The position numbers were made by a program, and so were the translations under genes. The notes under the pieces were generated by a model. It saw only the letters and a program-made list of their open reading frames with translations. It had not been told where the DNA came from and did no database searches. A DNA stretch of 64,000 nucleotides from Halodesulfovibrio sp. MK-HDV (lineage in GTDB: Bacteria; Desulfobacterota; Desulfovibrionia; Desulfovibrionales; Desulfovibrionaceae), in the NCBI RefSeq assembly GCF_009914765.1, contig NZ_WYDS01000018.1, positions 1-64,000 on the forward strand, read 5' to 3'. Below, in pieces: positions 1 to 64,000 of this stretch; position 1 is the stretch's first letter; each line of letters begins with the position of its first letter.

Positions 1-986
1 CCTGTGCGTGCCTGCTCTTCAATGAGCTTGTGATAGTTGTCGACTCGACGTTGGGTCAGGAGTCCCGCAGCAATCGCTTGCTGCACGGCACAGTCTGGTT
101 CTTGGTCGTGCTTACAATCTACGAATGCACATTTATCTATGAATTCTTTAATATCGTGGAAAACTTTTTTTACGCCATCTTCACATGCAGGAAGTTGAAG
201 TTCACGGAATCCCGGGACGTCCATGATCGTGCCGCCGCATGGCATTATGTATAAGGTGCGGCTGGAAGTGGTGTGTCGACCTTTGCTGTCTACATCACGA
301 ATAGCACCGGTGAGGGTAACTTCTTCTTCCATCATTGTGTTGATGAGGGTGGATTTACCTACCCCGGACGAACCTACAAGCGCAATAGAATGCCCTTGAC
401 CACACCAGTCTTTCAGGAGCTTTGATGTGTTGTCTGCTCTACTGTCAACAGCGATAACTGGTACGTCTTTATAGAGTTCTTTTGCATCAGCAACGCAGGC
501 ATCCGTAAAGGGCTGGTCTGCCTCATCTGCTTTAGTGAGGATGATAACCGGCTCTGCACCGCACTGGATAGCCAGTGCAAGGTAACGTTCGAGACGGGAA
601 AGACTGAAGTCGTGGTTCAGTGAGGAGACAATGAAAACTGTATCCAGATTTGCTGCGACGAGCTGCACAGTTTTTTCATTCTGCGGAGAGCGACGCACAA
701 AAACGGTTTTGCGATCCAGCATGCGGACGGGGTACTGCTTGTTTTTATCAAGCACAAGCCAGTCGCCGACTGTCGGTTTAGCTTCTGCTTTACCGCCAAG
801 CCAGTTGCCCGGTAATGGCATTTGTACCTTCCCGAATTCGCCCCATACGTTCAAAAGAACGGAGTGAATGCTACAGACGCGACCAATGTGTTCAGTAGTT
901 TCGTCTTCGGTAAGCTGCTGACTAAAAGAGTCAGACCAGCCAAGGGTGCTGAGAATATCGCTTTTCTGCGTGTCATCTGGGTGCAA
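1..986 (-). CDS. rsgA: Ribosome small-subunit-dependent GTPase RsgA (3' end beyond window)
   Basis: RsgA/YjeQ is a circularly permuted GTPase acting late in 30S ribosome maturation. On the minus strand I read an N-terminal OB-fold ending in VGDWLVL, the P-loop LVGSSGVGKST and, near the left edge, the zinc knuckle CAFVDCKHDQEPDCAV followed by RRVDNYHKLIEEQ, typical of the RsgA C-terminus. The start is TTG at 986, the first in-frame start after the ribosome-binding site AAGGAG; the N-terminus reads LHPDDTQKSD. About 328 codons are visible and only the last few tens of residues are missing. It is transcribed alone in this window, away from hemC. Confidence 0.93.
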   Translation of the reverse strand, partial: MHPDDTQKSDILSTLGWSDSFSQQLTEDETTEHIGRVCSIHSVLLNVWGEFGKVQMPLPGNWLGGKAEAKPTVGDWLVLDKNKQYPVRMLDRKTVFVRRSPQNEKTVQLVAANLDTVFIVSSLNHDFSLSRLERYLALAIQCGAEPVIILTKADEADQPFTDACVADAKELYKDVPVIAVDSRADNTSKLLKDWCGQGHSIALVGSSGVGKSTLINTMMEEEVTLTGAIRDVDSKGRHTTSSRTLYIMPCGGTIMDVPGFRELQLPACEDGVKKVFHDIKEFIDKCAFVDCKHDQEPDCAVQQAIAAGLLTQRRVDNYHKLIEEQART

Positions 987-1100
987 GTGTGTTGTCTCCT
1001 TCGGTTCTACTAAAAAAAACCGATACATGTATTTGTTGCTGTTGTGTGCAGTATAGCAGAGCAAGCGTCAAGTCCCAAATGGCTGTATTAGACTGCATAA

Positions 1101-1140
1101 AAAAACAGCGGATGAACCATACTGATTCATCCGCTGTTTC
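1101..1140 (-). terminator. Intrinsic terminator after hemC
   Basis: The arms AACAGCGGATGAA and TTCATCCGCTGTT form a 13-bp stem. A run of T follows on the minus strand. It lies just past the hemC stop codon. Confidence 0.85.
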
Positions 1141-1166
1141 GATGTGATTATCTATGTAGCAACGTG

Positions 1167-2111
1167 TTAGTTCTTAACAGCGTGTTCTGAAGCATAAACT
1201 TCTTCAAGGATGGCGTCTGCGCCTTTTCCTTTTACTACTTCGGCAAGATCAAGACCTGTCTGGCGTGCATTTTTTTCGCTACCGCTTGAGGTTTCGCGAA
1301 TTTTACGTACGCCTTCGAGATCAGCTACAAAGCCAACCATTTCGAAGTTGTCTTCGTCTGTCATGGTTGCATATCCTGCGATAGGTACCTGACAGCCGCC
1401 CTGTAAGCCGAAAAGGAATCCACGTTCTGCTTCAACACAGATGCGGGTCGGACGGTGCTCAAGGAATGAAAGCATTTCATGCAGGTCTTTACGATCTTGA
1501 TGGAATTCAATGCCGAGTGCACCCTGACCAGCTGCTGGCAGGAAGCGTGGTGCGCCGAGAATTTCATTCTTCGGTGCAGAAAGACCAAGGCGTTTAAGGC
1601 CGGAAGTTGCCATGATGATTGCATCAAAATTGCCTTCAATGAGCTTACGCAGACGTGTGTCTACGTTACCGCGCAGGGAAACAACTTTGAGATCAGGGCG
1701 AATGGACAGTAGCTGGGACTGACGACGCAGGGAGCTTGTGCCCACTGTTGCGCCTTCTGGCAAAGCATCAAGAGAATCGTACTGTACAGAAAGGAAGGTG
1801 TCTGAAGAGGCTTCACGTTCAGGGATACAACCAAGAATCAAGCCTTCGGGAAGTTCCATAGGAACATCTTTCATGGAATGAACGGCGATATCAGCGCGTC
1901 CGTCGAGCAGTGCTTCTTCGATTTCTTTTACAAAAAGACCTTTGCCGCCAACTTTGGCGAGCGGTACATCAAGAATGATGTCGCCTTTTGTTTTAAGAAT
2001 CAAAAGCTCAACAGCAGTGCCTTCATGTTCTTTTTCAATGCAGTCTTTAATATGGTTAGCCTGCCACAGTGCAAGCTTAGAACCTCTGGTAGCAATAACG
2101 ATTTTCTTCAT
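1167..2111 (-). CDS. hemC: Hydroxymethylbilane synthase (porphobilinogen deaminase)
   Basis: Joins four porphobilinogens into hydroxymethylbilane in tetrapyrrole synthesis, which a sulfate reducer needs for siroheme, heme and cobamide. The protein (314 aa, usual family length) starts [17 protein letters not shown], has the substrate-binding stretch HSMKDVP and [10 protein letters not shown], and keeps the dipyrromethane-cofactor cysteine in [13 protein letters not shown] near residue 240. I chose the ATG at 2111; a longer frame to 2174 would overlap the upstream gene and adds residues not found in the family. It follows an FmdB-type gene by about 44 bp, so the two are probably co-transcribed. 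Confidence 0.96.
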
Positions 2112-2155
2112 GTCGTGTCCGAAAGTGCTTGGTAGTTCGAGTGTAGGTCTGCGTA

Positions 2156-2383
2156 TTAGCCGCAGGTAGAACAATTGCCGCCGGAGCAGCCGGAACAGCT
2201 TGAGCCGCCGGAAGAACCGGTAGGGGCGGAGATGCTGCCTCCGGACATTTTAAACTTGGTAGCTGAGAGTAATTTGTGTGTGTTCGGTGACTTACATTCT
2301 GGGCATTCTGGAGTGTCATCACCAAAAACAAGTTCTTCAAACTCTTTACCGCACGCTTCGCATGCGTAATCGTACAAAGGCAT
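2156..2383 (-). CDS. FmdB-family zinc-ribbon protein
   Basis: A 75-aa protein beginning [18 protein letters not shown], with CxxC pairs at residues 9-12 and about 27-30 (CPEC). This is the FmdB/CxxC_CxxC_SSSS family signature. The tail is rich in Gly, Ser and Cys ([14 protein letters not shown]) and may hold a second metal site. Members are thought to be small regulatory or metal-binding proteins, but no biochemical role is certain. It precedes hemC on the same strand. Confidence 0.85.
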
Positions 2384-2463
2384 AGCCGTTGCTCCTTAAC
2401 TATCTATTTTGGCGAATAGATAGTGCGAAATTGAAAAAGGTCAATATTACAGCTGAAAATTTT

Positions 2464-3084
2464 TTATTCGGCGGCTTCTAAATCAGCCTGAAGTGCTGCT
2501 GCATCTTCAAACAGATAGTAGTCCGTAAGCTGGCAGAGGAGGTGCCCGATGGTAAGCTGCACTTCCTGAATGAGTGGAGTATGAGCGTGTGGTACGTCCA
2601 GAAGGAAGTCGCACAGTTCGGTCATTTTGCCGCCACCGTTGCCGGTAAGCCCTACAGTAACAAGTCCGCGTTCGCGGGCTGCATTGAATGCATTGATGAT
2701 GTTAGTAGAGTTGCCGGAAGTGGAAATGCCAACGAGAATGTCGTTTTTATTTCCGAGCGCCTGAACTTGTTTGGAGAATACAAAGTCATAGCCATAGTCA
2801 TTACCAATGGCTGTGAGAATGGAGGAATCAGTTGTCAGGGCAATGGACGGAAGTGGTGGGCGTTCGATTAAAAAACGGTTAACAAATTCTGCTGCAAGGT
2901 GCTGTGCATCCGCTGCACTGCCACCGTTACCGCAAAATAAAATTTTACCGCCTTTTGCAAGGCAAACAGCAAATTTGCGCGCAACAGCATCTACGTCTTC
3001 TGCGTGCTTAGAAAAATATTCTTCGCGTAGACGTGCGCCTTCGCGTGCGTGTTCTAAAATAGTGTCGATTGCTTGTTGTGTCAT
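2464..3084 (-). CDS. gmhA: Phosphoheptose isomerase (SIS domain)
   Basis: Converts sedoheptulose 7-phosphate to D-glycero-D-manno-heptose 7-phosphate, the first step of ADP-heptose synthesis for the LPS inner core. The single SIS domain shows the sugar-phosphate-binding stretch FCGNGGSAADAQHLAAEFVNR, ISTSGNSTNI and the C-terminal IQEVQLTIGHLLC segment. The start is set at ATG 3084 (MTQQAIDTIL), which has GGAG at good spacing. A further 18 codons upstream in frame read as non-family sequence. The 206-aa length fits the family. It is divergent from nadK. Confidence 0.94.
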   Translation of the reverse strand: MTQQAIDTILEHAREGARLREEYFSKHAEDVDAVARKFAVCLAKGGKILFCGNGGSAADAQHLAAEFVNRFLIERPPLPSIALTTDSSILTAIGNDYGYDFVFSKQVQALGNKNDILVGISTSGNSTNIINAFNAARERGLVTVGLTGNGGGKMTELCDFLLDVPHAHTPLIQEVQLTIGHLLCQLTDYYLFEDAAALQADLEAAE

Positions 3085-3384
3085 CAATTCTCCAGACGCA
3101 CTTGCGTGCGTACGATATTGTATACAGGTCAGTACCACCTGACGGAATGGAAGTACACTATATACGCGGGTGTGACAATGTGCGAAGCCGTGCGTAAAAG
3201 CATGAATAATGCTAGTGTGCTATGTGTGTGCTATTGTGTTTTTAATGGTTGAAATGCAAAATAATACAATCCTGCGACGGGAATTACTGTCGTCCTAAAA
3301 AAGCTGGTGGTACAATTGGAATTATGCGATTCATTTTATCATACACTTCTTGAAGTCATAGCCGGTTTTTACTAGAGAACTGCG
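3085..3384. other. Divergent intergenic region gmhA/nadK
   Basis: About 300 bp between two divergent starts. It is AT-rich towards nadK and should hold both promoters. I see no convincing operator, RNA or small gene. Confidence 0.4.
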
Positions 3385-4236
3385 ATGCACCATAAAATTT
3401 CTAATATTTGTATTGTAACTAAGGCCTCACATGAAGAAGCCGCGTCACTCGGGCAAAAATTGCTCGAATGGTTTGCTGCGCGTGATGTGCAAGGCGTTAT
3501 TTGCGAAAATGGCACTTCTGAATGGTTGTACACACGTGAAGCTGTTCAGTGCGACCTTGTCCTTGTGCTTGGTGGCGACGGTACACTGCTTAGTGTTGCG
3601 CGACATCTTGCGGGTCGGGATATTCCCCTTGTGGGAATCAACATGGGGAAAGTAGGTTTTCTTGCCGAAATACCAAGCGACGCATGGGAAGAGCGATTAC
3701 AGGCTATTCTCGATGGAAAAGTGAACTTTCGTAGAAGGCTTGCTCTCTCCTGTACTGTGACCCGTGGTGATGAGATTGTATTCAGTGGTGTCGCAGCAAA
3801 TGACTTTGTCATTAACAGGGGCGCTCTTGCCCGTATTACCCGCCTGGAGCTTTCTGTAAACGGTAACCCGATGGGTGAAATCCGTGCAGATGGCATCATC
3901 ATCGCTTCGCCTTCCGGTTCCACGGGATATGCTATTTCCGCCGGAGGCCCTCTTGTGCATCCGGATATGGACGCATACTCTGTCACACCTGTCTGTGCGT
4001 TTTTACGCAGTCTTTATCCTATGGTTTTACCGGGGGAACATATCTTTACTGCAGCTGTGCGCACACATGATGCAGACTTGTTCCTGACGCAGGATGGACA
4101 GGAAGGCATATTGTTGCAATCTAATGATGTTGTTTCCATTTCGAAAGCGCAGGGCGGCCTGCTGTACGCTGAGTTTGACGACAATTCGTATTATGAGAAG
4201 CTCCTCAAAAGAGGGTTTATTCGCGAAAATTGCTAG
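3385..4236 (+). CDS. nadK: NAD kinase
   Basis: ATP/polyphosphate-dependent NAD kinase making NADP+. The GGDGTLLSVAR motif near residue 64 carries the catalytic Asp. It is followed by GINMGKVGFLAE, the glycine-rich SPSGSTGYAISAGGPLVHP and the late PICP-like segment SVTPVCAF. At 283 aa it has normal length. The ribosome-binding site before the ATG is weak. It is followed 35 bp later by a DUF89-like gene on the same strand, so the two are probably one transcript. Confidence 0.96.
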   Translation: MHHKISNICIVTKASHEEAASLGQKLLEWFAARDVQGVICENGTSEWLYTREAVQCDLVLVLGGDGTLLSVARHLAGRDIPLVGINMGKVGFLAEIPSDAWEERLQAILDGKVNFRRRLALSCTVTRGDEIVFSGVAANDFVINRGALARITRLELSVNGNPMGEIRADGIIIASPSGSTGYAISAGGPLVHPDMDAYSVTPVCAFLRSLYPMVLPGEHIFTAAVRTHDADLFLTQDGQEGILLQSNDVVSISKAQGGLLYAEFDDNSYYEKLLKRGFIRENC

Positions 4237-4271
4237 TTAAGGACAGTGTTCATACATGAGGGAGAAGAGAA

Positions 4272-6020
4272 ATGGGGAAAGTACTGCCTGCAATTGCGTC
4301 TGCCAGAGATGTACACTGGGGAGAAGACGCAGGAATGGATGCCTGGCTGCATCACTTTAAGACAGAAAACAACATTGAACACCTCATGAATCCTGAAAAC
4401 GTTGCTTCCGATGAGCAGCTCAAGTTCATGGTTGCCCTTGACGATAAACAAATTTTTATTCCTTGTTCTGATGAAACACTTAGTTGTCTGCTGGAAGAGA
4501 AGCCGTCAGATGAACTTATGCGTGAATACGGGCGTATCTGGTTGCACACCGTCCGTCTTATTCGCAAACATGCGTTTAATAAATATCACGAACGGAAAGT
4601 GATGGGGTTTTGCCGTTTGCGGTTTAAAACACATTTGTCATCACGGATTATGATTCCTTCCCGATTGCTTAAGCGCATGAACAGTATTGTACTTACACAG
4701 TGTTCTCTGGTTGATCCATCCAGCGGTGAAAAGCTTGCTGCAAACAGAAATGCATTTGAGTATTTTAAAAATCCTGCCACAGACCGAATGTTGTACTCAA
4801 CACCGTCTGAGTGCATGTTTAACCCCGATTTGCGCGATTTGCGCTCGGAGTTGGACATTATAGAATTGATACGGCTCATGTACTTTTCTACCATGCCGGA
4901 GTTGTGGAGCGCAGGTACGCCTTCATATCTCGATACTGAAAGCGAAATGAACAAGCCTTGTCCTACATCACATTCGCTTGAAGTGCTCCTTGGTTCAGAA
5001 AAAGATGATCGAAAAACTATTCTGTTTCTGCCGGAAAGCAGTGGCGGAATTGTATTTGACCTCTACTTTATTCGGGCGTTACTCAGGCTGGGGCATAAAA
5101 TCATTCTGGCATTGAAAGAAGGCTTTCTTTTTGATTCCCCGACATATTGGGATGCCATGCAGGATCCAGTGTTGCTCGAGTTGTGTAAGACAGCCAAAAT
5201 GGTGCCGAATGACACAATTTCCAAGAACCTGTTACTTGCGCTGTTGCGTTCGCATCGGTTCCTCATTATTTCTGATGGAATGCGTGAGAAGCTGAATCTG
5301 TATAAAACAAATGTGACATTTTCTCGTGCATGGAAAGAGTGTGATATTGTTTTTGCAAAAGGTGCAGCGAACTACGATAACCTGCTGAATTGCGGGCACA
5401 GCTTTACGCGTGACGTGCTTGGATTCTACAGAAAACATGACGGCACGTTTGTATTGGAAGCAAAATCGCGTGCCAGCAATATTCGAAAATTTAGTGAAGA
5501 AGCCATTAATGACATGGCAAACCGCATCATTGAGAGTATGCGTAAAGAGAAGCAGAAGGGACGTAGTGTTATGTTTTATAGCGCAGTCATCGGTTCTATT
5601 CCCGGTGAAACGAACACAGCTATAAAGATAGTAAACACTTTTGTTGCTCACTTGCGTAAGCGTCTCGACAGTACATTTATTATTAACCCCGCTGAACACT
5701 TTGAAGAAGGTATGGACGGGGATGATTTGATGTTCATGTGGGAGCAGGTTCAACGAAGCGGCTTGTTGGACGTCTGGCGTTTTCAGACAGTTGAAGATAT
5801 AGAAACGAGCTTTGGTTTGCTTGATCATAAAGTTCCATCCATCTGGTCGGGGAAAGATTCTACATTCTCCACCGGCTGTACAAAAGAAATGCGTATTGCA
5901 TTGGACGTACAGAAGAGGAATCCGGAATTACAGATCATCGGGCCAAGTTCAGAGAAATTTTTCCGTAGAGCAGAATATGGCGTTGGTAAATATTATGACG
6001 CCGGTATTACCTCTATGTAA
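4272..6020 (+). CDS. DUF89/ARMT1-like domain protein with altered metal motif
   Basis: A 582-aa protein whose centre resembles the DUF89/ARMT1 damage-control phosphatase fold. I see PESSGGIVFD (residues 254-263, aligning with the family DNAGEIVFD), ISDGMREKLNLYK (about 333-345) and CDIVFAKGAANYDNL (357-371, aligning with D-KGxxN). In active members the Asp-Asn of DNxGE and a later Asp bind the metal; here Asp-Asn is replaced by Glu-Ser. The first 240 residues and the last 200 are not recognised. Family members hydrolyse phosphometabolites, but whether this one is active is open. It sits between nadK and gatB with a good ribosome-binding site (GGGAGAAG). Confidence 0.7.
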   Translation: MGKVLPAIASARDVHWGEDAGMDAWLHHFKTENNIEHLMNPENVASDEQLKFMVALDDKQIFIPCSDETLSCLLEEKPSDELMREYGRIWLHTVRLIRKHAFNKYHERKVMGFCRLRFKTHLSSRIMIPSRLLKRMNSIVLTQCSLVDPSSGEKLAANRNAFEYFKNPATDRMLYSTPSECMFNPDLRDLRSELDIIELIRLMYFSTMPELWSAGTPSYLDTESEMNKPCPTSHSLEVLLGSEKDDRKTILFLPESSGGIVFDLYFIRALLRLGHKIILALKEGFLFDSPTYWDAMQDPVLLELCKTAKMVPNDTISKNLLLALLRSHRFLIISDGMREKLNLYKTNVTFSRAWKECDIVFAKGAANYDNLLNCGHSFTRDVLGFYRKHDGTFVLEAKSRASNIRKFSEEAINDMANRIIESMRKEKQKGRSVMFYSAVIGSIPGETNTAIKIVNTFVAHLRKRLDSTFIINPAEHFEEGMDGDDLMFMWEQVQRSGLLDVWRFQTVEDIETSFGLLDHKVPSIWSGKDSTFSTGCTKEMRIALDVQKRNPELQIIGPSSEKFFRRAEYGVGKYYDAGITSM

Positions 6021-6123
6021 CGTAGAGTTAGTAACAATTAAAAATTAACAGGCTACCTTGTTCAATATGCACAGGGTAGCTGTTCTTCGGTATTTTCCGG
6101 AAGATAGATGTAAGGAGAGTGTT

Positions 6124-7554
6124 ATGGCTGATTTTGAAGTTGTCATCGGGCTGGAGGTTCATGCTCAGCTCAAGACGGAATCAAAATTATTCTGTTCCTG
6201 TTCGACCCGTTTCGGGTCTGAGCCGAATGAAAATGTTTGTGAAGTATGTTCCGGTATGCCGGGTGCGCTGCCAGTTTTAAACGCCAAGGCAGTTGAATTT
6301 GCCACAAAAATGGGCCTCGCAATGAATTGCACTGTGAGCCTTGATTCCATTTTTGAACGCAAAAACTACTTCTACCCTGATTCTCCTAACGGCTATCAGA
6401 TTTCCCAGCTTGATAATGCAATCTGCCAGACTGGTCATATTGAAATTCCTGTTGGCGATTCCATGAAGCGTGTAGGTATTACCCGCATTCAGCTTGAAAA
6501 TGATGCCGGTAAGTCTATTCACTCTCAGGCAGAAAACCTTTCATATGTCGATTTCAACCGTACCGGTGTGCCGCTTATCGAGATCGTTTCCGATCCGGAT
6601 ATGCGTAGCGCTGAAGAGGCTGTTTCTTACCTTAAAACACTGCACTCCATGTTGTTGTATCTCGACATTTGTGACGGCAACATGGAAGAAGGCAGCTTCC
6701 GTTGTGATGCGAACGTTTCTTTGCGTCCTCGTGGACAGGAAGAGTTTGGTACTCGTGTTGAATTGAAGAACATGAACTCCTTCCGTAACGTACAGCGTGG
6801 CATTGAATACGAAATCGTTCGTCAGGAAGACCTTATTCTTGATGGTGAAGCTGTTATTCAGGAAACTCGCCTGTACAACGCAGAAAAGAACTTTACTGCC
6901 TCCATGCGTGGTAAAGAAGAAGCGCATGACTACCGTTATTTCCCTGATCCAGATCTGATTCCAGTTAAATTGACTGAAGAACAGGTTGCAACATGGAAAA
7001 GTGAATTGCCGGAGCTTCCGCTTGAAAAATGCGCACGTTTTATATCAGAGTTCGGCTTGCCGGAATACGATGCAAATCTGCTTACACAAGATAGAGCAAT
7101 TGCTGAATACTTTGAAGCAGCTGTAAAAGTATTTAATAACCCTAAAAAGTTAAGTAACTTTGTGATGGGTCAATTCATGCGTGAATTGAATGAGCGCAAT
7201 ATTACAGTCGCCGACGTTGCACTTAAGCCGGAAAACTTTGCAGAACTTGTCCGTATCGTTGAAGAGGGTATGATATCTACTAAGATTGGTAATGATGTTT
7301 TACCTGAACTTATGGAACAGGGCGGTTCCGCGGAAGCTTTTGTAAAAGCCAAAGGCATGGTTCAGATTTCAGATTCATCTGAACTGGAAGCAGTTATGGA
7401 TGAAGTAATAGCAGAAAATCCTGCAGAAGCAGAAGCCTACCGCGGTGGTAAGCATAAGTTACAAAGCTTTTTCGTCGGTCAAGTTATGCGTAAAACGCGA
7501 GGAAAAGCGAATCCTGCTCTTGTTAATGAGCTACTACAGAAGAAATTGTTATAA
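6124..7554 (+). CDS. gatB: Asp-tRNA(Asn)/Glu-tRNA(Gln) amidotransferase subunit B
   Basis: GatB phosphorylates and amidates mischarged Glu-tRNA(Gln) or Asp-tRNA(Asn) within GatCAB. The 476-aa protein starts [16 protein letters not shown], carries [24 protein letters not shown] and [12 protein letters not shown], and ends in a YqeY/GatB C-terminal helical domain ([14 protein letters not shown]). ATG 6124 is preceded by AAGGAG; the 22 extra in-frame codons upstream are not part of the family. No gatA or gatC lies beside it here. A strong terminator follows. Confidence 0.97.
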
Positions 7555-7573
7555 GATACATAAAAGTACAATA

Positions 7574-7603
7574 AAGGACGCCATAACTGGCGTCCTTTTT
7601 TTT
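7574..7603 (+). terminator. Intrinsic terminator after gatB
   Basis: A 10-bp perfect stem (AAGGACGCCA / TGGCGTCCTT) with a TAAC loop and an eight-T tail, 20 bp past the gatB stop. Confidence 0.9.
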
Positions 7604-7960
7604 GTTTCATTGAAAAAGTTGGTTGGATAAGCAGTAGAAGGGAAGGACGGCTCTATATTGTGATCAAAACGATTGTAAGTACCGACGTACAACATGGTAA
7701 GTAAAAATAAAAAAAAAAATATATGAAAGGAACATAATGATATTCATTTTGCAATGGAAGTGAATACTAATTGAATAAGAATCCCCTTCTATGTCTGTAC
7801 TGGCATAGTAAAAGACTGTCGCAAAAAAAGTATCAAAAATAAAAAGTGCTTTATTTGACGAGGGTTAAAAGAACATGTATTCAGGTGATGAATAGCATTT
7901 ACATAACGCAAAAGAGTTGTGCCTAGTCGTTGAGCAATAGTATTTCATGAGGTGCATTAA
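7604..7960. other. AT-rich leader region upstream of Ros/MucR gene
   Basis: About 360 bp without a gene, with A-rich tracts around 7705-7735 and 7825-7852. It holds a plausible promoter (see the separate entry) and leaves a leader of roughly 70 nt before the regulator gene. No other feature seen. Confidence 0.4.
7855..7883 (+). promoter_or_regulatory. Candidate sigma-70 promoter of the Ros/MucR gene
   Basis: TTGACG at 7855-7860, a 17-bp spacer and TATTCA at 7878-7883, about 75 bp before the start codon. The -35 box is good and the -10 box fair. Confidence 0.45.
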
Positions 7961-8359
7961 ATGGAAGACTACTTAAAAGAAGCGTTGGAAATTGTGAAGG
8001 CGCAAGCTAGTGTGCGGACCATGACAGAGGAAGAAATTACCTCGATGGTTAAAACACTTGCGTCTGGCATCAGGATTATTAGCGAAGAAGATGCTCTTGC
8101 TGAAGAAACACAGGAAGCTGCAGTTGATCCTAAAAAGTCCATTAAAGAAAAGACTGTAACATGTCTTGAATGTGGAAAAACTTTTAAGATTTTAACTAAA
8201 CGTCATCTTGCGTTACATGATCTGGATGCGATTTCCTATCGTGAGAAGTGGGGGCTGAAAAAGAACACGCCGTTAGTTTGTAAAGCGTTACAACGCGAAC
8301 GGCGTAAAAAAATGAACACAATGAAATTGTGGGAGAGAAGACGTAAAAACGAAGACTAA
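7961..8359 (+). CDS. Ros/MucR-family zinc-finger transcriptional regulator
   Basis: A 132-aa protein with the prokaryotic C2H2-like finger C68-x2-C71...H82-x3-H86 inside VTCLECGKTFKILTK, then YREKWGLK and a basic tail (RERRKKMN), the Ros/MucR layout. In alphaproteobacteria these proteins bind AT-rich DNA and act globally on exopolysaccharide, motility and surface genes. In Desulfovibrionales several paralogues are common and their targets are mostly unknown. The gene has a GAGGTG ribosome-binding site and is monocistronic, with a terminator shared with the convergent gene. Confidence 0.88.
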   Translation: MEDYLKEALEIVKAQASVRTMTEEEITSMVKTLASGIRIISEEDALAEETQEAAVDPKKSIKEKTVTCLECGKTFKILTKRHLALHDLDAISYREKWGLKKNTPLVCKALQRERRKKMNTMKLWERRRKNED

Positions 8360-8500
8360 TTTTGTTCTTTGTTAGTATGTAGAATCTACAACAATAGTGT
8401 TTCTACACTGTTTACTGTTCTCGGTACCTACAGTTTTAAAGATGTAGATATATGTGGATTCACAGTATTTGCAAACAGCACGGGATTTAACACACGAAAA

Positions 8501-8527
8501 AAACGCCTCATAGAGGCGTTTTTTTTG
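8501..8527. terminator. Bidirectional terminator between convergent genes
   Basis: AACGCCTC / GAGGCGTT stem with an A-run on the left and a T-run on the right, between the Ros/MucR gene (+) and the YkgJ-type gene (-). Confidence 0.85.
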
Positions 8528-8533
8528 TTTTGG

Positions 8534-9148
8534 CTATGTGAGGTCGGGTTGGCCTTGAACGATCATCTCAGCCAGTGTGAGGTTGACTCTCGGGGCTGTC
8601 TGAAGGGCGGTCCCGGCGTACTTCATCTCCAGCTGAGCCAGTTCCTGATAAAACGGAGTTCTGTTCAGCATCGGGATCATGAATTCATCCATGCCTTCCA
8701 CTTGTTCGCGGAATCGATAACATCCCTGAAAATAACGTTGCTCGCCGTTGGGAAGTATCATCAGGTTTTTAGTGCCGTGCATGCGACAAATCATAAGACG
8801 GTGATCATACAGGCCGCAAAGCCCTTCTTCGTTCAACGGACACATAACATGAGGGCGCTCTTTCTTGGCAATTGCCTCATCATACTGCGCTACAACATCT
8901 TGTGCTCGTTGAATAAAATATTCGCGTTTTTCATCCGGTAACGCGTTCAATCCTTTCCATAAATATGCCCACTCAATATATGTGTGGTGTTGGAAGTAAC
9001 TGTAGCAACAGTTGTCTTTACAGTCTGCACAGGAAAGTCCGGCTTCTTCGGCAGTTTTTGAATAAGAATCTGCCATGTTCTTATAGAGTTTGGCGAGCTT
9101 GCCAAAAGTGCCTACTGATGCTGTTCGGTTGCTTTTTTTCTTTTTCAC
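8534..9148 (-). CDS. YkgJ-family cysteine-cluster protein
   Basis: A 204-aa protein with a putative Zn/Fe-chelating cysteine cluster: CADCKDNCC near residues 40-48, CPLNEEGLCGLYDHR about residues 103-117, CRMHG and QGCYRF. This matches the YkgJ (CxxCxxxCC) family, of unknown function. I place the start at GTG 9148, which has AGGAG at 7-nt spacing and overlaps the upstream kinase stop as GTGA; an ATG further upstream would overlap the kinase by about 40 bp. The tight overlap implies translational coupling with the upstream kinase. Confidence 0.85.
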   Translation of the reverse strand: MKKKKSNRTASVGTFGKLAKLYKNMADSYSKTAEEAGLSCADCKDNCCYSYFQHHTYIEWAYLWKGLNALPDEKREYFIQRAQDVVAQYDEAIAKKERPHVMCPLNEEGLCGLYDHRLMICRMHGTKNLMILPNGEQRYFQGCYRFREQVEGMDEFMIPMLNRTPFYQELAQLEMKYAGTALQTAPRVNLTLAEMIVQGQPDLT

Positions 9149-9669
9149 GATTGCACTCCTATAGCTGCCAGTAGCGCTGTGACACATTCTCCAGCTGTTT
9201 TATTCTCGCATTTAACACTGAAGTCTGCATAGTTTTTATATAATTCAGCACGCTCGTTGTAGAGATCTTCAATGGTCTGTCCTGGCGCGATGGCAAGGCC
9301 GCGATCCGGATTTTCGCTAATGCGCTCAAGAATCGTCGGCAGACTGACATCCAGATGGCATACCGGCCCTAATGAACTCAGGTGCTTCATTGCTTCTTCT
9401 CTGTACACAACACTACCGCCGGTGGCGATGATGCAACGCTTAGCGCGTAACGCGCTGACAACGGAGCATTCGACATCAAGAAATTCTTCTTTTGTCATAG
9501 AGTCGGTAACAGCCTGCAAGTTTGTTCCGTACTGGCCTTCAATAAGATGGTCGGTATCAATAAACACCCAGCCTAGCTCATGAGCAAGAATCTTCCCTAA
9601 GGTTGATTTGCCTGCGCTGGCCATGCCGATAAGTGTAATACAATCAGTTTCGTTCGGGTAATCTGCCAT
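9145..9669 (-). CDS. Shikimate-kinase-like small-molecule kinase, substrate uncertain
   Basis: A 174-aa P-loop kinase of the shikimate kinase family: Walker A GMASAGKST (15-23), DTD (38-40), an ATP-lid region around RGLAIAPGQ and the ERAELY segment with Arg140. Two features of true shikimate kinases are missing. The Arg of FRxxE that binds shikimate is Leu (FLDVE, 63-67), and the GGG motif reads GGS (84-86). The substrate may therefore differ. A homoserine kinase role is one option, since some Desulfovibrio lineages lack a standard ThrB; this is inference. The start is ATG 9669 with AAGGA upstream. Confidence 0.8.
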   Translation of the reverse strand: MADYPNETDCITLIGMASAGKSTLGKILAHELGWVFIDTDHLIEGQYGTNLQAVTDSMTKEEFLDVECSVVSALRAKRCIIATGGSVVYREEAMKHLSSLGPVCHLDVSLPTILERISENPDRGLAIAPGQTIEDLYNERAELYKNYADFSVKCENKTAGECVTALLAAIGVQS

Positions 9670-9763
9670 GAATGTTTCCTTGCTAATCTGGTTATCGCCT
9701 TTTGTTCTGCCTGTAGAGGCAGGCGGTGTCAATGCTGCTGGGCGTTGTCACAGGTGCATGGAT

Positions 9764-9796
9764 ATAAAAAAAGGCAGGTTCGTAAGAACCTGCCTT
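9764..9796 (-). terminator. Intrinsic terminator after rpsI
   Basis: AAGGCAGGTTC / GAACCTGCCTT, 11-bp perfect stem with a 4-nt loop, followed by T-run on the minus strand. Confidence 0.9.
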
Positions 9797-9825
9797 GAAG
9801 ATCGAGTAGTAAACTCGAAGCGATT

Positions 9826-10218
9826 TTAACGCTTGGAGTACTGGAAGTTAGCGCGAGCGCCACGCTGACCTGGTTTTTTACGCTCTTTCTTACGAGCGTC
9901 ACGGGTCAGGAAGCCTGCTTTTTTGAGTGTTGGACGCAGATCTTCGTCAATCACGAGCAGTGCACGGGAAATACCGTGACGAGCTGCAAGAGCCTGACCG
10001 GACATACCGCCGCCTGCAACGTTTATTTTGATGTCGAACTTCTCAAGCATTTTAACAAGCTCAAGAGGCTGACGGATGATCATCTGGAGAGTCTTACGTG
10101 GAAAGTATTCATCGTAAGGACGACCGTTAACAGTGATCTGACCGCTACCAGCGTAGAGGCGGGTACGAGCAGTAGCGTTTTTTCTTCTGCCTGTGCCGTA
10201 ATCAAATTCGTTGGACAT
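9826..10218 (-). CDS. rpsI: 30S ribosomal protein S9 (uS9)
   Basis: A 130-aa small-subunit protein whose C-terminal tail reaches the P-site tRNA. It shows [14 protein letters not shown] at the N-terminus, the [15 protein letters not shown] segment, [15 protein letters not shown] and the invariant basic end RANFQYSKR. It lies 20 bp after rplM, the usual L13-S9 pair. Confidence 0.98.
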
Positions 10219-10238
10219 AGTAATCTCCTACCTCTAAT

Positions 10239-10673
10239 CTAGTACTTAAGTTCAAGAACCTGAGGGTTCTGAGCAGCATGTGGATGCTCTGTACCAACAC
10301 AGATCTTGAGCTTTTTCATGATAGCGCGACCAAGACGGTTCTTAGGAAGCATGCCCTGAACAGCTTTGCGAATAACATCTTCAGGTTTCTTCTCAAGCAT
10401 TGTTGCAAGGTTAGCTTCTTTGAGGCCACCTGGGTAACCGGTGTGACGGTAGTACATTTTGTCTGCCATCTTGTTACCGGTAACTTTGATTTTTTCACAA
10501 TTCACGACTACGATGAAATCACCGTTGTCAACGTGAGGTGCGAATTCTGGCTTATGTTTGCCACGAAGGCGGTGAGCGATCTGGGTAGCGAGACGACCAA
10601 GGATCTGGTCCTCTGCGTCAACTACAAACCACTCGCGGGTGATATCTTCAGGCTTAGGGCTGAAAGTTTTCAT
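10239..10673 (-). CDS. rplM: 50S ribosomal protein L13 (uL13)
   Basis: A 144-aa large-subunit assembly protein: [16 protein letters not shown] near the start, [31 protein letters not shown] and [15 protein letters not shown]. Length and order are normal. It is the first gene of the rplM-rpsI operon, with the ribosome-binding site TAGGAG. Confidence 0.98.
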
Positions 10674-10704
10674 CTATATTACTCCTAGTGTCGAAACACG
10701 TTGG

Positions 10705-10733
10705 CTCTTATGGAGTTCTTGTTTCCATGTCAA
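10705..10733 (-). promoter_or_regulatory. Candidate sigma-70 promoter of rplM-rpsI
   Basis: On the minus strand TTGACA (10733-10728), a 17-bp spacer and TAAGAG (10710-10705), about 30 bp upstream of the rplM start. Confidence 0.55.
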
Positions 10734-10900
10734 TAAAACAATAAGATTGGGGTCAGCCCAAAGTCGGTGGTTGTAAGGGGGGATCCGGATTTTGTTATAA
10801 ACCCTGGAAAAGACCTCCGGCTTCGTGCGGAAAGAACGTACTTATATCATGTCTTGGTCATTGCCAAGTGATTTTTGTGAAAAAAAGAGGATTTTTTATC

Positions 10901-12142
10901 ATGTCAAGTATTCGTAAGGGATTGTTGCAGACAGTATTTTCCGGCGCGTATATGAAACGCTGGAACGATAAACTGCGACCAGCAGAGCTGTATGAGGTCG
11001 ATAAGCAGGCACATAAAATGATTATTGCGTGGCTGCTGCTGCAGGAAAATACTCGAGAGATGGAGGACGAAGAGCGTCGCGTGCTTGGCGACAGAATTGT
11101 TGAGTGGGGTATCTTTGATTACTTGTTCCGACTTGTAATTACAGATATCAAGCCGCCTGTCTATTACCGAATAAAAGAAAATCCAGAGCACCATCGCCAG
11201 CTGGTAGAATGGGTGCAAGGTGAGCTTGAACCGGTGTTGAGTACACTTGGTGCTGATTTCTGGATGCGGTTTCTTGCGTATTTCGACCCGGCTAGAAAAC
11301 ACGAATTAGCAGATGACATTCTTGCTGCCGCACATTGTTATGCAAGCAGTTGGGAATTTAAGCTTATTGAAGGATTGAATTCTTTTGATGATGAACTGGA
11401 TGTGATTCGTGAATCGTTTGTTGAGCAACAGGCGGAATTCCAGAACTTGAAAGGCTTTAAGGGTTTGATGGATCCAAAGACTCATGCGCTCGGGCGGTTC
11501 GCTAATCTTTGTGGACAGCTGCGTTTTCAAAAGCGCTGGTCGCAAATGCCGCGTATTCCAGAAACGTCCGTTATGGGGCATATGTTTTTAGTAGGTTGTT
11601 ACAGTTACTTCTTCTCAGTGGTTCAGGATGCATGTCCTGTCCGTCGTCAAAATAACTTTTTTTGCGGATTGTTCCATGACCTTCCCGAAATGCTAACTCG
11701 CGATATTATTTCACCGGTTAAAAAATCTGTGAAGGAATTGGACGTGCTTATTAAGGCGTATGAGGACGAAGAACTTGAACGACGGGTTTTTCAACCGCTT
11801 CGTGCAGAAGGGTATACTGATATTGCAGACCGGTTGGGATTTCTTCTTGGAACCGCAACCGGGTCAGAATTTCATGACTGCATAGAAGTCGACGGGAACG
11901 TAGAGCTGGTGGACTTTGAAAAGCTTCAGACTCTATATAATGATAATAAGTACAACCCGAAAGATGGCGAGATGTTAAAGGTTTGTGATGAGCTTGCAGC
12001 CTACATCGAAGCATATACAGCGGTTCGGAACGGCATTTCAATTAATGAATTGAATCAAGCCATGTGGCGATTAAGAGATAAGTATCGAAAAAAAACTATA
12101 GGTAAAATTCACATTGGAGCACTGATGTCGGATTTTGATTAA
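10901..12142 (+). CDS. HD-domain phosphohydrolase, YfbR-like
   Basis: A 413-aa protein. The second half carries an HD motif: SVMGHMFLVG (metal His) and FCGLFHDLPEMLTRDIISPVKK, which closely matches the YfbR 5'-deoxynucleotidase signature (HDxxExxTGDxxTPVK). The first 180 residues are helical and unassigned, so it is about twice the length of YfbR. Substrate specificity cannot be read from the sequence; a nucleoside monophosphate is the best guess. ATG 10901 has AGAGGA at good spacing. The gene stands alone between two terminators. Confidence 0.75.
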   Translation: MSSIRKGLLQTVFSGAYMKRWNDKLRPAELYEVDKQAHKMIIAWLLLQENTREMEDEERRVLGDRIVEWGIFDYLFRLVITDIKPPVYYRIKENPEHHRQLVEWVQGELEPVLSTLGADFWMRFLAYFDPARKHELADDILAAAHCYASSWEFKLIEGLNSFDDELDVIRESFVEQQAEFQNLKGFKGLMDPKTHALGRFANLCGQLRFQKRWSQMPRIPETSVMGHMFLVGCYSYFFSVVQDACPVRRQNNFFCGLFHDLPEMLTRDIISPVKKSVKELDVLIKAYEDEELERRVFQPLRAEGYTDIADRLGFLLGTATGSEFHDCIEVDGNVELVDFEKLQTLYNDNKYNPKDGEMLKVCDELAAYIEAYTAVRNGISINELNQAMWRLRDKYRKKTIGKIHIGALMSDFD

Positions 12143-12158
12143 GAAGAATATCTATCTA

Positions 12159-12190
12159 AAAAACTCCCCTTGTATGAGGGGAGTTTTTAT
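12159..12190 (+). terminator. Intrinsic terminator after the HD gene
   Basis: AAACTCCCCT / AGGGGAGTTT stem with a 6-nt loop and a T-rich tail. Confidence 0.88.
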
Positions 12191-12310
12191 TTTTACAGGT
12201 ATTTACTAAAAAAAAAATAAAAAGTGTAACCACGCAACAGTTAGAAACGATGTAATATGTAGAAAGATGTACCAATCTTTTATCCCATTGTGGATACAAC
12301 CTTTAACTAC

Positions 12311-12327
12311 TGATGCATTACGCATCA
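12311..12327. promoter_or_regulatory. Inverted repeat upstream of the sigma-factor cluster
   Basis: TGATGC-ATTAC-GCATCA, a perfect 6-bp inverted repeat 19 bp before the first gene of the cluster. It could be an operator or a hairpin next to the ribosome-binding site. Confidence 0.35.
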
Positions 12328-12346
12328 TGATAAGAAGGTCGTTAAT

Positions 12347-12730
12347 ATGATTCGTATTCTTTCGTTGGTTGTTTCACTTGCCTTACTTTTAGGATCGGTT
12401 TCGCTTTCTTTTGCGAAAGTCGACTGCAACAGCACTTGTTGCCAAAAGATGGAAAGACTGGTGAAAAAACGCCTTGGATTAACAGATAAGGAACGTGCTG
12501 AAGTTTTTGGTATTTTACGGAATGCTAAAACTGAGCGCAGAACGTTTGTTGATCAGTTAAGAGCACCTGATATGACGCAGGAAAAGCGTTTGGGTCTTCA
12601 TGCAAAGATTAAAGAAGTAGACGAGGCAGCTCGTGCAGAACTGGCTTCAATTTTTTCAGAAGCTCAGATGGAAAAATTTGACGAGATAATGATTGAGTTA
12701 CGCGAAAAAATTCTTTCGTGCGTGAAGTAA
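12347..12730 (+). CDS. Exported Spy/CpxP/ZraP-like periplasmic protein
   Basis: A 127-aa protein with a signal peptide (about residues 1-23, cleaving after SFA) and an all-helical mature part. The mature protein begins KVDCNSTCCQKMERL, so it has three Cys near its N-terminus, and another Cys near its C-terminus. The helical pattern LTDKERAEVFGIL...FSEAQMEKFDEI is typical of Spy/CpxP/ZraP (LTxxQ...) metal- or stress-sensing chaperones. It is the first gene of a cluster with an ECF sigma factor 21 bp downstream, which suggests sensing or buffering of periplasmic metal or thiol stress. Assignment is by pattern only. Confidence 0.65.
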   Translation: MIRILSLVVSLALLLGSVSLSFAKVDCNSTCCQKMERLVKKRLGLTDKERAEVFGILRNAKTERRTFVDQLRAPDMTQEKRLGLHAKIKEVDEAARAELASIFSEAQMEKFDEIMIELREKILSCVK

Positions 12731-12751
12731 CTTTCGTTGGCCGGAGTATTG

Positions 12752-13339
12752 ATGGAAGTGGTCAATGAAGACTGGGAAACAGTCCGCACCGTGCTGGAGG
12801 GTGATACTGCAGCGTATGCGTTGATCATTGATCGACATCAAGCCCATGTGGCGACTATCGTGGGGGCCCATGTGCCGCCGCAATACGTATCTGAGGTTGC
12901 GCACGAAACTTTTGTTCGTGCATATCGCTCACTTGCTTCATATGCACCCAAAAAGCCTTTTAAACATTGGCTGACAACGATTGCTCTACGAAGTTGTACG
13001 GATTTTTGGCGTTCTCATTATCGGAAGAAAGAATCACCGCTATGTGATTTTTCGGATAATTCTACCCAGTGGCTCGAGGCTGTCCGCTTTGCTGAATCTG
13101 AAAGAGAGTTCGAAAGGTTAAGCCAAGCACGGGAAGCTAAAGATATTTTGAATCTCGTGCTTGATTCATTGCCACCATTAGACCGGATGGTGCTGGTGAT
13201 GACGCAACTTGAAGAATATTCCAGCCAGGAAGCAGCTGAGCTGCTGGGTATTAGTTCCGCCAATGTAAAAGTTCGTGCATTTAGAGCAAAGCGTACGTTA
13301 AAGAAGCTTTTAAAAAAGTACGGGATAGAAGGGGCATAG
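12752..13339 (+). CDS. ECF-type RNA polymerase sigma factor
   Basis: A 195-aa sigma-70 family protein. Region 2 is seen in VAHETFVRAYRSLASY and FKHWLTTIALRSCTDFWR. Region 4 is seen in LDSLPPLDRMVLVMTQLEEYSSQEAAELLGIS followed by VKVRAFRAKRTLKKLL (split here by one residue run). The start is set at ATG 12752 behind GGAG rather than an in-frame TTG at 12737. It sits between an exported Spy-like protein and a small single-TM protein that starts one base after its stop, the usual place for an anti-sigma factor. Confidence 0.9.
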   Translation: MEVVNEDWETVRTVLEGDTAAYALIIDRHQAHVATIVGAHVPPQYVSEVAHETFVRAYRSLASYAPKKPFKHWLTTIALRSCTDFWRSHYRKKESPLCDFSDNSTQWLEAVRFAESEREFERLSQAREAKDILNLVLDSLPPLDRMVLVMTQLEEYSSQEAAELLGISSANVKVRAFRAKRTLKKLLKKYGIEGA

Positions 13340-13340
13340 C

Positions 13341-13643
13341 ATGGGAAAAAATATGCTTGGAAGGCTTATGTGTGTGTTGAAAAAAACACATGCTATGCAG
13401 ATGGAAGTCTACTTACCCTCTGCGTGGGGGCAGGGTGTAATGTATGATGTTTATGCAAGCACCCGTATGCAGCCACAATCGTCATTTGAACGTTATTCAC
13501 CGCAGGTTGCTCTGATGGCGGCTGTTATGCTTGTAGCCATAAGCATTCCCTGTATGCTTACCGTAGACAATGCTCTTTCATTGCTGGACTCACAACTTAT
13601 TGATGCTGCAAACGATTCAGCACAGCTGTACTTATTCATGTAG
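13341..13643 (+). CDS. Small single-TM protein, candidate anti-sigma factor
   Basis: A 100-aa protein with no recognised family. About 52 mostly cytoplasmic residues are followed by one TM segment (about 53-75, VALMAAVMLVAISIP) and a short periplasmic tail. The start codon lies one base past the sigma-factor stop, so translation is coupled. Size and topology match CnrY-type anti-sigma factors, whose N-terminus clamps the sigma factor; sequence similarity to CnrY was not established. The role is inferred from position and topology. Confidence 0.6.
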   Translation: MGKNMLGRLMCVLKKTHAMQMEVYLPSAWGQGVMYDVYASTRMQPQSSFERYSPQVALMAAVMLVAISIPCMLTVDNALSLLDSQLIDAANDSAQLYLFM

Positions 13644-13652
13644 GAGCGGGCA

Positions 13653-14060
13653 ATGAACAACTGGAAAGTCTGGACAGCATTTATGCTGGTATTTCTCTTA
13701 GGAGCAGCGTGCGGGGTCCTTGGCAGCGGAATTTTTGTTGAGCAACGAATCGTCAAATTCAAAAATTTAAAGGGGACTGGTCTCGGCGGCGGAAAGCAAT
13801 TTTTACATAAGATAGAAACGCAGGTTAAGCCGGATGAAGAGTCCATGAAAGAGATCCGCCGTATAGTTGCTGTAAATCGGCAACAAATCCGAGGGGTGCG
13901 GGGTAAGGCGGCGGAAGAAATACTTCAGATTTTCACTACTACAGAACAGGAAATTACTACGCTTCTTACACCAGAACAGCAGGTGCGTTTTGCAAAAATT
14001 ATGAAACGTATCCGAAAACGATTCGAACGTATAAAGCTGTTGCGCTCGTTACAAAAGTAA
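13653..14060 (+). CDS. Membrane-anchored CnrX/Spy-like periplasmic sensor
   Basis: A 135-aa protein with an N-terminal TM anchor (about 7-28, WTAFMLVFLLGAACGVLG) and a helical periplasmic domain. That domain contains TPEQQVRFAKIMKRIRKRF, the LTPEQ-type helix of the metal-resistance/CnrX/Spy superfamily. It follows the small TM gene by 9 bp. With the sigma factor and TM protein this reproduces the layout of CnrH-CnrY-CnrX. The His/Met ligands used by CnrX for Ni/Co are scarce here (one His), so the signal may not be Ni/Co. Confidence 0.65.
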   Translation: MNNWKVWTAFMLVFLLGAACGVLGSGIFVEQRIVKFKNLKGTGLGGGKQFLHKIETQVKPDEESMKEIRRIVAVNRQQIRGVRGKAAEEILQIFTTTEQEITTLLTPEQQVRFAKIMKRIRKRFERIKLLRSLQK

Positions 14061-14110
14061 CGCTCTTGGGGGAGCTGCGCTGCAACGTGTAAAGGGATGG
14101 ATTCTGTACC

Positions 14111-14126
14111 GCATGCCTTGGCATGC
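14111..14126. promoter_or_regulatory. Inverted repeat GCATGCC/GGCATGC
   Basis: A perfect 7-bp inverted repeat with a 2-bp spacer, 20 bp before the next start codon. It may be an operator or mRNA hairpin. The core GCAT..ATGC resembles the repeat at 12311-12327. Confidence 0.3.
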
Positions 14127-14145
14127 ATAGTAAAAAGGATGAGAG

Positions 14146-14700
14146 ATGAACACACTTAAAAAAGTATTTTTAGTGCTGGTAATGGTCTGCGCGTTTGTTA
14201 CCTTTGCAATGCAACATGATGCATATGCACATGAATCTCGCAAGAATGTGTATGTAACAAAGCGTATGAGTAAAGTGTATCCGAATCTCAGGACGCTAGA
14301 ACGCTTTATTGATGTGGCGGCTCACCGTCCTCGCAAAGTTAGACGTTTCATGCGTCGCAATGACGTTTTTGAGCTTGGTAAAGGTACACGTGTTGTAAAG
14401 ATGCGCTCAATCTTGCTCGATGGGGTTGATGCGGTTGTATATAAAGTGCGTGTTCCCAATCGTAACCAGTACGGCTACGTTCTTGCTCATAACTTAAAAA
14501 AAGTGAAAAAGCACAGAAAGCACAAAGCAGAACACGTCGTTGTATACAAAAATAAGCACAAGGTTGTGTACAAAGAAAAGCATAAAGTAAAGTATGTAGA
14601 AAAGTACGTGGAACGATATGAGCCAAGGTTCGATGATAGGTACAAAGTACGATTCAAGGCTACTGTCGCAACACCTATTTTAGTCATCAATTTTTTATAG
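14146..14700 (+). CDS. Exported very basic protein with SH3-like core and Lys/His/Tyr repeats
   Basis: A 184-aa protein with a signal peptide (about 1-28, ending DAYA) and an SH3-like middle (GKGTRVVKM...YKVRVPN...GYVLAHNL). A repetitive segment at about 120-160 is built from Lys, His, Tyr, Val and Glu (KHKVVYKEKHKVKYVEKY). The predicted charge is strongly positive. It could bind the cell wall, LPS or metals; no function is known. It follows the sigma-factor cluster on the same strand with a ribosome-binding site (AAAGGATGAGAG) and is a candidate target of that sigma factor. Confidence 0.7.
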   Translation: MNTLKKVFLVLVMVCAFVTFAMQHDAYAHESRKNVYVTKRMSKVYPNLRTLERFIDVAAHRPRKVRRFMRRNDVFELGKGTRVVKMRSILLDGVDAVVYKVRVPNRNQYGYVLAHNLKKVKKHRKHKAEHVVVYKNKHKVVYKEKHKVKYVEKYVERYEPRFDDRYKVRFKATVATPILVINFL

Positions 14701-14709
14701 AGAACAGGA

Positions 14710-14868
14710 ATGAAAAAAATTCTGTCACTCGCTTTGATGGCTAGTTTTCTATTTGTCTCCGCGGCATGTGTACATGGACATAGGCACAGGTATAAGCCTC
14801 GGCATCCGCGAAAAGTCATAATTATTGTCGAGCAATCGGTACAGGTTGCTGCACCGCAGATTGCTTAA
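14710..14868 (+). CDS. Small His/Arg-rich lipoprotein
   Basis: A 52-aa frame, starting ATG 14710 and stopping TAA 14866-14868, 9 bp after the previous gene. It encodes MKKILSLALMASFLF, a lipobox-like SAAC with Cys20, then VHGHRHRYKPRHPRK, and ends VAAPQIA. The His-rich patch directly after the lipidated Cys would suit metal binding. A strong terminator follows immediately, supporting it as the last gene of the transcript. No family recognised. Confidence 0.6.
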   Translation: MKKILSLALMASFLFVSAACVHGHRHRYKPRHPRKVIIIVEQSVQVAAPQIA

Positions 14869-14882
14869 TTAGATTGAACATA

Positions 14883-14912
14883 AAAAAAGCCCGTTTTGTC
14901 GGGCTTTTTTTA
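14883..14912 (+). terminator. Intrinsic terminator after the sigma-factor cluster
   Basis: AAAAAGCCCG / CGGGCTTTTT stem with a 6-nt loop and T-run. Confidence 0.88.
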
Positions 14913-15155
14913 TGTTAGACTGGGGGCGATTTGATGCTTGAGAAATGAAAATCTGTCGATTGTTATTTTTTTCACAAAAAGTTACCGAATCATCTTTACG
15001 TCTTGCTCACAAATGTTTACCGTTACTATAACGCAATGCAGTCATATCTATTTAGATTGCAGCGCAGAGAAAAATTTATAGACCATAACTCGCCGGTGCA
15101 TAAGTGCTGGGGTGTGACAGACTAACCGTACTCTGAGATATTAGGAGTTTCGATT

Positions 15156-15635
15156 ATGCTATTACGAAGACGTGCCTGGGATATTTTACGTGACGATTAT
15201 CCCGTTGTTAAAATAGATGATCCACTTGCTGAGGCTATTCGTAAACTTAACGCATGTGCTTCAGAAGGTTGCCTGTGTGCTTTAGTGGAAGACCGTAATG
15301 GTCGCATTAAAGGCGCGGTTTCAATTTGGGATACAATGCGTTTTATGGAAGACACTCTGCTCCGTGGCGACGGCATGAAATGCCTTGATGAAAATCGCTA
15401 TGAACAGATGTTTACTAATGCTTGCAAAGTCTCCGGCTCCATTAGCGTGAAAGACGTTATGGATAAGGATATGACTATTATTCGACCGGATGAACCGCTT
15501 TTGCTCGTGCTGGAAGACTTTGTAAAAAAAGGTCGCAGCTATGCGGTAGTCATGGAAGGCGGACACGTTATCGGTGTCATCATGATTAACGATATTTACA
15601 AAGAGATCAGTGATCAGATTTTAGCACGCGGTTAA
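15156..15635 (+). CDS. CBS-domain pair protein
   Basis: A 159-aa stand-alone Bateman module. The first CBS motif covers about residues 15-65 (DDPLAEAIRKLN...GRIKGAVSIWDTMRFM) and the second about 98-152 (VKDVMDKDMTIIRPDEPL...GHVIGVIMINDIYKE). Such modules bind adenine nucleotides or S-adenosyl compounds and regulate a partner. No partner gene is adjacent. It has a good ribosome-binding site (TTAGGAG). Confidence 0.88.
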   Translation: MLLRRRAWDILRDDYPVVKIDDPLAEAIRKLNACASEGCLCALVEDRNGRIKGAVSIWDTMRFMEDTLLRGDGMKCLDENRYEQMFTNACKVSGSISVKDVMDKDMTIIRPDEPLLLVLEDFVKKGRSYAVVMEGGHVIGVIMINDIYKEISDQILARG

Positions 15636-15775
15636 AGATTGATGATGAACCCGCATTCCGGCGTTCTTGCGAAAAAATCAGATGCTCACATACGTCTAGG
15701 TATGCTTTGCCCCTGATTTTCTCCCGCGTCTTGCACTGCACGAATTTGTCTCAATCGTATGTATAGTGAATATAA

Positions 15776-15815
15776 GAAAGCCCCCTGATTCATAAGAAAC
15801 AGAGGGCTTTTTTTG
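15776..15815. terminator. Bidirectional terminator between convergent genes
   Basis: AAAGCCCCCTG / CAGAGGGCTTT stem with one mismatch, A-run on the left and T-run on the right. Confidence 0.75.
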
Positions 15816-15832
15816 AACTAATATGAAGTAGG

Positions 15833-16735
15833 TTACTTCAGCGGTACAAGCTCGCATTGCAGGGACTTAGCACCGTCTACAAAGCGAATGCCGAAGTTTG
15901 CCCAGAATGCTTCCATGATGTCGATGCCGTCAGAAAGATCGGCGCTGCCTTCTTCGTATTTAAGGCGGAAGTATTCAAGGAACACACGGGTGTTGTTGTC
16001 CAGCATTGGTGCTTCACTGATGAGCTGTTCTTTTTCGCGAAGATACTCATAGTGATCCATGGTTGCGTACGCAAAAATGATGGAGAATGAGAGCTGGGAA
16101 ATTTTACCCTGAATCTGTGAGAGGAACTGAGAAACATTTTTGTTTTTCTGGAATTCCTGCTGCTGGAATTTAATCCAGTCATAGTATTCAGGCTTGTTGT
16201 TAATAAGAGCAATGTTGCCCATGAGAGAATTTTCAAGGTCGGCGCGCGCTGTCTCGGAAAGTTCAGTACCCAGAGCGTTCTTTACGATAGCATCACGGAA
16301 TTCGAAAGATTTACGTGCAGCATCGTACTGATCGAACAATTGGTACAGGTTCATAAAGTAGTTTGCATAGCGGTCTAATTTATGACGTGTAAGAACAGGG
16401 AAGCGGCCTTTGTTTACGATAAGGGTAAACTCATGCCAGTAAATGGAGAAGCGTACCTGATTATCGTAGTGCTTTGTGAATAAGTTGGGATGGAACAGCA
16501 GGAAGTAGCCTTTCTCATGAAAGATACTTTTCGCAACAGGTTCAGCACCCGGAATGGATCTGAAATCTTTAGTGCCCTGAAGCTCGTTTACTTTGGCATC
16601 AAAGTTTTCAGGAACGATAATTTCCTGAATGCGAAAAGCCATAGTTGCATGGCGAGCCGCTTCTCCGATGATTCCAAGTTCGTCTGTAATTTCTTTACGT
16701 TGGTTGCTGTTTCCAATCTCAACACTAATCTTCAT
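15833..16735 (-). CDS. Hypothetical protein
   Basis: A 300-aa soluble protein that I do not recognise. It has no signal peptide or TM segment. It begins MKISVEIGNSNQRKEITDEL and has a mixed N-terminal part (about 1-120), then helices rich in Phe, Tyr, Gln and Asn. WHEF near residue 100 is not a full HExxH. GGAG lies before the ATG. It is transcribed alone, convergent with the CBS gene. Function unknown. Confidence 0.75.
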   Translation of the reverse strand: MKISVEIGNSNQRKEITDELGIIGEAARHATMAFRIQEIIVPENFDAKVNELQGTKDFRSIPGAEPVAKSIFHEKGYFLLFHPNLFTKHYDNQVRFSIYWHEFTLIVNKGRFPVLTRHKLDRYANYFMNLYQLFDQYDAARKSFEFRDAIVKNALGTELSETARADLENSLMGNIALINNKPEYYDWIKFQQQEFQKNKNVSQFLSQIQGKISQLSFSIIFAYATMDHYEYLREKEQLISEAPMLDNNTRVFLEYFRLKYEEGSADLSDGIDIMEAFWANFGIRFVDGAKSLQCELVPLK

Positions 16736-17154
16736 GGATGCTCCGTTATAACAAAGTAGTTTGTGCGCTCTTGCCTACCCTGACAAGCGGTTCCCTGCAA
16801 GTATGAATTGCGAGCACTGTAAAATTTAGAATAAATTTATCATACAATTTTTTATGAGTGAAATGTTGGTAAATTAAAAATAAATGAAAATAGCGCGCTG
16901 TAATTATAGTATGTATTGTGGGTCGTTGCTGGTGTGACTAAGTGTGTAAGTGGTGGTGCTTATATTCGTCTGATGGGGCGGGTAAAGGGATAAAACTTGA
17001 TTAAGATTTGTTTGAGTTCTTGCCATGTGTGGGGCAAAACTGTATGGTGCGCACCTTCCTATTAGCGAAAAACACGCCGCAGGCACAGCCCTGTGGCGTT
17101 TTTGTTCCTGAATCATAATATTAGATATAACGTTGCAATAAATAGAGATTAGAT
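16736..17154. other. Intergenic region with a possible small transcript
   Basis: About 420 bp. The left half is AT-rich (16830-16900). The right part ends in a terminator-like hairpin (17066-17106) that belongs to no visible plus-strand gene, so a short non-coding transcript is possible. No small frame with a good ribosome-binding site seen. Confidence 0.35.
17066..17106 (+). terminator. Orphan intrinsic terminator
   Basis: ACGCCGCAGG / CCTGTGGCGT stem (one G-T pair) flanked by A5 and T5, about 50 bp upstream of the next gene and with no plus-strand gene in the preceding 420 bp. Confidence 0.7.
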
Positions 17155-17667
17155 ATGAGCAAAACAGGCAGCCTCTCTGCAGGTGATCGTATTGATACTA
17201 AATGCACGCGCTGTAATGACATTACAGGGCATGTAATTGTGGCAATGGTAGACGGCGAAATTGTTAAAGTGGAATGTCAGGCTTGCGGTAGTGTTCACAA
17301 ATACCGTGAAGCTCGTGCTGCGAAAAGCAAAGCACAGGTTTCCACAGTAAAGAAAGTTCGTAATGGCGATTCTCGCAAAGAAGCCATTTCCGCTGCCCGT
17401 TCAGCTGCTGCTAAAAAAGCTGCTCAGACGCGCGCGACTCAGCGTGCAAAGCAGGAAGCAGAAGCCGTTATGATTGCATGGAAAACTGCAATGGTAGCTA
17501 AAGGTTCTGACGGAGCTCGTACTTACAGCATGAATGACACTTTCACAAAAGGTGATGTTGTACAGCATCCTACTTTTGGTATGGGTGAAGTTCAGACCGT
17601 TACTAAACCGAACAAAATGGAAGTTTTGTTTGAAGACGGTGTTAAAGTTTTGCGTTGTCGTGTGTAG
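17155..17667 (+). CDS. Zn-ribbon protein with C-terminal CarD/KOW-like strand motif
   Basis: A 170-aa protein. The N-terminal zinc ribbon has CTRC and CQAC (about residues 17-20 and 41-44). A Lys/Ala-rich helical linker spans about 55-105. The C-terminal module reads FTKGDVVQHPTFGMGEVQTV and ends in LFEDGVKVLRCRV, a small beta fold resembling the RNA-polymerase-interacting domain of CarD-like proteins. Similar proteins are widespread in deltaproteobacteria but uncharacterised. It is monocistronic with its own terminator. Confidence 0.75.
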   Translation: MSKTGSLSAGDRIDTKCTRCNDITGHVIVAMVDGEIVKVECQACGSVHKYREARAAKSKAQVSTVKKVRNGDSRKEAISAARSAAAKKAAQTRATQRAKQEAEAVMIAWKTAMVAKGSDGARTYSMNDTFTKGDVVQHPTFGMGEVQTVTKPNKMEVLFEDGVKVLRCRV

Positions 17668-17680
17668 GTAGATTTTTCTT

Positions 17681-17718
17681 AAAAACGGGGATGACTTGTT
17701 GGTCATCCCCGTTTTTTT
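17681..17718 (+). terminator. Intrinsic terminator
   Basis: A 15-bp perfect stem (ACGGGGATGAC core) and a T-run, 14 bp past the Zn-ribbon gene. Confidence 0.92.
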
Positions 17719-17816
17719 GTATCTATCGTCTGGCGCGGAGGGATTTGTCGAAGTGTTATGGCGTCATGCGGCGCTGTGGTCGAGCCATTTGAACTGATTT
17801 ATGCCTCAGAATTGTC

Positions 17817-18122
17817 CTACATATCTTGCGGGGACGCGTGCGAAAACCATTCTCTGATGGATTCGGGGGAGGCTCTGTAGATTCCGTCCGAGCATTTACG
17901 CACAGGAAAATCTTCCTCTTTAATCCACTTCTTAATGGTGCTCGGTCCTGCACCTACCGCTCTACAAATGGCAGTAAGCCCTACCAGAACAATTTGACCG
18001 TTTGACATATATGTACGCGCTCTGCCTTGCAAGGCGGCAGTCGGCGGAAGTAGTGGTGAATATTCTGCCGTAGGTTCCGGTCCGTAATTGTCGCACTCAT
18101 CGTTGTATCCGTAAGTGTTCAT
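17817..18122 (-). CDS. Small HTH DNA-binding protein, phage-type
   Basis: A 101-aa protein. The C-terminal half is an excisionase/Nu1-like winged HTH: GLTAICRAVGAGPSTIKKWI followed by DFPVRKCSDGIYRASPESIREWF. The N-terminal 35 residues are acidic and Pro-rich. AAGGA precedes the ATG. It is the third gene of a minus-strand set diverging from an S24 repressor, so a role in a phage-derived regulatory circuit is likely. No terminase or capsid gene is nearby. Confidence 0.72.
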   Translation of the reverse strand: MNTYGYNDECDNYGPEPTAEYSPLLPPTAALQGRARTYMSNGQIVLVGLTAICRAVGAGPSTIKKWIKEEDFPVRKCSDGIYRASPESIREWFSHASPQDM

Positions 18123-18152
18123 GCATGTCCTTCGGGTGGTCTTGGGTGGTGA

Positions 18153-18599
18153 TTAAAAGCCAAGCCCAATATCCGGCATGCGGAACAGGTCTCTGGCATA
18201 TCTGTCCGGTGGAATTTCACCGGTAGCCCAAGGGTCATCAAAAAGAGAATACCCGCCTGCATTGCTGCCATTTCTATGTTTTGCAAGGCATGCGTTACTA
18301 CAAATTTTGCTGCTCACGCCGTTAGTGAACCTTTTTTCGCATACAATGCAGTGTTTCTCATCAGCTCCGTACCTTTCGTGTGCTGCATGGTTTGCAGAAG
18401 CAGCGCAAGAACGGGAGCAATATATTTGACCTGCTCGCTTTACAAAGTGCCTTCCGCACCATGGGCAGCTTACTGTCTGCTTAATGCGTTTGGCTTCTGC
18501 CGCGCATTTTCTTGAGCAATATTTGCCTTTACCGGCATTGTAACGTGCCGGACGGACATAAAATTCTGTTCCGCACTGATTGCATGGGACTACTGGCAT
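18153..18599 (-). CDS. Multi-zinc-finger protein
   Basis: A 148-aa protein with three Cys4 knuckles of the CxxC-x(n)-CxxxC form: CNQC...CSRKC, CPWCGRHF...CSRSC and CIVCEKRF...CSNAC. A C-terminal tail (LFDDPWATGEIPPD) follows. This resembles phage and restriction-associated zinc-finger proteins, but no nuclease motif (HNH) is seen. GGAGG lies at good spacing. Its start overlaps the end of the upstream gene by 10 bp. Confidence 0.72.
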   Translation of the reverse strand: MPVVPCNQCGTEFYVRPARYNAGKGKYCSRKCAAEAKRIKQTVSCPWCGRHFVKRAGQIYCSRSCAASANHAAHERYGADEKHCIVCEKRFTNGVSSKICSNACLAKHRNGSNAGGYSLFDDPWATGEIPPDRYARDLFRMPDIGLGF

Positions 18600-18895
18600 G
18601 ACCGTCCTCCATTATAGAACGTGTTGCATCGTTCAATTGCCCGCAAAATAGCGTGGCCAGAGTGAATAGTTGGTGATGCATGGTGATTGAACTCAGCGTA
18701 GTACAATTGTAGCAAACGCTGGTGTTCTCCTACTTCAATTTGCACCATAGGCTGATATCCGCTTCCAATACGAGGCTGATTGCACTCTGGGCAGATAGCA
18801 ATACCTATGCACGCCATTCTCCAAGGTCGGGAAAAATTTCGACCACACACTGTGCAGCGAGTGCGTTCTGGGGCGTAAAAAGAATAACCGGACAT
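18590..18895 (-). CDS. Small zinc-ribbon protein
   Basis: A 101-aa protein, starting at ATG 18895 with GGAGG upstream, with one Cys4 ribbon (CTVCGRNFSRPWRMAC then CPEC) and a helical C-terminal half (HQRLLQLYYAEFNHHA). It is the first gene of the three-gene set opposite the S24 repressor, about 180 bp from the repressor start, so its promoter region holds the candidate operators. Function unknown. Confidence 0.7.
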   Translation of the reverse strand: MSGYSFYAPERTRCTVCGRNFSRPWRMACIGIAICPECNQPRIGSGYQPMVQIEVGEHQRLLQLYYAEFNHHASPTIHSGHAILRAIERCNTFYNGGRSCQ

Positions 18896-18989
18896 ATACG
18901 TTTTCCTCCGAGTGTGCGTCAGAAAGTTTTTAACTGTGCTTCCTGATTGCAAAAAATGACCATGAAGTGGCGAAGTGATCATATTGTTC

Positions 18990-19030
18990 ACAAAATGCAC
19001 ATTCCCGTCAAGCAAGATTGTACATTTTGT
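18990..19030. promoter_or_regulatory. Candidate repressor operators between divergent genes
   Basis: ACAAAATGCACA at 18990-19001 and TGTACATTTTGT at 19019-19030 form an inverted pair that matches in 11 of 12 positions, spaced 17 bp. A further TGTGCAAAA lies at 19028-19036. The position, between the S24 repressor and the divergent zinc-finger genes, suits a lysogeny-switch operator. Confidence 0.55.
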
Positions 19031-19076
19031 GCAAAAAACTATTTTATTTTTTCTAACATTGTGCTATTTCATACTT

Positions 19077-19853
19077 ATGAACAAAGACTATAACGAAGAA
19101 GAATGGCAACTTCAGGAATTCATAGCCGAGTCCATCTTGCTTGTGGGCGGGGTACCTAAACTTGCAGAAATTGCAGGGGTCAGCTCGCGTACTGTGTATG
19201 CATGGAAGAAAGGCGAAAGACACCCAAACAGACAAAATTTAAGAAGACTTACAAGCTATTTGGAAAAACTTGCTGAACAGACAGAGTCCTCAACCGAGCT
19301 TTATTTTCCTCTGTCTGTAGGGGCGGAACGTCGTGGTGCGCATGAATATGTTAACCGGAACGATGTTATGCAGGTGGATGATTCTACGACCACCTTCCTT
19401 GCTCCTGCACTAGAACCTGACGGTCATCAGGAAGAATTTTTCTTTGTAGATAAAGCAGAGGCTCGGCCTAGTGCCGGTGGTGGTTCCCTCGCGACAAGCG
19501 ATTCTTCAGACGGTCGTTATGCCTTCCGGCTTGATTGGATTTTGCACAAAACGCAGGATTCTAAGAGTCTTAAGATAATGGAAGTGATGGGGCGCTCCAT
19601 GGAGAGGACGCTGCATAACGGTGACCTTTGTCTTGTAAATCAATCTGATAAAGATCTTGTTGAAGACAGGGTGTATGTTGTGCGTCTTGATGATGAGATT
19701 TATGTGAAGCGCTTTTCCCGTATCCCCGGTAAATACCTGTTCCGTGGTGACAACCGCGAACTTGCGTATCAGGATATAGAAATTGACCCGCGTGATGAGT
19801 CCCTAAGCTGGGAAGTCATCGGGCGGGTTATCTGGGCAGGAAAGGATTTGTAA
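19077..19853 (+). CDS. CI/LexA-type repressor with S24 peptidase domain
   Basis: A 258-aa phage-type repressor. The N-terminal HTH lies at about 25-45 (VPKLAEIAGVSSRTVYAWKK). The linker contains an Ala-Gly (SAGGG, 132-136) that could be the autocleavage site. The C-terminal S24 domain has nucleophile Ser174 in MGRSMERTLHNGD and general base Lys211 in EIYVKRF. Such proteins repress until RecA-stimulated self-cleavage. The start is ATG 19077; upstream in-frame codons run through the operator region. It is divergent from three small zinc-finger/HTH genes and followed by its own terminator. Confidence 0.88.
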   Translation: MNKDYNEEEWQLQEFIAESILLVGGVPKLAEIAGVSSRTVYAWKKGERHPNRQNLRRLTSYLEKLAEQTESSTELYFPLSVGAERRGAHEYVNRNDVMQVDDSTTTFLAPALEPDGHQEEFFFVDKAEARPSAGGGSLATSDSSDGRYAFRLDWILHKTQDSKSLKIMEVMGRSMERTLHNGDLCLVNQSDKDLVEDRVYVVRLDDEIYVKRFSRIPGKYLFRGDNRELAYQDIEIDPRDESLSWEVIGRVIWAGKDL

Positions 19854-19861
19854 AACTTTTT

Positions 19862-19874
19862 GCACATTATGTGC
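19862..19874. promoter_or_regulatory. Inverted repeat GCACAT-T-ATGTGC past the repressor
   Basis: A perfect 6-bp inverted repeat with a single central base, 9 bp past the repressor stop. Its half-site GCACAT shares TGCACA with the candidate operators upstream of the gene. Confidence 0.35.
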
Positions 19875-19919
19875 GCACTTTGTAGTGCTTTGTTCATCAT
19901 AGCCAACGACAATAAATTT

Positions 19920-19958
19920 AAAGCGTTCTCTGGGGATTTTCCTGAGAACGCTTTTTTT
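19920..19958 (+). terminator. Intrinsic terminator after the repressor gene
   Basis: AAAGCGTTCTC / GAGAACGCTTT, 11-bp stem, then seven T. Confidence 0.9.
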
Positions 19959-20195
19959 GTGCGATGGTTTCTATAAAACAGCACCGTTAGAACTGCTGAA
20001 ATTAGTACAAGAGCTTTTGTACTAGAATGAAAGTATGTTGCGTCATACAAGTTTCAATGGAGCGTGTGACAAAATAATTATAGAATCTTCCATTTTTTCC
20101 TTCATATGATACTATCGGATCTGACTTTATCAGTGTAATAGGAGAATTGTGTAAAAATAAGTTGCCGACCATACGAGCAGAATCAGGAGGGGACT

Positions 20196-20687
20196 ATGAA
20201 TTACCGCAAAGCAGAAACCATGACAGAGTTATTTTGGCAAAAATCACGTAACCCACTTACGTTTTGGCCGCGTATTATTCTAACATTGCTTCTTTTTATT
20301 GCCTTTTGGTCACATGCCGTTTGGTGGATTATTTTTTTAGTGTTTTTACAAGCAGCAGTGATGTTCTTTGCACCACCCGCAACAGACTATGAAAATTGGA
20401 TAACACGGGCAACAGACGGTTTTCGAATATGGAGTGTCGTCCGGTCAGTGGAAGAACGTAATACTATGCTGCTTATGTTCATATTTGCGACAATTGCCTT
20501 GTTGGCAGCGTTATGGGCACACAGTGTTTTTTGGGTACTCTTTTTCGGTACCCCGATAGCAATAGGGAAGTGCCTTCTTATTCGACGATTTGTCGCCATG
20601 GCTAGGAATGCTGAATATGACATGCACACGGGGCTTACTGCTGCAGATCTTCAAGCAATAGCGAGTCGCTGTAATTTGACGAATTAA
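20196..20687 (+). CDS. Hypothetical membrane protein
   Basis: A 163-aa protein with about four TM segments in two pairs: about 25-44 and 43-60 (PRIILTLLLFIAFW, VWWIIFLVFLQAAVMFF), then about 92-107 and 108-125 (LLMFIFATIALLAALW, VFWVLFFGTPIAIG). The two halves look alike (SHAVWWIIFL against HSVFWVLFFG), which suggests an internal duplication. AGGAGG ribosome-binding site. No family recognised. It lies 30 bp before the NlpC/P60 gene and may be co-transcribed. Confidence 0.7.
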   Translation: MNYRKAETMTELFWQKSRNPLTFWPRIILTLLLFIAFWSHAVWWIIFLVFLQAAVMFFAPPATDYENWITRATDGFRIWSVVRSVEERNTMLLMFIFATIALLAALWAHSVFWVLFFGTPIAIGKCLLIRRFVAMARNAEYDMHTGLTAADLQAIASRCNLTN

Positions 20688-20717
20688 TTCTATTCTTGGG
20701 GAATAAGGGTGTGATAC

Positions 20718-22289
20718 GTGGCCGAATTAGTGCGGAATTCGCAACGGTGTCATCACAGCATCAGACTGGCGTTTGCCTTGGCTGTGCTTGTGACTATGTG
20801 CATGAGCGTTGCCTCGTGCCGGAATGTCGGAAGATATCCGGTGTGGGAATACAATCAGCAAAATGCCGTTGCAGACTTAGAAAATTTGTCACAAAACCCT
20901 TCAGATTATTTAAAGCACGATGCGCACACGCCAGTCATGACGGCGGCAGAACAGGCTGTACAGTTTGCAGCGCTTAAAGTGTACCACTTTTCGCCGTGGC
21001 GGCAGTCAAAGCCGACCCATTCTAGAGAAGATGCATTTTGGGGAACAACGGCTTACCCGCATACTTTAGGTTATGCGGAGAACCTGCTTCCGTGGACAAA
21101 GGCTGCCATGTCAAAACTTGTGGCAAGGCAGTCTATGGGCACATATCCCAGCATGGCAAAACATGCGATTACAGTTCGTAGCTCTTCGTTGCGTGTGCTT
21201 CCTACTAGCAAGCCATATTTTTTCAACCCAGCCCTTCCCGGTGAAGGGTATCCGTTTGACTATTTCCAAAACTCCAGCGTTCATGCCGGAACACCGATTT
21301 TTATTTCCCATTCATCAGTTTCAGGGAAGTGGCTCTTTGCAGAAACAGCATATGCAAGTGGCTGGATTCTTGCCAACGATGTTGCGTATGTAACAAGTGA
21401 ACAAGAGCAGATGGTAATGTCTGGAACATTGCACGCAATTATGCGTGATGGAGTAGCGCTCAAAACTTCGAAAGGTAATTATCTGTCTACAGGATCTGTC
21501 GGAGCTATTTTCCCTAGAGTAAAAGGGAGTAAAGCGACGAAGGCGCCTGTTATGTTGTCCAAAGTAGTTCAGGCCGCTAAAGCAAAAAGGGTAAGTGCCA
21601 GAAAAGGTTTGTTTGAGGCAATGACGGGGCTCAAATGCAACGACGCAAAGTTTAATGCTTTGAAATCAAAATATCGTGTTGTTCAACCTAAGTCATACGT
21701 ATACCTACTTGTTCCAGCGCGTAAGACAAATGGGCAGGCAGAATTCTTCAAAGTTCCAGTCTGGACAAAACAGGTGGCGGAAATTCCGGCACCAATGACG
21801 CCTAGAGCAATGGCTGAGCTGGCTCAGCATGTTATCGGACAACGATACGGCTGGGGTGGGTTATATTTAGATAGAGACTGTTCTTCCGCAGTGCGTGATC
21901 TTTTCATCGCATTCGGAGTATGGTTGCCGCGAAATTCCAGCACTCAAGCTGATACGGGCAAGCAAGTTATTTCATTGAAGGGCTTAACTGCCAGCGACAA
22001 GCAAGATTTGATTGTTGAAAATGGAATTCCATTTTTCTCTCTTATCGGTATGCATGGACATATCGGGCTGTATTTAGGATATGAACCTATTACTAAAATG
22101 CCGATTATGTTGCATGACATCTGGGGTGTTCGCACGTTTAATGCGGATAGGGAAAGCAGAGCGATTATTGGTCGCATCTGTATTACCACCCTGAGGCCGG
22201 GTGAAGAGAGGCGGGATGTTAAGAAGGATTATTTCTATAGCAGGATCATGAAGCTCCAAGTCAAACCCGGAATATGGAAACGAAAATAA
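20718..22289 (+). CDS. SH3/NlpC-P60 cell-wall peptidase, lipoprotein
   Basis: A 523-aa lipoprotein with lipobox VASC near residue 34. SH3-type segments lie at about 150-290 (ITVRSSSLRVLPTS... GWILANDV; LHAIMRDGVALKTSKGNYL). A C-terminal NlpC/P60 domain has the catalytic Cys in DRDCSSAVRDLF and His in GMHGHIGLYLG. Similar Desulfovibrio proteins are gamma-D-glutamyl-diamino-acid endopeptidases that cut peptidoglycan stem peptides. The start is GTG 20718; the ribosome-binding site is weak. Confidence 0.85.
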   Translation: MAELVRNSQRCHHSIRLAFALAVLVTMCMSVASCRNVGRYPVWEYNQQNAVADLENLSQNPSDYLKHDAHTPVMTAAEQAVQFAALKVYHFSPWRQSKPTHSREDAFWGTTAYPHTLGYAENLLPWTKAAMSKLVARQSMGTYPSMAKHAITVRSSSLRVLPTSKPYFFNPALPGEGYPFDYFQNSSVHAGTPIFISHSSVSGKWLFAETAYASGWILANDVAYVTSEQEQMVMSGTLHAIMRDGVALKTSKGNYLSTGSVGAIFPRVKGSKATKAPVMLSKVVQAAKAKRVSARKGLFEAMTGLKCNDAKFNALKSKYRVVQPKSYVYLLVPARKTNGQAEFFKVPVWTKQVAEIPAPMTPRAMAELAQHVIGQRYGWGGLYLDRDCSSAVRDLFIAFGVWLPRNSSTQADTGKQVISLKGLTASDKQDLIVENGIPFFSLIGMHGHIGLYLGYEPITKMPIMLHDIWGVRTFNADRESRAIIGRICITTLRPGEERRDVKKDYFYSRIMKLQVKPGIWKRK

Positions 22290-22333
22290 AAAAGAAGCCC
22301 CTGAGAGAACACAAACTCAGGGGCTATTTTTTT
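22290..22333. terminator. Bidirectional terminator between convergent genes
   Basis: AGCCCCTGAG / CTCAGGGGCT stem (10 bp), A-rich on the left and T-rich on the right. It ends at the stop codon of the minus-strand methyltransferase gene. Confidence 0.85.
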
Positions 22334-22976
22334 AGCAGCTATACTTCGATCGGTGCGACGATCTTATTTCAGCTGTTTCGGTTAAGACTGGAACAGGTTG
22401 CCTACACTGGTAGAGAAAGGCAGGAGGAAAATTGTTCCAGACAATCCTGGAGGTATCTACATTGCAAAATGATTGTGCCAGCTGTTTGCGAAAAGCTGCG
22501 AATGATGGAAGCACCGCGCCGCAAACATAGGCGTAGGTAATAAATATGCCATTGGGCTTTAAGCTTGTTCGTATGGCTTGCGTAAGTTCGCTTTGTTGCT
22601 CAGAAGAAAAAGACGCCCAAGGTAATGATGAAATAATAACATCCGCTTTGTTCACGGATTTTTGTCGTAAGATGTCAGGAAGATTTTCCGCACCATCAAG
22701 CACAAAGTGTGTGTGTGAATATTGAGCTACAAGTGTTTTATAGAGATGCGGGTTTTTTTCGATGGAAATAAAGGTGGCACCATCTTTAAGTGACCGGATT
22801 AGATGTTTTGAAATACATCCGGTGCCAGCACCAAGCTCTACCACCACATCGGCGTTAGGTAGCCATTCACTGCTTGCGATCATTTTACAAAGGCTCGGGC
22901 TGCTGGAACAGACAGTGCCTGTTGAAAATGGGTCGCGTATGAATTCTCGAAACATGCTCCAACGGGATGAACGCAT
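22332..22976 (-). CDS. SAM-dependent methyltransferase, phospholipid-methyltransferase-like
   Basis: A 214-aa class I methyltransferase. F-REFIRDPFSTGTVCSSSPSL precedes motif I VVELGAGTGCISKHL, then ISIEKN (acidic loop) and IISSLPW (motif IV). The N-terminal Phe/Pro/Gly-rich stretch before motif I is typical of PmtA-like phosphatidylethanolamine N-methyltransferases and of KsgA-like relatives; the substrate is not certain. The ribosome-binding site is AAAGGA. Confidence 0.75.
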   Translation of the reverse strand: MRSSRWSMFREFIRDPFSTGTVCSSSPSLCKMIASSEWLPNADVVVELGAGTGCISKHLIRSLKDGATFISIEKNPHLYKTLVAQYSHTHFVLDGAENLPDILRQKSVNKADVIISSLPWASFSSEQQSELTQAIRTSLKPNGIFITYAYVCGAVLPSFAAFRKQLAQSFCNVDTSRIVWNNFPPAFLYQCRQPVPVLTETAEIRSSHRSKYSC

Positions 22977-23664
22977 TCTGTATCCTTTGCTATTATGACT
23001 GGTTGGCTTCGTCTATATTCTCAGGCGGGCAAGGTCTTTGTTTTTACAAGGACTAATGTTTTTGCCATTCTTTTTTTGTGAACAGCTACTTGCATCAGTC
23101 CCGCAAAAGGGACTTATCTTGACCGCGAGTTATACAACAACCGTGATATCGTATGATTAACAGCCGTGCGATCAGCACAGTGCCTGCAATGGTAACAGCA
23201 AAAGAAGTACCATTTAAATATAAATACGACGTGTCTTGTCATTATTTTTAGAATGCATTTAAACGACAGCAGGTTGTGTGACAGGATTTTTTTTCTAATA
23301 TTTTATGCCACGATCCTATAGTGATGAGTGTGAAGATACTTGCACTGAAAGAGTGTAATTTCTTTACGTGACGTATAAAAATTATACGAAATTGTGACCT
23401 TACCATCTTGAAGAAAGATGTCGATCTTAAGATTTTTCGAATAAGAATTTGAAAGAATTGCCAAAGAGTTTCCTCGCGAGTGCAGAGTAGTTCCTTGTCT
23501 CTCTAGAGCTTTAGCTATTCTTGAACTATAAGAAATTACGGTAAAAGATAGTGTGGTGAGTTGTCGTCGGCTAACTAAGGTATTCGCCTTGCGTCTTACC
23601 AGTTGACACAGCGCGTTTTCCGGCTAGTCTGCACAAGGCGACATTACGCCGGAGCAGAATTTGA
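22977..23664. other. Long intergenic region (about 690 bp)
   Basis: No frame with a credible start and ribosome-binding site on either strand. A small hairpin AGTCCC-GCAAAA-GGGACT lies at 23097-23114 without a T-tail. The rest is AT-rich to about 23450 and should hold promoters for both divergent genes. Unusually long for this gene-dense window. Confidence 0.4.
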
Positions 23665-24963
23665 ATGAGTGAATCATATACGTTTTATGCAGCGACGTTG
23701 GGCTGCAAGATTAACCAGTACGAAACACAAGCGTTACGCGAAGTGTGGGTTGCTCGCGGGTTCTCAGAATTGGACTCTGCGGCTGATGCTGATTTTATTC
23801 TCGTAAACTCGTGCGCTGTTACAGCTAAGGCTGTGAGTGACGTGCGTTCTACCGTGCGCCAGCTGCACAGAGCAAACGAGGAAGCACAGATTGTTGTTAC
23901 AGGCTGTGCTGCGCAGGTGATGGGCGATGAGCTTAAAGCTCTGCCGGGCGTTACCCGTATCGTTCCGCAGGATGCAAAAACTTCGTTGAAGACATGGCCG
24001 GAATTGAAAGAGGGCATGGCTGAGCCGGAAAATGTATTTCCTGACTTTGCGGTAACTAACTATAATCGTGCCCGTGCAGTTGTAAAAGTGCAGGACGGTT
24101 GTTCGCATCGGTGCACGTACTGTATCGTGCCACTTACCCGTGGACGTTCGCGTTCCCGCAGTGTGGCAGATATTATTACAGAAGCCCGTACACTTCTGGA
24201 GTCAGGCTTCAGAGAGTTAATTCTTTCTGGTGTTAACTTGCGCCAGTTTGGACGCGATCTCGATGGCACACCGGATTTTTGGGATCTTATTGATGAGTTT
24301 GAACGTGCCCTTGGTAAAAAGTGGGGCGGGAAAGCTCGTTTTAGAATTTCATCGTTGGAACCGGGGCAGCTTGGCGCGAAGGCACTGGAAGTGCTCTCTC
24401 GCAGTACCATGGTTGCGCCTCAACTTCATATTTCGTTGCAGTCCGGTAGCGACTCTGTGCTGAAACGCATGGGACGTGGTCATTACAAGACGGCACCACT
24501 TTTGGATTTTCTAGATAAACTGCACGACGTGTGGCCTGTATACGGGCTTGGTGCAGATATTCTGATGGGCTTTCCGGGGGAAACAGAAGAAGAGTTTCAG
24601 GAAACCATGGCGTACATTACGACTATGCCGCTTACCTACGCCCATGTGTTCCCATACTCTATTCGTCCTGGAACTGCCGCTGCAACCATGTCTGATCAGC
24701 TGCCTAAACAGGTGAAGAAAGAACGCGCAAAAGCTGTGCGTGATTTAATCGCTGAAAAGCATCAGACCTTTTTACAAAAGCTTATTGATGAGAAACTACC
24801 TCTGCATGTTGTTCTGCAATCTGTGGAAGAGAACAAGGGTGTTTCTCAATTTTATACAGAATGTTATTTTGATACCCTTCCGTTTGGTACCGGCTTGCGA
24901 GATATTTGCACTGGTACCGCCATAGAAATGAAAAAGAACGGCTTGCGGGTTAGCGCAGAATAA
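23665..24963 (+). CDS. mtaB: tRNA t6A37 methylthiotransferase MtaB
   Basis: Radical-SAM methylthiotransferase that adds the 2-methylthio group to t6A at tRNA position 37. The 432-aa protein starts with the MtaB-type signature TLGCKINQYET. It has N-terminal cluster Cys residues in GCK, NSCAVT and TGCAAQ, and the radical-SAM motif CSHRCTYC near residue 150. QLHISLQSGSDSVLKRMGR and GFPGETEEEF follow. The C-terminal TRAM-like part is short. The gene stands alone, followed by a terminator. Confidence 0.94.
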   Translation: MSESYTFYAATLGCKINQYETQALREVWVARGFSELDSAADADFILVNSCAVTAKAVSDVRSTVRQLHRANEEAQIVVTGCAAQVMGDELKALPGVTRIVPQDAKTSLKTWPELKEGMAEPENVFPDFAVTNYNRARAVVKVQDGCSHRCTYCIVPLTRGRSRSRSVADIITEARTLLESGFRELILSGVNLRQFGRDLDGTPDFWDLIDEFERALGKKWGGKARFRISSLEPGQLGAKALEVLSRSTMVAPQLHISLQSGSDSVLKRMGRGHYKTAPLLDFLDKLHDVWPVYGLGADILMGFPGETEEEFQETMAYITTMPLTYAHVFPYSIRPGTAAATMSDQLPKQVKKERAKAVRDLIAEKHQTFLQKLIDEKLPLHVVLQSVEENKGVSQFYTECYFDTLPFGTGLRDICTGTAIEMKKNGLRVSAE

Positions 24964-24966
24964 AAA

Positions 24967-25003
24967 GAAAAGCAGTTGGGGTTATCCTCAACTGCTTTTT
25001 TCT
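24967..25003 (+). terminator. Intrinsic terminator after mtaB
   Basis: AAAGCAGTTG / CAACTGCTTT stem, extended inward by G-C and G-T pairs, with a T-tail. Confidence 0.88.
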
Positions 25004-25228
25004 ATATTATTATTTTTCCACGCACTCATGCGGTTATTTACCGAAAAGTGGCAACTCTATGTTATAACATGGCTTGAATAAAGAATGGATGTAGAGTAGG
25101 TAGCGTGAAGTGTCGTAGCAAGCAACTTGTTGCGGCTATTCGCATATGCAGGAGGCAACTCTTGCAAGCAAAAAAAACCTTATGCCCTGCAGTGTTAACG
25201 CAGGGTTTTGACATATAGAGAGGAACGT

Positions 25229-26110
25229 ATGCTTAAAAGCATGACAGGATACGGTCGTTGCACTCACGAGGGCGACGGCTTCACCATGACTTGGGAAATC
25301 CGTAGCGTAAACAGCCGCCATCTTGACCTTAAATGGCGTCTTCCAATGCTGGCTCGCTCACTGGAAACCCGTTTTGAAAAGACCGTACGTAAATTCGGCC
25401 AGCGCGGCCGTGTAGAAATAACACTCAATTTGCAGATTCAGCGTGCTGAATTGCAGGCCGTAGCATTTAACACTGCTCAGGCTTCTGCAATGCTTGAAGA
25501 ACTTGCAAAATTTGCAGGCGAACGCGGTGACAATTTTGCACCGGATTACACTCGCATGCTTGGTATGTCTTTCCTGTGGGAAGACAGCAGTAATGAGCCG
25601 GAAAAAGAATTTGCTAATAAGCTTGTTGAAGGCCTTGAGCTCGCACTTACTGATTGGAACAAAGCTCGTGCAACTGAAGCAGCTGCTCTTTCTGCAGACA
25701 TGCTTGAGCGTACAGGACGTATGCGCGGTTGGGTTGCAACCATTAAAGAACGTTCACCGCAGATCAAAGAAGAACGCTTTGCTACACTGCGTGACCGCAT
25801 TACCGAAGTGCTTGCCCGTGTTGAATCCGAACTGGAAGAACAGCGTTTCTTACAGGAAATCACCGTACTGTCCGATAAGCTTGATGTGAGTGAAGAAATC
25901 ACCCGCCTTAATGCCCATATTGAGCGCTTTGACGAGCTCATTAACGGCGGCGGCGAAGCTGGCAAACGCCTTGATTTTACCCTGCAGGAGTGCTTCCGCG
26001 AAGTGAACACCTGTGGCAACAAAATTCAAGATCAGCAGGTTGCCCGCCTCATCGTTGATTTCAAAAACGAACTCGAAAAATGCCGGGAACAGGTACAGAA
26101 TCTGGAGTAG
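25229..26110 (+). CDS. YicC family endoribonuclease
   Basis: A 293-aa member of the YicC/YloC family, starting MLKSMTGYGRC with IRSVNSRHLDLKWRLP and ending with the conserved HIERFDELINGGGEAGKRLDF...TCGNKIQD. E. coli YicC and B. subtilis YloC are reported endoribonucleases. ATG 25229 is chosen over an in-frame TTG at 25208 because GAGAGG precedes it. It heads yicC-remA-gmk-pyrF, with a 3-bp gap to the next gene; yicC next to gmk is a common arrangement. Confidence 0.92.
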   Translation: MLKSMTGYGRCTHEGDGFTMTWEIRSVNSRHLDLKWRLPMLARSLETRFEKTVRKFGQRGRVEITLNLQIQRAELQAVAFNTAQASAMLEELAKFAGERGDNFAPDYTRMLGMSFLWEDSSNEPEKEFANKLVEGLELALTDWNKARATEAAALSADMLERTGRMRGWVATIKERSPQIKEERFATLRDRITEVLARVESELEEQRFLQEITVLSDKLDVSEEITRLNAHIERFDELINGGGEAGKRLDFTLQECFREVNTCGNKIQDQQVARLIVDFKNELEKCREQVQNLE

Positions 26111-26113
26111 CAT

Positions 26114-26368
26114 ATGAAAAGCAGCAAGCTGCTTAACATTGGCTTTGGTAATTATGTCGTGCACCACCGTGTTGTAAGCATTGTGACGCCCACGTCTTCT
26201 CCTATGCGTCGCGTTAGGGAAGATGCGCGAAATGAAGGGCGGCTCGTGGATGCAACTCAGGGAAGAAAAACGCGATCAATAATTATCACAGATTCTAATC
26301 ACGTTATTTTGTCTGCTATTCAGGCAGAAACTATTAGTCAGCGTTTCCTACAGGAGGATAACGACTAA
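26114..26368 (+). CDS. remA: RemA-like (DUF370) regulatory protein
   Basis: An 84-aa DUF370 protein: [39 protein letters not shown] and [20 protein letters not shown]. In Bacillus RemA is a DNA-binding activator of biofilm matrix genes. Outside Firmicutes the gene is usually kept between yicC and gmk, as here, and its function is not known. Its stop overlaps the gmk start (TAATG). Confidence 0.9.
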
Positions 26369-27027
26369 TGACTCTTGATATTTCCGGTAAGGCCACTAGA
26401 GATTTTGATGTTATTGGCCGCCGAGGAATTGTTCTTGTTTTATGCGCACCTTCCGGCACTGGTAAAACTACTTTGTCAAAGCGCTTACTCAAAGAATTTC
26501 CTCGATTTTCGTTTTCTATTTCATACACAACCCGTCAGCCACGTAAGGGCGAAGTTCACGGCAAAGACTACTACTTCATATCTGAAGAAGAGTTTTGCGA
26601 AAAACGTGATGCTGGTTACTTTGCAGAATGGGCTGAAGTGCATGGCAAGTTCTACGGCACGCCTAAAGAGGCTACGCTGGACATGCTGCAACAGGGTAAC
26701 GATATTATTTTTGATATAGATGTACAGGGAGCCAGCCAGCTTTACGGTAACTTAAAGCAGGGTTGTTATGTGTTTCTCCTACCACCTTCCCGTGATGAAC
26801 TTGAAAAGCGTTTACGTGGTCGTGGAACCGACGACGAGCAAACCATTATGAACCGTATTGCGAACGCTCAAAAAGAGCTGGAGCAGGCACATTGGTTTAA
26901 CGCTTGGATTGTTAATGACAATCTGGATAAAGCTTACGATCAGCTTCGCAGTGCATATATTGCTGCGACACTGTCTCCGCAAAGCTCTCCGGATCTTGTA
27001 AGTTACATTATGGAAGATTGGAGTTAG
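26368..27027 (+). CDS. gmk: Guanylate kinase
   Basis: Phosphorylates GMP to GDP. The 219-aa protein has P-loop [15 protein letters not shown], the GMP-binding region [36 protein letters not shown] and IDVQGASQL, then the R-G-R-G-T lid [10 protein letters not shown] short extra N-terminal stretch of about 20 residues precedes the core. The start overlaps the remA stop, indicating coupling; pyrF begins 2 bp after its stop. Confidence 0.97.
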
Positions 27028-27028
27028 C

Positions 27029-27724
27029 ATGGCGAACCTTGTAATTGCGCTTGATTATCCGGACAAAGCAGGAGCGATGGCTATGGCCAAAATGCTCAAA
27101 GGTGCTGATGTTTGGGTAAAAGTGGGGCTGGAACTCTTTACAGCCGCAGGTCCTGAGATTATTGGTGAATTAAAACAGATGGGACTCAAAGTCTTTCTTG
27201 ATATGAAATTCTTTGATATTCCAAATACAGTTCAAGGTGCGGTACGTTCAAGCGTGCGTCACGGTGTGGACATGGTAAATATTCATCTGATGGGCGGAGA
27301 GCGCATGGCGCGTGCTGCTGTTGCAGGGCTTGCCGAAGGTTCTGTAGATTCTGGAGTTTCACCAATTTTACTTGGTGTTACAGTGCTCACCTCCATGTCT
27401 CAGGAAGATTTACCTAAAGGGATGACAACATCACTGGAAGATACTGTTCTTTCATTTGCCACCTCCGGTAAGGAGTGGGGCATTCATGGTGTTGTGTGTT
27501 CCGGCTTTGAAGTTGATACAATCAAAAAGTCTTGCGGGAACGATTTCCTCTGTTTGACTCCGGGCATTCGTCCTGTTTCTCTTGGTGATGACCAGAGACG
27601 TACTATGACTCCGGCACAGGCTGTGAAAGCCGGATCAGATTATCTGGTTGTAGGACGTCCCGTAACTGGCGCTGACTCTCCGTTGCACGCTGCACAGGAG
27701 ATTTTGGAGGCCATGAAGATATAA
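27029..27724 (+). CDS. pyrF: Orotidine 5'-phosphate decarboxylase
   Basis: The last step of UMP synthesis. This 231-aa TIM barrel starts VIALDYPDK, has [12 protein letters not shown], the catalytic D-x-K-x-x-D in [13 protein letters not shown], and the phosphate-binding end TPGIRPV...RTMTPAQAV...YLVVGRPVT. The residue before the last Asp is Phe instead of the commoner His, a position that also varies in other members. It is 2 bp after gmk. Confidence 0.96.
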
Positions 27725-27757
27725 CCACTAGTTGCTGCTGGATTTGAGGAGGTTGAA

Positions 27758-28702
27758 GTGGGATTACAAGAAATGGCTTCTCCGGAAGATAGAGAACCTA
27801 TTAAAGGCATCTTTTCTACACAGGAAGTAAGGCAGGTTGATACCGGTACTGGCATTCGTAAGTCCGTGCAAAAAACTTTCTGGTTTGTAGAAGAGTTGGA
27901 TGGAAAAATCGAAGTTCAACCTCTTAACGCAAACTATATCCCAGCCGGGAAAAAGCGTTTTATTACCATTGAAGATGTCATTGGTCGTTTTCAACCGGAA
28001 CCTGAGTTTTATGTAACTACAGTGTTCCCGAAAATGCAGGAACTTGCTGATACTGTTGACCGTGCAGACGGTCATAGAGACAGCGGCGAGAATTTTACTG
28101 CAGAATTTGAATATGGCAATGCACTTCAGGTAGATGAAGAAAACGTTCGTGCTAACTTCGGTCTTGGTCTTACCTATCTTGACCGTGGCGAAACCAGCAA
28201 AGCTAATAATATCTTTGAACGACTTGTTAAACTGGATGCTGCTTTTGAGAAAAAGCATAAGCATTTGTTTAACGACTTTGGTATTAATCTTCGCAAAAAC
28301 AAAATGACCAAGCAGGCTCTTGAGTACTATGACAGAGCGCTTGAATTGTCCGGTGGTGATGATCACCTGTTCTACAATATTGCCCGTGCTCACTTTGAAA
28401 AGAAAGATTACGCTCGGTGTGTAGATTTTCTTCTGAAGGCTATTAATAGCAATCCAGATTTTGAAGTGGTTCTTAAGTTCTTTGTATGGCTTCTCGATAA
28501 AGGCCTTGTGCCGGAAGAGCGTCTCAGCGAAGTACGCACTGTCGTACGTACCGCTGAGATAGCAGCCAAAAGAAAAGAGGAAGTTACGTCGGCTGTCGGT
28601 GACGGCATCCAGCTCGAGCAGAGTAAAGCAGACGAGGCCATCCCGACCGTTGAAGATGTTTTTGCAAATGATGACGACGATGATCTGCTGTTACAGCAGT
28701 AG
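27758..28702 (+). CDS. TPR-repeat protein
   Basis: A 314-aa cytoplasmic protein. About 110 N-terminal residues include a beta-rich part (KSVQKTFWFVEELDGKIEVQP). TPR units from about 118 to 235 include VRANFGLGLTYLDRGETSKA and KQALEYYDRALELSG. The C-terminal tail ends in a run of Asp (FANDDDDDLLLQQ). The start is GTG 27758 behind GAGGAGG. It follows pyrF by 33 bp. Probably a scaffold; the partner is unknown. Confidence 0.82.
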   Translation: MGLQEMASPEDREPIKGIFSTQEVRQVDTGTGIRKSVQKTFWFVEELDGKIEVQPLNANYIPAGKKRFITIEDVIGRFQPEPEFYVTTVFPKMQELADTVDRADGHRDSGENFTAEFEYGNALQVDEENVRANFGLGLTYLDRGETSKANNIFERLVKLDAAFEKKHKHLFNDFGINLRKNKMTKQALEYYDRALELSGGDDHLFYNIARAHFEKKDYARCVDFLLKAINSNPDFEVVLKFFVWLLDKGLVPEERLSEVRTVVRTAEIAAKRKEEVTSAVGDGIQLEQSKADEAIPTVEDVFANDDDDDLLLQQ

Positions 28703-28737
28703 TCATTCGTTTTACAGTTAGTAGTTAGTATTATATG

Positions 28738-28770
28738 GCAGGGGATTACATGTGTAATTCCCTGCTTTTA
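28738..28770 (+). terminator. Intrinsic terminator after the TPR gene
   Basis: GCAGGGGATTACA / TGTAATTCCCTGC stem (one G-T pair) with a 2-nt spacer and TTTT. Confidence 0.75.
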
Positions 28771-28813
28771 CTGTTTTCGAACAGATAGTTTATGTTACCG
28801 TACTGGAGTTGTT

Positions 28814-30523
28814 TTGGCTAAAAATTGGGTACAGCGAGAAGGCGATAGCTCACCTTCCGAGTTAGCTGGGTGGGCTGAAGAGCTCGAAATTTCAAAAACG
28901 CTTATTGATATCCTCTGGCTTCGCGGATTGCATACTCCGGAAGATATGCAACAGTATCTTTCCCCGGGGCTTAAATATCTTGAGCCGTTTAATAAGTGGG
29001 CAGGATTGGAAGAAAGCGCTGCTGTACTTGCCGAAGCATTGCTTGCAGGCAAAAAAATGGCTGTGTGGGGTGATTATGATGTTGATGGTGTGACTTCTTC
29101 GGCAGTAGTAACCCAACTCGTTAAAGAACACGGTTTCGAGATCATACAGCATATTCCGAACCGCATGGAAGAAGGCTACGGCCTTAATGAGGCTTGGATT
29201 GAACGCCTTGCTGAAGACGGTGTTCAATTGCTGCTTACAGTCGACTGCGGTATTACAGATTTTGCTCCAATCGCAAAAGCTCGTGAGCTGGGCATGACTG
29301 TTGTTGTGTCAGATCATCACCTTCCCGCCGAAACTCTGCCGGATGCACATGCTGTTTGTAACCCGAAAGTTGGCGAATGCCCGTGTCCGCACCTTGCAGG
29401 TGTAGGCGTTGCCTTTTTCTTGATGTGCGCGTTGAACGTTCGGCTTGCCGCATCTACCGGTAAGCGTGCAGACGTGAAAGAGCTACTCGACTTGGTTGCT
29501 CTTGGAACCATTGCCGACGTAGTTAGCCTTTCCGGTCAAAACAGGGTGCTTGTAAAAAACGGCCTTCTTAAGATCAAAGAGGCTAGTCGCCCCGGTATTG
29601 CCGCGCTTAAAGAAGTTTCAGGCTATGCAGCGGGTGGAACCGTAGAAGCAGGTCAGGTTGCTTTTGGACTTGCACCGCGAATTAATGCTGCAGGTCGTAT
29701 GGGCAAAGCAGATATTGCTCTTGAAATGCTGCTCACAGATGACTACGAACGTTCCCGTCAGCTTGCTCGTGAGCTGGATGTGATGAACGAAGAGCGCAAG
29801 AATGAAGAAGAGCGTATCCTTGATGCTGCAATGGAACAGGCTGCTTCACAGTCAGATAAGATGGGACTCGTTCTCTATGGTGAAGACTGGCACTCCGGTG
29901 TTATCGGCATTGTGGCTTCGCGTGTAGTAGAAAAATTTTATAAGCCTACGCTGATTTTATGTAGCGATGGCGAAAAAGTGAAAGGTTCTGGGCGTTCCAT
30001 CAGCGAATTCCATCTGCATGCCGGTTTAGGACGTTGTAAAGATTTGCTGCTTGGATATGGCGGACATAAACTCGCTGCGGGTATGTCTTTGGAAAAAGAG
30101 AACCTTGAAGAATTACGTACTCGTTTTAATGATGTTGTTATTGAAGCCGTTGGTGATAAGCCGTTAACAGCGACGCTAAAATTTGATGCTCCAGTCGGCT
30201 TTAATCTCGCAGCAGATTTTACGTTGTTGAAAGAGCTTGAATTGCTGCAACCGTTCGGCATGGGAAACAGCGAACCAGTGTTCAAGTCTCCTGTTCTGTT
30301 GCTTAAATCACGCCGCATCTTTGCGCGTAAGCATCTCAAGCTTGAGTTGCTCGATTTGGATTCCGGTATTACGCTACACGCCAAAGCATGGAGAATGGTA
30401 GACGATATTCCACCATCCATGGAGGGAAGAAAGCTTAGACTTGCTTACTCTCCACGTATTGACCGGTACAATGGCAGTGCCAGCGTTGATTTGAAAATAA
30501 AAGACTGGGAATTTTTACCTTAG
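28814..30523 (+). CDS. recJ: Single-stranded-DNA-specific exonuclease RecJ
   Basis: A 5'-3' ssDNA exonuclease of recombination and mismatch repair. The 569-aa protein has the DHH motifs YDVDGVTSSAVVTQ, TVDCGITD, SDHHLP and LGTIADVV, then the DHHA1 part GVIGIVASRV...GSGRSISEFHLHAGL...YGGHKLAAGM and a C-terminal OB-like domain. All motif residues look intact. TTG start at 28814 with GGAG. Flanked by terminators. Confidence 0.95.
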   Translation: MAKNWVQREGDSSPSELAGWAEELEISKTLIDILWLRGLHTPEDMQQYLSPGLKYLEPFNKWAGLEESAAVLAEALLAGKKMAVWGDYDVDGVTSSAVVTQLVKEHGFEIIQHIPNRMEEGYGLNEAWIERLAEDGVQLLLTVDCGITDFAPIAKARELGMTVVVSDHHLPAETLPDAHAVCNPKVGECPCPHLAGVGVAFFLMCALNVRLAASTGKRADVKELLDLVALGTIADVVSLSGQNRVLVKNGLLKIKEASRPGIAALKEVSGYAAGGTVEAGQVAFGLAPRINAAGRMGKADIALEMLLTDDYERSRQLARELDVMNEERKNEEERILDAAMEQAASQSDKMGLVLYGEDWHSGVIGIVASRVVEKFYKPTLILCSDGEKVKGSGRSISEFHLHAGLGRCKDLLLGYGGHKLAAGMSLEKENLEELRTRFNDVVIEAVGDKPLTATLKFDAPVGFNLAADFTLLKELELLQPFGMGNSEPVFKSPVLLLKSRRIFARKHLKLELLDLDSGITLHAKAWRMVDDIPPSMEGRKLRLAYSPRIDRYNGSASVDLKIKDWEFLP

Positions 30524-30527
30524 ATGT

Positions 30528-30567
30528 AAAAATACCCTGACACTAAGTGTGTCAGGGTATTTTTTCG
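30528..30567 (+). terminator. Intrinsic terminator after recJ
   Basis: ATACCCTGACAC / GTGTCAGGGTAT stem and six T. Confidence 0.92.
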
Positions 30568-30635
30568 CATAAAGGAACAAGTCCCGAATGCGTTCTGTAT
30601 CCTAGCCCCGTTACATTGTACGGGAGCATACAAGA

Positions 30636-30935
30636 CTAAGAGAACGGGTTGAATCCGTTGGCAGCTGGCTTCATTTCGTACTGAGCAGCATTGCCGTTCT
30701 GAATGTCTTCAAGCGCTTCTGCAAGTCTGTCAGGACAAGAAGTGTCTTTAGTGCCGCAAGGGGTACCTTTGAGGATCGGAATAACGTCGTCCACAGGTTT
30801 ACCTTCAAGCAATTTACTAATAGCGGAAAGGGAGCCTGGACAGCCTTTTACAAATTGTACATCGTGGATGACGCCATCAGTAACGTCGAACATGATCTGC
30901 TTAGCACAGACACCGGTTGGAACAAAAGAATACAT
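30636..30935 (-). CDS. TSCPD-domain protein (TIGR03905-like)
   Basis: A 99-aa protein with Cys-containing motifs TGVCAKQIMFDV, VKGCPGSLSAIS, GTPCGTKDTSCPDRLAEAL. This is the TSCPD domain also found at the C-terminus of some ribonucleotide reductases, here stand-alone. Function unknown; the Cys pattern suggests metal or redox. Strong ribosome-binding site (AAGGAG). Single gene. Confidence 0.88.
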   Translation of the reverse strand: MYSFVPTGVCAKQIMFDVTDGVIHDVQFVKGCPGSLSAISKLLEGKPVDDVIPILKGTPCGTKDTSCPDRLAEALEDIQNGNAAQYEMKPAANGFNPFS

Positions 30936-31044
30936 GGGCAGCTCCTTATTTGTGCTCGACGGTTATAAGAGTACTGCAGCGCCCTTGTAAAGGGTGTTTT
31001 GCATTGGAATTTTTTTTGATAACGCGCAGTAAAGGAAGATCAGC

Positions 31045-31968
31045 ATGGATAATAATCCTTTTAAGAATCTGAATAAAAAGAATTTTCCTGACCCGAATGC
31101 TCCTAAAACAAAACAACCTAAGCAGAAGAAAGCTTCTGGTTCGGATAAAGATTTGTTTTCTGCACCTGACGAGGATGATGACTTGTTTTCTCAGGCTATG
31201 GTGAGTGTGTCTTCTCTTGGAGGCGGGCAGGGGAAAGTGAAAAAGCGTACCCATTCAGGTGATGCTTCTATGCGCATGGATGAAGTGAAAGGCTTTGAAA
31301 AAGTGTCGAAGAAAAAAGATAAGAAACAGGCTGCAAAAGAGCGCTCCAAACAGGCGGTCGGATCTGCAAAGCCTAAGGTAGAGATTCCTGAAGAAGATGC
31401 ATTCGCTGCTGCAATGATGGGTGTGAGCGGCCTGAGTAGCAAAGGCAGGGAAGTTGTTCCTGATGCGAAAGCGGATGCAAAGAAAGGTTCTGCGACTGAT
31501 GATTCAAAAAAAGCATTACAGGATTTATTAGAGAGCGAAATTGAATTCGTACTCGAATATACAGATGAGTATGTTCAGGGACACGTGCAGGGTTTTGATC
31601 CTATTATGATGGGCAAATTGCGTGCAGGACAGTTTAGTCCGGAAGGGCATCTTGATATGCACGGTATGGTTGCGCCGGAAGCCCATGAGGCTATGGTGCA
31701 TTTTCTTCGTGCTGCTTATAATAAAGGAAAGCACACTGTCTTGTTGATCCCCGGCCGAGGTAAGAACTCTCCTGAAGGATACGCAGTACTCCGCGAGCGT
31801 ATTCAGGAATGGCTTACAAGAGAGCCGTTCAAGCGTGTTGTGCTAGCCTTTTGTACTGCGCAGAATAAAGATGGCGGCGCAGGTGCGCTGTATGTCTTAT
31901 TAAGAAAATTTAAGAAGAGTCGTGGAAAAATTCAGTGGCAGCGAAACGATGTGACAATTGATTATTAG
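31045..31968 (+). CDS. Smr-domain protein
   Basis: A 307-aa protein. About 155 N-terminal residues are Lys/Asp-rich and probably disordered, with twice-repeated acidic-hydrophobic stretches (DDLFSQAMVSVSSLGG; EDAFAAAMMGVSGLSS). The C-terminal Smr domain has HLDMHGM, LLIPGRGKNSPEG.AVLR and the final strand ending in FCTAQNKDGGAGALYVLLR. Smr proteins cut nucleic acids (MutS2- and SmrB-type) or act in ribosome rescue. It is next to no related gene. Confidence 0.87.
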   Translation: MDNNPFKNLNKKNFPDPNAPKTKQPKQKKASGSDKDLFSAPDEDDDLFSQAMVSVSSLGGGQGKVKKRTHSGDASMRMDEVKGFEKVSKKKDKKQAAKERSKQAVGSAKPKVEIPEEDAFAAAMMGVSGLSSKGREVVPDAKADAKKGSATDDSKKALQDLLESEIEFVLEYTDEYVQGHVQGFDPIMMGKLRAGQFSPEGHLDMHGMVAPEAHEAMVHFLRAAYNKGKHTVLLIPGRGKNSPEGYAVLRERIQEWLTREPFKRVVLAFCTAQNKDGGAGALYVLLRKFKKSRGKIQWQRNDVTIDY

Positions 31969-32012
31969 AGACGCAGCAAAGCAAAAGTGCGCCTAGTCTG
32001 ACGACTACATTC

Positions 32013-32122
32013 ACTATCGTTTAATTGGGACATGGGCTGTCGTTTAGTTAGGAAATAACTTGTGTTTAATTACGATAGATATTGTCGTTTACATCTGATG
32101 CACACTATCGTTTAATTAAGAC
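32013..32122. repeat. Five tandem 23-bp imperfect repeats
   Basis: The core TATCGTTTAATT or close variants begins at 32015, 32038, 32060, 32083 and 32106, so the period is 22-23 bp. Units 1 and 5 share a perfect 14-bp stretch; units 2-4 have 2-4 changes. Upstream sequence does not continue the pattern. The last unit runs into the stop codon of the minus-strand GGDEF gene. Confidence 0.75.
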
Positions 32123-33732
32123 GCTTGTTGTTCCATATCGATCGTCGGGTCCCATATTACATACGGGCTGTTGGGAGTGCGTTTGCATGCGTACATTGCA
32201 TGATCTGCTTTAGAAAGAAGCTCGTCCGCGTTTGTGGCGTGTTCAGGGCACATGGCAACCCCCATCGCTGCGGTCATACTTGTTGTGGTTGCGTCGTTAA
32301 ATTCCATTTGTCGAGCAATGTGGTAGGCAATACGAAGAAGTGTTGTCTGTAAATCTTCCACAGAATGAATACCGCTTAGTAAAAGTAAAAATTCATCTCC
32401 GCCTGGGCGTGCCACAAGATCAACTTCTCGTAATATGTGCTTAAGTCGCTTTGCTACTTTCTTGAGTACTTCATCCCCAAAGTCATGTCCCCGCGTATCG
32501 TTAATCTCCTTAAAGTCGTTTAAATCAATAAAGACGACCGAGAACGGAACCTGACTGCGGTGTTGCAGTTCAATAGAATGGGAGAGTTGCATTTTGAATT
32601 GGCGACGGTTTGCCACTCCTGTCAGTCCGTCGTGCAGAGCCATATGCTGAATACGGCGTTCTTGTTCCTTTTTGTCTGTAATATCTTCAAGAATCAGCAC
32701 GTAACGGGCAAGAGCATCATGTTCGAGTACAGGTGAGATGGAAAGTGAAAGCCAGCATTTAGTGTTGTCTTTGCGTATTGTGAAAATGTCATCACGCCAT
32801 TCCGGTGTATTTGTCAGAGTCTTCCATGAAAAATGGGTGCTGTTAGACAGAGTTTCCAGGAAAGGAACTTGGTTTCCGTGCAACTCGTCTGCCGTGTATC
32901 CGGTGATTTGTGTGAACCGGGTATTCACATATTCAACGCACCCATCAATAGAAAGGATCGCTGTTCCGGCAGGACTTTGTTCCAAGGCTTTTGAATAGAG
33001 ACGAATCTCATGCTGGGCTGCATGTAGGTCAGAGTAGTCGCGAACAGCAATGATGGCGGTGCGTTTGCCGGAAATAGATACAGAGCGCATAGAAACAAGT
33101 GCGAAGAATTTTTTGCCACTTTTGCGTTCGGAAACTGCCTGTAAGTTGTTTACCGGTTTTCCTGTAAGCAGGGCGTTGGCAAACCGCTTGGCATCCTTCA
33201 CACTCGCCCACGTAAAAATAGCGCTGACAGCATTATTGTAGACATCCTGCCAGTTGTGATCCAGCAAATGCAAAAAGCTTTCGTTAACATCTGTGACTAG
33301 ACCTGACTCCATATCAGCAAGCAGCATAGGGTCTGGTGTTGCATGAAATGTAGTTTCAAACTTACTGGTTTCCGGATGCGCATGGCATCGTTCCAGTCTT
33401 AATCCTTGCAACTCTCGACGTGTAGCAAGTGATTTTCGTTCCACATCCACTAATCGCATACGCAGTTGCAGACTTTCTGCTTGAGCAGCAGAAAGTTTTT
33501 CAGACGTTGTCGTTGCAGTGTCTTGAAACTTGTCTTTTTGACGGATGAGATAAAAGCTGAAAATGAAGATAATGCTGCCGACCAGCAGCGGAAGAAAAAA
33601 GTGCGCAACAGAATTGTCCGAGAACCATTGGTTAACGGCAAAGTGATATATAATCGCGCAGCAGGTGGCGATAATGAAAAAGAGAGCCGGTCTACTTTTC
33701 CCTACAAAAGTAGACGGCGAGATTCTGCCCAT
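32116..33732 (-). CDS. Membrane PAS-PAS diguanylate cyclase
   Basis: A 538-aa inner-membrane protein. Two TM segments lie within about residues 10-60, followed by a short coiled coil and PAS 1 (about 120-220, FHATPDPMLLADM). PAS 2 (about 240-360, LEQSPAGTAILSIDG) is followed by the GGDEF domain from about 370, with DGLTGVANRR and active site RPGGDEF. An RxxD inhibitory site (REVD) lies five residues before the signature, so product inhibition by c-di-GMP is likely. No EAL domain. The start is ATG 33732 behind GGGGGGA. Confidence 0.9.
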   Translation of the reverse strand: MGRISPSTFVGKSRPALFFIIATCCAIIYHFAVNQWFSDNSVAHFFLPLLVGSIIFIFSFYLIRQKDKFQDTATTTSEKLSAAQAESLQLRMRLVDVERKSLATRRELQGLRLERCHAHPETSKFETTFHATPDPMLLADMESGLVTDVNESFLHLLDHNWQDVYNNAVSAIFTWASVKDAKRFANALLTGKPVNNLQAVSERKSGKKFFALVSMRSVSISGKRTAIIAVRDYSDLHAAQHEIRLYSKALEQSPAGTAILSIDGCVEYVNTRFTQITGYTADELHGNQVPFLETLSNSTHFSWKTLTNTPEWRDDIFTIRKDNTKCWLSLSISPVLEHDALARYVLILEDITDKKEQERRIQHMALHDGLTGVANRRQFKMQLSHSIELQHRSQVPFSVVFIDLNDFKEINDTRGHDFGDEVLKKVAKRLKHILREVDLVARPGGDEFLLLLSGIHSVEDLQTTLLRIAYHIARQMEFNDATTTSMTAAMGVAMCPEHATNADELLSKADHAMYACKRTPNSPYVIWDPTIDMEQQAS

Positions 33733-33848
33733 AATCGTGTATCCCCCCACCGATTATTTGGGTTATTTTTCTATCTTTCCAAAAGGATATCAGATTCTTG
33801 TAGTGCGGGGAATAGGGATTAGCCTGATTATATATAATTTTGTAAAAA

Positions 33849-34316
33849 TTATTGAGTCGGATAGCGTGAACTTGCTGTTTTTCCATGCAAGTCACTAGAA
33901 ATTGCGTGGATAAGAGAGAGCGGAACTTTGTAAAAAAAAGTTTCAGAAAAAAGTGTTCCGTCATCTTTTGCCCAGTCTGTACCTGTCAAAACATGTGCAA
34001 GTGCAGCTATTTCTGCATCGTTTGCATGTGGAGTTCCTGTCCGTAAAGTTTTTTCCCGTACCAGAATCAGCAGGTCTTCTAGCAGGCTAAAGATATCGTC
34101 TTCTTCAATTTCTTTTTTTTGTAAAATTGTTTGAAAATGCTGAACAAAGTATTCTTGTGAATGACAGAGTTGGGAGTATACCGCATGCTGTTCATCGATT
34201 GTTTCAAGTAGCATTGCACACCGTTCTGCATTTTCTTTTTGGCGTAAAAAGGGGTAGGAACGAAGTTGCTGCATGAGAGAATGGATCTTTGTGCGTGTCG
34301 CTGCAGACGAAAACAT
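33849..34316 (-). CDS. Hypothetical helical protein
   Basis: A 155-aa cytoplasmic protein, mostly helical and rich in Leu, Gln and Glu (LLETIDEQHAVYSQLCHSQE; FSLLEDLLILVREKTL). It has no signal peptide and no recognised family. Ribosome-binding site TAGGAG. It lies about 115 bp upstream of the GGDEF gene on the same strand and may be co-transcribed, which would make a signalling partner possible but unproven. Confidence 0.7.
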   Translation of the reverse strand: MFSSAATRTKIHSLMQQLRSYPFLRQKENAERCAMLLETIDEQHAVYSQLCHSQEYFVQHFQTILQKKEIEEDDIFSLLEDLLILVREKTLRTGTPHANDAEIAALAHVLTGTDWAKDDGTLFSETFFYKVPLSLIHAISSDLHGKTASSRYPTQ

Positions 34317-34435
34317 GATGACTCCTATATAAACAAATTGTTATAGATATTCCGATAAATCGTACTGTAAAATGAGTCAATGTTTTCCTTAACTTTCCTA
34401 TTTGTTGCGGTTGCAAACCGCTAGGCATACTACAT

Positions 34436-35014
34436 ATGAAGCGTATTTTCTTTTTGTTACTGGTAACAGCTTTTGCACTCTCCGGCTGTTCTGGAGCAGC
34501 TGTAAAGCCCAAAGCACCAGCTAACCCTACAGGGGTTTCTGGAAAGCTTAATCATGAGGCAGAGCTTGCATATGCAAAGGCCCATGTGTTGTGGAAAAAT
34601 GGCGTGTGTGAGAACCCGGCAAAAGCAGCGGGTTTGCTGCGTGAGGCGCTTCGGCTTGAACCGGAGTATGGCGAGGCATGGCTACGGCGTGGACGCTTGT
34701 TAATTCAATTCGCCGAATATGAGGCAGCAATTGAAGACCTTGATAAAGCTGTGCGGTATTATCCTGAAAGTATTTCATATGCATATAGAGGATACGCAGA
34801 GTTTGGACTTGGTAATTACATGGGGGCCAAGAAGAACTATGAGGTTGCATTGGACCTGAATAGCTCAAATGGCACAGCATGGAACTTTTTTGGCGAGCTT
34901 CTCATATCACAGCTGAAAGTTGATGATGGGTGTGACGCTTTGGCAGAAGGCGCAGATCTCGGTTTTCCCGCTCCGTATGATGATGCACTTCTTAGCGGAG
35001 TATGTGTTCCATAG
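34436..35014 (+). CDS. TPR-containing lipoprotein
   Basis: A 192-aa outer-membrane or periplasmic lipoprotein with lipobox ALSGC (Cys18). TPR units cover about 60-170 (AAGLLREALRLEPEYGEAWL; YEAAIEDLDKAVRYYP; GAKKNYEVALDLNSSNGTAW). The C-terminus resembles a Sel1/TPR cap. Probably a protein-interaction factor at the envelope. Single gene. Confidence 0.82.
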   Translation: MKRIFFLLLVTAFALSGCSGAAVKPKAPANPTGVSGKLNHEAELAYAKAHVLWKNGVCENPAKAAGLLREALRLEPEYGEAWLRRGRLLIQFAEYEAAIEDLDKAVRYYPESISYAYRGYAEFGLGNYMGAKKNYEVALDLNSSNGTAWNFFGELLISQLKVDDGCDALAEGADLGFPAPYDDALLSGVCVP

Positions 35015-35403
35015 CTTCAAATGAATATGTTGTCGGATAGGCCTGTCCTTTAATTTGATGTGTCTTGCTATGGTTTCTTCGTGCGCAATTCTCGATACAA
35101 GTGCCTTTCTTCGACATACATTTTCCTTTTTTCGACCAATTCCTACGAATGCCATTTTTAATAAAATGAGCTCTACGCAAGTATGTCTCCCACACAGTTA
35201 AGCCAGTAAGGCTTTTTAGATTGCTATCACTAAGAGCGTCTTCGGAAACGAAGGCGCTCTTTTTACTTGTAAAAATCCTAGTGGAGAAAGTGAGTCCATC
35301 AGTGGTGCGTATGCGTAAGAGCATCGTAGCATCCTTGTTTCATAGGCCTATCACCGGTTGTGTTTTTTTTACGGGGTATGCTGTCGTGAAATAAGGAGAT
35401 TGT
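35015..35403. other. Intergenic region before the phage-type cassette
   Basis: About 390 bp. It contains a terminator hairpin (35233-35266) roughly 220 bp past the TPR lipoprotein stop, then about 135 bp that should hold the promoter of the holin operon. No credible small gene or att-like repeat found by eye. Confidence 0.4.
35233..35266 (+). terminator. Intrinsic terminator
   Basis: AGAGCGTCTTCG / CGAAGGCGCTCT, 12-bp stem with a GAAA tetraloop and T-tail. It separates the lipoprotein gene from the phage-type cassette. Confidence 0.85.
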
Positions 35404-35934
35404 ATGGATTGGAAAGATTTAGGCTTGAGTGTCGCTAAAGTGGCTCCGATATTGGGAGCAGTTTTAGGAGGGCCGGTTGGAGCAATTGCGGGAGCAGCCG
35501 GGACGCTCATAAGTAGTTTTCTTGGAGTTGATCCAGAGCCAGAGGCTGTTGAGGCAGCACTTCGGGACCCGAAGACGCTGCTGAAGCTTAAACAACTTGA
35601 AGTAGAACAACAGGCGCAGTTGCTGGGCTGGCAACGTGCTCAATTGGATGCAGAACTGCGAAACGTGCAGGATGCCCGCGCCCGCGAGGTCGCATTGGCA
35701 AAAGCAGGGCATGGTGGTGCATGGGTAACAGGTGTGGTTGCTTTAGTGGTTATTGGCGGATTTTTCTGGATGTTGAACATTATTGTTTCAACTCCTGATG
35801 TGAGTGAGCCTGCTTTGCTCTTGCTCGGTTCGCTGGGTACTGCGTTTGGTGCAGTGGTGAACTACTATCTTGGTTCTTCTCTTGGCTCATACCGCAAAGA
35901 TAAAGCCGGGAACGGAGGCAGTAGTGGGATGTAG
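35404..35934 (+). CDS. Holin, GTA_holin_3TM-like
   Basis: A 176-aa protein. An N-terminal Gly/Ala-rich hydrophobic segment (APILGAVLGGPVGAIAGAAG) is followed by an amphipathic middle (LLKLKQLEVEQQAQLLG..R) and two C-terminal TM segments (VTGVVALVVIGGFFWMLNII; LLLLGSLGTAFGAVVNYYLG). This fits the three-TM holin family named from gene transfer agents (PF11351). It would form inner-membrane holes for lysis. AAGGAG precedes the ATG. First of three genes that end in a small terminase gene. Confidence 0.78.
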   Translation: MDWKDLGLSVAKVAPILGAVLGGPVGAIAGAAGTLISSFLGVDPEPEAVEAALRDPKTLLKLKQLEVEQQAQLLGWQRAQLDAELRNVQDARAREVALAKAGHGGAWVTGVVALVVIGGFFWMLNIIVSTPDVSEPALLLLGSLGTAFGAVVNYYLGSSLGSYRKDKAGNGGSSGM

Positions 35935-35953
35935 CAGTGAATCTCGTTGGCAT

Positions 35954-36199
35954 ATGGATCGGAATGTCACCTTGAGTGTAGCTTTTGCGTTAATTACCGC
36001 CGTGGCAACAGTTGCAGGTGTTTTTAGCAGCTTTAGTGCTCGGCTTGAGCATGTTGAGCAAATGACCGGTTTGTTATCGAAAGAATACGCATCACAGCAG
36101 CAAGTTGTAGTAAAGGTGGCGCGTATTGATGAACGGGTAGCGGCCATGCAGGAAGTACTTTCGGAGATCAAGGCAGATCTACGGAGGGATCGCAACTAA
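35954..36199 (+). CDS. Small TM/coiled-coil phage-type protein
   Basis: An 81-aa protein starting MDRNVTLSVAFALITAV, with one N-terminal TM segment (about 6-24) followed by a helical, probably coiled-coil, tail (ARLEHVEQMTGLLSKEY; VARIDERVAAMQEVLSEIK). Topology resembles phage lysis accessory proteins (spanin or holin-associated). It starts 20 bp after the holin and its stop overlaps the next start (TAATG). The ribosome-binding site is weak, consistent with coupling. Confidence 0.65.
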   Translation: MDRNVTLSVAFALITAVATVAGVFSSFSARLEHVEQMTGLLSKEYASQQQVVVKVARIDERVAAMQEVLSEIKADLRRDRN

Positions 36200-36885
36200 T
36201 GGCATTAGAAATTACATGCGTAAATGACGAAGCAGAGTCTGTTGAAAAGAAAGAGAAGGCTACAGTTACGAAAAAAAGTGCTGTAGGTAAAAAGAAAGGT
36301 AGTTGCGTGGCTCGCAAGATTTCAGCGAAACAGCGGCGTTTTATTAATGAGTACGTAACTGATTATAATGGATGCCTTGCTGCGTACAGAGCGGGGTATT
36401 CGAAGCGGTCTGCATCTACTACGGCAAGGCGCTTGCTTGCTGTTCCAGAAATAGTGAAGGAAATTCAGGAGCGCCAGCAGGAGCGGGCGGAGCGGACGCA
36501 GATTACACAGGATGCAGTTATCCGTGAATTGGCAGCAGTGGGGTTTGCCAGTTTGAAAGATGTATGTACTTGGGATGATGGACACCTAGTACTCATAAAT
36601 TCTCAAGACCTAAGTGATGCGCAGGCAGCATCCATTGCAGAAATTACTGAGACTGTGACGACTCGCGGTGGTACTGTGCGAGTTAAACAACATTCAAAGC
36701 TAAAAGCTCTTGAGATGCTTGCTAAGCATGTCGGGCTGTATGACCCGCCTGAGATGGAATCGGAGGAAAAGAGCTTGGAAGAGCTCTCGCCTGTATTGAA
36801 AAAGCGTCTTGAAACTATTTATGGAATAATTTCAGATGAAGCAAAAGTTCATTGCTCAAATACGATTAAAGTTAGTGATACATAA
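36199..36885 (+). CDS. Phage terminase small subunit (Terminase_2 type)
   Basis: A 228-aa protein. A Lys-rich leader of about 40 residues precedes the Terminase_2 core KISAKQRRFINEYVTDYNGC and AAYRAGYSKRSASTTARRLLA. A middle domain ends HSKLKALEMLAKHVGLYDPPE, also typical of phage TerS. It recognises DNA for packaging in phages. No large terminase, portal or capsid gene follows; the next gene is the liv operon about 960 bp on. All three genes of the cassette appear intact. Confidence 0.85.
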   Translation: MALEITCVNDEAESVEKKEKATVTKKSAVGKKKGSCVARKISAKQRRFINEYVTDYNGCLAAYRAGYSKRSASTTARRLLAVPEIVKEIQERQQERAERTQITQDAVIRELAAVGFASLKDVCTWDDGHLVLINSQDLSDAQAASIAEITETVTTRGGTVRVKQHSKLKALEMLAKHVGLYDPPEMESEEKSLEELSPVLKKRLETIYGIISDEAKVHCSNTIKVSDT

Positions 36886-36987
36886 AACAGTGTTCAGTTT
36901 TGGTTATCATTCTAAAATATTTGATTTTACTATGTCCACTTTAATGCTTGTACCCTTATGTGTTGAATAGTTTGGGAAGCAAGGGAA

Positions 36988-37036
36988 TATCGGCTAGTCT
37001 GTTGTGATTGCAAAACAGATTAGCCGATTTTTTTAT
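36988..37036 (+). terminator. Intrinsic terminator after the phage-type cassette
   Basis: ATCGGCTAGTCTGTT / AACAGATTAGCCGAT stem (one G-T pair), followed by seven T. Confidence 0.88.
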
Positions 37037-37109
37037 TTGCTTTTCAAAATGTTGTTCTGAAAATATGTTTTATTTTAGAATATTATGATACGGTTTCCAT
37101 GTCGTGAGT

Positions 37110-37520
37110 TTATGTTGGTTGGGTCGCATTCTTTGTAAAAGTAATGTTCTGTATGCAATATAAGTGCCTCGAATAGAATTTTCTATTTACCCCTTTATAT
37201 TTCTTAGAAAATGTGTATAAGAGAGGGTTCCTGCATTGAAGATATGTGGTGCTATTTTTACAGTAAAAATCGTAGAATACTGTGTTTTGCATAGTAGAGA
37301 GCTGTATTTTTGCTGGTAGTAGAACAAGATGTTTTTCCATAATGAAGGTGTAGCTGTAATTTTTTACAGATATACGCTTCTTTTTTGTTGTGTACCCATA
37401 GTCTTGGTGCATACGTTTAAAAAACACTTTTTCTACTTCTTTTTCTCTGTTGAGGAGTAGTATAAGTGGTATCTCTTTTTTGTTTAATGCAGCAAATATT
37501 TTTTCAAATACATAACACAC
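37110..37520 (-). CDS. Doubtful ORFan in AT-rich DNA
   Basis: A 136-aa frame starting MCYVFEKIFAALNKKEIPLI, with AAGGTG 7 bp before the ATG. It is rich in Lys, Tyr, Phe and Asn and has no recognised domain. The N-terminal part looks protein-like; the rest reflects the AT-rich base composition. It might be a recent acquisition, a remnant or chance. Confidence 0.3.
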   Translation of the reverse strand: MCYVFEKIFAALNKKEIPLILLLNREKEVEKVFFKRMHQDYGYTTKKKRISVKNYSYTFIMEKHLVLLPAKIQLSTMQNTVFYDFYCKNSTTYLQCRNPLLYTFSKKYKGVNRKFYSRHLYCIQNITFTKNATQPT

Positions 37521-37661
37521 CTTCTTTTTTTTATCGAAAGCTCGTTTTTTACTATGATATTGGTTGAAGACTCATTCAGTATTATATGAAATATGATTAG
37601 TTATATATTTCACAACCATGCATAACGTAGGTGCAGCATGGGATTCCAAAGTTTGGACAAA

Positions 37662-37738
37662 AACCCACAATAAAAAAATATCATTCTATCACCTTAAGAG
37701 GCATATTTTTTGACAAATTTGTTGTGGGTTGTTATGTG
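37662..37738 (+). promoter_or_regulatory. liv promoter with overlapping inverted repeat
   Basis: TTGACA (37710-37715), a 17-bp spacer and TATGTG (37733-37738). The inverted repeat AACCCACAA (37662-37670) / TTGTGGGTT (37722-37730) places one arm inside the promoter spacer, as expected for an operator. A second pair, ACCCAA / TTGGGT, lies at 37749-37772 in the leader. Confidence 0.55.
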
Positions 37739-37850
37739 AGATGAATATACCCAAAGCCCTGTGAAATTGGGTTTTGAGGTTGGTTTTCGCTAAAGGAGAG
37801 GGAATTATTTGTAGGATTTTTATAGAAAGTCATCCATAGGAGGATTTCGA

Positions 37851-38971
37851 ATGAAAAGATTTATGCGCGTTTTAGCCTTCGGGTTGGTTGCTTCATTGTT
37901 GATGTCATCTGTAGCACTGGCAGATACTATTAAAATTGGCTTACAGGCACCACTCACAGGCAAATATGCATCTGAAGGTCTTGATATGAAGAATCTTGTT
38001 GAGATTCTTGCTGCTAAAATTAATGCCGATGGTGGTGTTAACGGGAAGCAGATTGAAATTATTGCAGAAGACGATGCATTTGACCCTAAAACAGCAGCTC
38101 TTGCCGCTCAGCGTCTTGTTACTTCTGACGTAGTCGCGGTTATTGGTACCTATGGCTCTTCTATTACTGAAGCAGCACAGGATATTTATGACGAAGAAGA
38201 TGTCATTCAGATTGCTACTGGTTCTACCATGGTGCGTTTGACTGAAAAAGGTCTTGCTAACTTCTTCCGTACATGTCCTCGTGACGATTCTCAGGGTGCA
38301 GCCGCAGCACAGGTTTTGAAAGATCGTGGATACAAACGTATTGCTATTCTGCACGATAACTCTTCCTACGCGAAAGGCCTTGCAGACGAAACTCGCAAGC
38401 TTCTCGACGACGACAGTGTAGTATTCTTTGATGCGCTCAACCCGGGCGAGCAGGACTACAATACTATTCTTACCAAAATTAAAGGCTACAAACCCGACGT
38501 GATTTTCTACACTGGTTACTTTAACGAAGCAGGCTTGTTGCTTCGCCAGAAAAAAGAAATGAAGTGGGATGTTCCTATGATGGGCGGCGACGCAACTAAC
38601 AACCTTGACCTCGTTAAGATTGCTGGTAACGACGCAGCTAATGGCTTCTTCTTCGTGAGCCCTCCGGGCGTAACGACCTTACTTCTCCTTTTGCAAAAGA
38701 CGTTCTGGAAAAATACAAAGCAGAGTACAACACGCTACCTGCTTCTATCTGGTCTGTATTTGCTGGCGATGCGTTCCTCGCAATCGTTGAAGCACTTCGC
38801 CAGACAGATTCTACCGATCCAGAAGTTCTTTCCGATTACTTACGTAACAAAATGGAAAACTTCCCTGGGCTTACCGGCACCATCGCTTTTGATGAAAAAG
38901 GTGACCGTTCCGGCAAGTTCTACCGCCTTAGCGAAGTTAATGCTAACGGCGAATTTGTAATGTTACCGTAA
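37851..38971 (+). pseudogene. livJ: Branched-chain amino acid binding protein, frameshifted
   Basis: Periplasmic ligand-binding protein of a LIV-I type ABC importer. It has a signal peptide (about 1-24, ending ALA) and a mature start DTIKIGLQAPLTGKYASEG. The frame is normal up to FFFVSPPG near 38672. There one base is missing: the annotated frame turns to low-complexity Leu-rich sequence and stops at 38960. The +1 frame continues the family (NDLTSPFAKDVLEKYKAEYN, IWSVFAGDAFLAIVEALRQT, FPGLTGTIAFDEKGDRSGKF) and stops at 38971. Restoring one base gives about 373 aa, the usual length. Either a real mutation or a sequencing error. Confidence 0.88.
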
Positions 38972-38987
38972 ACTCGGCTTCATTTTT

Positions 38988-39037
38988 CCAGAACACAGCG
39001 CGGCAAGGGTGCTGTGTTCTGGATTTTACCGTTTTTT
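38988..39037 (+). terminator. Hairpin between livJ and livH, likely attenuating
   Basis: CCAGAACACAGC / GCTGTGTTCTGG, a perfect 12-bp stem with an 11-nt loop, followed by ATTTTACCG and nine T. The T-run is set back, so termination may be partial. That would give more binding protein than permease transcript. Confidence 0.7.
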
Positions 39038-39055
39038 TTTCAACGGGATTTCCAT

Positions 39056-39961
39056 ATGGAAGAATTTATTCAGCAGCTAACAAATGGTTTGGCGGTTGGT
39101 GGCATTTATGCCCTCATCGCACTTGGTTACACCATGGTCTATGGTGTATTAAAATTGATTAACTTTGCACACGGTGACTTGTTCACCATTGGTGCTTTTT
39201 TAGGGCTGACGCTGCTCACATCGTTAGGCCTTACTGATTTTTTCGGACCAATTGCAGGCTTGTTAATTCTGGCAGTCATGGTTGTTATTCTTGTTGGTGT
39301 CGTAGGCTTTTTGCTCGAACGAGTTGCCTACCGCCCGCTTAGAACATCACCGCGTCTTTCAGCAGTCGTAAGTGCTCTTGGTGCGTCCATCTTTTTCCAG
39401 AATGCTATTATGCTTATCTGGGGCGCGCGTCCGCTCGTATATCCGCATGGGTTGTTACCAAACATCACTGTGGATATTTTTGGCGTAGAACTTCCGCTTA
39501 TCCGTATTCTCATGTTTGCGACCTCTGTCATACTCATGTGCGGTTTGTATTATCTCACACATAAGACACGTATTGGTACTGCCATCCGTGCAGCTGCAAT
39601 CGATCAGGGCGCAGCAAAGCTTATGGGTATTGATGTTAACCGCGTTATCAGCCTCGTATTTATGATCGGCCCTGCACTTGGTGGTGCAGCCGGTGTTATG
39701 GTTGGTCTGTACTACGGTCAGATTAACTTTACGATGGGTTGGTTATACGGCCTTAAAGCTTTTACTGCTGCAATTCTTGGTGGCATTGGCAACATTCCGG
39801 GCGCTATGCTCGGCGGCCTGCTACTTGGTGTTGTAGAATCTCTCGGAGCTGCTTACATTTCCATCGCATGGAAAGATGCAATCTCCTTCTTTGTGCTCAT
39901 TCTCATTTTGATCGTCCGCCCGACCGGAATTTTGGGCGAAAGGGTGGCTGATAAGATATGA
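39056..39961 (+). CDS. livH: Branched-chain amino acid ABC permease LivH
   Basis: A 301-aa inner-membrane permease with about eight TM segments. It begins MEEFIQQLTNGLAVGGIYAL and contains the family stretches INFAHGD, RAAAIDQGAAKLMGIDVNR and FTAAILGGIGNIPGAMLGG. ATG 39056 has GGGA upstream; 14 extra in-frame codons belong to the hairpin tail. Its stop overlaps the livM start (ATGA). Confidence 0.96.
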   Translation: MEEFIQQLTNGLAVGGIYALIALGYTMVYGVLKLINFAHGDLFTIGAFLGLTLLTSLGLTDFFGPIAGLLILAVMVVILVGVVGFLLERVAYRPLRTSPRLSAVVSALGASIFFQNAIMLIWGARPLVYPHGLLPNITVDIFGVELPLIRILMFATSVILMCGLYYLTHKTRIGTAIRAAAIDQGAAKLMGIDVNRVISLVFMIGPALGGAAGVMVGLYYGQINFTMGWLYGLKAFTAAILGGIGNIPGAMLGGLLLGVVESLGAAYISIAWKDAISFFVLILILIVRPTGILGERVADKI

Positions 39962-40926
39962 TCATAAAGAAACAAGATATGTTGTACCTTGCAGGGGCTG
40001 TGCTGTTTGCATTTTCTCCGCTGGTACTCAATGCATACTGGACTGATGTTTTGAACAATATCGGCCTGTACGCAATTCTTGCGCTCAGCCTGAATATTAT
40101 TCTTGGTCAGTGTGGTTTGTTCCAGATGGGACATGCAGCATTTTTTGCGGTTGGTGCATACACCTCCGCAATTTTGAATACGATGTTCGATATTCCGTTG
40201 TTATGGACAATGCCGCTTGCTGGCATCCTTGCCGGAATATTCGGTCTTATTGTAGCGCGACCAATTATTCATCTTCGTGGTGACTATCTGCTTATCGTTA
40301 CGATTGGTATCGTCGAAATTGTTCGTATTGCTCTTATCAACGATGTTGGCGGGTTAACCGGTGGTGCTAACGGCATTTTCGGTATTGATCGTCCAATGTT
40401 ATTCGGTTTTAAAATTAAGCGTCCACACCAGTTCTTTTATCTGATCTGGGGATTCTGTGCCGTAACAATTTTCCTCTTCCATAGGTTGGAAAATTCTCGA
40501 TTCGGCAGAGCGCTTAACTATATTAAAGATGATGACGTGGCAGCAGATGGCTCTGGTATTGATATTTCCCGTTACAAGCTCACAGCATTCGTTATTGGTG
40601 CATTCTGGGCTGGTATGGTCGGAACTATCTTTGCCGGTAAAATGAAAATTATTTCTCCTGAATCGTTCTCGTTCTGGGAGTCTGTATTGCTGTTCACCAT
40701 TGTTATTCTCGGTGGTATGGGTTCAATCCGCGGAGTTCTTCTCGGTGCGTTCCTTATTATCGGCCTGCCGGAAGTCTTCCGTGATTTTGCGTCTGCCCGA
40801 ATGCTTATTTTCGGTGCCGCAATGGTCGCAATGATGATTTTCCGCACACAGGGTCTGTTACCTCCTTTACCACGAAAATACGATGTTTCCCGCTTTTTCA
40901 GCAAAGCTGAAGGAGAGCAGCCATGA
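39958..40926 (+). CDS. livM: Branched-chain amino acid ABC permease LivM
   Basis: A 322-aa partner permease. It has [23 protein letters not shown], the cytoplasmic loop [22 protein letters not shown] (coupling to the ATPases) and [16 protein letters not shown] near the end. About nine to ten TM segments. It overlaps livH by 4 bp and livG by 4 bp. Confidence 0.96.
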
Positions 40927-41693
40927 GTCTTGTAGAGCTTAAAAACCTTACCAAAACCTTTGGCGGCCTGCTTGCGGTTAATGACGTTTCCTTCAATGTT
41001 GAGGAAGGTTCAATCGTAGGTCTTATCGGTCCTAACGGTGCTGGTAAAACCACTGTGTTTAACCTGATTACCGGTAACTATGTTCCAGATACCGGTGAAG
41101 CGGTGTTCAATGGTAAAGATGTAGTAGGTATGGAAACCCACCGCATTGTAAACCTTGGCATTGCGCGTACATTCCAGACTATTCGTCTTTTCAAGAGCTT
41201 AAATGCTCTGGAAAACGTACTTTCTGGCTGTCACTGTCGAATGAAATCCGGCATTTTTGCTTCCATGTTCCGTACTCCTTCTCAGCGTGCTGAAGAAAAG
41301 CTTGTGCTTGAAAAAGCAATGGCTGAGTTGGAATTTGTTGGTCTTAAAGACCAGTGGGATATTCAGGCAGATAGCCTTTCTTACGGAAAGCAGCGTTTGC
41401 TGGAAGTTGCCCGCGCGCTCGCAACCGAGCCAAAGTTCATCATTCTTGATGAACCTGCTGGCGGTATGAACGATCAGGAAACTCAAGAGCTTATTGATAT
41501 TATCGGAGCCATTCGTGACCGTGGCATTACCGTGCTTCTTATTGAACACGATATGAGCCTTGTTATGAAAATCTGTGAACACCTTGTTGTTCTTGAATAC
41601 GGTGCAGTTATCGCTGAAGGCGATCCGGAAACTATTAAAAATGATCCCCGGGTTATCGAAGCGTACCTCGGTGCCGACGATGATCTACTGTAA
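40923..41693 (+). CDS. livG: Branched-chain amino acid ABC ATPase LivG
   Basis: A 256-aa ABC ATPase: Walker [15 protein letters not shown] (about 37-50), signature [15 protein letters not shown], Walker [13 protein letters not shown] and switch His in LLIEHDM. The signature LSYGKQR instead of LSGGQ is typical of LivG. Coupled to livM by ATGA; livF follows by 14 bp. Confidence 0.97.
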
Positions 41694-41707
41694 GGGAGAC
41701 CTGCCAT

Positions 41708-42424
41708 ATGCTACTTGAACTTCGTGATCTGCACGTAAACTACGGTAAAGTTGAAGCACTGCACGGTATCAACCTCACAGTTAATGAAGGTGAGATTGTT
41801 ACTATTCTTGGTGCCAACGGGGCAGGAAAATCCACCACGCTCAACTCCATTTGTGGACTTGTGAAAGCGACCAAAGGTGAGATCTTTCTCGACGGTAAGC
41901 CTATTCATTCTGTTCCGGCACATAATATTGTTAAGATGGGCATTTCCCAATCTCCGGAAGGGCGTCGTGTATTCTCTACATTAACAGTAGAGGAGAACAT
42001 GGATTTAGGTGCCTTTACGTTGAAGGATAACGCAAAAATTGAGCGTAACAGAGAATGGATCTACGATCTGTTTCCTCGTCTGCTCGAACGCCGCACCCAG
42101 CTTGCAGGAACACTGTCCGGTGGTGAGCAGCAGATGCTCGCAATTGGTCGTGCGCTGATGTCCAGCCCTCGCTTGCTGTTGTTGGATGAACCGTCTCTCG
42201 GCCTTGCTCCGATACTCGTGAAGTCCATTTTTGAAACTATTCGTAAGATCAACAAGCACGGCTTAACCGTGATTCTTGTTGAGCAGAATGCGCGTGCTGC
42301 ACTCAAGCTTGCTGATCGCGGGTACGTAATGGAAGTAGGGAACATCGTTCTTGCGGACGATGCCAACGTACTGCTTTCTAATCCGGATATTCAGGCCGCT
42401 TACCTCGGTGGTAAGGGTTTGTAG
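41708..42424 (+). CDS. livF: Branched-chain amino acid ABC ATPase LivF
   Basis: A 238-aa ABC ATPase: Walker A GANGAGKSTTLNSI, GISQSPEGRRVFSTLTVEENM, signature LSGGEQQMLAIGRAL, Walker B LLLLDEPSLGLAP and LVEQNA. It is the last gene of the livJHMGF order, followed by a strong terminator. Confidence 0.97.
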   Translation: MLLELRDLHVNYGKVEALHGINLTVNEGEIVTILGANGAGKSTTLNSICGLVKATKGEIFLDGKPIHSVPAHNIVKMGISQSPEGRRVFSTLTVEENMDLGAFTLKDNAKIERNREWIYDLFPRLLERRTQLAGTLSGGEQQMLAIGRALMSSPRLLLLDEPSLGLAPILVKSIFETIRKINKHGLTVILVEQNARAALKLADRGYVMEVGNIVLADDANVLLSNPDIQAAYLGGKGL

Positions 42425-42480
42425 TATACACTTTGTTGAGTGCTGCTTACCCGCGGCGCAATCCTATAGCTTTAATAGTA

Positions 42481-42518
42481 AAAAGGCTGTCCTTCATACG
42501 AAGGACAGCCTTTTTTTA
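42481..42518 (+). terminator. Intrinsic terminator after livF
   Basis: AAAAGGCTGTCCTTC / GAAGGACAGCCTTTT, 15-bp perfect stem, ATAC loop and T-run. Confidence 0.95.
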
Positions 42519-42577
42519 TTTACAGAATGGGTGGAAGAGTATTGCTGCGAGGCTACGCATCGCAGGTAACTCTACTA

Positions 42578-42802
42578 CTAAAAGTTTCCACCGTAATGTG
42601 GAGGTGGTCCATCATCCACGCCGCCATCATCAAGGGCTGGGCTAAGTTGACGGATTCGCATGATCACTGCTTCCATCTTCTTTTCCATTTCATCAAGCTG
42701 GAACTGTTGGCTGGTTATGGCTTCATTGAGTTCAGTGATGGTTTTGTCCTGAAAATACAGCTGCTCTTCTAATTGAGTGATGCGTTCTTTAGTTTCTTTC
42801 AT
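42578..42802 (-). CDS. slyX: SlyX-like protein
   Basis: A 74-aa coiled-coil protein (RITQLEEQLYFQDKTITELN, MEKKMEAVIMRIR) ending in the family signature PPPHYGGNF. SlyX is conserved in proteobacteria but its function is unknown. AAGGAG precedes the ATG, which overlaps the stop of the EVE-domain gene (ATGA). Confidence 0.85.
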   Translation of the reverse strand: MKETKERITQLEEQLYFQDKTITELNEAITSQQFQLDEMEKKMEAVIMRIRQLSPALDDGGVDDGPPPHYGGNF

Positions 42803-43269
42803 GCCTGCTCCTTTGCAAGGTTGCAGATGATATCAAATTCATTTTTATCCACGGGCATTACAGAAAGACGGGAGCCTTTACGTAATAATTCCATGCTTTC
42901 CAGTCCTGGGACCTGACGTAATTCTTTTAACGAGAGAGCTCGCGGAAGTTTTTCTATAAACTTAACATCTACCATGTACCAGCGGGGATTATCGACGGTT
43001 GACTTGGGATCAAAATGATCGTCTTCCGGATTCCATGCTGTGTGGTCAGGATAACTTTCTCGGACAACCTCGCATACGCCTACGATGGAAGGATTGGTGA
43101 CGCTGTGATAAAATAGTACCTTATCGCCAAGCTTCATTCCGTCGCGCATGAAATTGCGTGCCTGATAATTTCGTACGCCATCCCATGATGTTATCTGATT
43201 CGGCTCATTTTCAAGGGTGTCGATGGAGTAGCAGCCGGGTTCAGATTTAACGAGCCAGTAGTTAGCCAT
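42799..43269 (-). CDS. EVE-domain protein
   Basis: A 156-aa PUA-like EVE domain: YWLVKSEPGCYSIDTL, WDGVRNYQARNFMRDGMKLGD and LFYHSVTNPSIVGVCEVV, closely like human THYN1. EVE domains are thought to read modified bases in DNA or RNA, sometimes in defence systems; here it is a stand-alone housekeeping-type gene. ATG 43269 with CGGAG; 38 upstream in-frame codons are not part of the family. Confidence 0.92.
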   Translation of the reverse strand: MANYWLVKSEPGCYSIDTLENEPNQITSWDGVRNYQARNFMRDGMKLGDKVLFYHSVTNPSIVGVCEVVRESYPDHTAWNPEDDHFDPKSTVDNPRWYMVDVKFIEKLPRALSLKELRQVPGLESMELLRKGSRLSVMPVDKNEFDIICNLAKEQA

Positions 43270-43683
43270 AGTAAACTCCGTTTCTATTATGAAGACTGGT
43301 AGCAGTCCAAGTATCAAATCTATTTCTATATCAACAGAATATCGCAGTCTGTTTTTGAATTCAAGTCGTAGTGTGTCTGACATGCAGTACTGACAACTGG
43401 AGTGATTGGCAGTGTGCTAGAGCGTAGCATAGTTTGGAATATGCCGTAACGGATTTCTTTTACGAAACCATTATGCTGATGCCTGAATCAAAGAAGGTGT
43501 TAAATACTATGTTATTATAGTATGTTATTTTGTAGTGTCTATGTGGGTATGTATTGAAGGGAGATAACCGGTTGTGTTGCTTCGTAACATTTCGTGAAAG
43601 ATGGGAATAGTCTTTCGGGATTGAATGAAGTTTGGTAGAGTAACATAGAAAAATTGCAACAAAAATCGGTATTGGAGGAGCAG
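43270..43683. other. Divergent intergenic region EVE/DUF3124
   Basis: About 410 bp. It is AT-rich around 43500-43545 with a doubled TATGTTATT; promoters for both genes are expected. No further feature seen. Confidence 0.4.
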
Positions 43684-44154
43684 ATGATAACTCGACGTGT
43701 GTCGTGGATTATGGGGTTGTTTCTTTTTGCGACGGTGGCCTTTTCTCCAGCATTAAGTGCTGCCCGAACAATGCAAAATAAGCAAACATTGTATGTGCCG
43801 GCGTATTCCTACATTTATCATGGGAATAAAGAAGCAAAGATTAACCTTACGACTACGCTTAGTATTCGAAATACAAGCCGTGCAGAAGGTATCCGTATTC
43901 TCAGTGTAGAGTTTTATGACACAGCTGGAAAGTTGTTGCGTAGTTATCTGGACGAGCCTGTGCTTATGACGCCGCTTGAGTCTTTGCGTTATGTTGTAAA
44001 GCTTGATGACGACGAAGGTGGGTCCGGCGCTAACTTCATCGTAAAATGGGAAGCGGACAAAGCAGTTGATGTGCCGATTATCGAAAGCATTATGCTTGGT
44101 ACCGGTTCTTCATACGGCTTTGCATTTCTTACTCAGGGTGTTCCGATAGAATAG
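43684..44154 (+). CDS. DUF3124 exported protein
   Basis: A 156-aa protein with a signal peptide (about 1-27, ending LSAA) and a beta-rich domain: TLYVPAYSYIYHGNKEAKIN, TTLSIRNTS, ILSVEFYDTAGKLLRSYL and ANFIVKWEA. This is the DUF3124 family, of unknown function. ATG 43684 follows GGAGGAG. Its stop codon abuts the stop of the convergent DAC gene with no base between. Confidence 0.82.
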   Translation: MITRRVSWIMGLFLFATVAFSPALSAARTMQNKQTLYVPAYSYIYHGNKEAKINLTTTLSIRNTSRAEGIRILSVEFYDTAGKLLRSYLDEPVLMTPLESLRYVVKLDDDEGGSGANFIVKWEADKAVDVPIIESIMLGTGSSYGFAFLTQGVPIE

Positions 44155-45570
44155 TTATTCTTCGAGCCAGTCGGTAAGGCGTGGCGGTGTTGATATATAG
44201 CTTATCGGTTTCCATCGGCATTGGGCAGTCAGTTCAATGCCGTGCTGGATAACGGATACAGGTCTGTCAGATGACACAACAATAGTGATGATATTTTTGT
44301 GCATGGCAGTAAAACGAACTGCGGAGTTAAATCGTGCTCCACGCGCTCTGTTTTCTCCGGGAACTGTCCTTCCGTCCAGCAGGCATGCGAAGCCGAGAAG
44401 AGTAGACGATTTGCTGATGTGCAATGCGCCATCAACCTTTGCAAGGGAACATGCAATGTCGATGTTTTCCGGCATGCTCAAATCCAATGGAGTTTGGAGT
44501 GTCTGGCCTGCAATGTTTCGCGGAATTGTATTGAGGTCTAATACGAGAGTACAGCCGTGCTTACGTTCCCGTGCTTGTATAACAACGCGTGTAATATAAT
44601 GAAAAATATTATGCTGTTGCTTCGGTGTTAAGTTGGACTCAAGCAGCGCTTCTTCCAGCTGAACAAGGTTCGGCCTGCGGTTTGTTGCGAGAAAATTACC
44701 TGACGCAAAACTGCAAATGAGTTCATCATCAAGTTTGACCATCCCATGGTTACCTTCAAAGGTCGCAAGGATAGATCCGGGAGGAAGGTCACCGGATGCA
44801 ACCCCAGCAAGAGTACACCCATCTGAAATAAGAAACCGTTCTGTGTTTTCCACTGCTTGCAGAGTCTTTCTGCAATGGCGGAGATTTACGAGCAACGGTT
44901 GTTCCATGCGAGGAAATGATGCTTGGAAATGAACATGCTGCAAAAGGCGCGGTTCTACAAAAGCAATGTTACCTCGCGGCCATTCCCCTTCTTCCCGCGT
45001 ATTTGAAATACCCAAAATAGCATTAAGTGTAGGATAAATACGTAAATATGTATCCATTCCTAAAGCTTCGCTACGTTTGTCGATAATATAATCACGGATG
45101 GCGTGCTGGGCGTATCCTTGCAGTACATAGCTGGAAGTATCGTTGCGTAGCCCTGCGCCTTGACCAAAGTCCGCACATAATTGTGTTGCTGCATATTCCA
45201 GCCAGCGCAAGGTTGGGCCTTTGGAACAAATGTCAGGGTGTTCTTCTGTAAACCACATTTGGAAAGGAAGAGTGGTGCAGGAACCACCATAAGCGATTAG
45301 ACCGGAGAGCTGTGGATCGTCTGATGGATTGAATTCAGGCAAAAGGTTGCAAGAAGTCGTTTCCTGAAAAGTAGTATAAAGATCTTTAAGGCGTGGCTGG
45401 TGACCATCTAGCAAGTTCTGCGGATCAAGAATGTAAAAAGGCCCCTCAGCTTCAAGGCATATGAGCAATGCTACTCGGCTAGGACCGGCAAAGTGGGACA
45501 AGCCGTCGCTTAATCCATCAAGAATATTGTAAATACTCCTTCTCCAATAGGAAGTATCCATTGTAGCCAC
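44155..45570 (-). CDS. Protein with C-terminal diadenylate cyclase (DisA_N-like) domain, diverged motif
   Basis: A 471-aa soluble protein. The C-terminal part (about 370-448) matches the DAC/DisA_N fold: VDGALHISKS (DGA at 380-382, ATP-binding), GFACLLDGR, then GARFNSAVRF (411-420) where active enzymes have GTRHRAA, and ITIVVSSDRPVSVIQHG. The Arg of the RHR motif remains but His and second Arg are Phe and Asn. The N-terminal 280 residues look like a sensor module I cannot name. It could make c-di-AMP, sense it or be inactive. GTG start with GAGGAGG. Divergent from a FliM-FliG-like gene. Confidence 0.72.
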   Translation of the reverse strand: MATMDTSYWRRSIYNILDGLSDGLSHFAGPSRVALLICLEAEGPFYILDPQNLLDGHQPRLKDLYTTFQETTSCNLLPEFNPSDDPQLSGLIAYGGSCTTLPFQMWFTEEHPDICSKGPTLRWLEYAATQLCADFGQGAGLRNDTSSYVLQGYAQHAIRDYIIDKRSEALGMDTYLRIYPTLNAILGISNTREEGEWPRGNIAFVEPRLLQHVHFQASFPRMEQPLLVNLRHCRKTLQAVENTERFLISDGCTLAGVASGDLPPGSILATFEGNHGMVKLDDELICSFASGNFLATNRRPNLVQLEEALLESNLTPKQQHNIFHYITRVVIQARERKHGCTLVLDLNTIPRNIAGQTLQTPLDLSMPENIDIACSLAKVDGALHISKSSTLLGFACLLDGRTVPGENRARGARFNSAVRFTAMHKNIITIVVSSDRPVSVIQHGIELTAQCRWKPISYISTPPRLTDWLEE

Positions 45571-45591
45571 CGTATCCTCCTCGCAGCAGAG

Positions 45592-45615
45592 TATGACGTT
45601 AGTTTTAACGTCATA
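45592..45615. promoter_or_regulatory. Perfect inverted repeat upstream of the DAC gene
   Basis: TATGACGTTA - GTTT - TAACGTCATA, 10-bp arms, 21 bp upstream of the GTG start. A likely operator, or a hairpin in the mRNA leader. Confidence 0.55.
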
Positions 45616-45831
45616 ACAGGAAATGAAACATCATGAATTGTGCCTTGGTCAGTGTATAACTGCATAGTGCTATTGGAATCGCTTTTATAAATTGATGCGC
45701 ACGCAACTATTTATGATAAATGAAAATTAACGTCCCACTCTATGCTAAATATAACACTTGGTAGGGTATCTGCATGTTCGAAAAGGGGCAAGGGGTACAG
45801 TGCTTTTTTTGTAGTGAATGCTCCGATTACG

Positions 45832-45918
45832 TCAGTATATATAATCGGAAGGGTAGTGCAAATTTTTCTAACTGTAGTATAGATATACTTGGGCGTAGCG
45901 ATAGTATCAGTATATATA
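45832..45918. repeat. Duplicated TCAGTATATATA motif
   Basis: TCAGTATATATA occurs at 45832-45843 and again at 45907-45918, 75 bp apart, ahead of the FliM-FliG-like gene. It may be a pair of regulator sites or -10-type promoter elements. Confidence 0.4.
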
Positions 45919-45963
45919 GATAGCTGTTAGGCTGACAGAGAACAGTATACTCAGGAAATGCGT

Positions 45964-47994
45964 ATGACTAAAAAACGGGTAAGAGGAAAAGTCCTCCCTT
46001 TTCATTCGAAGAAAAATGACGCTAACTCCGTAAAGGGTTCAGTTGGTGCTAAGCTGGGCGAGTCATCTGCCGATGTCTCTGCTGATGTGCCAACAGATGC
46101 GCCTGAAGTACTCGCTGATACGTTGGTTAAAGCGTCAGGTTCTTCTGTGAAACGAAAACAGAAGACAAATAGCGAGACAGATAAGGTTGAAATTGAGGTT
46201 ACGATAGATCTTGATCCGTGGTCTGATGAGGCATGGCAAGCATCACTGACCGGTGTCGAAAATGATCCAGTGACCGAGCTGTTCGGATCAGACAAGTCGG
46301 CGTCACCCAATAATGAAGTGACTATCGAAGAGATGCAGTGGCTTTTGAAAAGTCCTTCGGATGACGCTGAAAATGACAGTTCGTCAGGCAGTGTTTCCGG
46401 TTCAAATTTTGTTCTGGGATTGCCGCCCAAACAACTTTCGGATGCTCAAAAGCATGGCACGTTGACTCATTTACTTGAGTATCGATACCAAAAATCAATG
46501 CAGTTCCCCGTGCTCGACAAAGTACTAAATAAGTTTGCAGCCGTGGCATCAAAGCGGTTGTGTAAAATGACAAATCAGTCCTGTCATGTAAAAGCTGTTC
46601 GTTCCGCACGTGCCCCGTTTGATGTATGGCTGCGGATGGATCATCCTGTAGCAACAACTTTTTCTATGTTTCCTCTGGATGGTGTGAGTGTTTTCGGAAT
46701 GGAGCGTGAAGTTGCGGTCGGGCTTGCTAACGCTATTTTTTCCGCAGGGGAACAGGAACCGGTTCCTCAGTTACTTCGCAGGTTGGCAGAGCTGAAGAAG
46801 AGCAAAAAAAATATTCCTGTTTTTCCCATCGCAAGCAATGTGGTTCGCCACGTGCTTCATTTGCTATTGCTTGATTTGGAATGGGCTTTGGCTCCATTTT
46901 ATGAAGTTGAATCCAAGCACAGCAAAGCTGATGAACCAGCTCTCTACAGTAAACATTTTTGGCTGGACGAACCTTGCATCGTTTGTGAGCTTTCTGTCAG
47001 CATAGATATGAACACCGCTGAAGGGCGTGATCCCGCAAGCAACAGCGGTGCGATGATGATTGTGTTCCCTGAAAAGATGCTTGAGGAGATTCTCCCGATT
47101 CTTACAGGGGAACAGTCTATTCTTGTTCCAGAATTTACAGAGATTGATACTTCAGCAGTAGAGCGGCTTTTACGGTTGGATAATGAAGCCCTACGGGCTG
47201 AATTAGTAAGTCAGCATCCATTGTCCGCAGCCGTTATACTTTCGCAGTTGTCCGAAGATAGAAGACTGACGCTTGTTGAAAAGATGAGCAAAGATAAACA
47301 GGAAGCCATAGATCGAAGGGTCGGTCATAGAGCAGGGATTGAAACGGTTCTGTCTGAATCGCAGCAATTTGTTGCTTCAGTACTTGCGCTTGGCGAAAGC
47401 CATGCCGCGCAGGTGCTCAGCAGTTTTTCTCCGGAAGCAGCTGCGGGTTTCTTACGTGAGGCTGGAAAATTGCCGTCGTTGTATCCTGAGCAGGTAAATG
47501 CATTATTGAAAAGCCGGAATAGTTCGATTGTCAGCGTCGGAGCCTTAGTCGTGGACAGTGCACTTGTTCGGCGCCTTATGATTCGATCAATTGCTGCGAA
47601 AGATATGGCGCAGGTTGTCGCGTTATGCCGGAACAGCAGAGTGCATATGCCGTTTGCATTGATTCTGTCTGTCCCCGTAGAAGACGTAGCATTGATACTC
47701 CGAAGTGAACCTGTTTCAATTCAAGGTGCAGTCATTTTACTGCTTTTGGAAACAGACAGGGATTACGCGGCAAGGCTTTTTTCTGTATTCTCTCAGGATG
47801 AGCAGCAACAAATTGTTCAACAACTGTTGCATGGTAAGCGCATCGAATCAGAAATTGTAACGCTTTTGGAAAACTATCTTATTGCACAGCTTTCAAATCG
47901 CACTGAAAAAGAAGCATTAAGCATGCCCGATCAAGAACGGTGGGCAGTTTCTGGCACTGTTGAGTGGTTGTTAAGTAATTTTTCATCTGAATAG
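45964..47994 (+). CDS. FliM-like/FliG-like chimeric protein
   Basis: A 676-aa protein (numbering here counts two extra residues from the ATG at 45958). Residues 1-160 are acidic and low-complexity, with VTIEEMQWLLKS (121-132) recalling the FliM CheY-binding LSxxEIDALL. Residues 170-385 resemble FliM: DHPVATTFSMFPLDGVSVFG, LLLLDLEWALAPFYEVE and GAMMIVFPEKMLEEILPIL. Residues 400-630 resemble FliG: LVSQHPLSAAVILSQLS (EHPQ-like), then further armadillo-like helices. No EHPQR charges or flagellar genes nearby. I chose ATG 45964 because AGGA is 7 bp upstream. Function unknown; a switch-like scaffold is inferred. Confidence 0.68.
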   Translation: MTKKRVRGKVLPFHSKKNDANSVKGSVGAKLGESSADVSADVPTDAPEVLADTLVKASGSSVKRKQKTNSETDKVEIEVTIDLDPWSDEAWQASLTGVENDPVTELFGSDKSASPNNEVTIEEMQWLLKSPSDDAENDSSSGSVSGSNFVLGLPPKQLSDAQKHGTLTHLLEYRYQKSMQFPVLDKVLNKFAAVASKRLCKMTNQSCHVKAVRSARAPFDVWLRMDHPVATTFSMFPLDGVSVFGMEREVAVGLANAIFSAGEQEPVPQLLRRLAELKKSKKNIPVFPIASNVVRHVLHLLLLDLEWALAPFYEVESKHSKADEPALYSKHFWLDEPCIVCELSVSIDMNTAEGRDPASNSGAMMIVFPEKMLEEILPILTGEQSILVPEFTEIDTSAVERLLRLDNEALRAELVSQHPLSAAVILSQLSEDRRLTLVEKMSKDKQEAIDRRVGHRAGIETVLSESQQFVASVLALGESHAAQVLSSFSPEAAAGFLREAGKLPSLYPEQVNALLKSRNSSIVSVGALVVDSALVRRLMIRSIAAKDMAQVVALCRNSRVHMPFALILSVPVEDVALILRSEPVSIQGAVILLLLETDRDYAARLFSVFSQDEQQQIVQQLLHGKRIESEIVTLLENYLIAQLSNRTEKEALSMPDQERWAVSGTVEWLLSNFSSE

Positions 47995-48050
47995 GACGAA
48001 AGTACGCGCGTATGCATTGAAAAAAGTATGTCGCGTTTATATGTATAAAA

Positions 48051-48100
48051 AAAGCTCAGGTCGGCTTGCAGAATTTCTGCTTGTCGACCTGAGCTTTTAT
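48051..48100. terminator. Bidirectional terminator
   Basis: AAAGCTCAGGTCG / CGACCTGAGCTTT outer stem with an inner GCAGA/TCTGC hairpin; A-run on the left, T-rich right side. Between convergent genes. Confidence 0.85.
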
Positions 48101-48157
48101 CTTTTTATGAGGGGTGATTTTACACCCTTGCACATCGCTGGAAACGTATCTTCGTAA

Positions 48158-50191
48158 CTAGCGGTTGTTCACAGAGAATGGAGATGCTTTTTTCGGACCA
48201 GATTTGCCGGTCGGAACTGGTTGCTGCTCACGTTTAGGCTGGCTTTTGCGTTCGGAACGTTTGTCGGAGGCATGGTTACTGGAACCACGTTTCGAGTCTG
48301 GCTTACCATTTGGCTTACCATTTGACTTGCCAGCGTATGCTCCGCGTTTTCCCTGTGGTGCCTTGCTCTCTTTACGCCCGACACTTGGAATCAAAATATG
48401 GTGCTGACGAAGACGTTCAGCATCGGTGTACGCGACAAAAATATCTTCACCGTTTTCATCAATGCGAGCAAAATAAGATGCTGTTGCTACAGTACCCGGT
48501 GTAGGGATGAAACACTGCACTTGCTGTGGCTGCCAGCCTCTGGAGCGAAGCCAGTTGCCAAGTTCGCGCATGTGGTTGTCTGTACAGCCCGGGAATGCAC
48601 TCATCAGGTACGGAACAACGTATTGCTCTTTTCCTGCCTGTTCAGAATATTTCTTGAATGCGCCGAGGAAATGTTCAAAGGAAGCAACACCCGGTTTTCG
48701 CATACGATTCAGCACAGCATCACAAATATGTTCCGGAGCAACTTTAAGCTGACCGCCGGTGAATTCCATGGTGTATGCACGAAGGGCTGTTTCATCCTTT
48801 TGTGCGAGATCGAAGCGAACGCCACTGGCAACGCGTACATTTTTGATTCCGGGAACCTTTTGAATGTCACGCAGCAGTGTAATGCCTTTTGTCTGATTCA
48901 CAGCAAACTGCGGGCACACTTTCGGGTGCATACAGCTTTTACGCTTACATTTTTCAGGGTCAGCCTTACAGCTTGCCTGCCACATGTTGGCAGAAGGGCC
49001 GCCTACATCGCTGATAGAGCCATTGAAACGCTTGTTGCGAGTGAGGTTTTCCACTTCCTGAATGATGGATTCTTTACTGCGTGATGTGATTCTTCTGCCC
49101 TGATGCAATGCCAGAGAACAGAATGAGCAGCCGCCACCACAGCCTCGGTGAGTTGTGATGCTCGTTGTCATCATGTCAACGCACGGAATTTTTTCAGTGT
49201 AGGATGGATGCTGTGCTTTTGCGTACGGCAGACCGTAAAGTTCGTCCATTTCATCTTCAGACAACGGCAGAGCTGGCGGAGCAAGAAGAACTGCGCGCTT
49301 GCCGACTGGCTGAATAGCCCAGCCGTCAGCTTCCTGAACATGACGTTCAAGGCTAAGCGTTGCAGTCATAAGTTTTTTGTTGTCCGCATCAATTTCTTCA
49401 TGGGATGGAAGCTCTACGATGTTAGCCTGTGACGGAATTTCGTCATGGGTTCCCATGTAGGCAATGCCACGTACATCTTGAGCAATGTATGAAAATGGTG
49501 TGCCGGATGTTTCGCCGTACTGGTCGAGAACATGAGCTATGTGGAGCATGGCGTATTCGCCCATGCCATAGACAACACAGTCCGCTTTACTGTCGAGCAG
49601 GATGGAGCGGCGAAGTTTGTCTGTCCAGAAATCATAGTGAGTGATGCGTCGTAATGATGCTTCAATACCACCTATGACAACCGGAATGTTAGGAAACGCA
49701 CTACGAACGAGGTTTGAGTACACAATGGTGGCACGGTTCGGACGAGATCCTGCTTTGCCTCCAGGGGTGTACGCATCATCGTGACGTTTTTTTCTAAACG
49801 CCGTGTAGTGCGCCAGCATGGAATCAATGGCACCTGCGCTTACAGAAGCGAAGAGACGCGGACGACCCATTACAAGCATGTCGTCCGGTTTATCCCAGCG
49901 GGGCTGAGCAATAATGCCTACGCGATATCCATGTGCTACAAGCCAGCGTCCCAAAAGAGAGGCGGCAAAGCTTGGATGATCGACGTAAGAGTCGCCAGTA
50001 ACGAAGAGTATATCGAGCTCATCCCAGCCGAGTTCATCCATTTCCTTTTTGGACATAGGAAGAAATGCAGGCTGTGTGAGTGGTGCACGCCCGAGTACTG
50101 GACGCTCTGATTTTTGATTCCATGTTTTTGTCATGGGCGGAATATAAGGATTGCGTAGTGGTCTGGCAATAGACAATGCCTTTGCAGGCAA
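48158..50191 (-). CDS. YgiQ-family radical SAM protein
   Basis: A 677-aa protein of the YgiQ family (UPF0313). The N-terminal cobalamin-binding-like domain has DILFVTGDSYVDHPSFAASL and VVIGGIEASLRRITHYDFW. The radical-SAM motif is HRGCGGGCSFCSLALHQGR. Further parts include ISDVGGPSANMW, CKRKSCMHPKVCP (extra Cys cluster) and a Lys/Gly-rich C-terminal tail. The reaction is unknown. TTG 50191 has GAGGA at good spacing; ATG 50134 is an alternative without a clear site. Confidence 0.88.
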   Translation of the reverse strand: MPAKALSIARPLRNPYIPPMTKTWNQKSERPVLGRAPLTQPAFLPMSKKEMDELGWDELDILFVTGDSYVDHPSFAASLLGRWLVAHGYRVGIIAQPRWDKPDDMLVMGRPRLFASVSAGAIDSMLAHYTAFRKKRHDDAYTPGGKAGSRPNRATIVYSNLVRSAFPNIPVVIGGIEASLRRITHYDFWTDKLRRSILLDSKADCVVYGMGEYAMLHIAHVLDQYGETSGTPFSYIAQDVRGIAYMGTHDEIPSQANIVELPSHEEIDADNKKLMTATLSLERHVQEADGWAIQPVGKRAVLLAPPALPLSEDEMDELYGLPYAKAQHPSYTEKIPCVDMMTTSITTHRGCGGGCSFCSLALHQGRRITSRSKESIIQEVENLTRNKRFNGSISDVGGPSANMWQASCKADPEKCKRKSCMHPKVCPQFAVNQTKGITLLRDIQKVPGIKNVRVASGVRFDLAQKDETALRAYTMEFTGGQLKVAPEHICDAVLNRMRKPGVASFEHFLGAFKKYSEQAGKEQYVVPYLMSAFPGCTDNHMRELGNWLRSRGWQPQQVQCFIPTPGTVATASYFARIDENGEDIFVAYTDAERLRQHHILIPSVGRKESKAPQGKRGAYAGKSNGKPNGKPDSKRGSSNHASDKRSERKSQPKREQQPVPTGKSGPKKASPFSVNNR

Positions 50192-50228
50192 ATTAATCCT
50201 CAGGGTGCTAATCCCAAGGATTTATCCA

Positions 50229-50873
50229 TTACATGTCTAAGAGTAGGCTGGCTAATGAAGCGGTACCGAAAACGATGATAATCGTACCTGAGACTTTGTT
50301 AATGAGTCTGCTGTGCTGCTTTACGTATGTGCGCATAGCGCTTGCAAAGAAGGAGAGACCACACCACCAGATAGCAGAGCCGAGGAATACACCGAGAACC
50401 AGTGAAGCAGCGCCGGGGGCACCTGCATCACTATCAATGCCGAAGGTGGCAAAGATAACTGTAAACGCAATGATCGTACCGGGGTTCATAGCTGTAAGAA
50501 CAAAAGTGCTGAGCCAAGCAGTAAGAAGGCTTGGCTTGTTTTTTTCTTCTTTTACATCACTTGCTTCAGAAACAAAGGCTGGACGTTGGCGTAGCATGTG
50601 GATGCCGATAGCGAGAAAGAGAAGTCCACCAACAAACCTGATGACTGTGCTGGACTCAGTAATCATATTTGTAATGGCAACAAGGCCGAATGCAGCAACA
50701 GCTCCGTAAAAAAGGTCTGCGGAAGCAGCGCCGAGTCCGGAGATTACGCCCACAAGTTTGCCGTATTTAAGTGTTCTGTGAATACATAGAACTCCGACAG
50801 GTCCGACAGGGGCAGCGATAGTTAGTCCGATTAAAAGACCTTTGAGGAAAAAGTAGAAAAGGGCAAGGCTCAT
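50229..50873 (-). CDS. LysE/RhtB-family amino acid exporter
   Basis: A 214-aa membrane protein with about six TM segments. It starts MSLALFYFFLKGLLIGLTIAAP with the family motif PVGPVGVLCIHRTLKYG, and also has TAMNPGTIIAFTVIFA and GSAIWWCGLSFFAS. LysE-type exporters remove amino acids or related metabolites; the substrate is unknown. It lies 38 bp upstream of the YgiQ gene on the same strand. Confidence 0.88.
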   Translation of the reverse strand: MSLALFYFFLKGLLIGLTIAAPVGPVGVLCIHRTLKYGKLVGVISGLGAASADLFYGAVAAFGLVAITNMITESSTVIRFVGGLLFLAIGIHMLRQRPAFVSEASDVKEEKNKPSLLTAWLSTFVLTAMNPGTIIAFTVIFATFGIDSDAGAPGAASLVLGVFLGSAIWWCGLSFFASAMRTYVKQHSRLINKVSGTIIIVFGTASLASLLLDM

Positions 50874-50993
50874 TGTAGGTGATAATCCTGTGAAGTTATG
50901 ATTATTGAGAAAAGAACAATGCTCACACAATGATCATATCGTAAAAGAGGTTTAATGGAAGCTACATATTTGTTTATAGCGAACGGAAGACAT

Positions 50994-51030
50994 AAAAAAA
51001 GTCGACCCAAAGGTCGACTTTTTTTTTTGC
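50994..51030 (-). terminator. Intrinsic terminator after the EF-hand gene
   Basis: AAGTCGACC / GGTCGACTT stem with a CAAA loop and T-run on both strands. Confidence 0.88.
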
Positions 51031-51049
51031 TGTAATGCTCTAAGACTGA

Positions 51050-51382
51050 TTATTTAGTAGGAGGAGCAATGAGTTCAGGAGCGCCGGAGCCCATTTTTTC
51101 TTTTCCGCCCATCATGCCGCCACCCATCATACCGCCGCCTTTTTTCTCGCCGGTGTTATGGCCTGCCATAAAGCCGTGCCATTCATCATGAGAGATTCCG
51201 CCGGATTTATCTTTATCGATAGTCTGGAACGCGAGTTCTTTCATGGAAGGGTAGGTTGCTGAAAATTCTTCCCAGCTAACACTTTCGTCACTGTTTGTGT
51301 CCATTTTGCCAAACTTGGCGTCAGCAGACACAGCGGTTGCAAAAATGCAGATGAAAGCAAGGGCAAATAGAATTTTTTTCAT
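51050..51382 (-). CDS. Exported EF-hand protein
   Basis: A 110-aa protein with a signal peptide (about 1-20, ending VSA) and two EF-hand loops, DTNSDESVSWEEF and DKDKSGGISHDEW. A Gly/Met-rich tail (GGGMMGGGMMGGKEKMG) follows. It probably binds calcium in the periplasm; the Met-rich tail could bind copper or another soft metal. ATG 51382 with AAGGAG; the in-frame extension upstream lacks a site. Confidence 0.85.
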   Translation of the reverse strand: MKKILFALAFICIFATAVSADAKFGKMDTNSDESVSWEEFSATYPSMKELAFQTIDKDKSGGISHDEWHGFMAGHNTGEKKGGGMMGGGMMGGKEKMGSGAPELIAPPTK

Positions 51383-51707
51383 AATATCTCCTTGTGCAGC
51401 AGGCTGCGTGTCGCAACACTGTGCAAGTTTATGCACGGGCACAGAATATAGTACGGAAATGTGAGTACTATCTCTGCGTTATGTTTACTATAGTAAGCAG
51501 GAGTATTGGAAATTCGTCATCCTGCAAATTAAACTTGGGTAGAATACGCAGTAATGAGAACTGCGTCTACCGTGTATAAAAACTATACACCAAAAGTTAT
51601 AATCTGTTTTTATTTATAAATACAGTGAGTTGTGTCAGGTGGGATACGTTGGAGATATGTATGAGAAATAAAAAAAGCCTCTTTCTTGCGAAAGAGGCTA
51701 TAAATTC
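51383..51707. other. Intergenic region EF-hand gene / tRNA-Asn
   Basis: About 325 bp holding the EF-hand promoter region and, at its right end, the tRNA terminator (51670-51698). Nothing else seen. Confidence 0.4.
51670..51698 (-). terminator. Terminator of tRNA-Asn copy 1
   Basis: GCCTCTTT / AAAGAGGC stem with a 6-nt loop and T-run on the minus strand, 10 bp past the tRNA CCA end. Confidence 0.9.
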
Positions 51708-51783
51708 TGGCTCCTCGAGTAGGACTTGAACCTACAACCTAGTGATTAACAGTCACCCGCTCTGCCAATTGAGCCATCGAGGA
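51708..51783 (-). tRNA. tRNA-Asn(GTT), copy 1
   Basis: A 76-nt cloverleaf with encoded CCA. Acceptor arms TCCTCGA / TCGAGGA, D-loop GGCTCAATTGGCAGAGC, anticodon loop CTGTTAA (anticodon GTT), and T-arm GTAGGTTCAAGTCCTAC. Identical to copy 2 at 52949-53024. Confidence 0.97.
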
Positions 51784-51917
51784 ATATGTGTGCTTCGGTT
51801 TCCCTTAGCGCGAAAATGTGTCTACGGATTTGCTACGCACTCGTCAACCAAAAAATACAATAAAAAAGAAAAAAAAAGAAAATATACCTGATCTCATCGG
51901 GGCTTCTTGTTGAAGTA

Positions 51918-52616
51918 CTACCTTAATTGTGGTGGAGAGGTTTTGTTAGCAGTCGTTGAGGTGATGTTGTCGGTACTTGTTTTTGAGGTTTCACTATACG
52001 GAGACCACATCACGTAAGATTCGCCTTTTTCATTTGTGAGAATATCAATGAAGATTCTTTCCCCGTTATCCAGTGTGCATGAGAGGTTTCCATCAGAAAA
52101 GTCTTTAAAACCTGAAAGCTTTACACAGGTTGCACCGAAGTAGGGAGCAGGAGTGCCAGGTTCTTGGAGTAGTTCTGTCGCTATGCTTGGAATCTGTTCT
52201 TTGATTATTTTATAGTCTGTAGTCAATAGGGTAAGGCTAATCGTCATCGCCGCAATTTGTATAACTATAGTCATTGTAGCGAGCCAAAACGGTGTTTTGC
52301 TCTTTTTAAGTATGTTGCAGCGCTTCCATATATAAGGAAGGCCAAGAATGATCCATCCCCAGTGAGGTGGAGTGATTTCGCGGTGCTTGAGCGCTTGGCG
52401 ATCAACAATGAGAAAAGACATTCCAATTGCAGCGATGGTAGTGTCAGGGAAGCTATCTAGTAGTGTGCTGAATAAGCCGATGACGGTGATAACAATCGGG
52501 TAGGTCACGTAGGCCCATATGTAACAATCACCACTGGCTATGGCTTGAGCTTTTAATCGTTCTTTTTTTTGTTGCTTCTTGTCCAATACAGGTGCCAAAG
52601 GGGGAGCTAAGGACAT
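51918..52616 (-). CDS. Hypothetical membrane protein between tRNA-Asn copies
   Basis: A 232-aa protein. The N-terminal 30 residues are charged (KKQQKKERLKAQ). Three to four TM segments lie in about 40-150 (YPIVITVIGLFSTLLD; WGWIILGLPYIW; WLATMTIVIQIAAMTISLTL). The C-terminal soluble domain has two Cys (ATCVKL, LSCTLDNG) and a Thr/Ser-rich end. No family recognised. ATG 52616 with AGGAG. The gene is enclosed by two near-identical tRNA-Asn/terminator units. Confidence 0.68.
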   Translation of the reverse strand: MSLAPPLAPVLDKKQQKKERLKAQAIASGDCYIWAYVTYPIVITVIGLFSTLLDSFPDTTIAAIGMSFLIVDRQALKHREITPPHWGWIILGLPYIWKRCNILKKSKTPFWLATMTIVIQIAAMTISLTLLTTDYKIIKEQIPSIATELLQEPGTPAPYFGATCVKLSGFKDFSDGNLSCTLDNGERIFIDILTNEKGESYVMWSPYSETSKTSTDNITSTTANKTSPPQLR

Positions 52617-52948
52617 GTGAGTCTCCTGACTATCTTGAAAATGAATAGTATGAGTCAAATTTCTGTGGGGAATAGGTATGGGGATAAAGAATAGCGAAAC
52701 CGATAACGCCAGTTGGTATTTACGTCAACAGTAACTTTTACAAGAAGTTAAAATGACTATAATAGATTACGCCCATTATGCATGTGCTAAGTTGCGTGGG
52801 GTGGGTAGATTCTGACATGTCTTTAGTTTGAGTGGTCTGGCCGGAGCTTCTAGGAGAAGTTTGTTTAAGTGAGGTACGTATTGTTCTAGTGCCAAATATT
52901 TTTTGGGCACAAAAAAAGCCTCTTTCTTGCGAAAGAGGCTATGAATTC
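52617..52948. other. Intergenic region membrane gene / tRNA-Asn copy 2
   Basis: About 330 bp with the promoter region of the membrane-protein gene and the copy-2 tRNA terminator at its right end. No small gene seen. Confidence 0.4.
52911..52939 (-). terminator. Terminator of tRNA-Asn copy 2
   Basis: Same hairpin as at 51670-51698 (GCCTCTTT / AAAGAGGC), offset by 1,241 bp. Confidence 0.9.
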
Positions 52949-53024
52949 TGGCTCCTCGAGTAGGACTTGAACCTACAACCTAGTGATTAACAGTCACCCG
53001 CTCTGCCAATTGAGCCATCGAGGA
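52949..53024 (-). tRNA. tRNA-Asn(GTT), copy 2
   Basis: Identical to copy 1 over all 76 nt, including CCA, with anticodon GTT. Its flanking terminator and 5' flank are also near-identical, so the whole unit of about 120 bp is duplicated. Confidence 0.97.
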
Positions 53025-53230
53025 ATGTGTGCTTGAGGTGTTTCCCTCAGTGCGAAAAAGTGTTTAGAGAAAACCTCAGATACCGTCAAGCCTTTTTTAT
53101 GTTTCTGTAAAAAAAAATTGGGAAAAACAATTTTATGCTCAGAGATGAGAGGGTTCCTTGACGATTGCTAGTAATTGGAATAACCCTTCCCAATTCAGCA
53201 GTGATCGAATTCATTATACGGAGTGATCCC

Positions 53231-54814
53231 GTGAGCGAACAGGAACAGTCAAAACGTAAAAAGATAAAACTTCCCACTAAATCCAGCCAGGCTGATTACT
53301 TCATGCCTATGCTGGAAAGCTTCGTTGACCGTGACGAGTTAAACGAAGTGGTGAAGAATAGAGTGGCAAAGTCCTGCGACTTATTGGATGCAGGCATTCC
53401 TTTATACCCAAACGGGTTTTCAAAGGACCACGATTTTTCTCAAATTCGTGCAGAATATGAAGGACTTGATTCCGAAGAATTAGAATCCCTTACTAAGGAA
53501 TTCTTCTGCGCAGGCCGTATTGTCGGTCTTCGTTCTTTTGGTAAAGTTACCTTTTTCCACGTTCTTGATAAAAGCGGTAAAATGCAGTGTTATGCTGCCC
53601 GCGATACTCTTGGTACTGAAGCGTACCAGAAGTTTAAGAAGTTTGACATCGGCGATATCGTTGGTGTTGTGGGTACATTGTTCCGCACTAAAACAGGTGA
53701 ACTGACTATAGACTGTAAGAGCGTTGAGCTTCTTACGAAGTCTATCCGTCCGCTCCCAGAAAAATATCATGGTCTTAAAGACGTTGAAATTCGATACCGT
53801 CAGCGCTACGTTGACCTTATCGTAACGCCTAAGACCCGCGAAATTTTCCGCAAACGTACTGCTATTGTACGTGAGTTCCGTAGATTTATGGAAGACAGAG
53901 GCTTCATGGAAGTTGAAACTCCTATGATGCATCCAATTCCTGGTGGCGCGACTGCTCGTCCGTTTGTTACCCACCATAACGCACAAGACCATGAGATGTT
54001 CATGCGTATTGCGCCGGAACTTTACTTGAAACGTCTTCTCGTCGGTGGTTTCGAAAAAGTTTTTGAAATTAACCGTAACTTCCGTAACGAAGGTGTTTCA
54101 ACTCAGCATAACCCAGAATTTACCATGTGTGAGTTCTACTGGGCGTATGCAACTTTTAAAGATCTGATGGATCTTACAGAAGAGCTTTTCGGACACATTG
54201 CTAAGAAAGTATGCGGTTCTACCGTTATTACTTACCAGGGACAGGAAATTGACCTGACTCCGGGTACTTGGCAGCGTATCGGCTTCCTCGAATCTTTAGA
54301 GGTTGTTGGTGGTCACACCAGCGAACTTTACGACGATTACGATAAGCTTGCTGCGCATCTGAAAAGCCGTGGGGAGAAAGTACATGAAGGTGAGAAGCTT
54401 GCTAAGCTTCAGGCCAAACTGTTCGACCTTGATGTGGAACAGGATTTGATTCAGCCTACTTTCATTTACAATTACCCTACAGACCTCTCCCCGCTTTCTC
54501 GTAAAAACGAAGAAGACCCTCGTTTTACTGACCGTTATGAATTGTTCATGACTGGCCGTGAGCTCAGCAACGCATTCTCTGAACTTAACGATCCTGTTGA
54601 TCAGCGTTTGCGTTTCCTTGATCAGGTTGCTGAAAAAGAAGCGGGTGATGATGAAGCACATTACATGGACGAAGATTACCTTCGTGCTCTTGAATACGGC
54701 ATGCCTCCGGCAGCTGGTCAGGGCATCGGTATTGACCGTCTTGTAATGCTTTTGACTGACTCACCATCAATTCGTGAAGTCATTCTCTTCCCACTCCTTA
54801 AACCGGAGAGTTAG
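53231..54814 (+). CDS. lysS: Lysyl-tRNA synthetase (class II)
   Basis: A 527-aa class II synthetase. The N-terminal OB fold (about 85-190, CAGRIVGLRSFGKVTFFHVLD) binds the anticodon. The catalytic core has motif 1 FMEVETPMMHPIPGGATARPF, motif 2 FRNEGVSTQHNPEFTMCEFY and motif 3 GIGIDRLVMLLT. GTG 53231 has CGGAG; upstream in-frame codons lie in the leader. lolC/E starts 9 bp after its stop. (Motif 1 is the region around residues 220-240.). Confidence 0.97.
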   Translation: MSEQEQSKRKKIKLPTKSSQADYFMPMLESFVDRDELNEVVKNRVAKSCDLLDAGIPLYPNGFSKDHDFSQIRAEYEGLDSEELESLTKEFFCAGRIVGLRSFGKVTFFHVLDKSGKMQCYAARDTLGTEAYQKFKKFDIGDIVGVVGTLFRTKTGELTIDCKSVELLTKSIRPLPEKYHGLKDVEIRYRQRYVDLIVTPKTREIFRKRTAIVREFRRFMEDRGFMEVETPMMHPIPGGATARPFVTHHNAQDHEMFMRIAPELYLKRLLVGGFEKVFEINRNFRNEGVSTQHNPEFTMCEFYWAYATFKDLMDLTEELFGHIAKKVCGSTVITYQGQEIDLTPGTWQRIGFLESLEVVGGHTSELYDDYDKLAAHLKSRGEKVHEGEKLAKLQAKLFDLDVEQDLIQPTFIYNYPTDLSPLSRKNEEDPRFTDRYELFMTGRELSNAFSELNDPVDQRLRFLDQVAEKEAGDDEAHYMDEDYLRALEYGMPPAAGQGIGIDRLVMLLTDSPSIREVILFPLLKPES

Positions 54815-54823
54815 CCATAGCTT

Positions 54824-56050
54824 ATGAAATTTGAGTCCTTCATAGCGCTGCGATACCTGTTTGCACGTCGGCAACAGTCTTTTATATCGGTTATTTCGAT
54901 TATTTCTGTTCTCGGAGTTGCACTCGGTGTTGCTTCGCTTATCGTAGTTCTGGGTGTGATGAATGGTTTCACTAAGGACTTGAGGGATAAAATTCTGGGC
55001 GTGAATGCTCACGTAATTACCATGAGTGCAGGCGGCAATATGTCCGGCTATACTGAGTTGACCAAAGAAATTGAGGGTGTCTCCGGTGTAACCGGAGCCA
55101 CCCCTTTTATTTACTCAGAGCTTATGGCTTCCTCACCTCAAGGCGTGAAAGGTATTATTTTGCGCGGGGTACAGCCTCAGTCTGCGGACAAAGTGCTTAC
55201 CATTCGCAACTATATGAAAGACGGTGGTTTTCCGGATCTCGAACGTAAGGGACTCCCGGGAATTATCATCGGTAAAGAACTTGCCAAGCGTCTCGGTGTA
55301 GGCGTTGGGCGACGTATTAATCTTCTTTCACCTTCAGGCAAGAAAACATCACAAGGCTTTGTTCCGCGGGTTCGCAACTTTAGAGTTGTGGGCATCTACA
55401 AAACAGGCATGTGGGAGTATGACTCTTCCCTTGCGTTTGTAACACTTGATTCTGCACGAGAATTACTCGGGTGGGATAACAATGCTGTCACAGGGCTTGA
55501 AGTTTCTGTCAGCGATGTAAACAGTGCGGACACTGTCGCCAAAAAAATAACTGAAAAACTCGGTGGATATCCGTTCTATGCTCGAAGCTGGATGGATATG
55601 AACGCCAATTTATTTGCTGCATTGAAACTGGAAAAAACCGCAATGGGCGTTATCCTTACGCTTATTGTGCTTGTTGGTTCTTTTTCAATTATCACCACTC
55701 TGGTCATGCTTGTTATGGAAAAAACCCGCGATATAGCAGTGCTTATGTCAATGGGGGCAACCAAAAAGCAGATTCGCAGAATCTTTATGCTGCAGGGAAC
55801 AATTATTGGAGTGGTAGGTACCGCTCTAGGATTTGCTCTTGGACTCGGGGTGGGGGAATTGCTCAAGCGTTATCAATTTGTACAACTGCCAAAAGGCGTG
55901 TACTCACTAGATAAGCTGCCGGTTATTTATGACTGGAAAGATTTAGTGGCAATTGGAGTATCTGCTATGGTGCTTTGTTTTATTGCCACACTGTATCCAG
56001 CTAAGCAGGCAGCAAAGTTGGAACCGGCAGATGCTTTGAGGTACGAATAA
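54824..56050 (+). CDS. lolC: Lipoprotein-releasing ABC permease (LolC/LolE)
   Basis: A 408-aa inner-membrane protein of the LolCE/FtsX family. An N-terminal TM lies in FISVISIISVLGVALGVAS, with a periplasmic domain at about 50-270. Three further TM segments follow (GVILTLIVLVGSFSIITTLV; GVVGTALGFALGLGVGELL; VAIGVSAMVLCFIATLYPA). The end PAKQAAKLEPADALRYE is diagnostic. Works with LolD to release lipoproteins for outer-membrane targeting. One gene serves for both LolC and LolE, as in many non-enteric bacteria. TAATG overlap with lolD. Confidence 0.93.
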   Translation: MKFESFIALRYLFARRQQSFISVISIISVLGVALGVASLIVVLGVMNGFTKDLRDKILGVNAHVITMSAGGNMSGYTELTKEIEGVSGVTGATPFIYSELMASSPQGVKGIILRGVQPQSADKVLTIRNYMKDGGFPDLERKGLPGIIIGKELAKRLGVGVGRRINLLSPSGKKTSQGFVPRVRNFRVVGIYKTGMWEYDSSLAFVTLDSARELLGWDNNAVTGLEVSVSDVNSADTVAKKITEKLGGYPFYARSWMDMNANLFAALKLEKTAMGVILTLIVLVGSFSIITTLVMLVMEKTRDIAVLMSMGATKKQIRRIFMLQGTIIGVVGTALGFALGLGVGELLKRYQFVQLPKGVYSLDKLPVIYDWKDLVAIGVSAMVLCFIATLYPAKQAAKLEPADALRYE

Positions 56051-56739
56051 TGTGTGCTGCACCGTTATATGAACTGAGGGGAGTGGGTAAGGACTATGAT
56101 GGTCCTGCTGAGCTGCTGACGGTAATAAACAATTTAGACCTCGTTATTGAGCAAGGTGAGGCATTAGCCATCACTGGTGCATCAGGGTCAGGTAAAAGTA
56201 CTCTCTTGCATCTCTTGGGGACCCTTGATATTCCTTCGAGGGGCGAATTGCTTTTTAATGGTAAAAACCTTGCGGAACTCACTGATGACGCGAAGGCTGT
56301 TCTACGAAATCGAGAAATCGGGTTTGTGTTTCAGTTTCATCATTTGTTGCCGGAATTTTCCACTATTGAAAACGTCGCTATGCAAGCAATAATAGGTGGA
56401 GTGACTAAAAAAGAAGCCTTTGAACGGGCCAGCGAGATGTTGCAACTTGTTGGACTGGGCGGGCGTCTTGAACATAAAGTCACAACACTGTCGGGTGGAG
56501 AAAGGCAGCGGGCAGCTATTGCTCGTGCTATACTCATGCACCCCTCTGTTTTGCTTGCAGATGAACCCACCGGAAATCTTGATGAACGCACTGGCGAATC
56601 AGTTGGAGAATTACTTCTTCGACTAAATGATGAGCTGGGTATGACACTGGTTGTAGTTACGCATAATCCTGAACTGTCGGATATTATGCGTCGCCGTCTT
56701 GAACTGCGAGCTGGAGAACTTTATGTCCAAACAGTTTAG
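56050..56739 (+). CDS. lolD: Lipoprotein-releasing ABC ATPase LolD
   Basis: A 229-aa ABC ATPase: Walker A GASGSGKSTLLHLLG, Q-loop FVFQFHHLLPEFSTIENVAM, signature LSGGERQRAAIARAI, Walker B VLLADEPTGNLD and VVVTHNPEL. The start overlaps the lolC stop and its end overlaps the bamA start by 17 bp, so the three genes are translationally linked. Confidence 0.96.
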   Translation: MCAAPLYELRGVGKDYDGPAELLTVINNLDLVIEQGEALAITGASGSGKSTLLHLLGTLDIPSRGELLFNGKNLAELTDDAKAVLRNREIGFVFQFHHLLPEFSTIENVAMQAIIGGVTKKEAFERASEMLQLVGLGGRLEHKVTTLSGGERQRAAIARAILMHPSVLLADEPTGNLDERTGESVGELLLRLNDELGMTLVVVTHNPELSDIMRRRLELRAGELYVQTV

Positions 56740-59410
56740 ACCGTGCGTTGTCATGGTCTTCATGTTGCTTGCGCTGCTAATGGCTGTAAGCGCATCTGCT
56801 GCGCCACGGAATGGAATTCGGGTACTTGTACTGCCTTTTGCGGTTAACTCAGGAGAAGACTTGAGTTATCTGGAAGATGGACTGCCGGAATTGATCGGGG
56901 AGCGTTTAGCTGCAAAAAACTTTTCAATTGTTCCAAATGATGAATTGGAAGCACTTTTAGCAGAAAACTCTGTTTCCGAGCTTAATATTTCAATTGTTCG
57001 CGATTTGTCTTTGTTGTCTAACGCAGACTATGCTGTCTACGGTAGCTTCACACAGGTCGGGGAACAGCTTTCTATTGATGCACGTTTGGTAGAAGCTTAC
57101 GGGCTTCAGCCTGCGAAGCCTATCTACATTAATAAGACTGGACTTATTAATGTGCTTCCTGCTGTAGATGAGCTTGTTGCTCAGGCTACAAACGAGATGC
57201 TGCGTAAGCAGTCTATCTCTAATATTGTTATTCGAGGCACCAAAGTTCTGGACCCGGACGTAGTTCTTCTGCGTATGCGAATCCAGAAGGGTGATGCCCT
57301 TGACAGCAAGCGCATTAACGAAGAAATCAAGCGTATTTACGGCCTTGGTTACTTTAGTGATGTGCAGATCGGTGTTGAGAAAAAACGTGATGGTAACGAA
57401 CTTGTTATCACCGTTGTTGAAAAACCGAGAATCAATAACATCGTAATCTCCGGCTCTGATGTCGTAGATAATGATGATATCCTTGCTGCAATTAACTCTA
57501 AGCAGGGAGCTGTTCTTAACGAAAAGTTCCTTTCAGACGATATTGCACGCGTTCGTGATTTGTACAGAAAGGAAGGTTACTACCTTGCTGAAGTCGATTA
57601 CAAAATTGAACGCGGTAGCACCGGTGCAACACTTACTTTTAATGTCAAAGAGGGTGAAAAACTTTACATTAAAGAAATCAAGCTCGAAGGTATTGAAAAG
57701 CTTGATGTTGATGATGTGAAGGATGAACTCGCCTTGGCTGAACGAGGAATGCTCTCATGGCTCACCGGTACCGGTGTTTTGCGTGAAGACTTCCTTGAGC
57801 GTGACGTTGCAGCTATTTCTGCATACTACTTGAACCGAGGCTTCCTTGATGTTCGAGTTGGTAACGGTCGCGTTGATTACGAAGAAGATGGTATTGTAAT
57901 TACTTTCCCTGTTTCAGAGGGCGAGCGTTACAAACTTGGTACAATCACCTTTACAGGTGACCTTATTGAACCTGACGCTACTTACTTGTCTCTTATCGGA
58001 CTGGATGAGTGGAAGGCTGAAGAAGAGTACCTCAACTACACCGTTCTTCGTGAAGACAGCACCAAAATTGGAGACTGGTACGCCAACTATGGCTATGCCT
58101 ACGCAGAAGTTGACTTCGGCATTCAGCGCCAGGAAGGCAACATTGCAAACGTCGCCTACAAGATTGATAAAAAGAACAAAGTTTATGTTCGTCGTGTAGT
58201 AATGGAAGGCAACACCCGTACGCGTGATAACGTGGTACGTCGTGCTGTTGAATTGACTGACGGTGAACTCTTTAACGGTGATAAACTGCGTGACAGTAAC
58301 CGTAAATTGAACAACCTCGGCTACTTCTCTGAAGCAAGCGTAAACCTCGTCCCAACTGAGACGCAGGATGAAGTTGACCTCAAAGTTAAAGTGAAAGAGA
58401 AAAACACCGGCTCTATTATGGCTGGTGTAGGTTGGTCTTCCTATGATGGTGTTGGTTTCTCCGGCTCAATCAAGGAAGATAACTTGTGGGGTAAAGGCTA
58501 CAAACTTGCTTTTACTTCCAGCTTCTCTTCCAAAAAGACTTCCTACGACTTGAGCTTCTTGAACCCGAGTGTTTACGATAGTGATCTTTCATTCAGTGCC
58601 CGTACATACATTACAGAAACTGAATATGACGATTACGATTACGACAAAACTGGTGGTAAAGTCAGCTTTGGTTACCCTGTCGGAAAGTGGTCTCGCGTTT
58701 ATGCGGGTTACCGTTTCGACCAGTACCAGATTACTGATGTAGATGACGATGCAAGTAACCTTATTAAAGAGCAGTCCGATGACGGCACTCGTTATGCAAG
58801 TGTTCTTAACGCATCCTTCTCACGTAATACCATCGATAACTTCCAGCGTCCGACTGGTGGTAACGTCGTAACCTTCACCGTTAACTACGGTGGTGGCTTC
58901 CTTCAGGGTACTGATGACTTTATTAAAGTTACTGGTGAAGCTCGCCAGTTCTACGCCTTGAATGACGACCACGTATTAATGGCACGTGCTAAAGCTGGCG
59001 CATTGCTTCCAAATGGTGGCTCTCATGATGATATCCCAATTGTAGAACGTTTCTGGATTGGTGGTATTAACAGTGTGCGTGGTTACGATATCAACGACTT
59101 TGCTGTCCGTCAGGCTGACGGTGATAAAATCGGTGGTACACGTATGGCTTTCGCAAACTTTGAATACCAGTGGTATTTTGAGAATGATCTGGGTATGACT
59201 TTAGTACCTTTCTTTGACATCGGTATTGACTTTGATGACAAAGATGATGGTCTTACCTCCAACAAAGAATGGCTCTACAGTACCGGTCTTGAATTGCGCT
59301 GGCGTTCTCCAATGGGTGATTTACGCTTCGCATATGGTATCCCACTTGCTGATGTAAACGGGGAAAAACAATCTCCTCGCTTCGAATTTGCAATGGGACA
59401 GGCATTCTAA
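56723..59410 (+). CDS. bamA: Outer membrane assembly factor BamA with extra N-terminal domain
   Basis: An 895-aa BamA. Signal peptide (about 1-27, ending SAA). An additional alpha/beta domain at about 28-165 resembles TolB-N/CsgG/FlgO (IRVLVLPFAVNSGEDLSYL; LSNADYAVYGSFTQVGEQL). Five POTRA domains follow (starting near ISNIVIRG, INNIVISG, YIKEIKLEG, KLGTITFTG, VYVRRVVMEGN). The 16-strand barrel from about 560 has the conserved SVRGYDIND loop motif and ends in the aromatic MGQAF. ATG 56723 has GGAG, inside the lolD end. Confidence 0.95.
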   Translation: MSKQFRPCVVMVFMLLALLMAVSASAAPRNGIRVLVLPFAVNSGEDLSYLEDGLPELIGERLAAKNFSIVPNDELEALLAENSVSELNISIVRDLSLLSNADYAVYGSFTQVGEQLSIDARLVEAYGLQPAKPIYINKTGLINVLPAVDELVAQATNEMLRKQSISNIVIRGTKVLDPDVVLLRMRIQKGDALDSKRINEEIKRIYGLGYFSDVQIGVEKKRDGNELVITVVEKPRINNIVISGSDVVDNDDILAAINSKQGAVLNEKFLSDDIARVRDLYRKEGYYLAEVDYKIERGSTGATLTFNVKEGEKLYIKEIKLEGIEKLDVDDVKDELALAERGMLSWLTGTGVLREDFLERDVAAISAYYLNRGFLDVRVGNGRVDYEEDGIVITFPVSEGERYKLGTITFTGDLIEPDATYLSLIGLDEWKAEEEYLNYTVLREDSTKIGDWYANYGYAYAEVDFGIQRQEGNIANVAYKIDKKNKVYVRRVVMEGNTRTRDNVVRRAVELTDGELFNGDKLRDSNRKLNNLGYFSEASVNLVPTETQDEVDLKVKVKEKNTGSIMAGVGWSSYDGVGFSGSIKEDNLWGKGYKLAFTSSFSSKKTSYDLSFLNPSVYDSDLSFSARTYITETEYDDYDYDKTGGKVSFGYPVGKWSRVYAGYRFDQYQITDVDDDASNLIKEQSDDGTRYASVLNASFSRNTIDNFQRPTGGNVVTFTVNYGGGFLQGTDDFIKVTGEARQFYALNDDHVLMARAKAGALLPNGGSHDDIPIVERFWIGGINSVRGYDINDFAVRQADGDKIGGTRMAFANFEYQWYFENDLGMTLVPFFDIGIDFDDKDDGLTSNKEWLYSTGLELRWRSPMGDLRFAYGIPLADVNGEKQSPRFEFAMGQAF

Positions 59411-59422
59411 ATGCAATTATGT

Positions 59423-59458
59423 AAAAGCGCGGCCTTATGGCCGCGCTTTTTTTTTATG
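59423..59458 (+). terminator. Intrinsic terminator after bamA
   Basis: AAAAGCGCGGCC / GGCCGCGCTTTT, 12-bp perfect stem, TTAT loop, long T-run. Confidence 0.95.
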
Positions 59459-59574
59459 GTAAAGTATTTGTCGGGGTTGCACCCTGCGGCAGGTTCCAGT
59501 ATCCTTATAATGATTTGTAACAGGTGGCTTTATTCTAACTTTGAACTTCAATGCGCGGACTAACTAGGAAAACT

Positions 59575-61338
59575 ATGCTAATTACCAGAAAAAAAGGCAT
59601 GCTTTGTTTGCCTTTGCTTCTTCTTATACTTCTTCTCTCAGTTACAGATTCCTACGCCAGTATTAGCCGGGATTACCAAACCGCGTTGAATCAGTTCAGA
59701 TCTCTTGTTAAGAATCCCAAACAAGCACGCTATCGTTCCAACTGGAAGAGGTTGGAAGACAAATTTATTGCTATTTATCAAACTAACCCTGATGGTTCCT
59801 ACGCTCCCAAGGTTTTGTACTATATGGGGCGGGTGAACGAAGAACTGGCAAAGCGCTCGTACCTTCGTTCTGACTATCAGGCGTCGGTTGACTATTATAA
59901 CCGATGCGCAAAGCGGTTTACCAAGCATTCCTGGACAGACGATTCGTTATTCAGACTGGCACGGATTCAATATTACAATTTGAATCAGGCTACAGAAGCA
60001 AGACGAACGTTGAATACGATTCTTAGAAAATACCAATCCGGCGATAAGTACAAAGAAGCACGAGCCCTCCACCGTAAAATTATTGCGGAGGTTCGTAACT
60101 CCCGTTCATCAGTTGCGTCCAAATCTACCGTTAAAAAGAAGCCTGCGAAGTCAACTCCTTCAAAAGTAAGGAAAACCAACAGGTCATCCCGCAACGTTGC
60201 GCTTAAAGGTATCCGTTTTACGAGTAGTAATGATTATACCCGTGTAGTTATTGACCTGAGCGGCGCGACGAAGCATCAGTATAAGTTCTTAAATGCTGAT
60301 CCGTCCCGAAACTTACCCTTCAGACTCTATATTGATCTGGACAGAACTGTTCCGACTCAGTCCGTTAAGGACGAGTTAAAAATTTACGACGGTATTTTGC
60401 GAATGATTCGCGTTGGTAAACCTGTTCCGAGTACGAGCCGTGTTGTGCTTGATTTCGAAGCAGTGCAGAAATATACCGTTTTTGCTTTAGAAAATCCTTA
60501 CAGGGTCGTTGTGGATGTCTCTGCTCCCAAAGATGGAAAGATGAGCCATCCTCCGGTGGATCTATCCAAAAAAGTCTTAGTGCATAAGACTAAGAAACCA
60601 TCACGCACAATTCCGACATCCCGTAAGATTCCTGACCTTGTTGAGCAACTCGGTTTGACCGTGAAAACTGTTATGATTGATGCAGGACATGGCGGCAAAG
60701 ACCCCGGTGCATCAAGAAATAGAATTCGCGAAAAAGATTATGTTCTTAAGACTGCGAAAATGTTGGGTAAAAAACTTAAGGCAAAAGGCTTTAACGTGTT
60801 GTATACACGTTCCACAGATGTTTTTGTTCCACTTGAAGAACGTACTGCTAAAGCGAATGTGCAAAAGGTAGATTTATTCGTTTCACTGCATATTAACGCC
60901 AACAGAAAAACTAGCGTGAACGGCATTGAAACATATTATTTGAACCTTGCCAGATCAAAAAGTGCACGTCGTGTTGCTGCTCGAGAGAACGCAATCACAG
61001 AGAAACGCATTAGTGATTTACAGTTTATTTTGACCGACCTCATGCTCAACTCCAAAATGCAAGAGTCTAAAGCTCTGGCGGAACTGGTTCAGAAGAGCAT
61101 GGTAAAAACGGTACGTGCAAGGGGCTGGAAATCTAAAAGTAATGGAGTACGAAGTGCGCCGTTCTACGTTCTTATGGGCGCAAAGATGCCATCCATTCTT
61201 GTGGAACTGGGGTATTGTTCAAACAAGACAGAAGCAAAGCGATTACGAAACAATTCGTACTTGAACCTGTTGGCAGCAGGCATTGCTAATGCATTGAGTA
61301 CCTACAGACATAATTTGAAGAACTATGCAGCGATGTAG
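59575..61338 (+). CDS. N-acetylmuramoyl-L-alanine amidase with TPR-like and AMIN domains
   Basis: A 587-aa exported amidase. Signal peptide (about 1-28, ending DSYA). TPR-like helices span about 40-170 (VLYYMGRVNEELAKRSYLRS), followed by a Lys/Ser/Arg linker, an AMIN domain at about 205-315 and Amidase_3 at about 365-575. Zn ligands are in DAGHGGKDPGA, the Glu of REKDYVL and FVSLHINAN; the catalytic Glu is in ILVELGYCSN. It cuts between MurNAc and L-Ala in cell separation. ATG 59575 preferred (AGGA at 7 bp) over ATG 59551. Confidence 0.93.
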   Translation: MLITRKKGMLCLPLLLLILLLSVTDSYASISRDYQTALNQFRSLVKNPKQARYRSNWKRLEDKFIAIYQTNPDGSYAPKVLYYMGRVNEELAKRSYLRSDYQASVDYYNRCAKRFTKHSWTDDSLFRLARIQYYNLNQATEARRTLNTILRKYQSGDKYKEARALHRKIIAEVRNSRSSVASKSTVKKKPAKSTPSKVRKTNRSSRNVALKGIRFTSSNDYTRVVIDLSGATKHQYKFLNADPSRNLPFRLYIDLDRTVPTQSVKDELKIYDGILRMIRVGKPVPSTSRVVLDFEAVQKYTVFALENPYRVVVDVSAPKDGKMSHPPVDLSKKVLVHKTKKPSRTIPTSRKIPDLVEQLGLTVKTVMIDAGHGGKDPGASRNRIREKDYVLKTAKMLGKKLKAKGFNVLYTRSTDVFVPLEERTAKANVQKVDLFVSLHINANRKTSVNGIETYYLNLARSKSARRVAARENAITEKRISDLQFILTDLMLNSKMQESKALAELVQKSMVKTVRARGWKSKSNGVRSAPFYVLMGAKMPSILVELGYCSNKTEAKRLRNNSYLNLLAAGIANALSTYRHNLKNYAAM

Positions 61339-61646
61339 CTGCTGGTAAATAATACGAGGCAAGGTCGATTTCTCACTGACAGCACATAGAGTTTTTGTGT
61401 AGTACTGACTTTTGGTAAATTAGTGCTGTAATATGGGGTTTATTTTATTTCATAGCAGACAATTTACTTTGGTAGCGCAGCGTATGCCTCGTACTATACC
61501 TGCTGTTACTGATTGAGTGGCAAGAACGCGCAAGTTCTTGACTGCGGAATATGATGAAGCTATCCACTCAATTCTCTTGATAGTTTTTATTGATGGTTAA
61601 ATGATTAACATGTTGTTAAGTAACGAATTTTTTTTAGGAGCATTCA
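61339..61646. other. Intergenic region with structured leader before skp
   Basis: About 310 bp, AT-rich, with a nested inverted repeat at 61512-61572 (see separate entry) and AGGAG just before the skp start. No small gene seen. Confidence 0.4.
61512..61572 (+). promoter_or_regulatory. Nested inverted repeats in the skp leader
   Basis: Outer arms ATTGAGTGG (61512-61520) and CCACTCAAT (61564-61572); directly inside, CAAGAAC (61521-61527) and GTTCTTG (61534-61540). Transcribed, this would fold into a stable structure about 75 nt before the skp start. Confidence 0.5.
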
Positions 61647-62201
61647 ATGCGTAATATTCTTTTAGCGGTAGTGGCTTGTACCTTCCTTTTTGCTTCACCT
61701 GCAGTAGCTGCAAAATACGGTGAAGTTGACTTTGGAGTCATCGCTAAAGATTCTGAACCAGCATTGGCAATCACCAAAGCTATGAAGCAGACCTTTGGCG
61801 CTGAAGACAAGAAACTTAGAGACGATAAAGTTGCTTTTGATGCAAAAGTAAAAGAATTCAGCGTTCAGAGCCAGGCTCTTTCCGAGGACGCAAAGAAAGA
61901 AAAAATCACAGTACTTCGTAAAGAAGAAAGAGCTCTTGCTCAGCGTCAGCAGCAGTTCGTACAGCGCGCACGTGCAGCAGAACAGTCTGCTCTTCGTGAT
62001 ATGTCTGCTCTTATGCTTGAAGCTACTCGCGAGTTCGGTCAGAAAAACGGCTACGAAATGATCATTGCAAAAGCGCAGGGCGCAGTTTTGTACATCAAAA
62101 AGCCAGTAGACGTGACCAAGCAGGTAATGGTTGTTGTAAACCGTTTGTACCGTGCTAAACTCGAAAAAATTAAAGCTGCTCAGAAAAAAGCAAAAAAATA
62201 A
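61647..62201 (+). CDS. skp: Periplasmic chaperone Skp/OmpH
   Basis: A 184-aa protein with a signal peptide (about 1-22, ending AVA) and a jellyfish-type body: a short beta start (YGEVDFGVIAKDSEP), two long charged helices (about 55-135, rich in Lys, Glu and Gln) and a closing strand (YEMIIAKAQGAVLYIKKPVD). Skp escorts unfolded outer-membrane proteins to BamA. It lies 15 bp before lpxD. Confidence 0.87.
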   Translation: MRNILLAVVACTFLFASPAVAAKYGEVDFGVIAKDSEPALAITKAMKQTFGAEDKKLRDDKVAFDAKVKEFSVQSQALSEDAKKEKITVLRKEERALAQRQQQFVQRARAAEQSALRDMSALMLEATREFGQKNGYEMIIAKAQGAVLYIKKPVDVTKQVMVVVNRLYRAKLEKIKAAQKKAKK

Positions 62202-62216
62202 GGAATACGGTTAAGC

Positions 62217-63227
62217 ATGCTGCTTTCTACAATCGCACAACATCTTGGTCTTGAGTTTGCTGGTGAAGATCTTGAAATTACAGGTGTAAACACCCTAGAT
62301 GATGCCCTGGAAACAGAACTTAGTTTTTTAGCTAATCCTAAGTACGCGTCTAAGCTTTCAGAAACTAAAGCTGGTGCAGTTGTTTGTACTGCCGATCAGG
62401 TAGAGAATGTTCAGCGCGCGCTTATTAGTGAAAACCCGTATTTCGATTTTGCTCGTTGCGTTGCTATTTTTGCTAAGCCGCAAGGTGAGATGAAGGGCGT
62501 TTCTGAACTGGCTTTCATCGATCCTACTGCAACAGTTGCTGATGGTGCTACCGTTTATCCGCATGCCTTCATTGGTCCGCGTGCTACTATCGGTTCCGGC
62601 ACCGTTGTTTTCCCGGGTTGTTACATCGGGGAAGATTCAACTGTTGGATCTGATTGTCTTCTGTACCCAAATGCTGTGCTCATGGCAGAAACTACTCTTG
62701 GCGATGATTGCATCGTTCATGCAGGGGTTGTGCTTGGTGCTGATGGATTTGGCTTTGCTCCAACAGAATATGGAGTGCAGAAAATTCCACAGATCGGCAA
62801 TGTAACAATCGGTAGCGATGTTGAAATTGGTGCTAATACCACCATTGACCGCGCGGTGCTTGGTTCTACAAGTGTCGGCGACGCAACCAAAATTGATAAT
62901 CTTGTTATGCTCGGGCATAATGTAGAAATGGGCAGTAACTGCCTTATTGTGTCACAGGTGGGTATTTCCGGTTCTACCAAAGTTGGTAACGGTGTTGTTA
63001 TGGCAGGACAGGCTGGTATTGCCGGTCACCTGAACATTGGCGACGGCGCAACTGTAGGACCGAAAACTGGAGTAGGAAAAGACATTCCGGCAGGTGTAAC
63101 CATGGCCGGTATGCCAGCGATGGAAAAGGGGATTTTCATGCGTCATACAACTCTTTCTCCTAAAATTCCTGACCTGTTTAAGCGAGTAAGACAGCTCGAA
63201 AAAGAAATCGAAGCGTTGAAAAAATAG
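62217..63227 (+). CDS. lpxD: UDP-3-O-(3-hydroxyacyl)glucosamine N-acyltransferase
   Basis: Third step of lipid A synthesis. A 336-aa protein with an N-terminal uridine-binding domain (about 1-100, [13 protein letters not shown]) and left-handed beta-helix hexapeptides ([20 protein letters not shown]... [17 protein letters not shown]). The catalytic His lies in [12 protein letters not shown]. The C-terminal helix is at about 310-336. Order skp-lpxD-fabZ-lpxA is the common proteobacterial cluster. Confidence 0.96.
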
Positions 63228-63240
63228 AGGTACACAGACA

Positions 63241-63705
63241 ATGACCGCCACCGATAAAAATAATCTCGATATTCGTCAGATCCTTGATCTGCTTCCACAT
63301 AGATATCCTTTCTTACTTGTAGACCGTGTTTTAGACTACACTCCGCTTGAGTCTATTGACGCGTATAAAAACGTGACAATGAACGAGCCTTTCTTTCAGG
63401 GACACTTCCCTGGCATTCCTGTAATGCCGGGTGTGCTCATTATGGAAGCGCTTGCTCAGGCTGGCGGACTTCTCGTGCTGAAAAGCACTGATATGCCGCT
63501 TGAAAACAAGTTGTTCCTTTTCACAGGCATGGAAAAAGTTCGTTTCCGCAAGCCTGTGTATCCTGGTGATAGACTTGAACTTAAGTGTCGTCTTATTCGT
63601 CACAAGTTGAAACTATGGAAAATGGAAGGCAAAGCATATGTTGATGGTGTGCTTGCTGCACAAGCAGAAATGACAGCCGCTATCATGAATAAGGAGGATA
63701 TGTAG
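63241..63705 (+). CDS. fabZ: 3-hydroxyacyl-[ACP] dehydratase FabZ
   Basis: A 154-aa hot-dog dehydratase of fatty-acid synthesis. ILDLLPHRYPFLLVDRVLD, the catalytic His in FFQGHFPGIPVMPGVL followed by Glu in IMEALAQAGG, and KVRFRKPVYPGDRLEL. Linked to lipid A genes because both use 3-hydroxyacyl-ACP. A strong ribosome-binding site (AAGGAGG) for lpxA lies inside its last codons. Confidence 0.97.
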   Translation: MTATDKNNLDIRQILDLLPHRYPFLLVDRVLDYTPLESIDAYKNVTMNEPFFQGHFPGIPVMPGVLIMEALAQAGGLLVLKSTDMPLENKLFLFTGMEKVRFRKPVYPGDRLELKCRLIRHKLKLWKMEGKAYVDGVLAAQAEMTAAIMNKEDM

Positions 63706-63706
63706 C

Positions 63707-64000
63707 GTGGCTACTGAAATTCATCCTTCCTCTTTTGTTGCGCCAAGTGCGAAACTGGGAGAAGGGGTTGTTATTGGTCCTTGCGCCGTTATCGAAGATG
63801 ATGTCATTATCGGGGATGGTACAAAGATCGACGCTTTTGCTTCTGTAAAGCAGTATACCCACATGGGTAAGAATAACCATGTCCACTCCTATGCGGCAGT
63901 GGGCGGTGTTCCGCAGGATCTCAAATATCACGGTGAAGTAAGCTGGTTAAAACTTGGCGATAACAACACCATTCGTGAATTTGCTACTCTGCATCGTGGT
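63707..64000 (+). CDS. lpxA: UDP-N-acetylglucosamine O-acyltransferase (5' part)
   Basis: First step of lipid A synthesis. The 98 codons visible, from GTG 63707, show hexapeptide repeats (IHPSSFVAPSAKLGEG; VVIGPCAVIEDDVIIGDG) and the LpxA-typical GGVPQDLKYHGE and IREFATLHRG. The gene runs off the right edge. The GTG follows the fabZ stop by one base, with AAGGAGG upstream. Confidence 0.95.
   Translation, partial: MATEIHPSSFVAPSAKLGEGVVIGPCAVIEDDVIIGDGTKIDAFASVKQYTHMGKNNHVHSYAAVGGVPQDLKYHGEVSWLKLGDNNTIREFATLHRG

Follow-up and report, generated by a model that had tools for sequence, protein, structure and literature searches.

Locus and neighbouring genes

The window, a stretch of 64,000 nucleotides from Halodesulfovibrio sp. 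MK-HDV, contains an open reading frame whose 676-aa product joins FliM-like and FliG-like parts in one chain, hereafter called the chimera (Table 1). The ORF list and its translation place the frame where the initial annotation had located it, and all five peptides quoted there occur in the product (HPVATTFSMFPLDG at residues 227-240, LLLLDLEWALAPFYEVE at 300-316, GAMMIVFPEKMLEEI at 362-376, LVSQHPLSAAVILSQLS at 414-430 and VTIEEMQWLLKS at 119-130). The alternative start is an in-frame ATG two codons upstream. The opposite strand contains many stops when read in one frame, and ORFs of 142 and 111 aa are found on it.

Table 1. Positions of the chimera gene, its parts and two neighbouring genes in the window
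Feature	Coordinates	Strand	Basis or remark
DACND-DACNH-DAC protein, probable dinucleotide cyclase, divergent neighbour	44155..45570	-	Pfam/NCBIfam
FliM-FliG chimera, whole gene	45964..47994	+	676 aa; alternative start 45958
N-terminal basic run, then KVLPF	45964..46005	+	sequence comparison
Short motif DPWSDEAWQASLTGV	46213..46257	+	conserved within an otherwise variable region
VTIEEMQWLLKS	46318..46353	+	conserved in six close homologues
FliM middle-domain homologue	46492..47133	+	residues 177-390; profile, sequence and model matches
FliG middle-domain copy A	47140..47343	+	residues 393-460; HP of EHPQ(R/T) invariant in 12/12
FliG N-terminal-domain homologue	47350..47643	+	residues 463-560; best-conserved part among close homologues
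FliG middle-domain copy B	47644..47913	+	residues 561-650; EHPQ motif degenerate
YgiQ-family radical SAM gene	48158..50191	-	Pfam/NCBIfam, locus comparison

The gene had been described as lying outside any flagellar locus, and no flagellar family was found among the 11 neighbouring ORFs scanned with Pfam (39958-54814). Ten of them matched non-flagellar families (BPD_transp_2, two ABC_tran, EVE, DUF3124, DAC, radical SAM/YgiQ, LysE, EF-hand and class II tRNA synthetase) and one, at 51918-52658, gave no match. The order EVE, (DUF3124), DAC, chimera, ygiQ recurs in the loci of nine relatives, and no flagellar gene was recognised beside the chimera in the 15 loci read, the family search covering the neighbours in the window. 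The DUF3124 gene (43654-44154, forward strand) is convergent with the DAC gene in six close members of the genus and was not found at the same place in the four divergent members.

The divergent neighbour had been taken for a protein of the nucleotide-signalling type, in agreement with its DACND, DACNH and DAC domains in Pfam. By eye, its DGA motif and RGARFNSA stretch are kept, and the protein evolves slowly within the genus. Its NCBIfam match to an anti-phage family was far below threshold (43 bits against a cut-off of 630), and a PADLOC search at E 0.01 matched neither the chimera nor the DAC or DUF3124 protein. The intergenic stretch between the DAC gene and the chimera (about 45757-45957, forward strand) is unusually conserved in six species, with 40-column means up to 0.86, and includes a TATCTGCATGTTGGAAAAGGGGCAAGG-like block and the block GTATAGATATAC. 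A search of positions 45500-46050 against Rfam returned nothing (E up to 1), and consensus folding of the conserved block gave -3.4 against -3.0 +/- 2.2 for column shuffles, indicating no structure. The sigma-70 and terminator scans stayed at chance level.

Domain composition of the chimera

The two halves of the protein were compared by hhalign with canonical proteins of the same family, using 12 chimeras (of 16 genomes), 13 FliM and 17 FliG sequences; four genomes are absent from the 12-row alignments, G097 and G140 because of an uncertain start codon, G129 for its split frames and G162 because of a contig end. The FliM half matched FliM at 96.4% (E 1.2e-9), colinear over FliM 57-238, and FliG at 0.1%, as expected from the earlier placing of a FliM middle domain at residues 170-385. 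Conversely, the FliG half, where FliG-like helices had been proposed for residues 400-630, matched FliG at 98.9% (E 3.2e-17) and FliM at 0.5%. Because each half matches its own counterpart and not the other, the resemblance goes beyond chance. The profile of the whole chimera core, searched against PDB sequences, likewise found FliG (best 1e-6) and FliM (1.5e-3).

The FliM half belongs to the FliM middle domain (FliM_M) by hhalign, NCBIfam, Pfam and PDB sequence searches. The NCBIfam FliM model TIGR01397 matches the window chimera at residues 180-383 (E 2.9e-5) with 23.4 bits, short of the equivalog cut-off of 219.6 bits. At E up to 1, TIGR01397 matches 10 and the Pfam FliM family PF02154 seven of the 12 homologues, the window member being included below cut-off in both cases. 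Among PDB sequences, the profile of the half found the FliM entry 7dm9 (E 2.6e-4) over positions 4-204 of 214. No Pfam row for FliM_C (SpoA/FliN-like) was obtained in the window chimera at E up to 10 with the HMMER filters on, and the GGXG motif is found in none of the 12 FliM halves, being replaced by SAGE-, SGGE-, DRGPE- or GVDPR-like sequences. The CheC phosphatase pattern is [DS]xxxExxN. It is absent from the first 230 residues of the FliM half in 11 of the 12 chimeras, occurs once in the remaining one (P0005, at 321) and is found in none of the 13 canonical FliM sequences.

Within the FliG half, residues 456-645 are colinear with FliG 9-196 in the hhalign comparison, which corresponds to FliG_N followed by FliG_M (copy B). 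Residues 397-460 match FliG 116-179, a second FliG_M (copy A), at 45.3% within the half and at 81.9% when cut out. In Pfam, both FliG_M (PF14841; 2.2e-10, best at 575-648) and FliG_N (PF14842; 5.1e-8, best at 473-553) are above their gathering scores in the window chimera, and both match all 12 homologues at E up to 0.1. The protein thus contains a FliG_N domain and a FliG_M domain with an EHPQR-type motif; in copy A, HP is followed by Q in two rows of a second genus (g50, see below) and the full EHPQR occurs in 0/12, and copy B has lost the EHPQ motif. No FliG_C was found by Pfam after copy B in the window protein, the one member whose tail past copy B was scanned; a sub-threshold FliG_C match (E 0.088) falls on copy A. 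FliG_C matches two of the 12 chimera cores (best 7.3e-5) and, at copy A alone, five of the 12 (best 0.0027). The score against the FliG equivalog TIGR00207, 15.2 bits, does not reach the cut-off of 226.7 bits.

As profile comparison, single-member scans and PDB-sequence searches agree, the domain order read from them is FliM_M - FliG_M - FliG_N - FliG_M in one chain, with the FliG modules newly ordered. The initial reading of a FliM-FliG chimera was therefore right and is sharpened by this order; the switch-like scaffold suggested with it is a possibility.

AlphaFold2 was run with three sequences, and the models were poor (mean pLDDT 44.6 for residues 161-676 and 53.7 for the FliM half alone), so their matches serve as supporting evidence only. 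With the long model, FliG or FliM chains occupied Foldseek ranks 1-14 (best E 6.3e-4), or ranks 1-22 when CheC and FliY, of the FliM-type fold, are counted in, with a single row under E 0.001. With the FliM half alone, no row fell under 0.001, the best being FliY (0.025) and CheC (0.034) with FliM behind. VIA-align placed copy B (561-650) on FliG 106-193 (Z 12.2, rmsd 2.0, 87 aligned) and copy A (391-456) on FliG 97-164 (Z 8.1, rmsd 2.9, 66 aligned), and for such helical parts a Z below about 13 may reflect just a common arrangement. The same holds below 8 for the FliM half, whose residues 177-380 aligned with H. pylori FliM (Z 7.7, rmsd 5.5, 133 aligned) and which alone gave FliM, FliY and CheC-type chains at ranks 1-19 (Z 7.7 to 4.8; unrelated chains from 3.5). 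FliG_N could not be recognised in the model, where the FliF:FliG_N entry 5tdy aligned onto copy B instead. The models therefore support the fold class of the FliM half; its identity as FliM rather than CheC, and the FliG_N assignment, rest on sequence.

The N-terminal region had been called long and acidic, and residues 21-160 do contain more D/E (26) than K/R (11), which makes the region mildly acidic. The K-[VI]-[LI]-x-[FL] sequence following the basic run is kept in 12/12 aligned homologues, and an extra g50 copy (L095) has KVLPV in place of KVLPF. Three of the four divergent genus members have WESA[LF]SG as a counterpart of DPWSDEAWQASLTGV. A CheY-binding-like character had been attributed to VTIEEMQWLLKS. 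The best ungapped match to the N-terminal motif of own FliM (LSQxEIDALL) was scored against 500 shuffles of the N-terminal region. For the window protein 323 shuffles did as well or better; across the 12 homologues without P0003, 11 in all, the count ran from 70 to 500 of 500. The CheY-binding motif was thus indistinguishable from chance and was rejected. A FliN-like EEWAAALA motif was rejected as well, 255 and 201 of 500 shuffles being as good for the window protein and the lowest count of any row being 58/500 (P0007). The tail is variable and probably disordered.

Distribution, conservation and origin

The chimera occurs, as an open frame and at the same place, in all ten genomes of the window's genus, which probably include Halodesulfovibrio sp. 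N3 and H. spirochaetisodalis JC271. Apart from the window protein itself, five of these chimeras share 65-78% identity with it and four share 32-33%. A ten-row profile searched over 149 genomes of the family matched in 45, in 30 of them in the FliG part alone and in FliG-sized frames, and pointed to one further genus, g50. Two family genomes with single-sequence matches (E 4e-4 and 9.7e-4) were set aside, their frames of 167 and 351 aa not being chimeras by size. A second profile, built on the junction from the end of FliM_M to FliG_M copy A, detected the chimera in six of the eight g50 genomes, in four over the whole profile, in one in split form (G129) and in one shortened (G162); the assemblies of the two genomes without it consist of about 820 and 590 contigs.

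When 297 genomes of the order were searched, junction matches with E below 1e-11 were confined to these two genera (10 and 6 genomes). Of the 88 genomes matched, the remaining 72 reached no better than 1.3e-5, and every one of their matches starts at profile position 61 or later, which leaves the junction itself uncovered. In the phylum set of 395 genomes, the junction profile gave 310.7 bits for the window genome against 35.9 for the runner-up; a search of a plasmid collection gave no match. The search for the full-length architecture elsewhere, recommended at the outset, thus found it in the window's genus and g50 and nowhere else in the order and phylum sets.

Of five comparisons with the window chimera, three had a finite dS and gave dN/dS values of 0.067-0.084, and two had none; since dS is near saturation, these ratios are rough. 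Judged from these substitution rates, selection on the chimera is purifying. FliG_N is the best-conserved part (91-93% identity in the three closest homologues); residues 79-130 show 77-85% in the same three, and the first 78 residues 38-44%. The two branches of the genus share 60-62% identity in the DAC protein and 28-32% in the chimera, and homologues reach 935 aa, 259 aa more than the window protein. The chimera is maintained, yet changes faster than the neighbouring genes. We conclude that the chimera family is real, narrow within the genomes searched and under selection.

A check for normal fliM and fliG genes, also proposed by the initial annotation, found both in the window genome, full-length, over the family cut-offs and on other contigs (338.7 and 309 bits, respectively). 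The genome also has a fliN-type ORF, named by eye (L003 1468-2028, reverse strand), with two tandem N-terminal EQWAAAL/EEWAAAL motifs. In one family genome (G063:C62:128198-130340), two neighbouring full-length fliM genes are both over cut-off. FliM was over cut-off in 15/15 chimera-bearing genomes scanned, the sixteenth (G003) lying outside the sample, and in 127 of the 149 family genomes. Because flagella are near-universal in the family, the co-occurrence of FliM and chimera is weak evidence.

In a FliM tree of 13 rows from nine genera (one row from the window's genus, g1, and four from g50), g1 and g50 cluster with g20 and g46 (support 1.00, inner 0.70), and no chimera was found in the scanned genomes of g20 and g46. 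Of the ten window genes compared, ygiQ is the only one adjoining the chimera in both genera: it does so in four of the five g50 loci read, where there is no DAC gene, and the fifth locus, that of the split chimera, gave no ygiQ match in crude gene calls. The FliM clade of these four genera together with the shared ygiQ adjacency suggests one origin, with vertical descent and later loss, a history that fits the tree without being proved by it. Duplication and fusion of C-ring parts is the best explanation of how the chimera arose.

Possible role and known C-ring systems

FliM_C is the FliN-binding and FliG_C the stator-contacting module. Since the chimera is without both, it should neither make torque nor hold FliN. 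It would retain the parts that link the subunits of the C-ring to one another and to the MS-ring. Its FliG_N is predicted to bind either the tail of FliF or a FliG_N next to it, and FliM_M paired with FliG_M copy A would reproduce, inside a single molecule, the contact that FliM_M and FliG_M form in the C-ring. As these joining parts are kept and the torque and FliN modules absent, the chimera may act at the flagellar base as a minority adaptor or cap, tuning C-ring assembly, flagellar number or switching, with the variable N-terminal tail as its regulated part.

We therefore tentatively favour, at slightly less than an even chance, a motor accessory of C-ring origin that docks at the base of the flagellum and there limits or adjusts how the C-ring is assembled or switches. 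The specificity of each half for its own counterpart, the FliM and FliG chains among the top structural matches, the constant position in the genus, the low dN/dS and the conservation of FliG_N all point in this direction, as does the FliM gene of every chimera-bearing genome scanned, and duplicated C-ring proteins with divided labour have a precedent in the available part of a Campylobacter jejuni report (PMC6946799). Against it stand the lack of a recognised flagellar gene beside the chimera, the eroded interface motifs (GGXG in 0/12, EHPQ of copy B lost), an evolution faster than that of the neighbours, the poor structural models without FliG_N and the near-universal flagella of the family, which weaken the co-occurrence. 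That the fusion is a minority subunit of the C-ring itself, or forms a separate non-torque ring at the MS-ring, is rather unlikely; if true, these bacteria would possess an inbuilt control over switch assembly or flagellar number, something that other motors do not have.

The chief rival, which is a real possibility, is a scaffold repurposed outside the flagellum, in which C-ring folds would have been exapted for a cytoplasmic or polar platform, such as one serving cell division or polarity. The non-flagellar locus, the erosion of the FliM and FliG interface motifs, the longer homologues with their fast-changing N-terminus and the absence of FliM_C, and of FliG_C after copy B, from the window protein would all fit such a scaffold. 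It accounts less well for the fact that the best-conserved part is FliG_N, the FliF binder in the motor, and that HP of the EHPQR motif is kept in copy A of all 12 homologues.

The initial annotation had considered a tie to nucleotide signalling, and a switch responding to a (di)nucleotide made by the DAC protein, which the chimera would sense or be controlled by, agrees with the divergent pair adjoining in 10/10 genomes of the window's genus and with the intergenic stretch conserved in six close members. However, DACND is found in none of the eight g50 genomes, six of which have the chimera, and only nine of the 61 family genomes (of 149) with DACND have it. Moreover, in one genome of genus g8 (L099) the DAC gene directly adjoins ygiQ without a chimera, and Pfam found no nucleotide-binding domain in the window protein. 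Because the second genus keeps the chimera without DAC, the link is unsupported and such a switch improbable; given also the DAC-ygiQ arrangement of L099, the pairing seems to be a matter of gene position within one genus and not a general partnership.

In g50 genome G129, the chimera lies in two overlapping frames (L098 8730-11428, reverse strand), which reflects a true frameshift or an error in sequencing. This split and the fast-changing N-terminus could indicate a decaying by-product of duplication and fusion with no present role, which is very improbable in view of the open frame throughout the window's genus, the four of eight g50 genomes matching over the whole junction profile, the dN/dS, low wherever computable, and the kept motifs. 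Finally, reading the helical half as a repeat of MgtE_N type or generic ARM type instead of FliG is hardly credible. For copy A of the window member alone, DUF2336 (0.0023) and Gemin6 (0.012) precede FliG_M (0.015) and MgtE_N (0.024), every one of them below cut-off; among the 12 homologues, MgtE_N is found at copy A in 10 (best 9e-4, E up to 1), and MgtE rows tie with FliG there in VIA-align. Against this, FliG_M matches copy A of the 12 homologues more often and more strongly than any other family (12/12, best 8.2e-8, E up to 1), residues 456-645 are colinear with FliG, and FliG_M and FliG_N are above their gathering scores.

As an accessory to the C-ring, the chimera would be a case of a core motor switch remodelled by fusion within genera that keep the original. 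A conserved natural chain of FliM and FliG parts, with two FliG_M copies flanking FliG_N and no torque or FliN module, offers a way into the polymerisation and counting of C-ring subunits. Among the open-access PubMed Central matches listed, no title or abstract start describes FliM and FliG fused in nature or an accessory protein of the C-ring.

In the portions available of two reviews (PMC6700473, PMC7355467), FliM and FliG are separate proteins whose FliM_M:FliG_M contact carries the switching signal; the first of them has FliG_M EHPQR and FliM_M GGXG making the FliG-FliM contact and FliG_N binding the FliF tail (PMC6700473). Like FliM (TIGR01397, PF02154), the chimera has the middle domain, colinear over FliM 57-238; unlike FliM, it has no FliM_C match, no significant CheY-binding N-terminus and no GGXG, scores far below the NCBIfam cut-off and is fused to FliG modules. 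With FliG (TIGR00207; PF14841, PF14842, PF01706) it shares FliG_N followed by FliG_M, colinear with FliG 9-196, and the HP of EHPQR in its extra FliG_M copy, but this copy stands ahead of FliG_N, the window protein is without FliG_C past copy B and the FliG equivalog cut-off is far from reached. The C-ring proteins of Campylobacter, which are gene-duplicated, have roles in assembly, flagellar number and division in the excerpt available (PMC6946799); those of C. jejuni resemble the chimera in being duplicated C-ring parts, but that excerpt compares FliM, FliN and FliY and mentions no FliM-FliG fusion. FliF-FliG gene fusions are known as laboratory mutants of E. coli and Salmonella from the accessible text of PMC7355467 and PMC6700473. 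The chimera is like them in that neighbouring motor parts are covalently joined, but here the parts are those of FliM and FliG, and the normal copies are kept.
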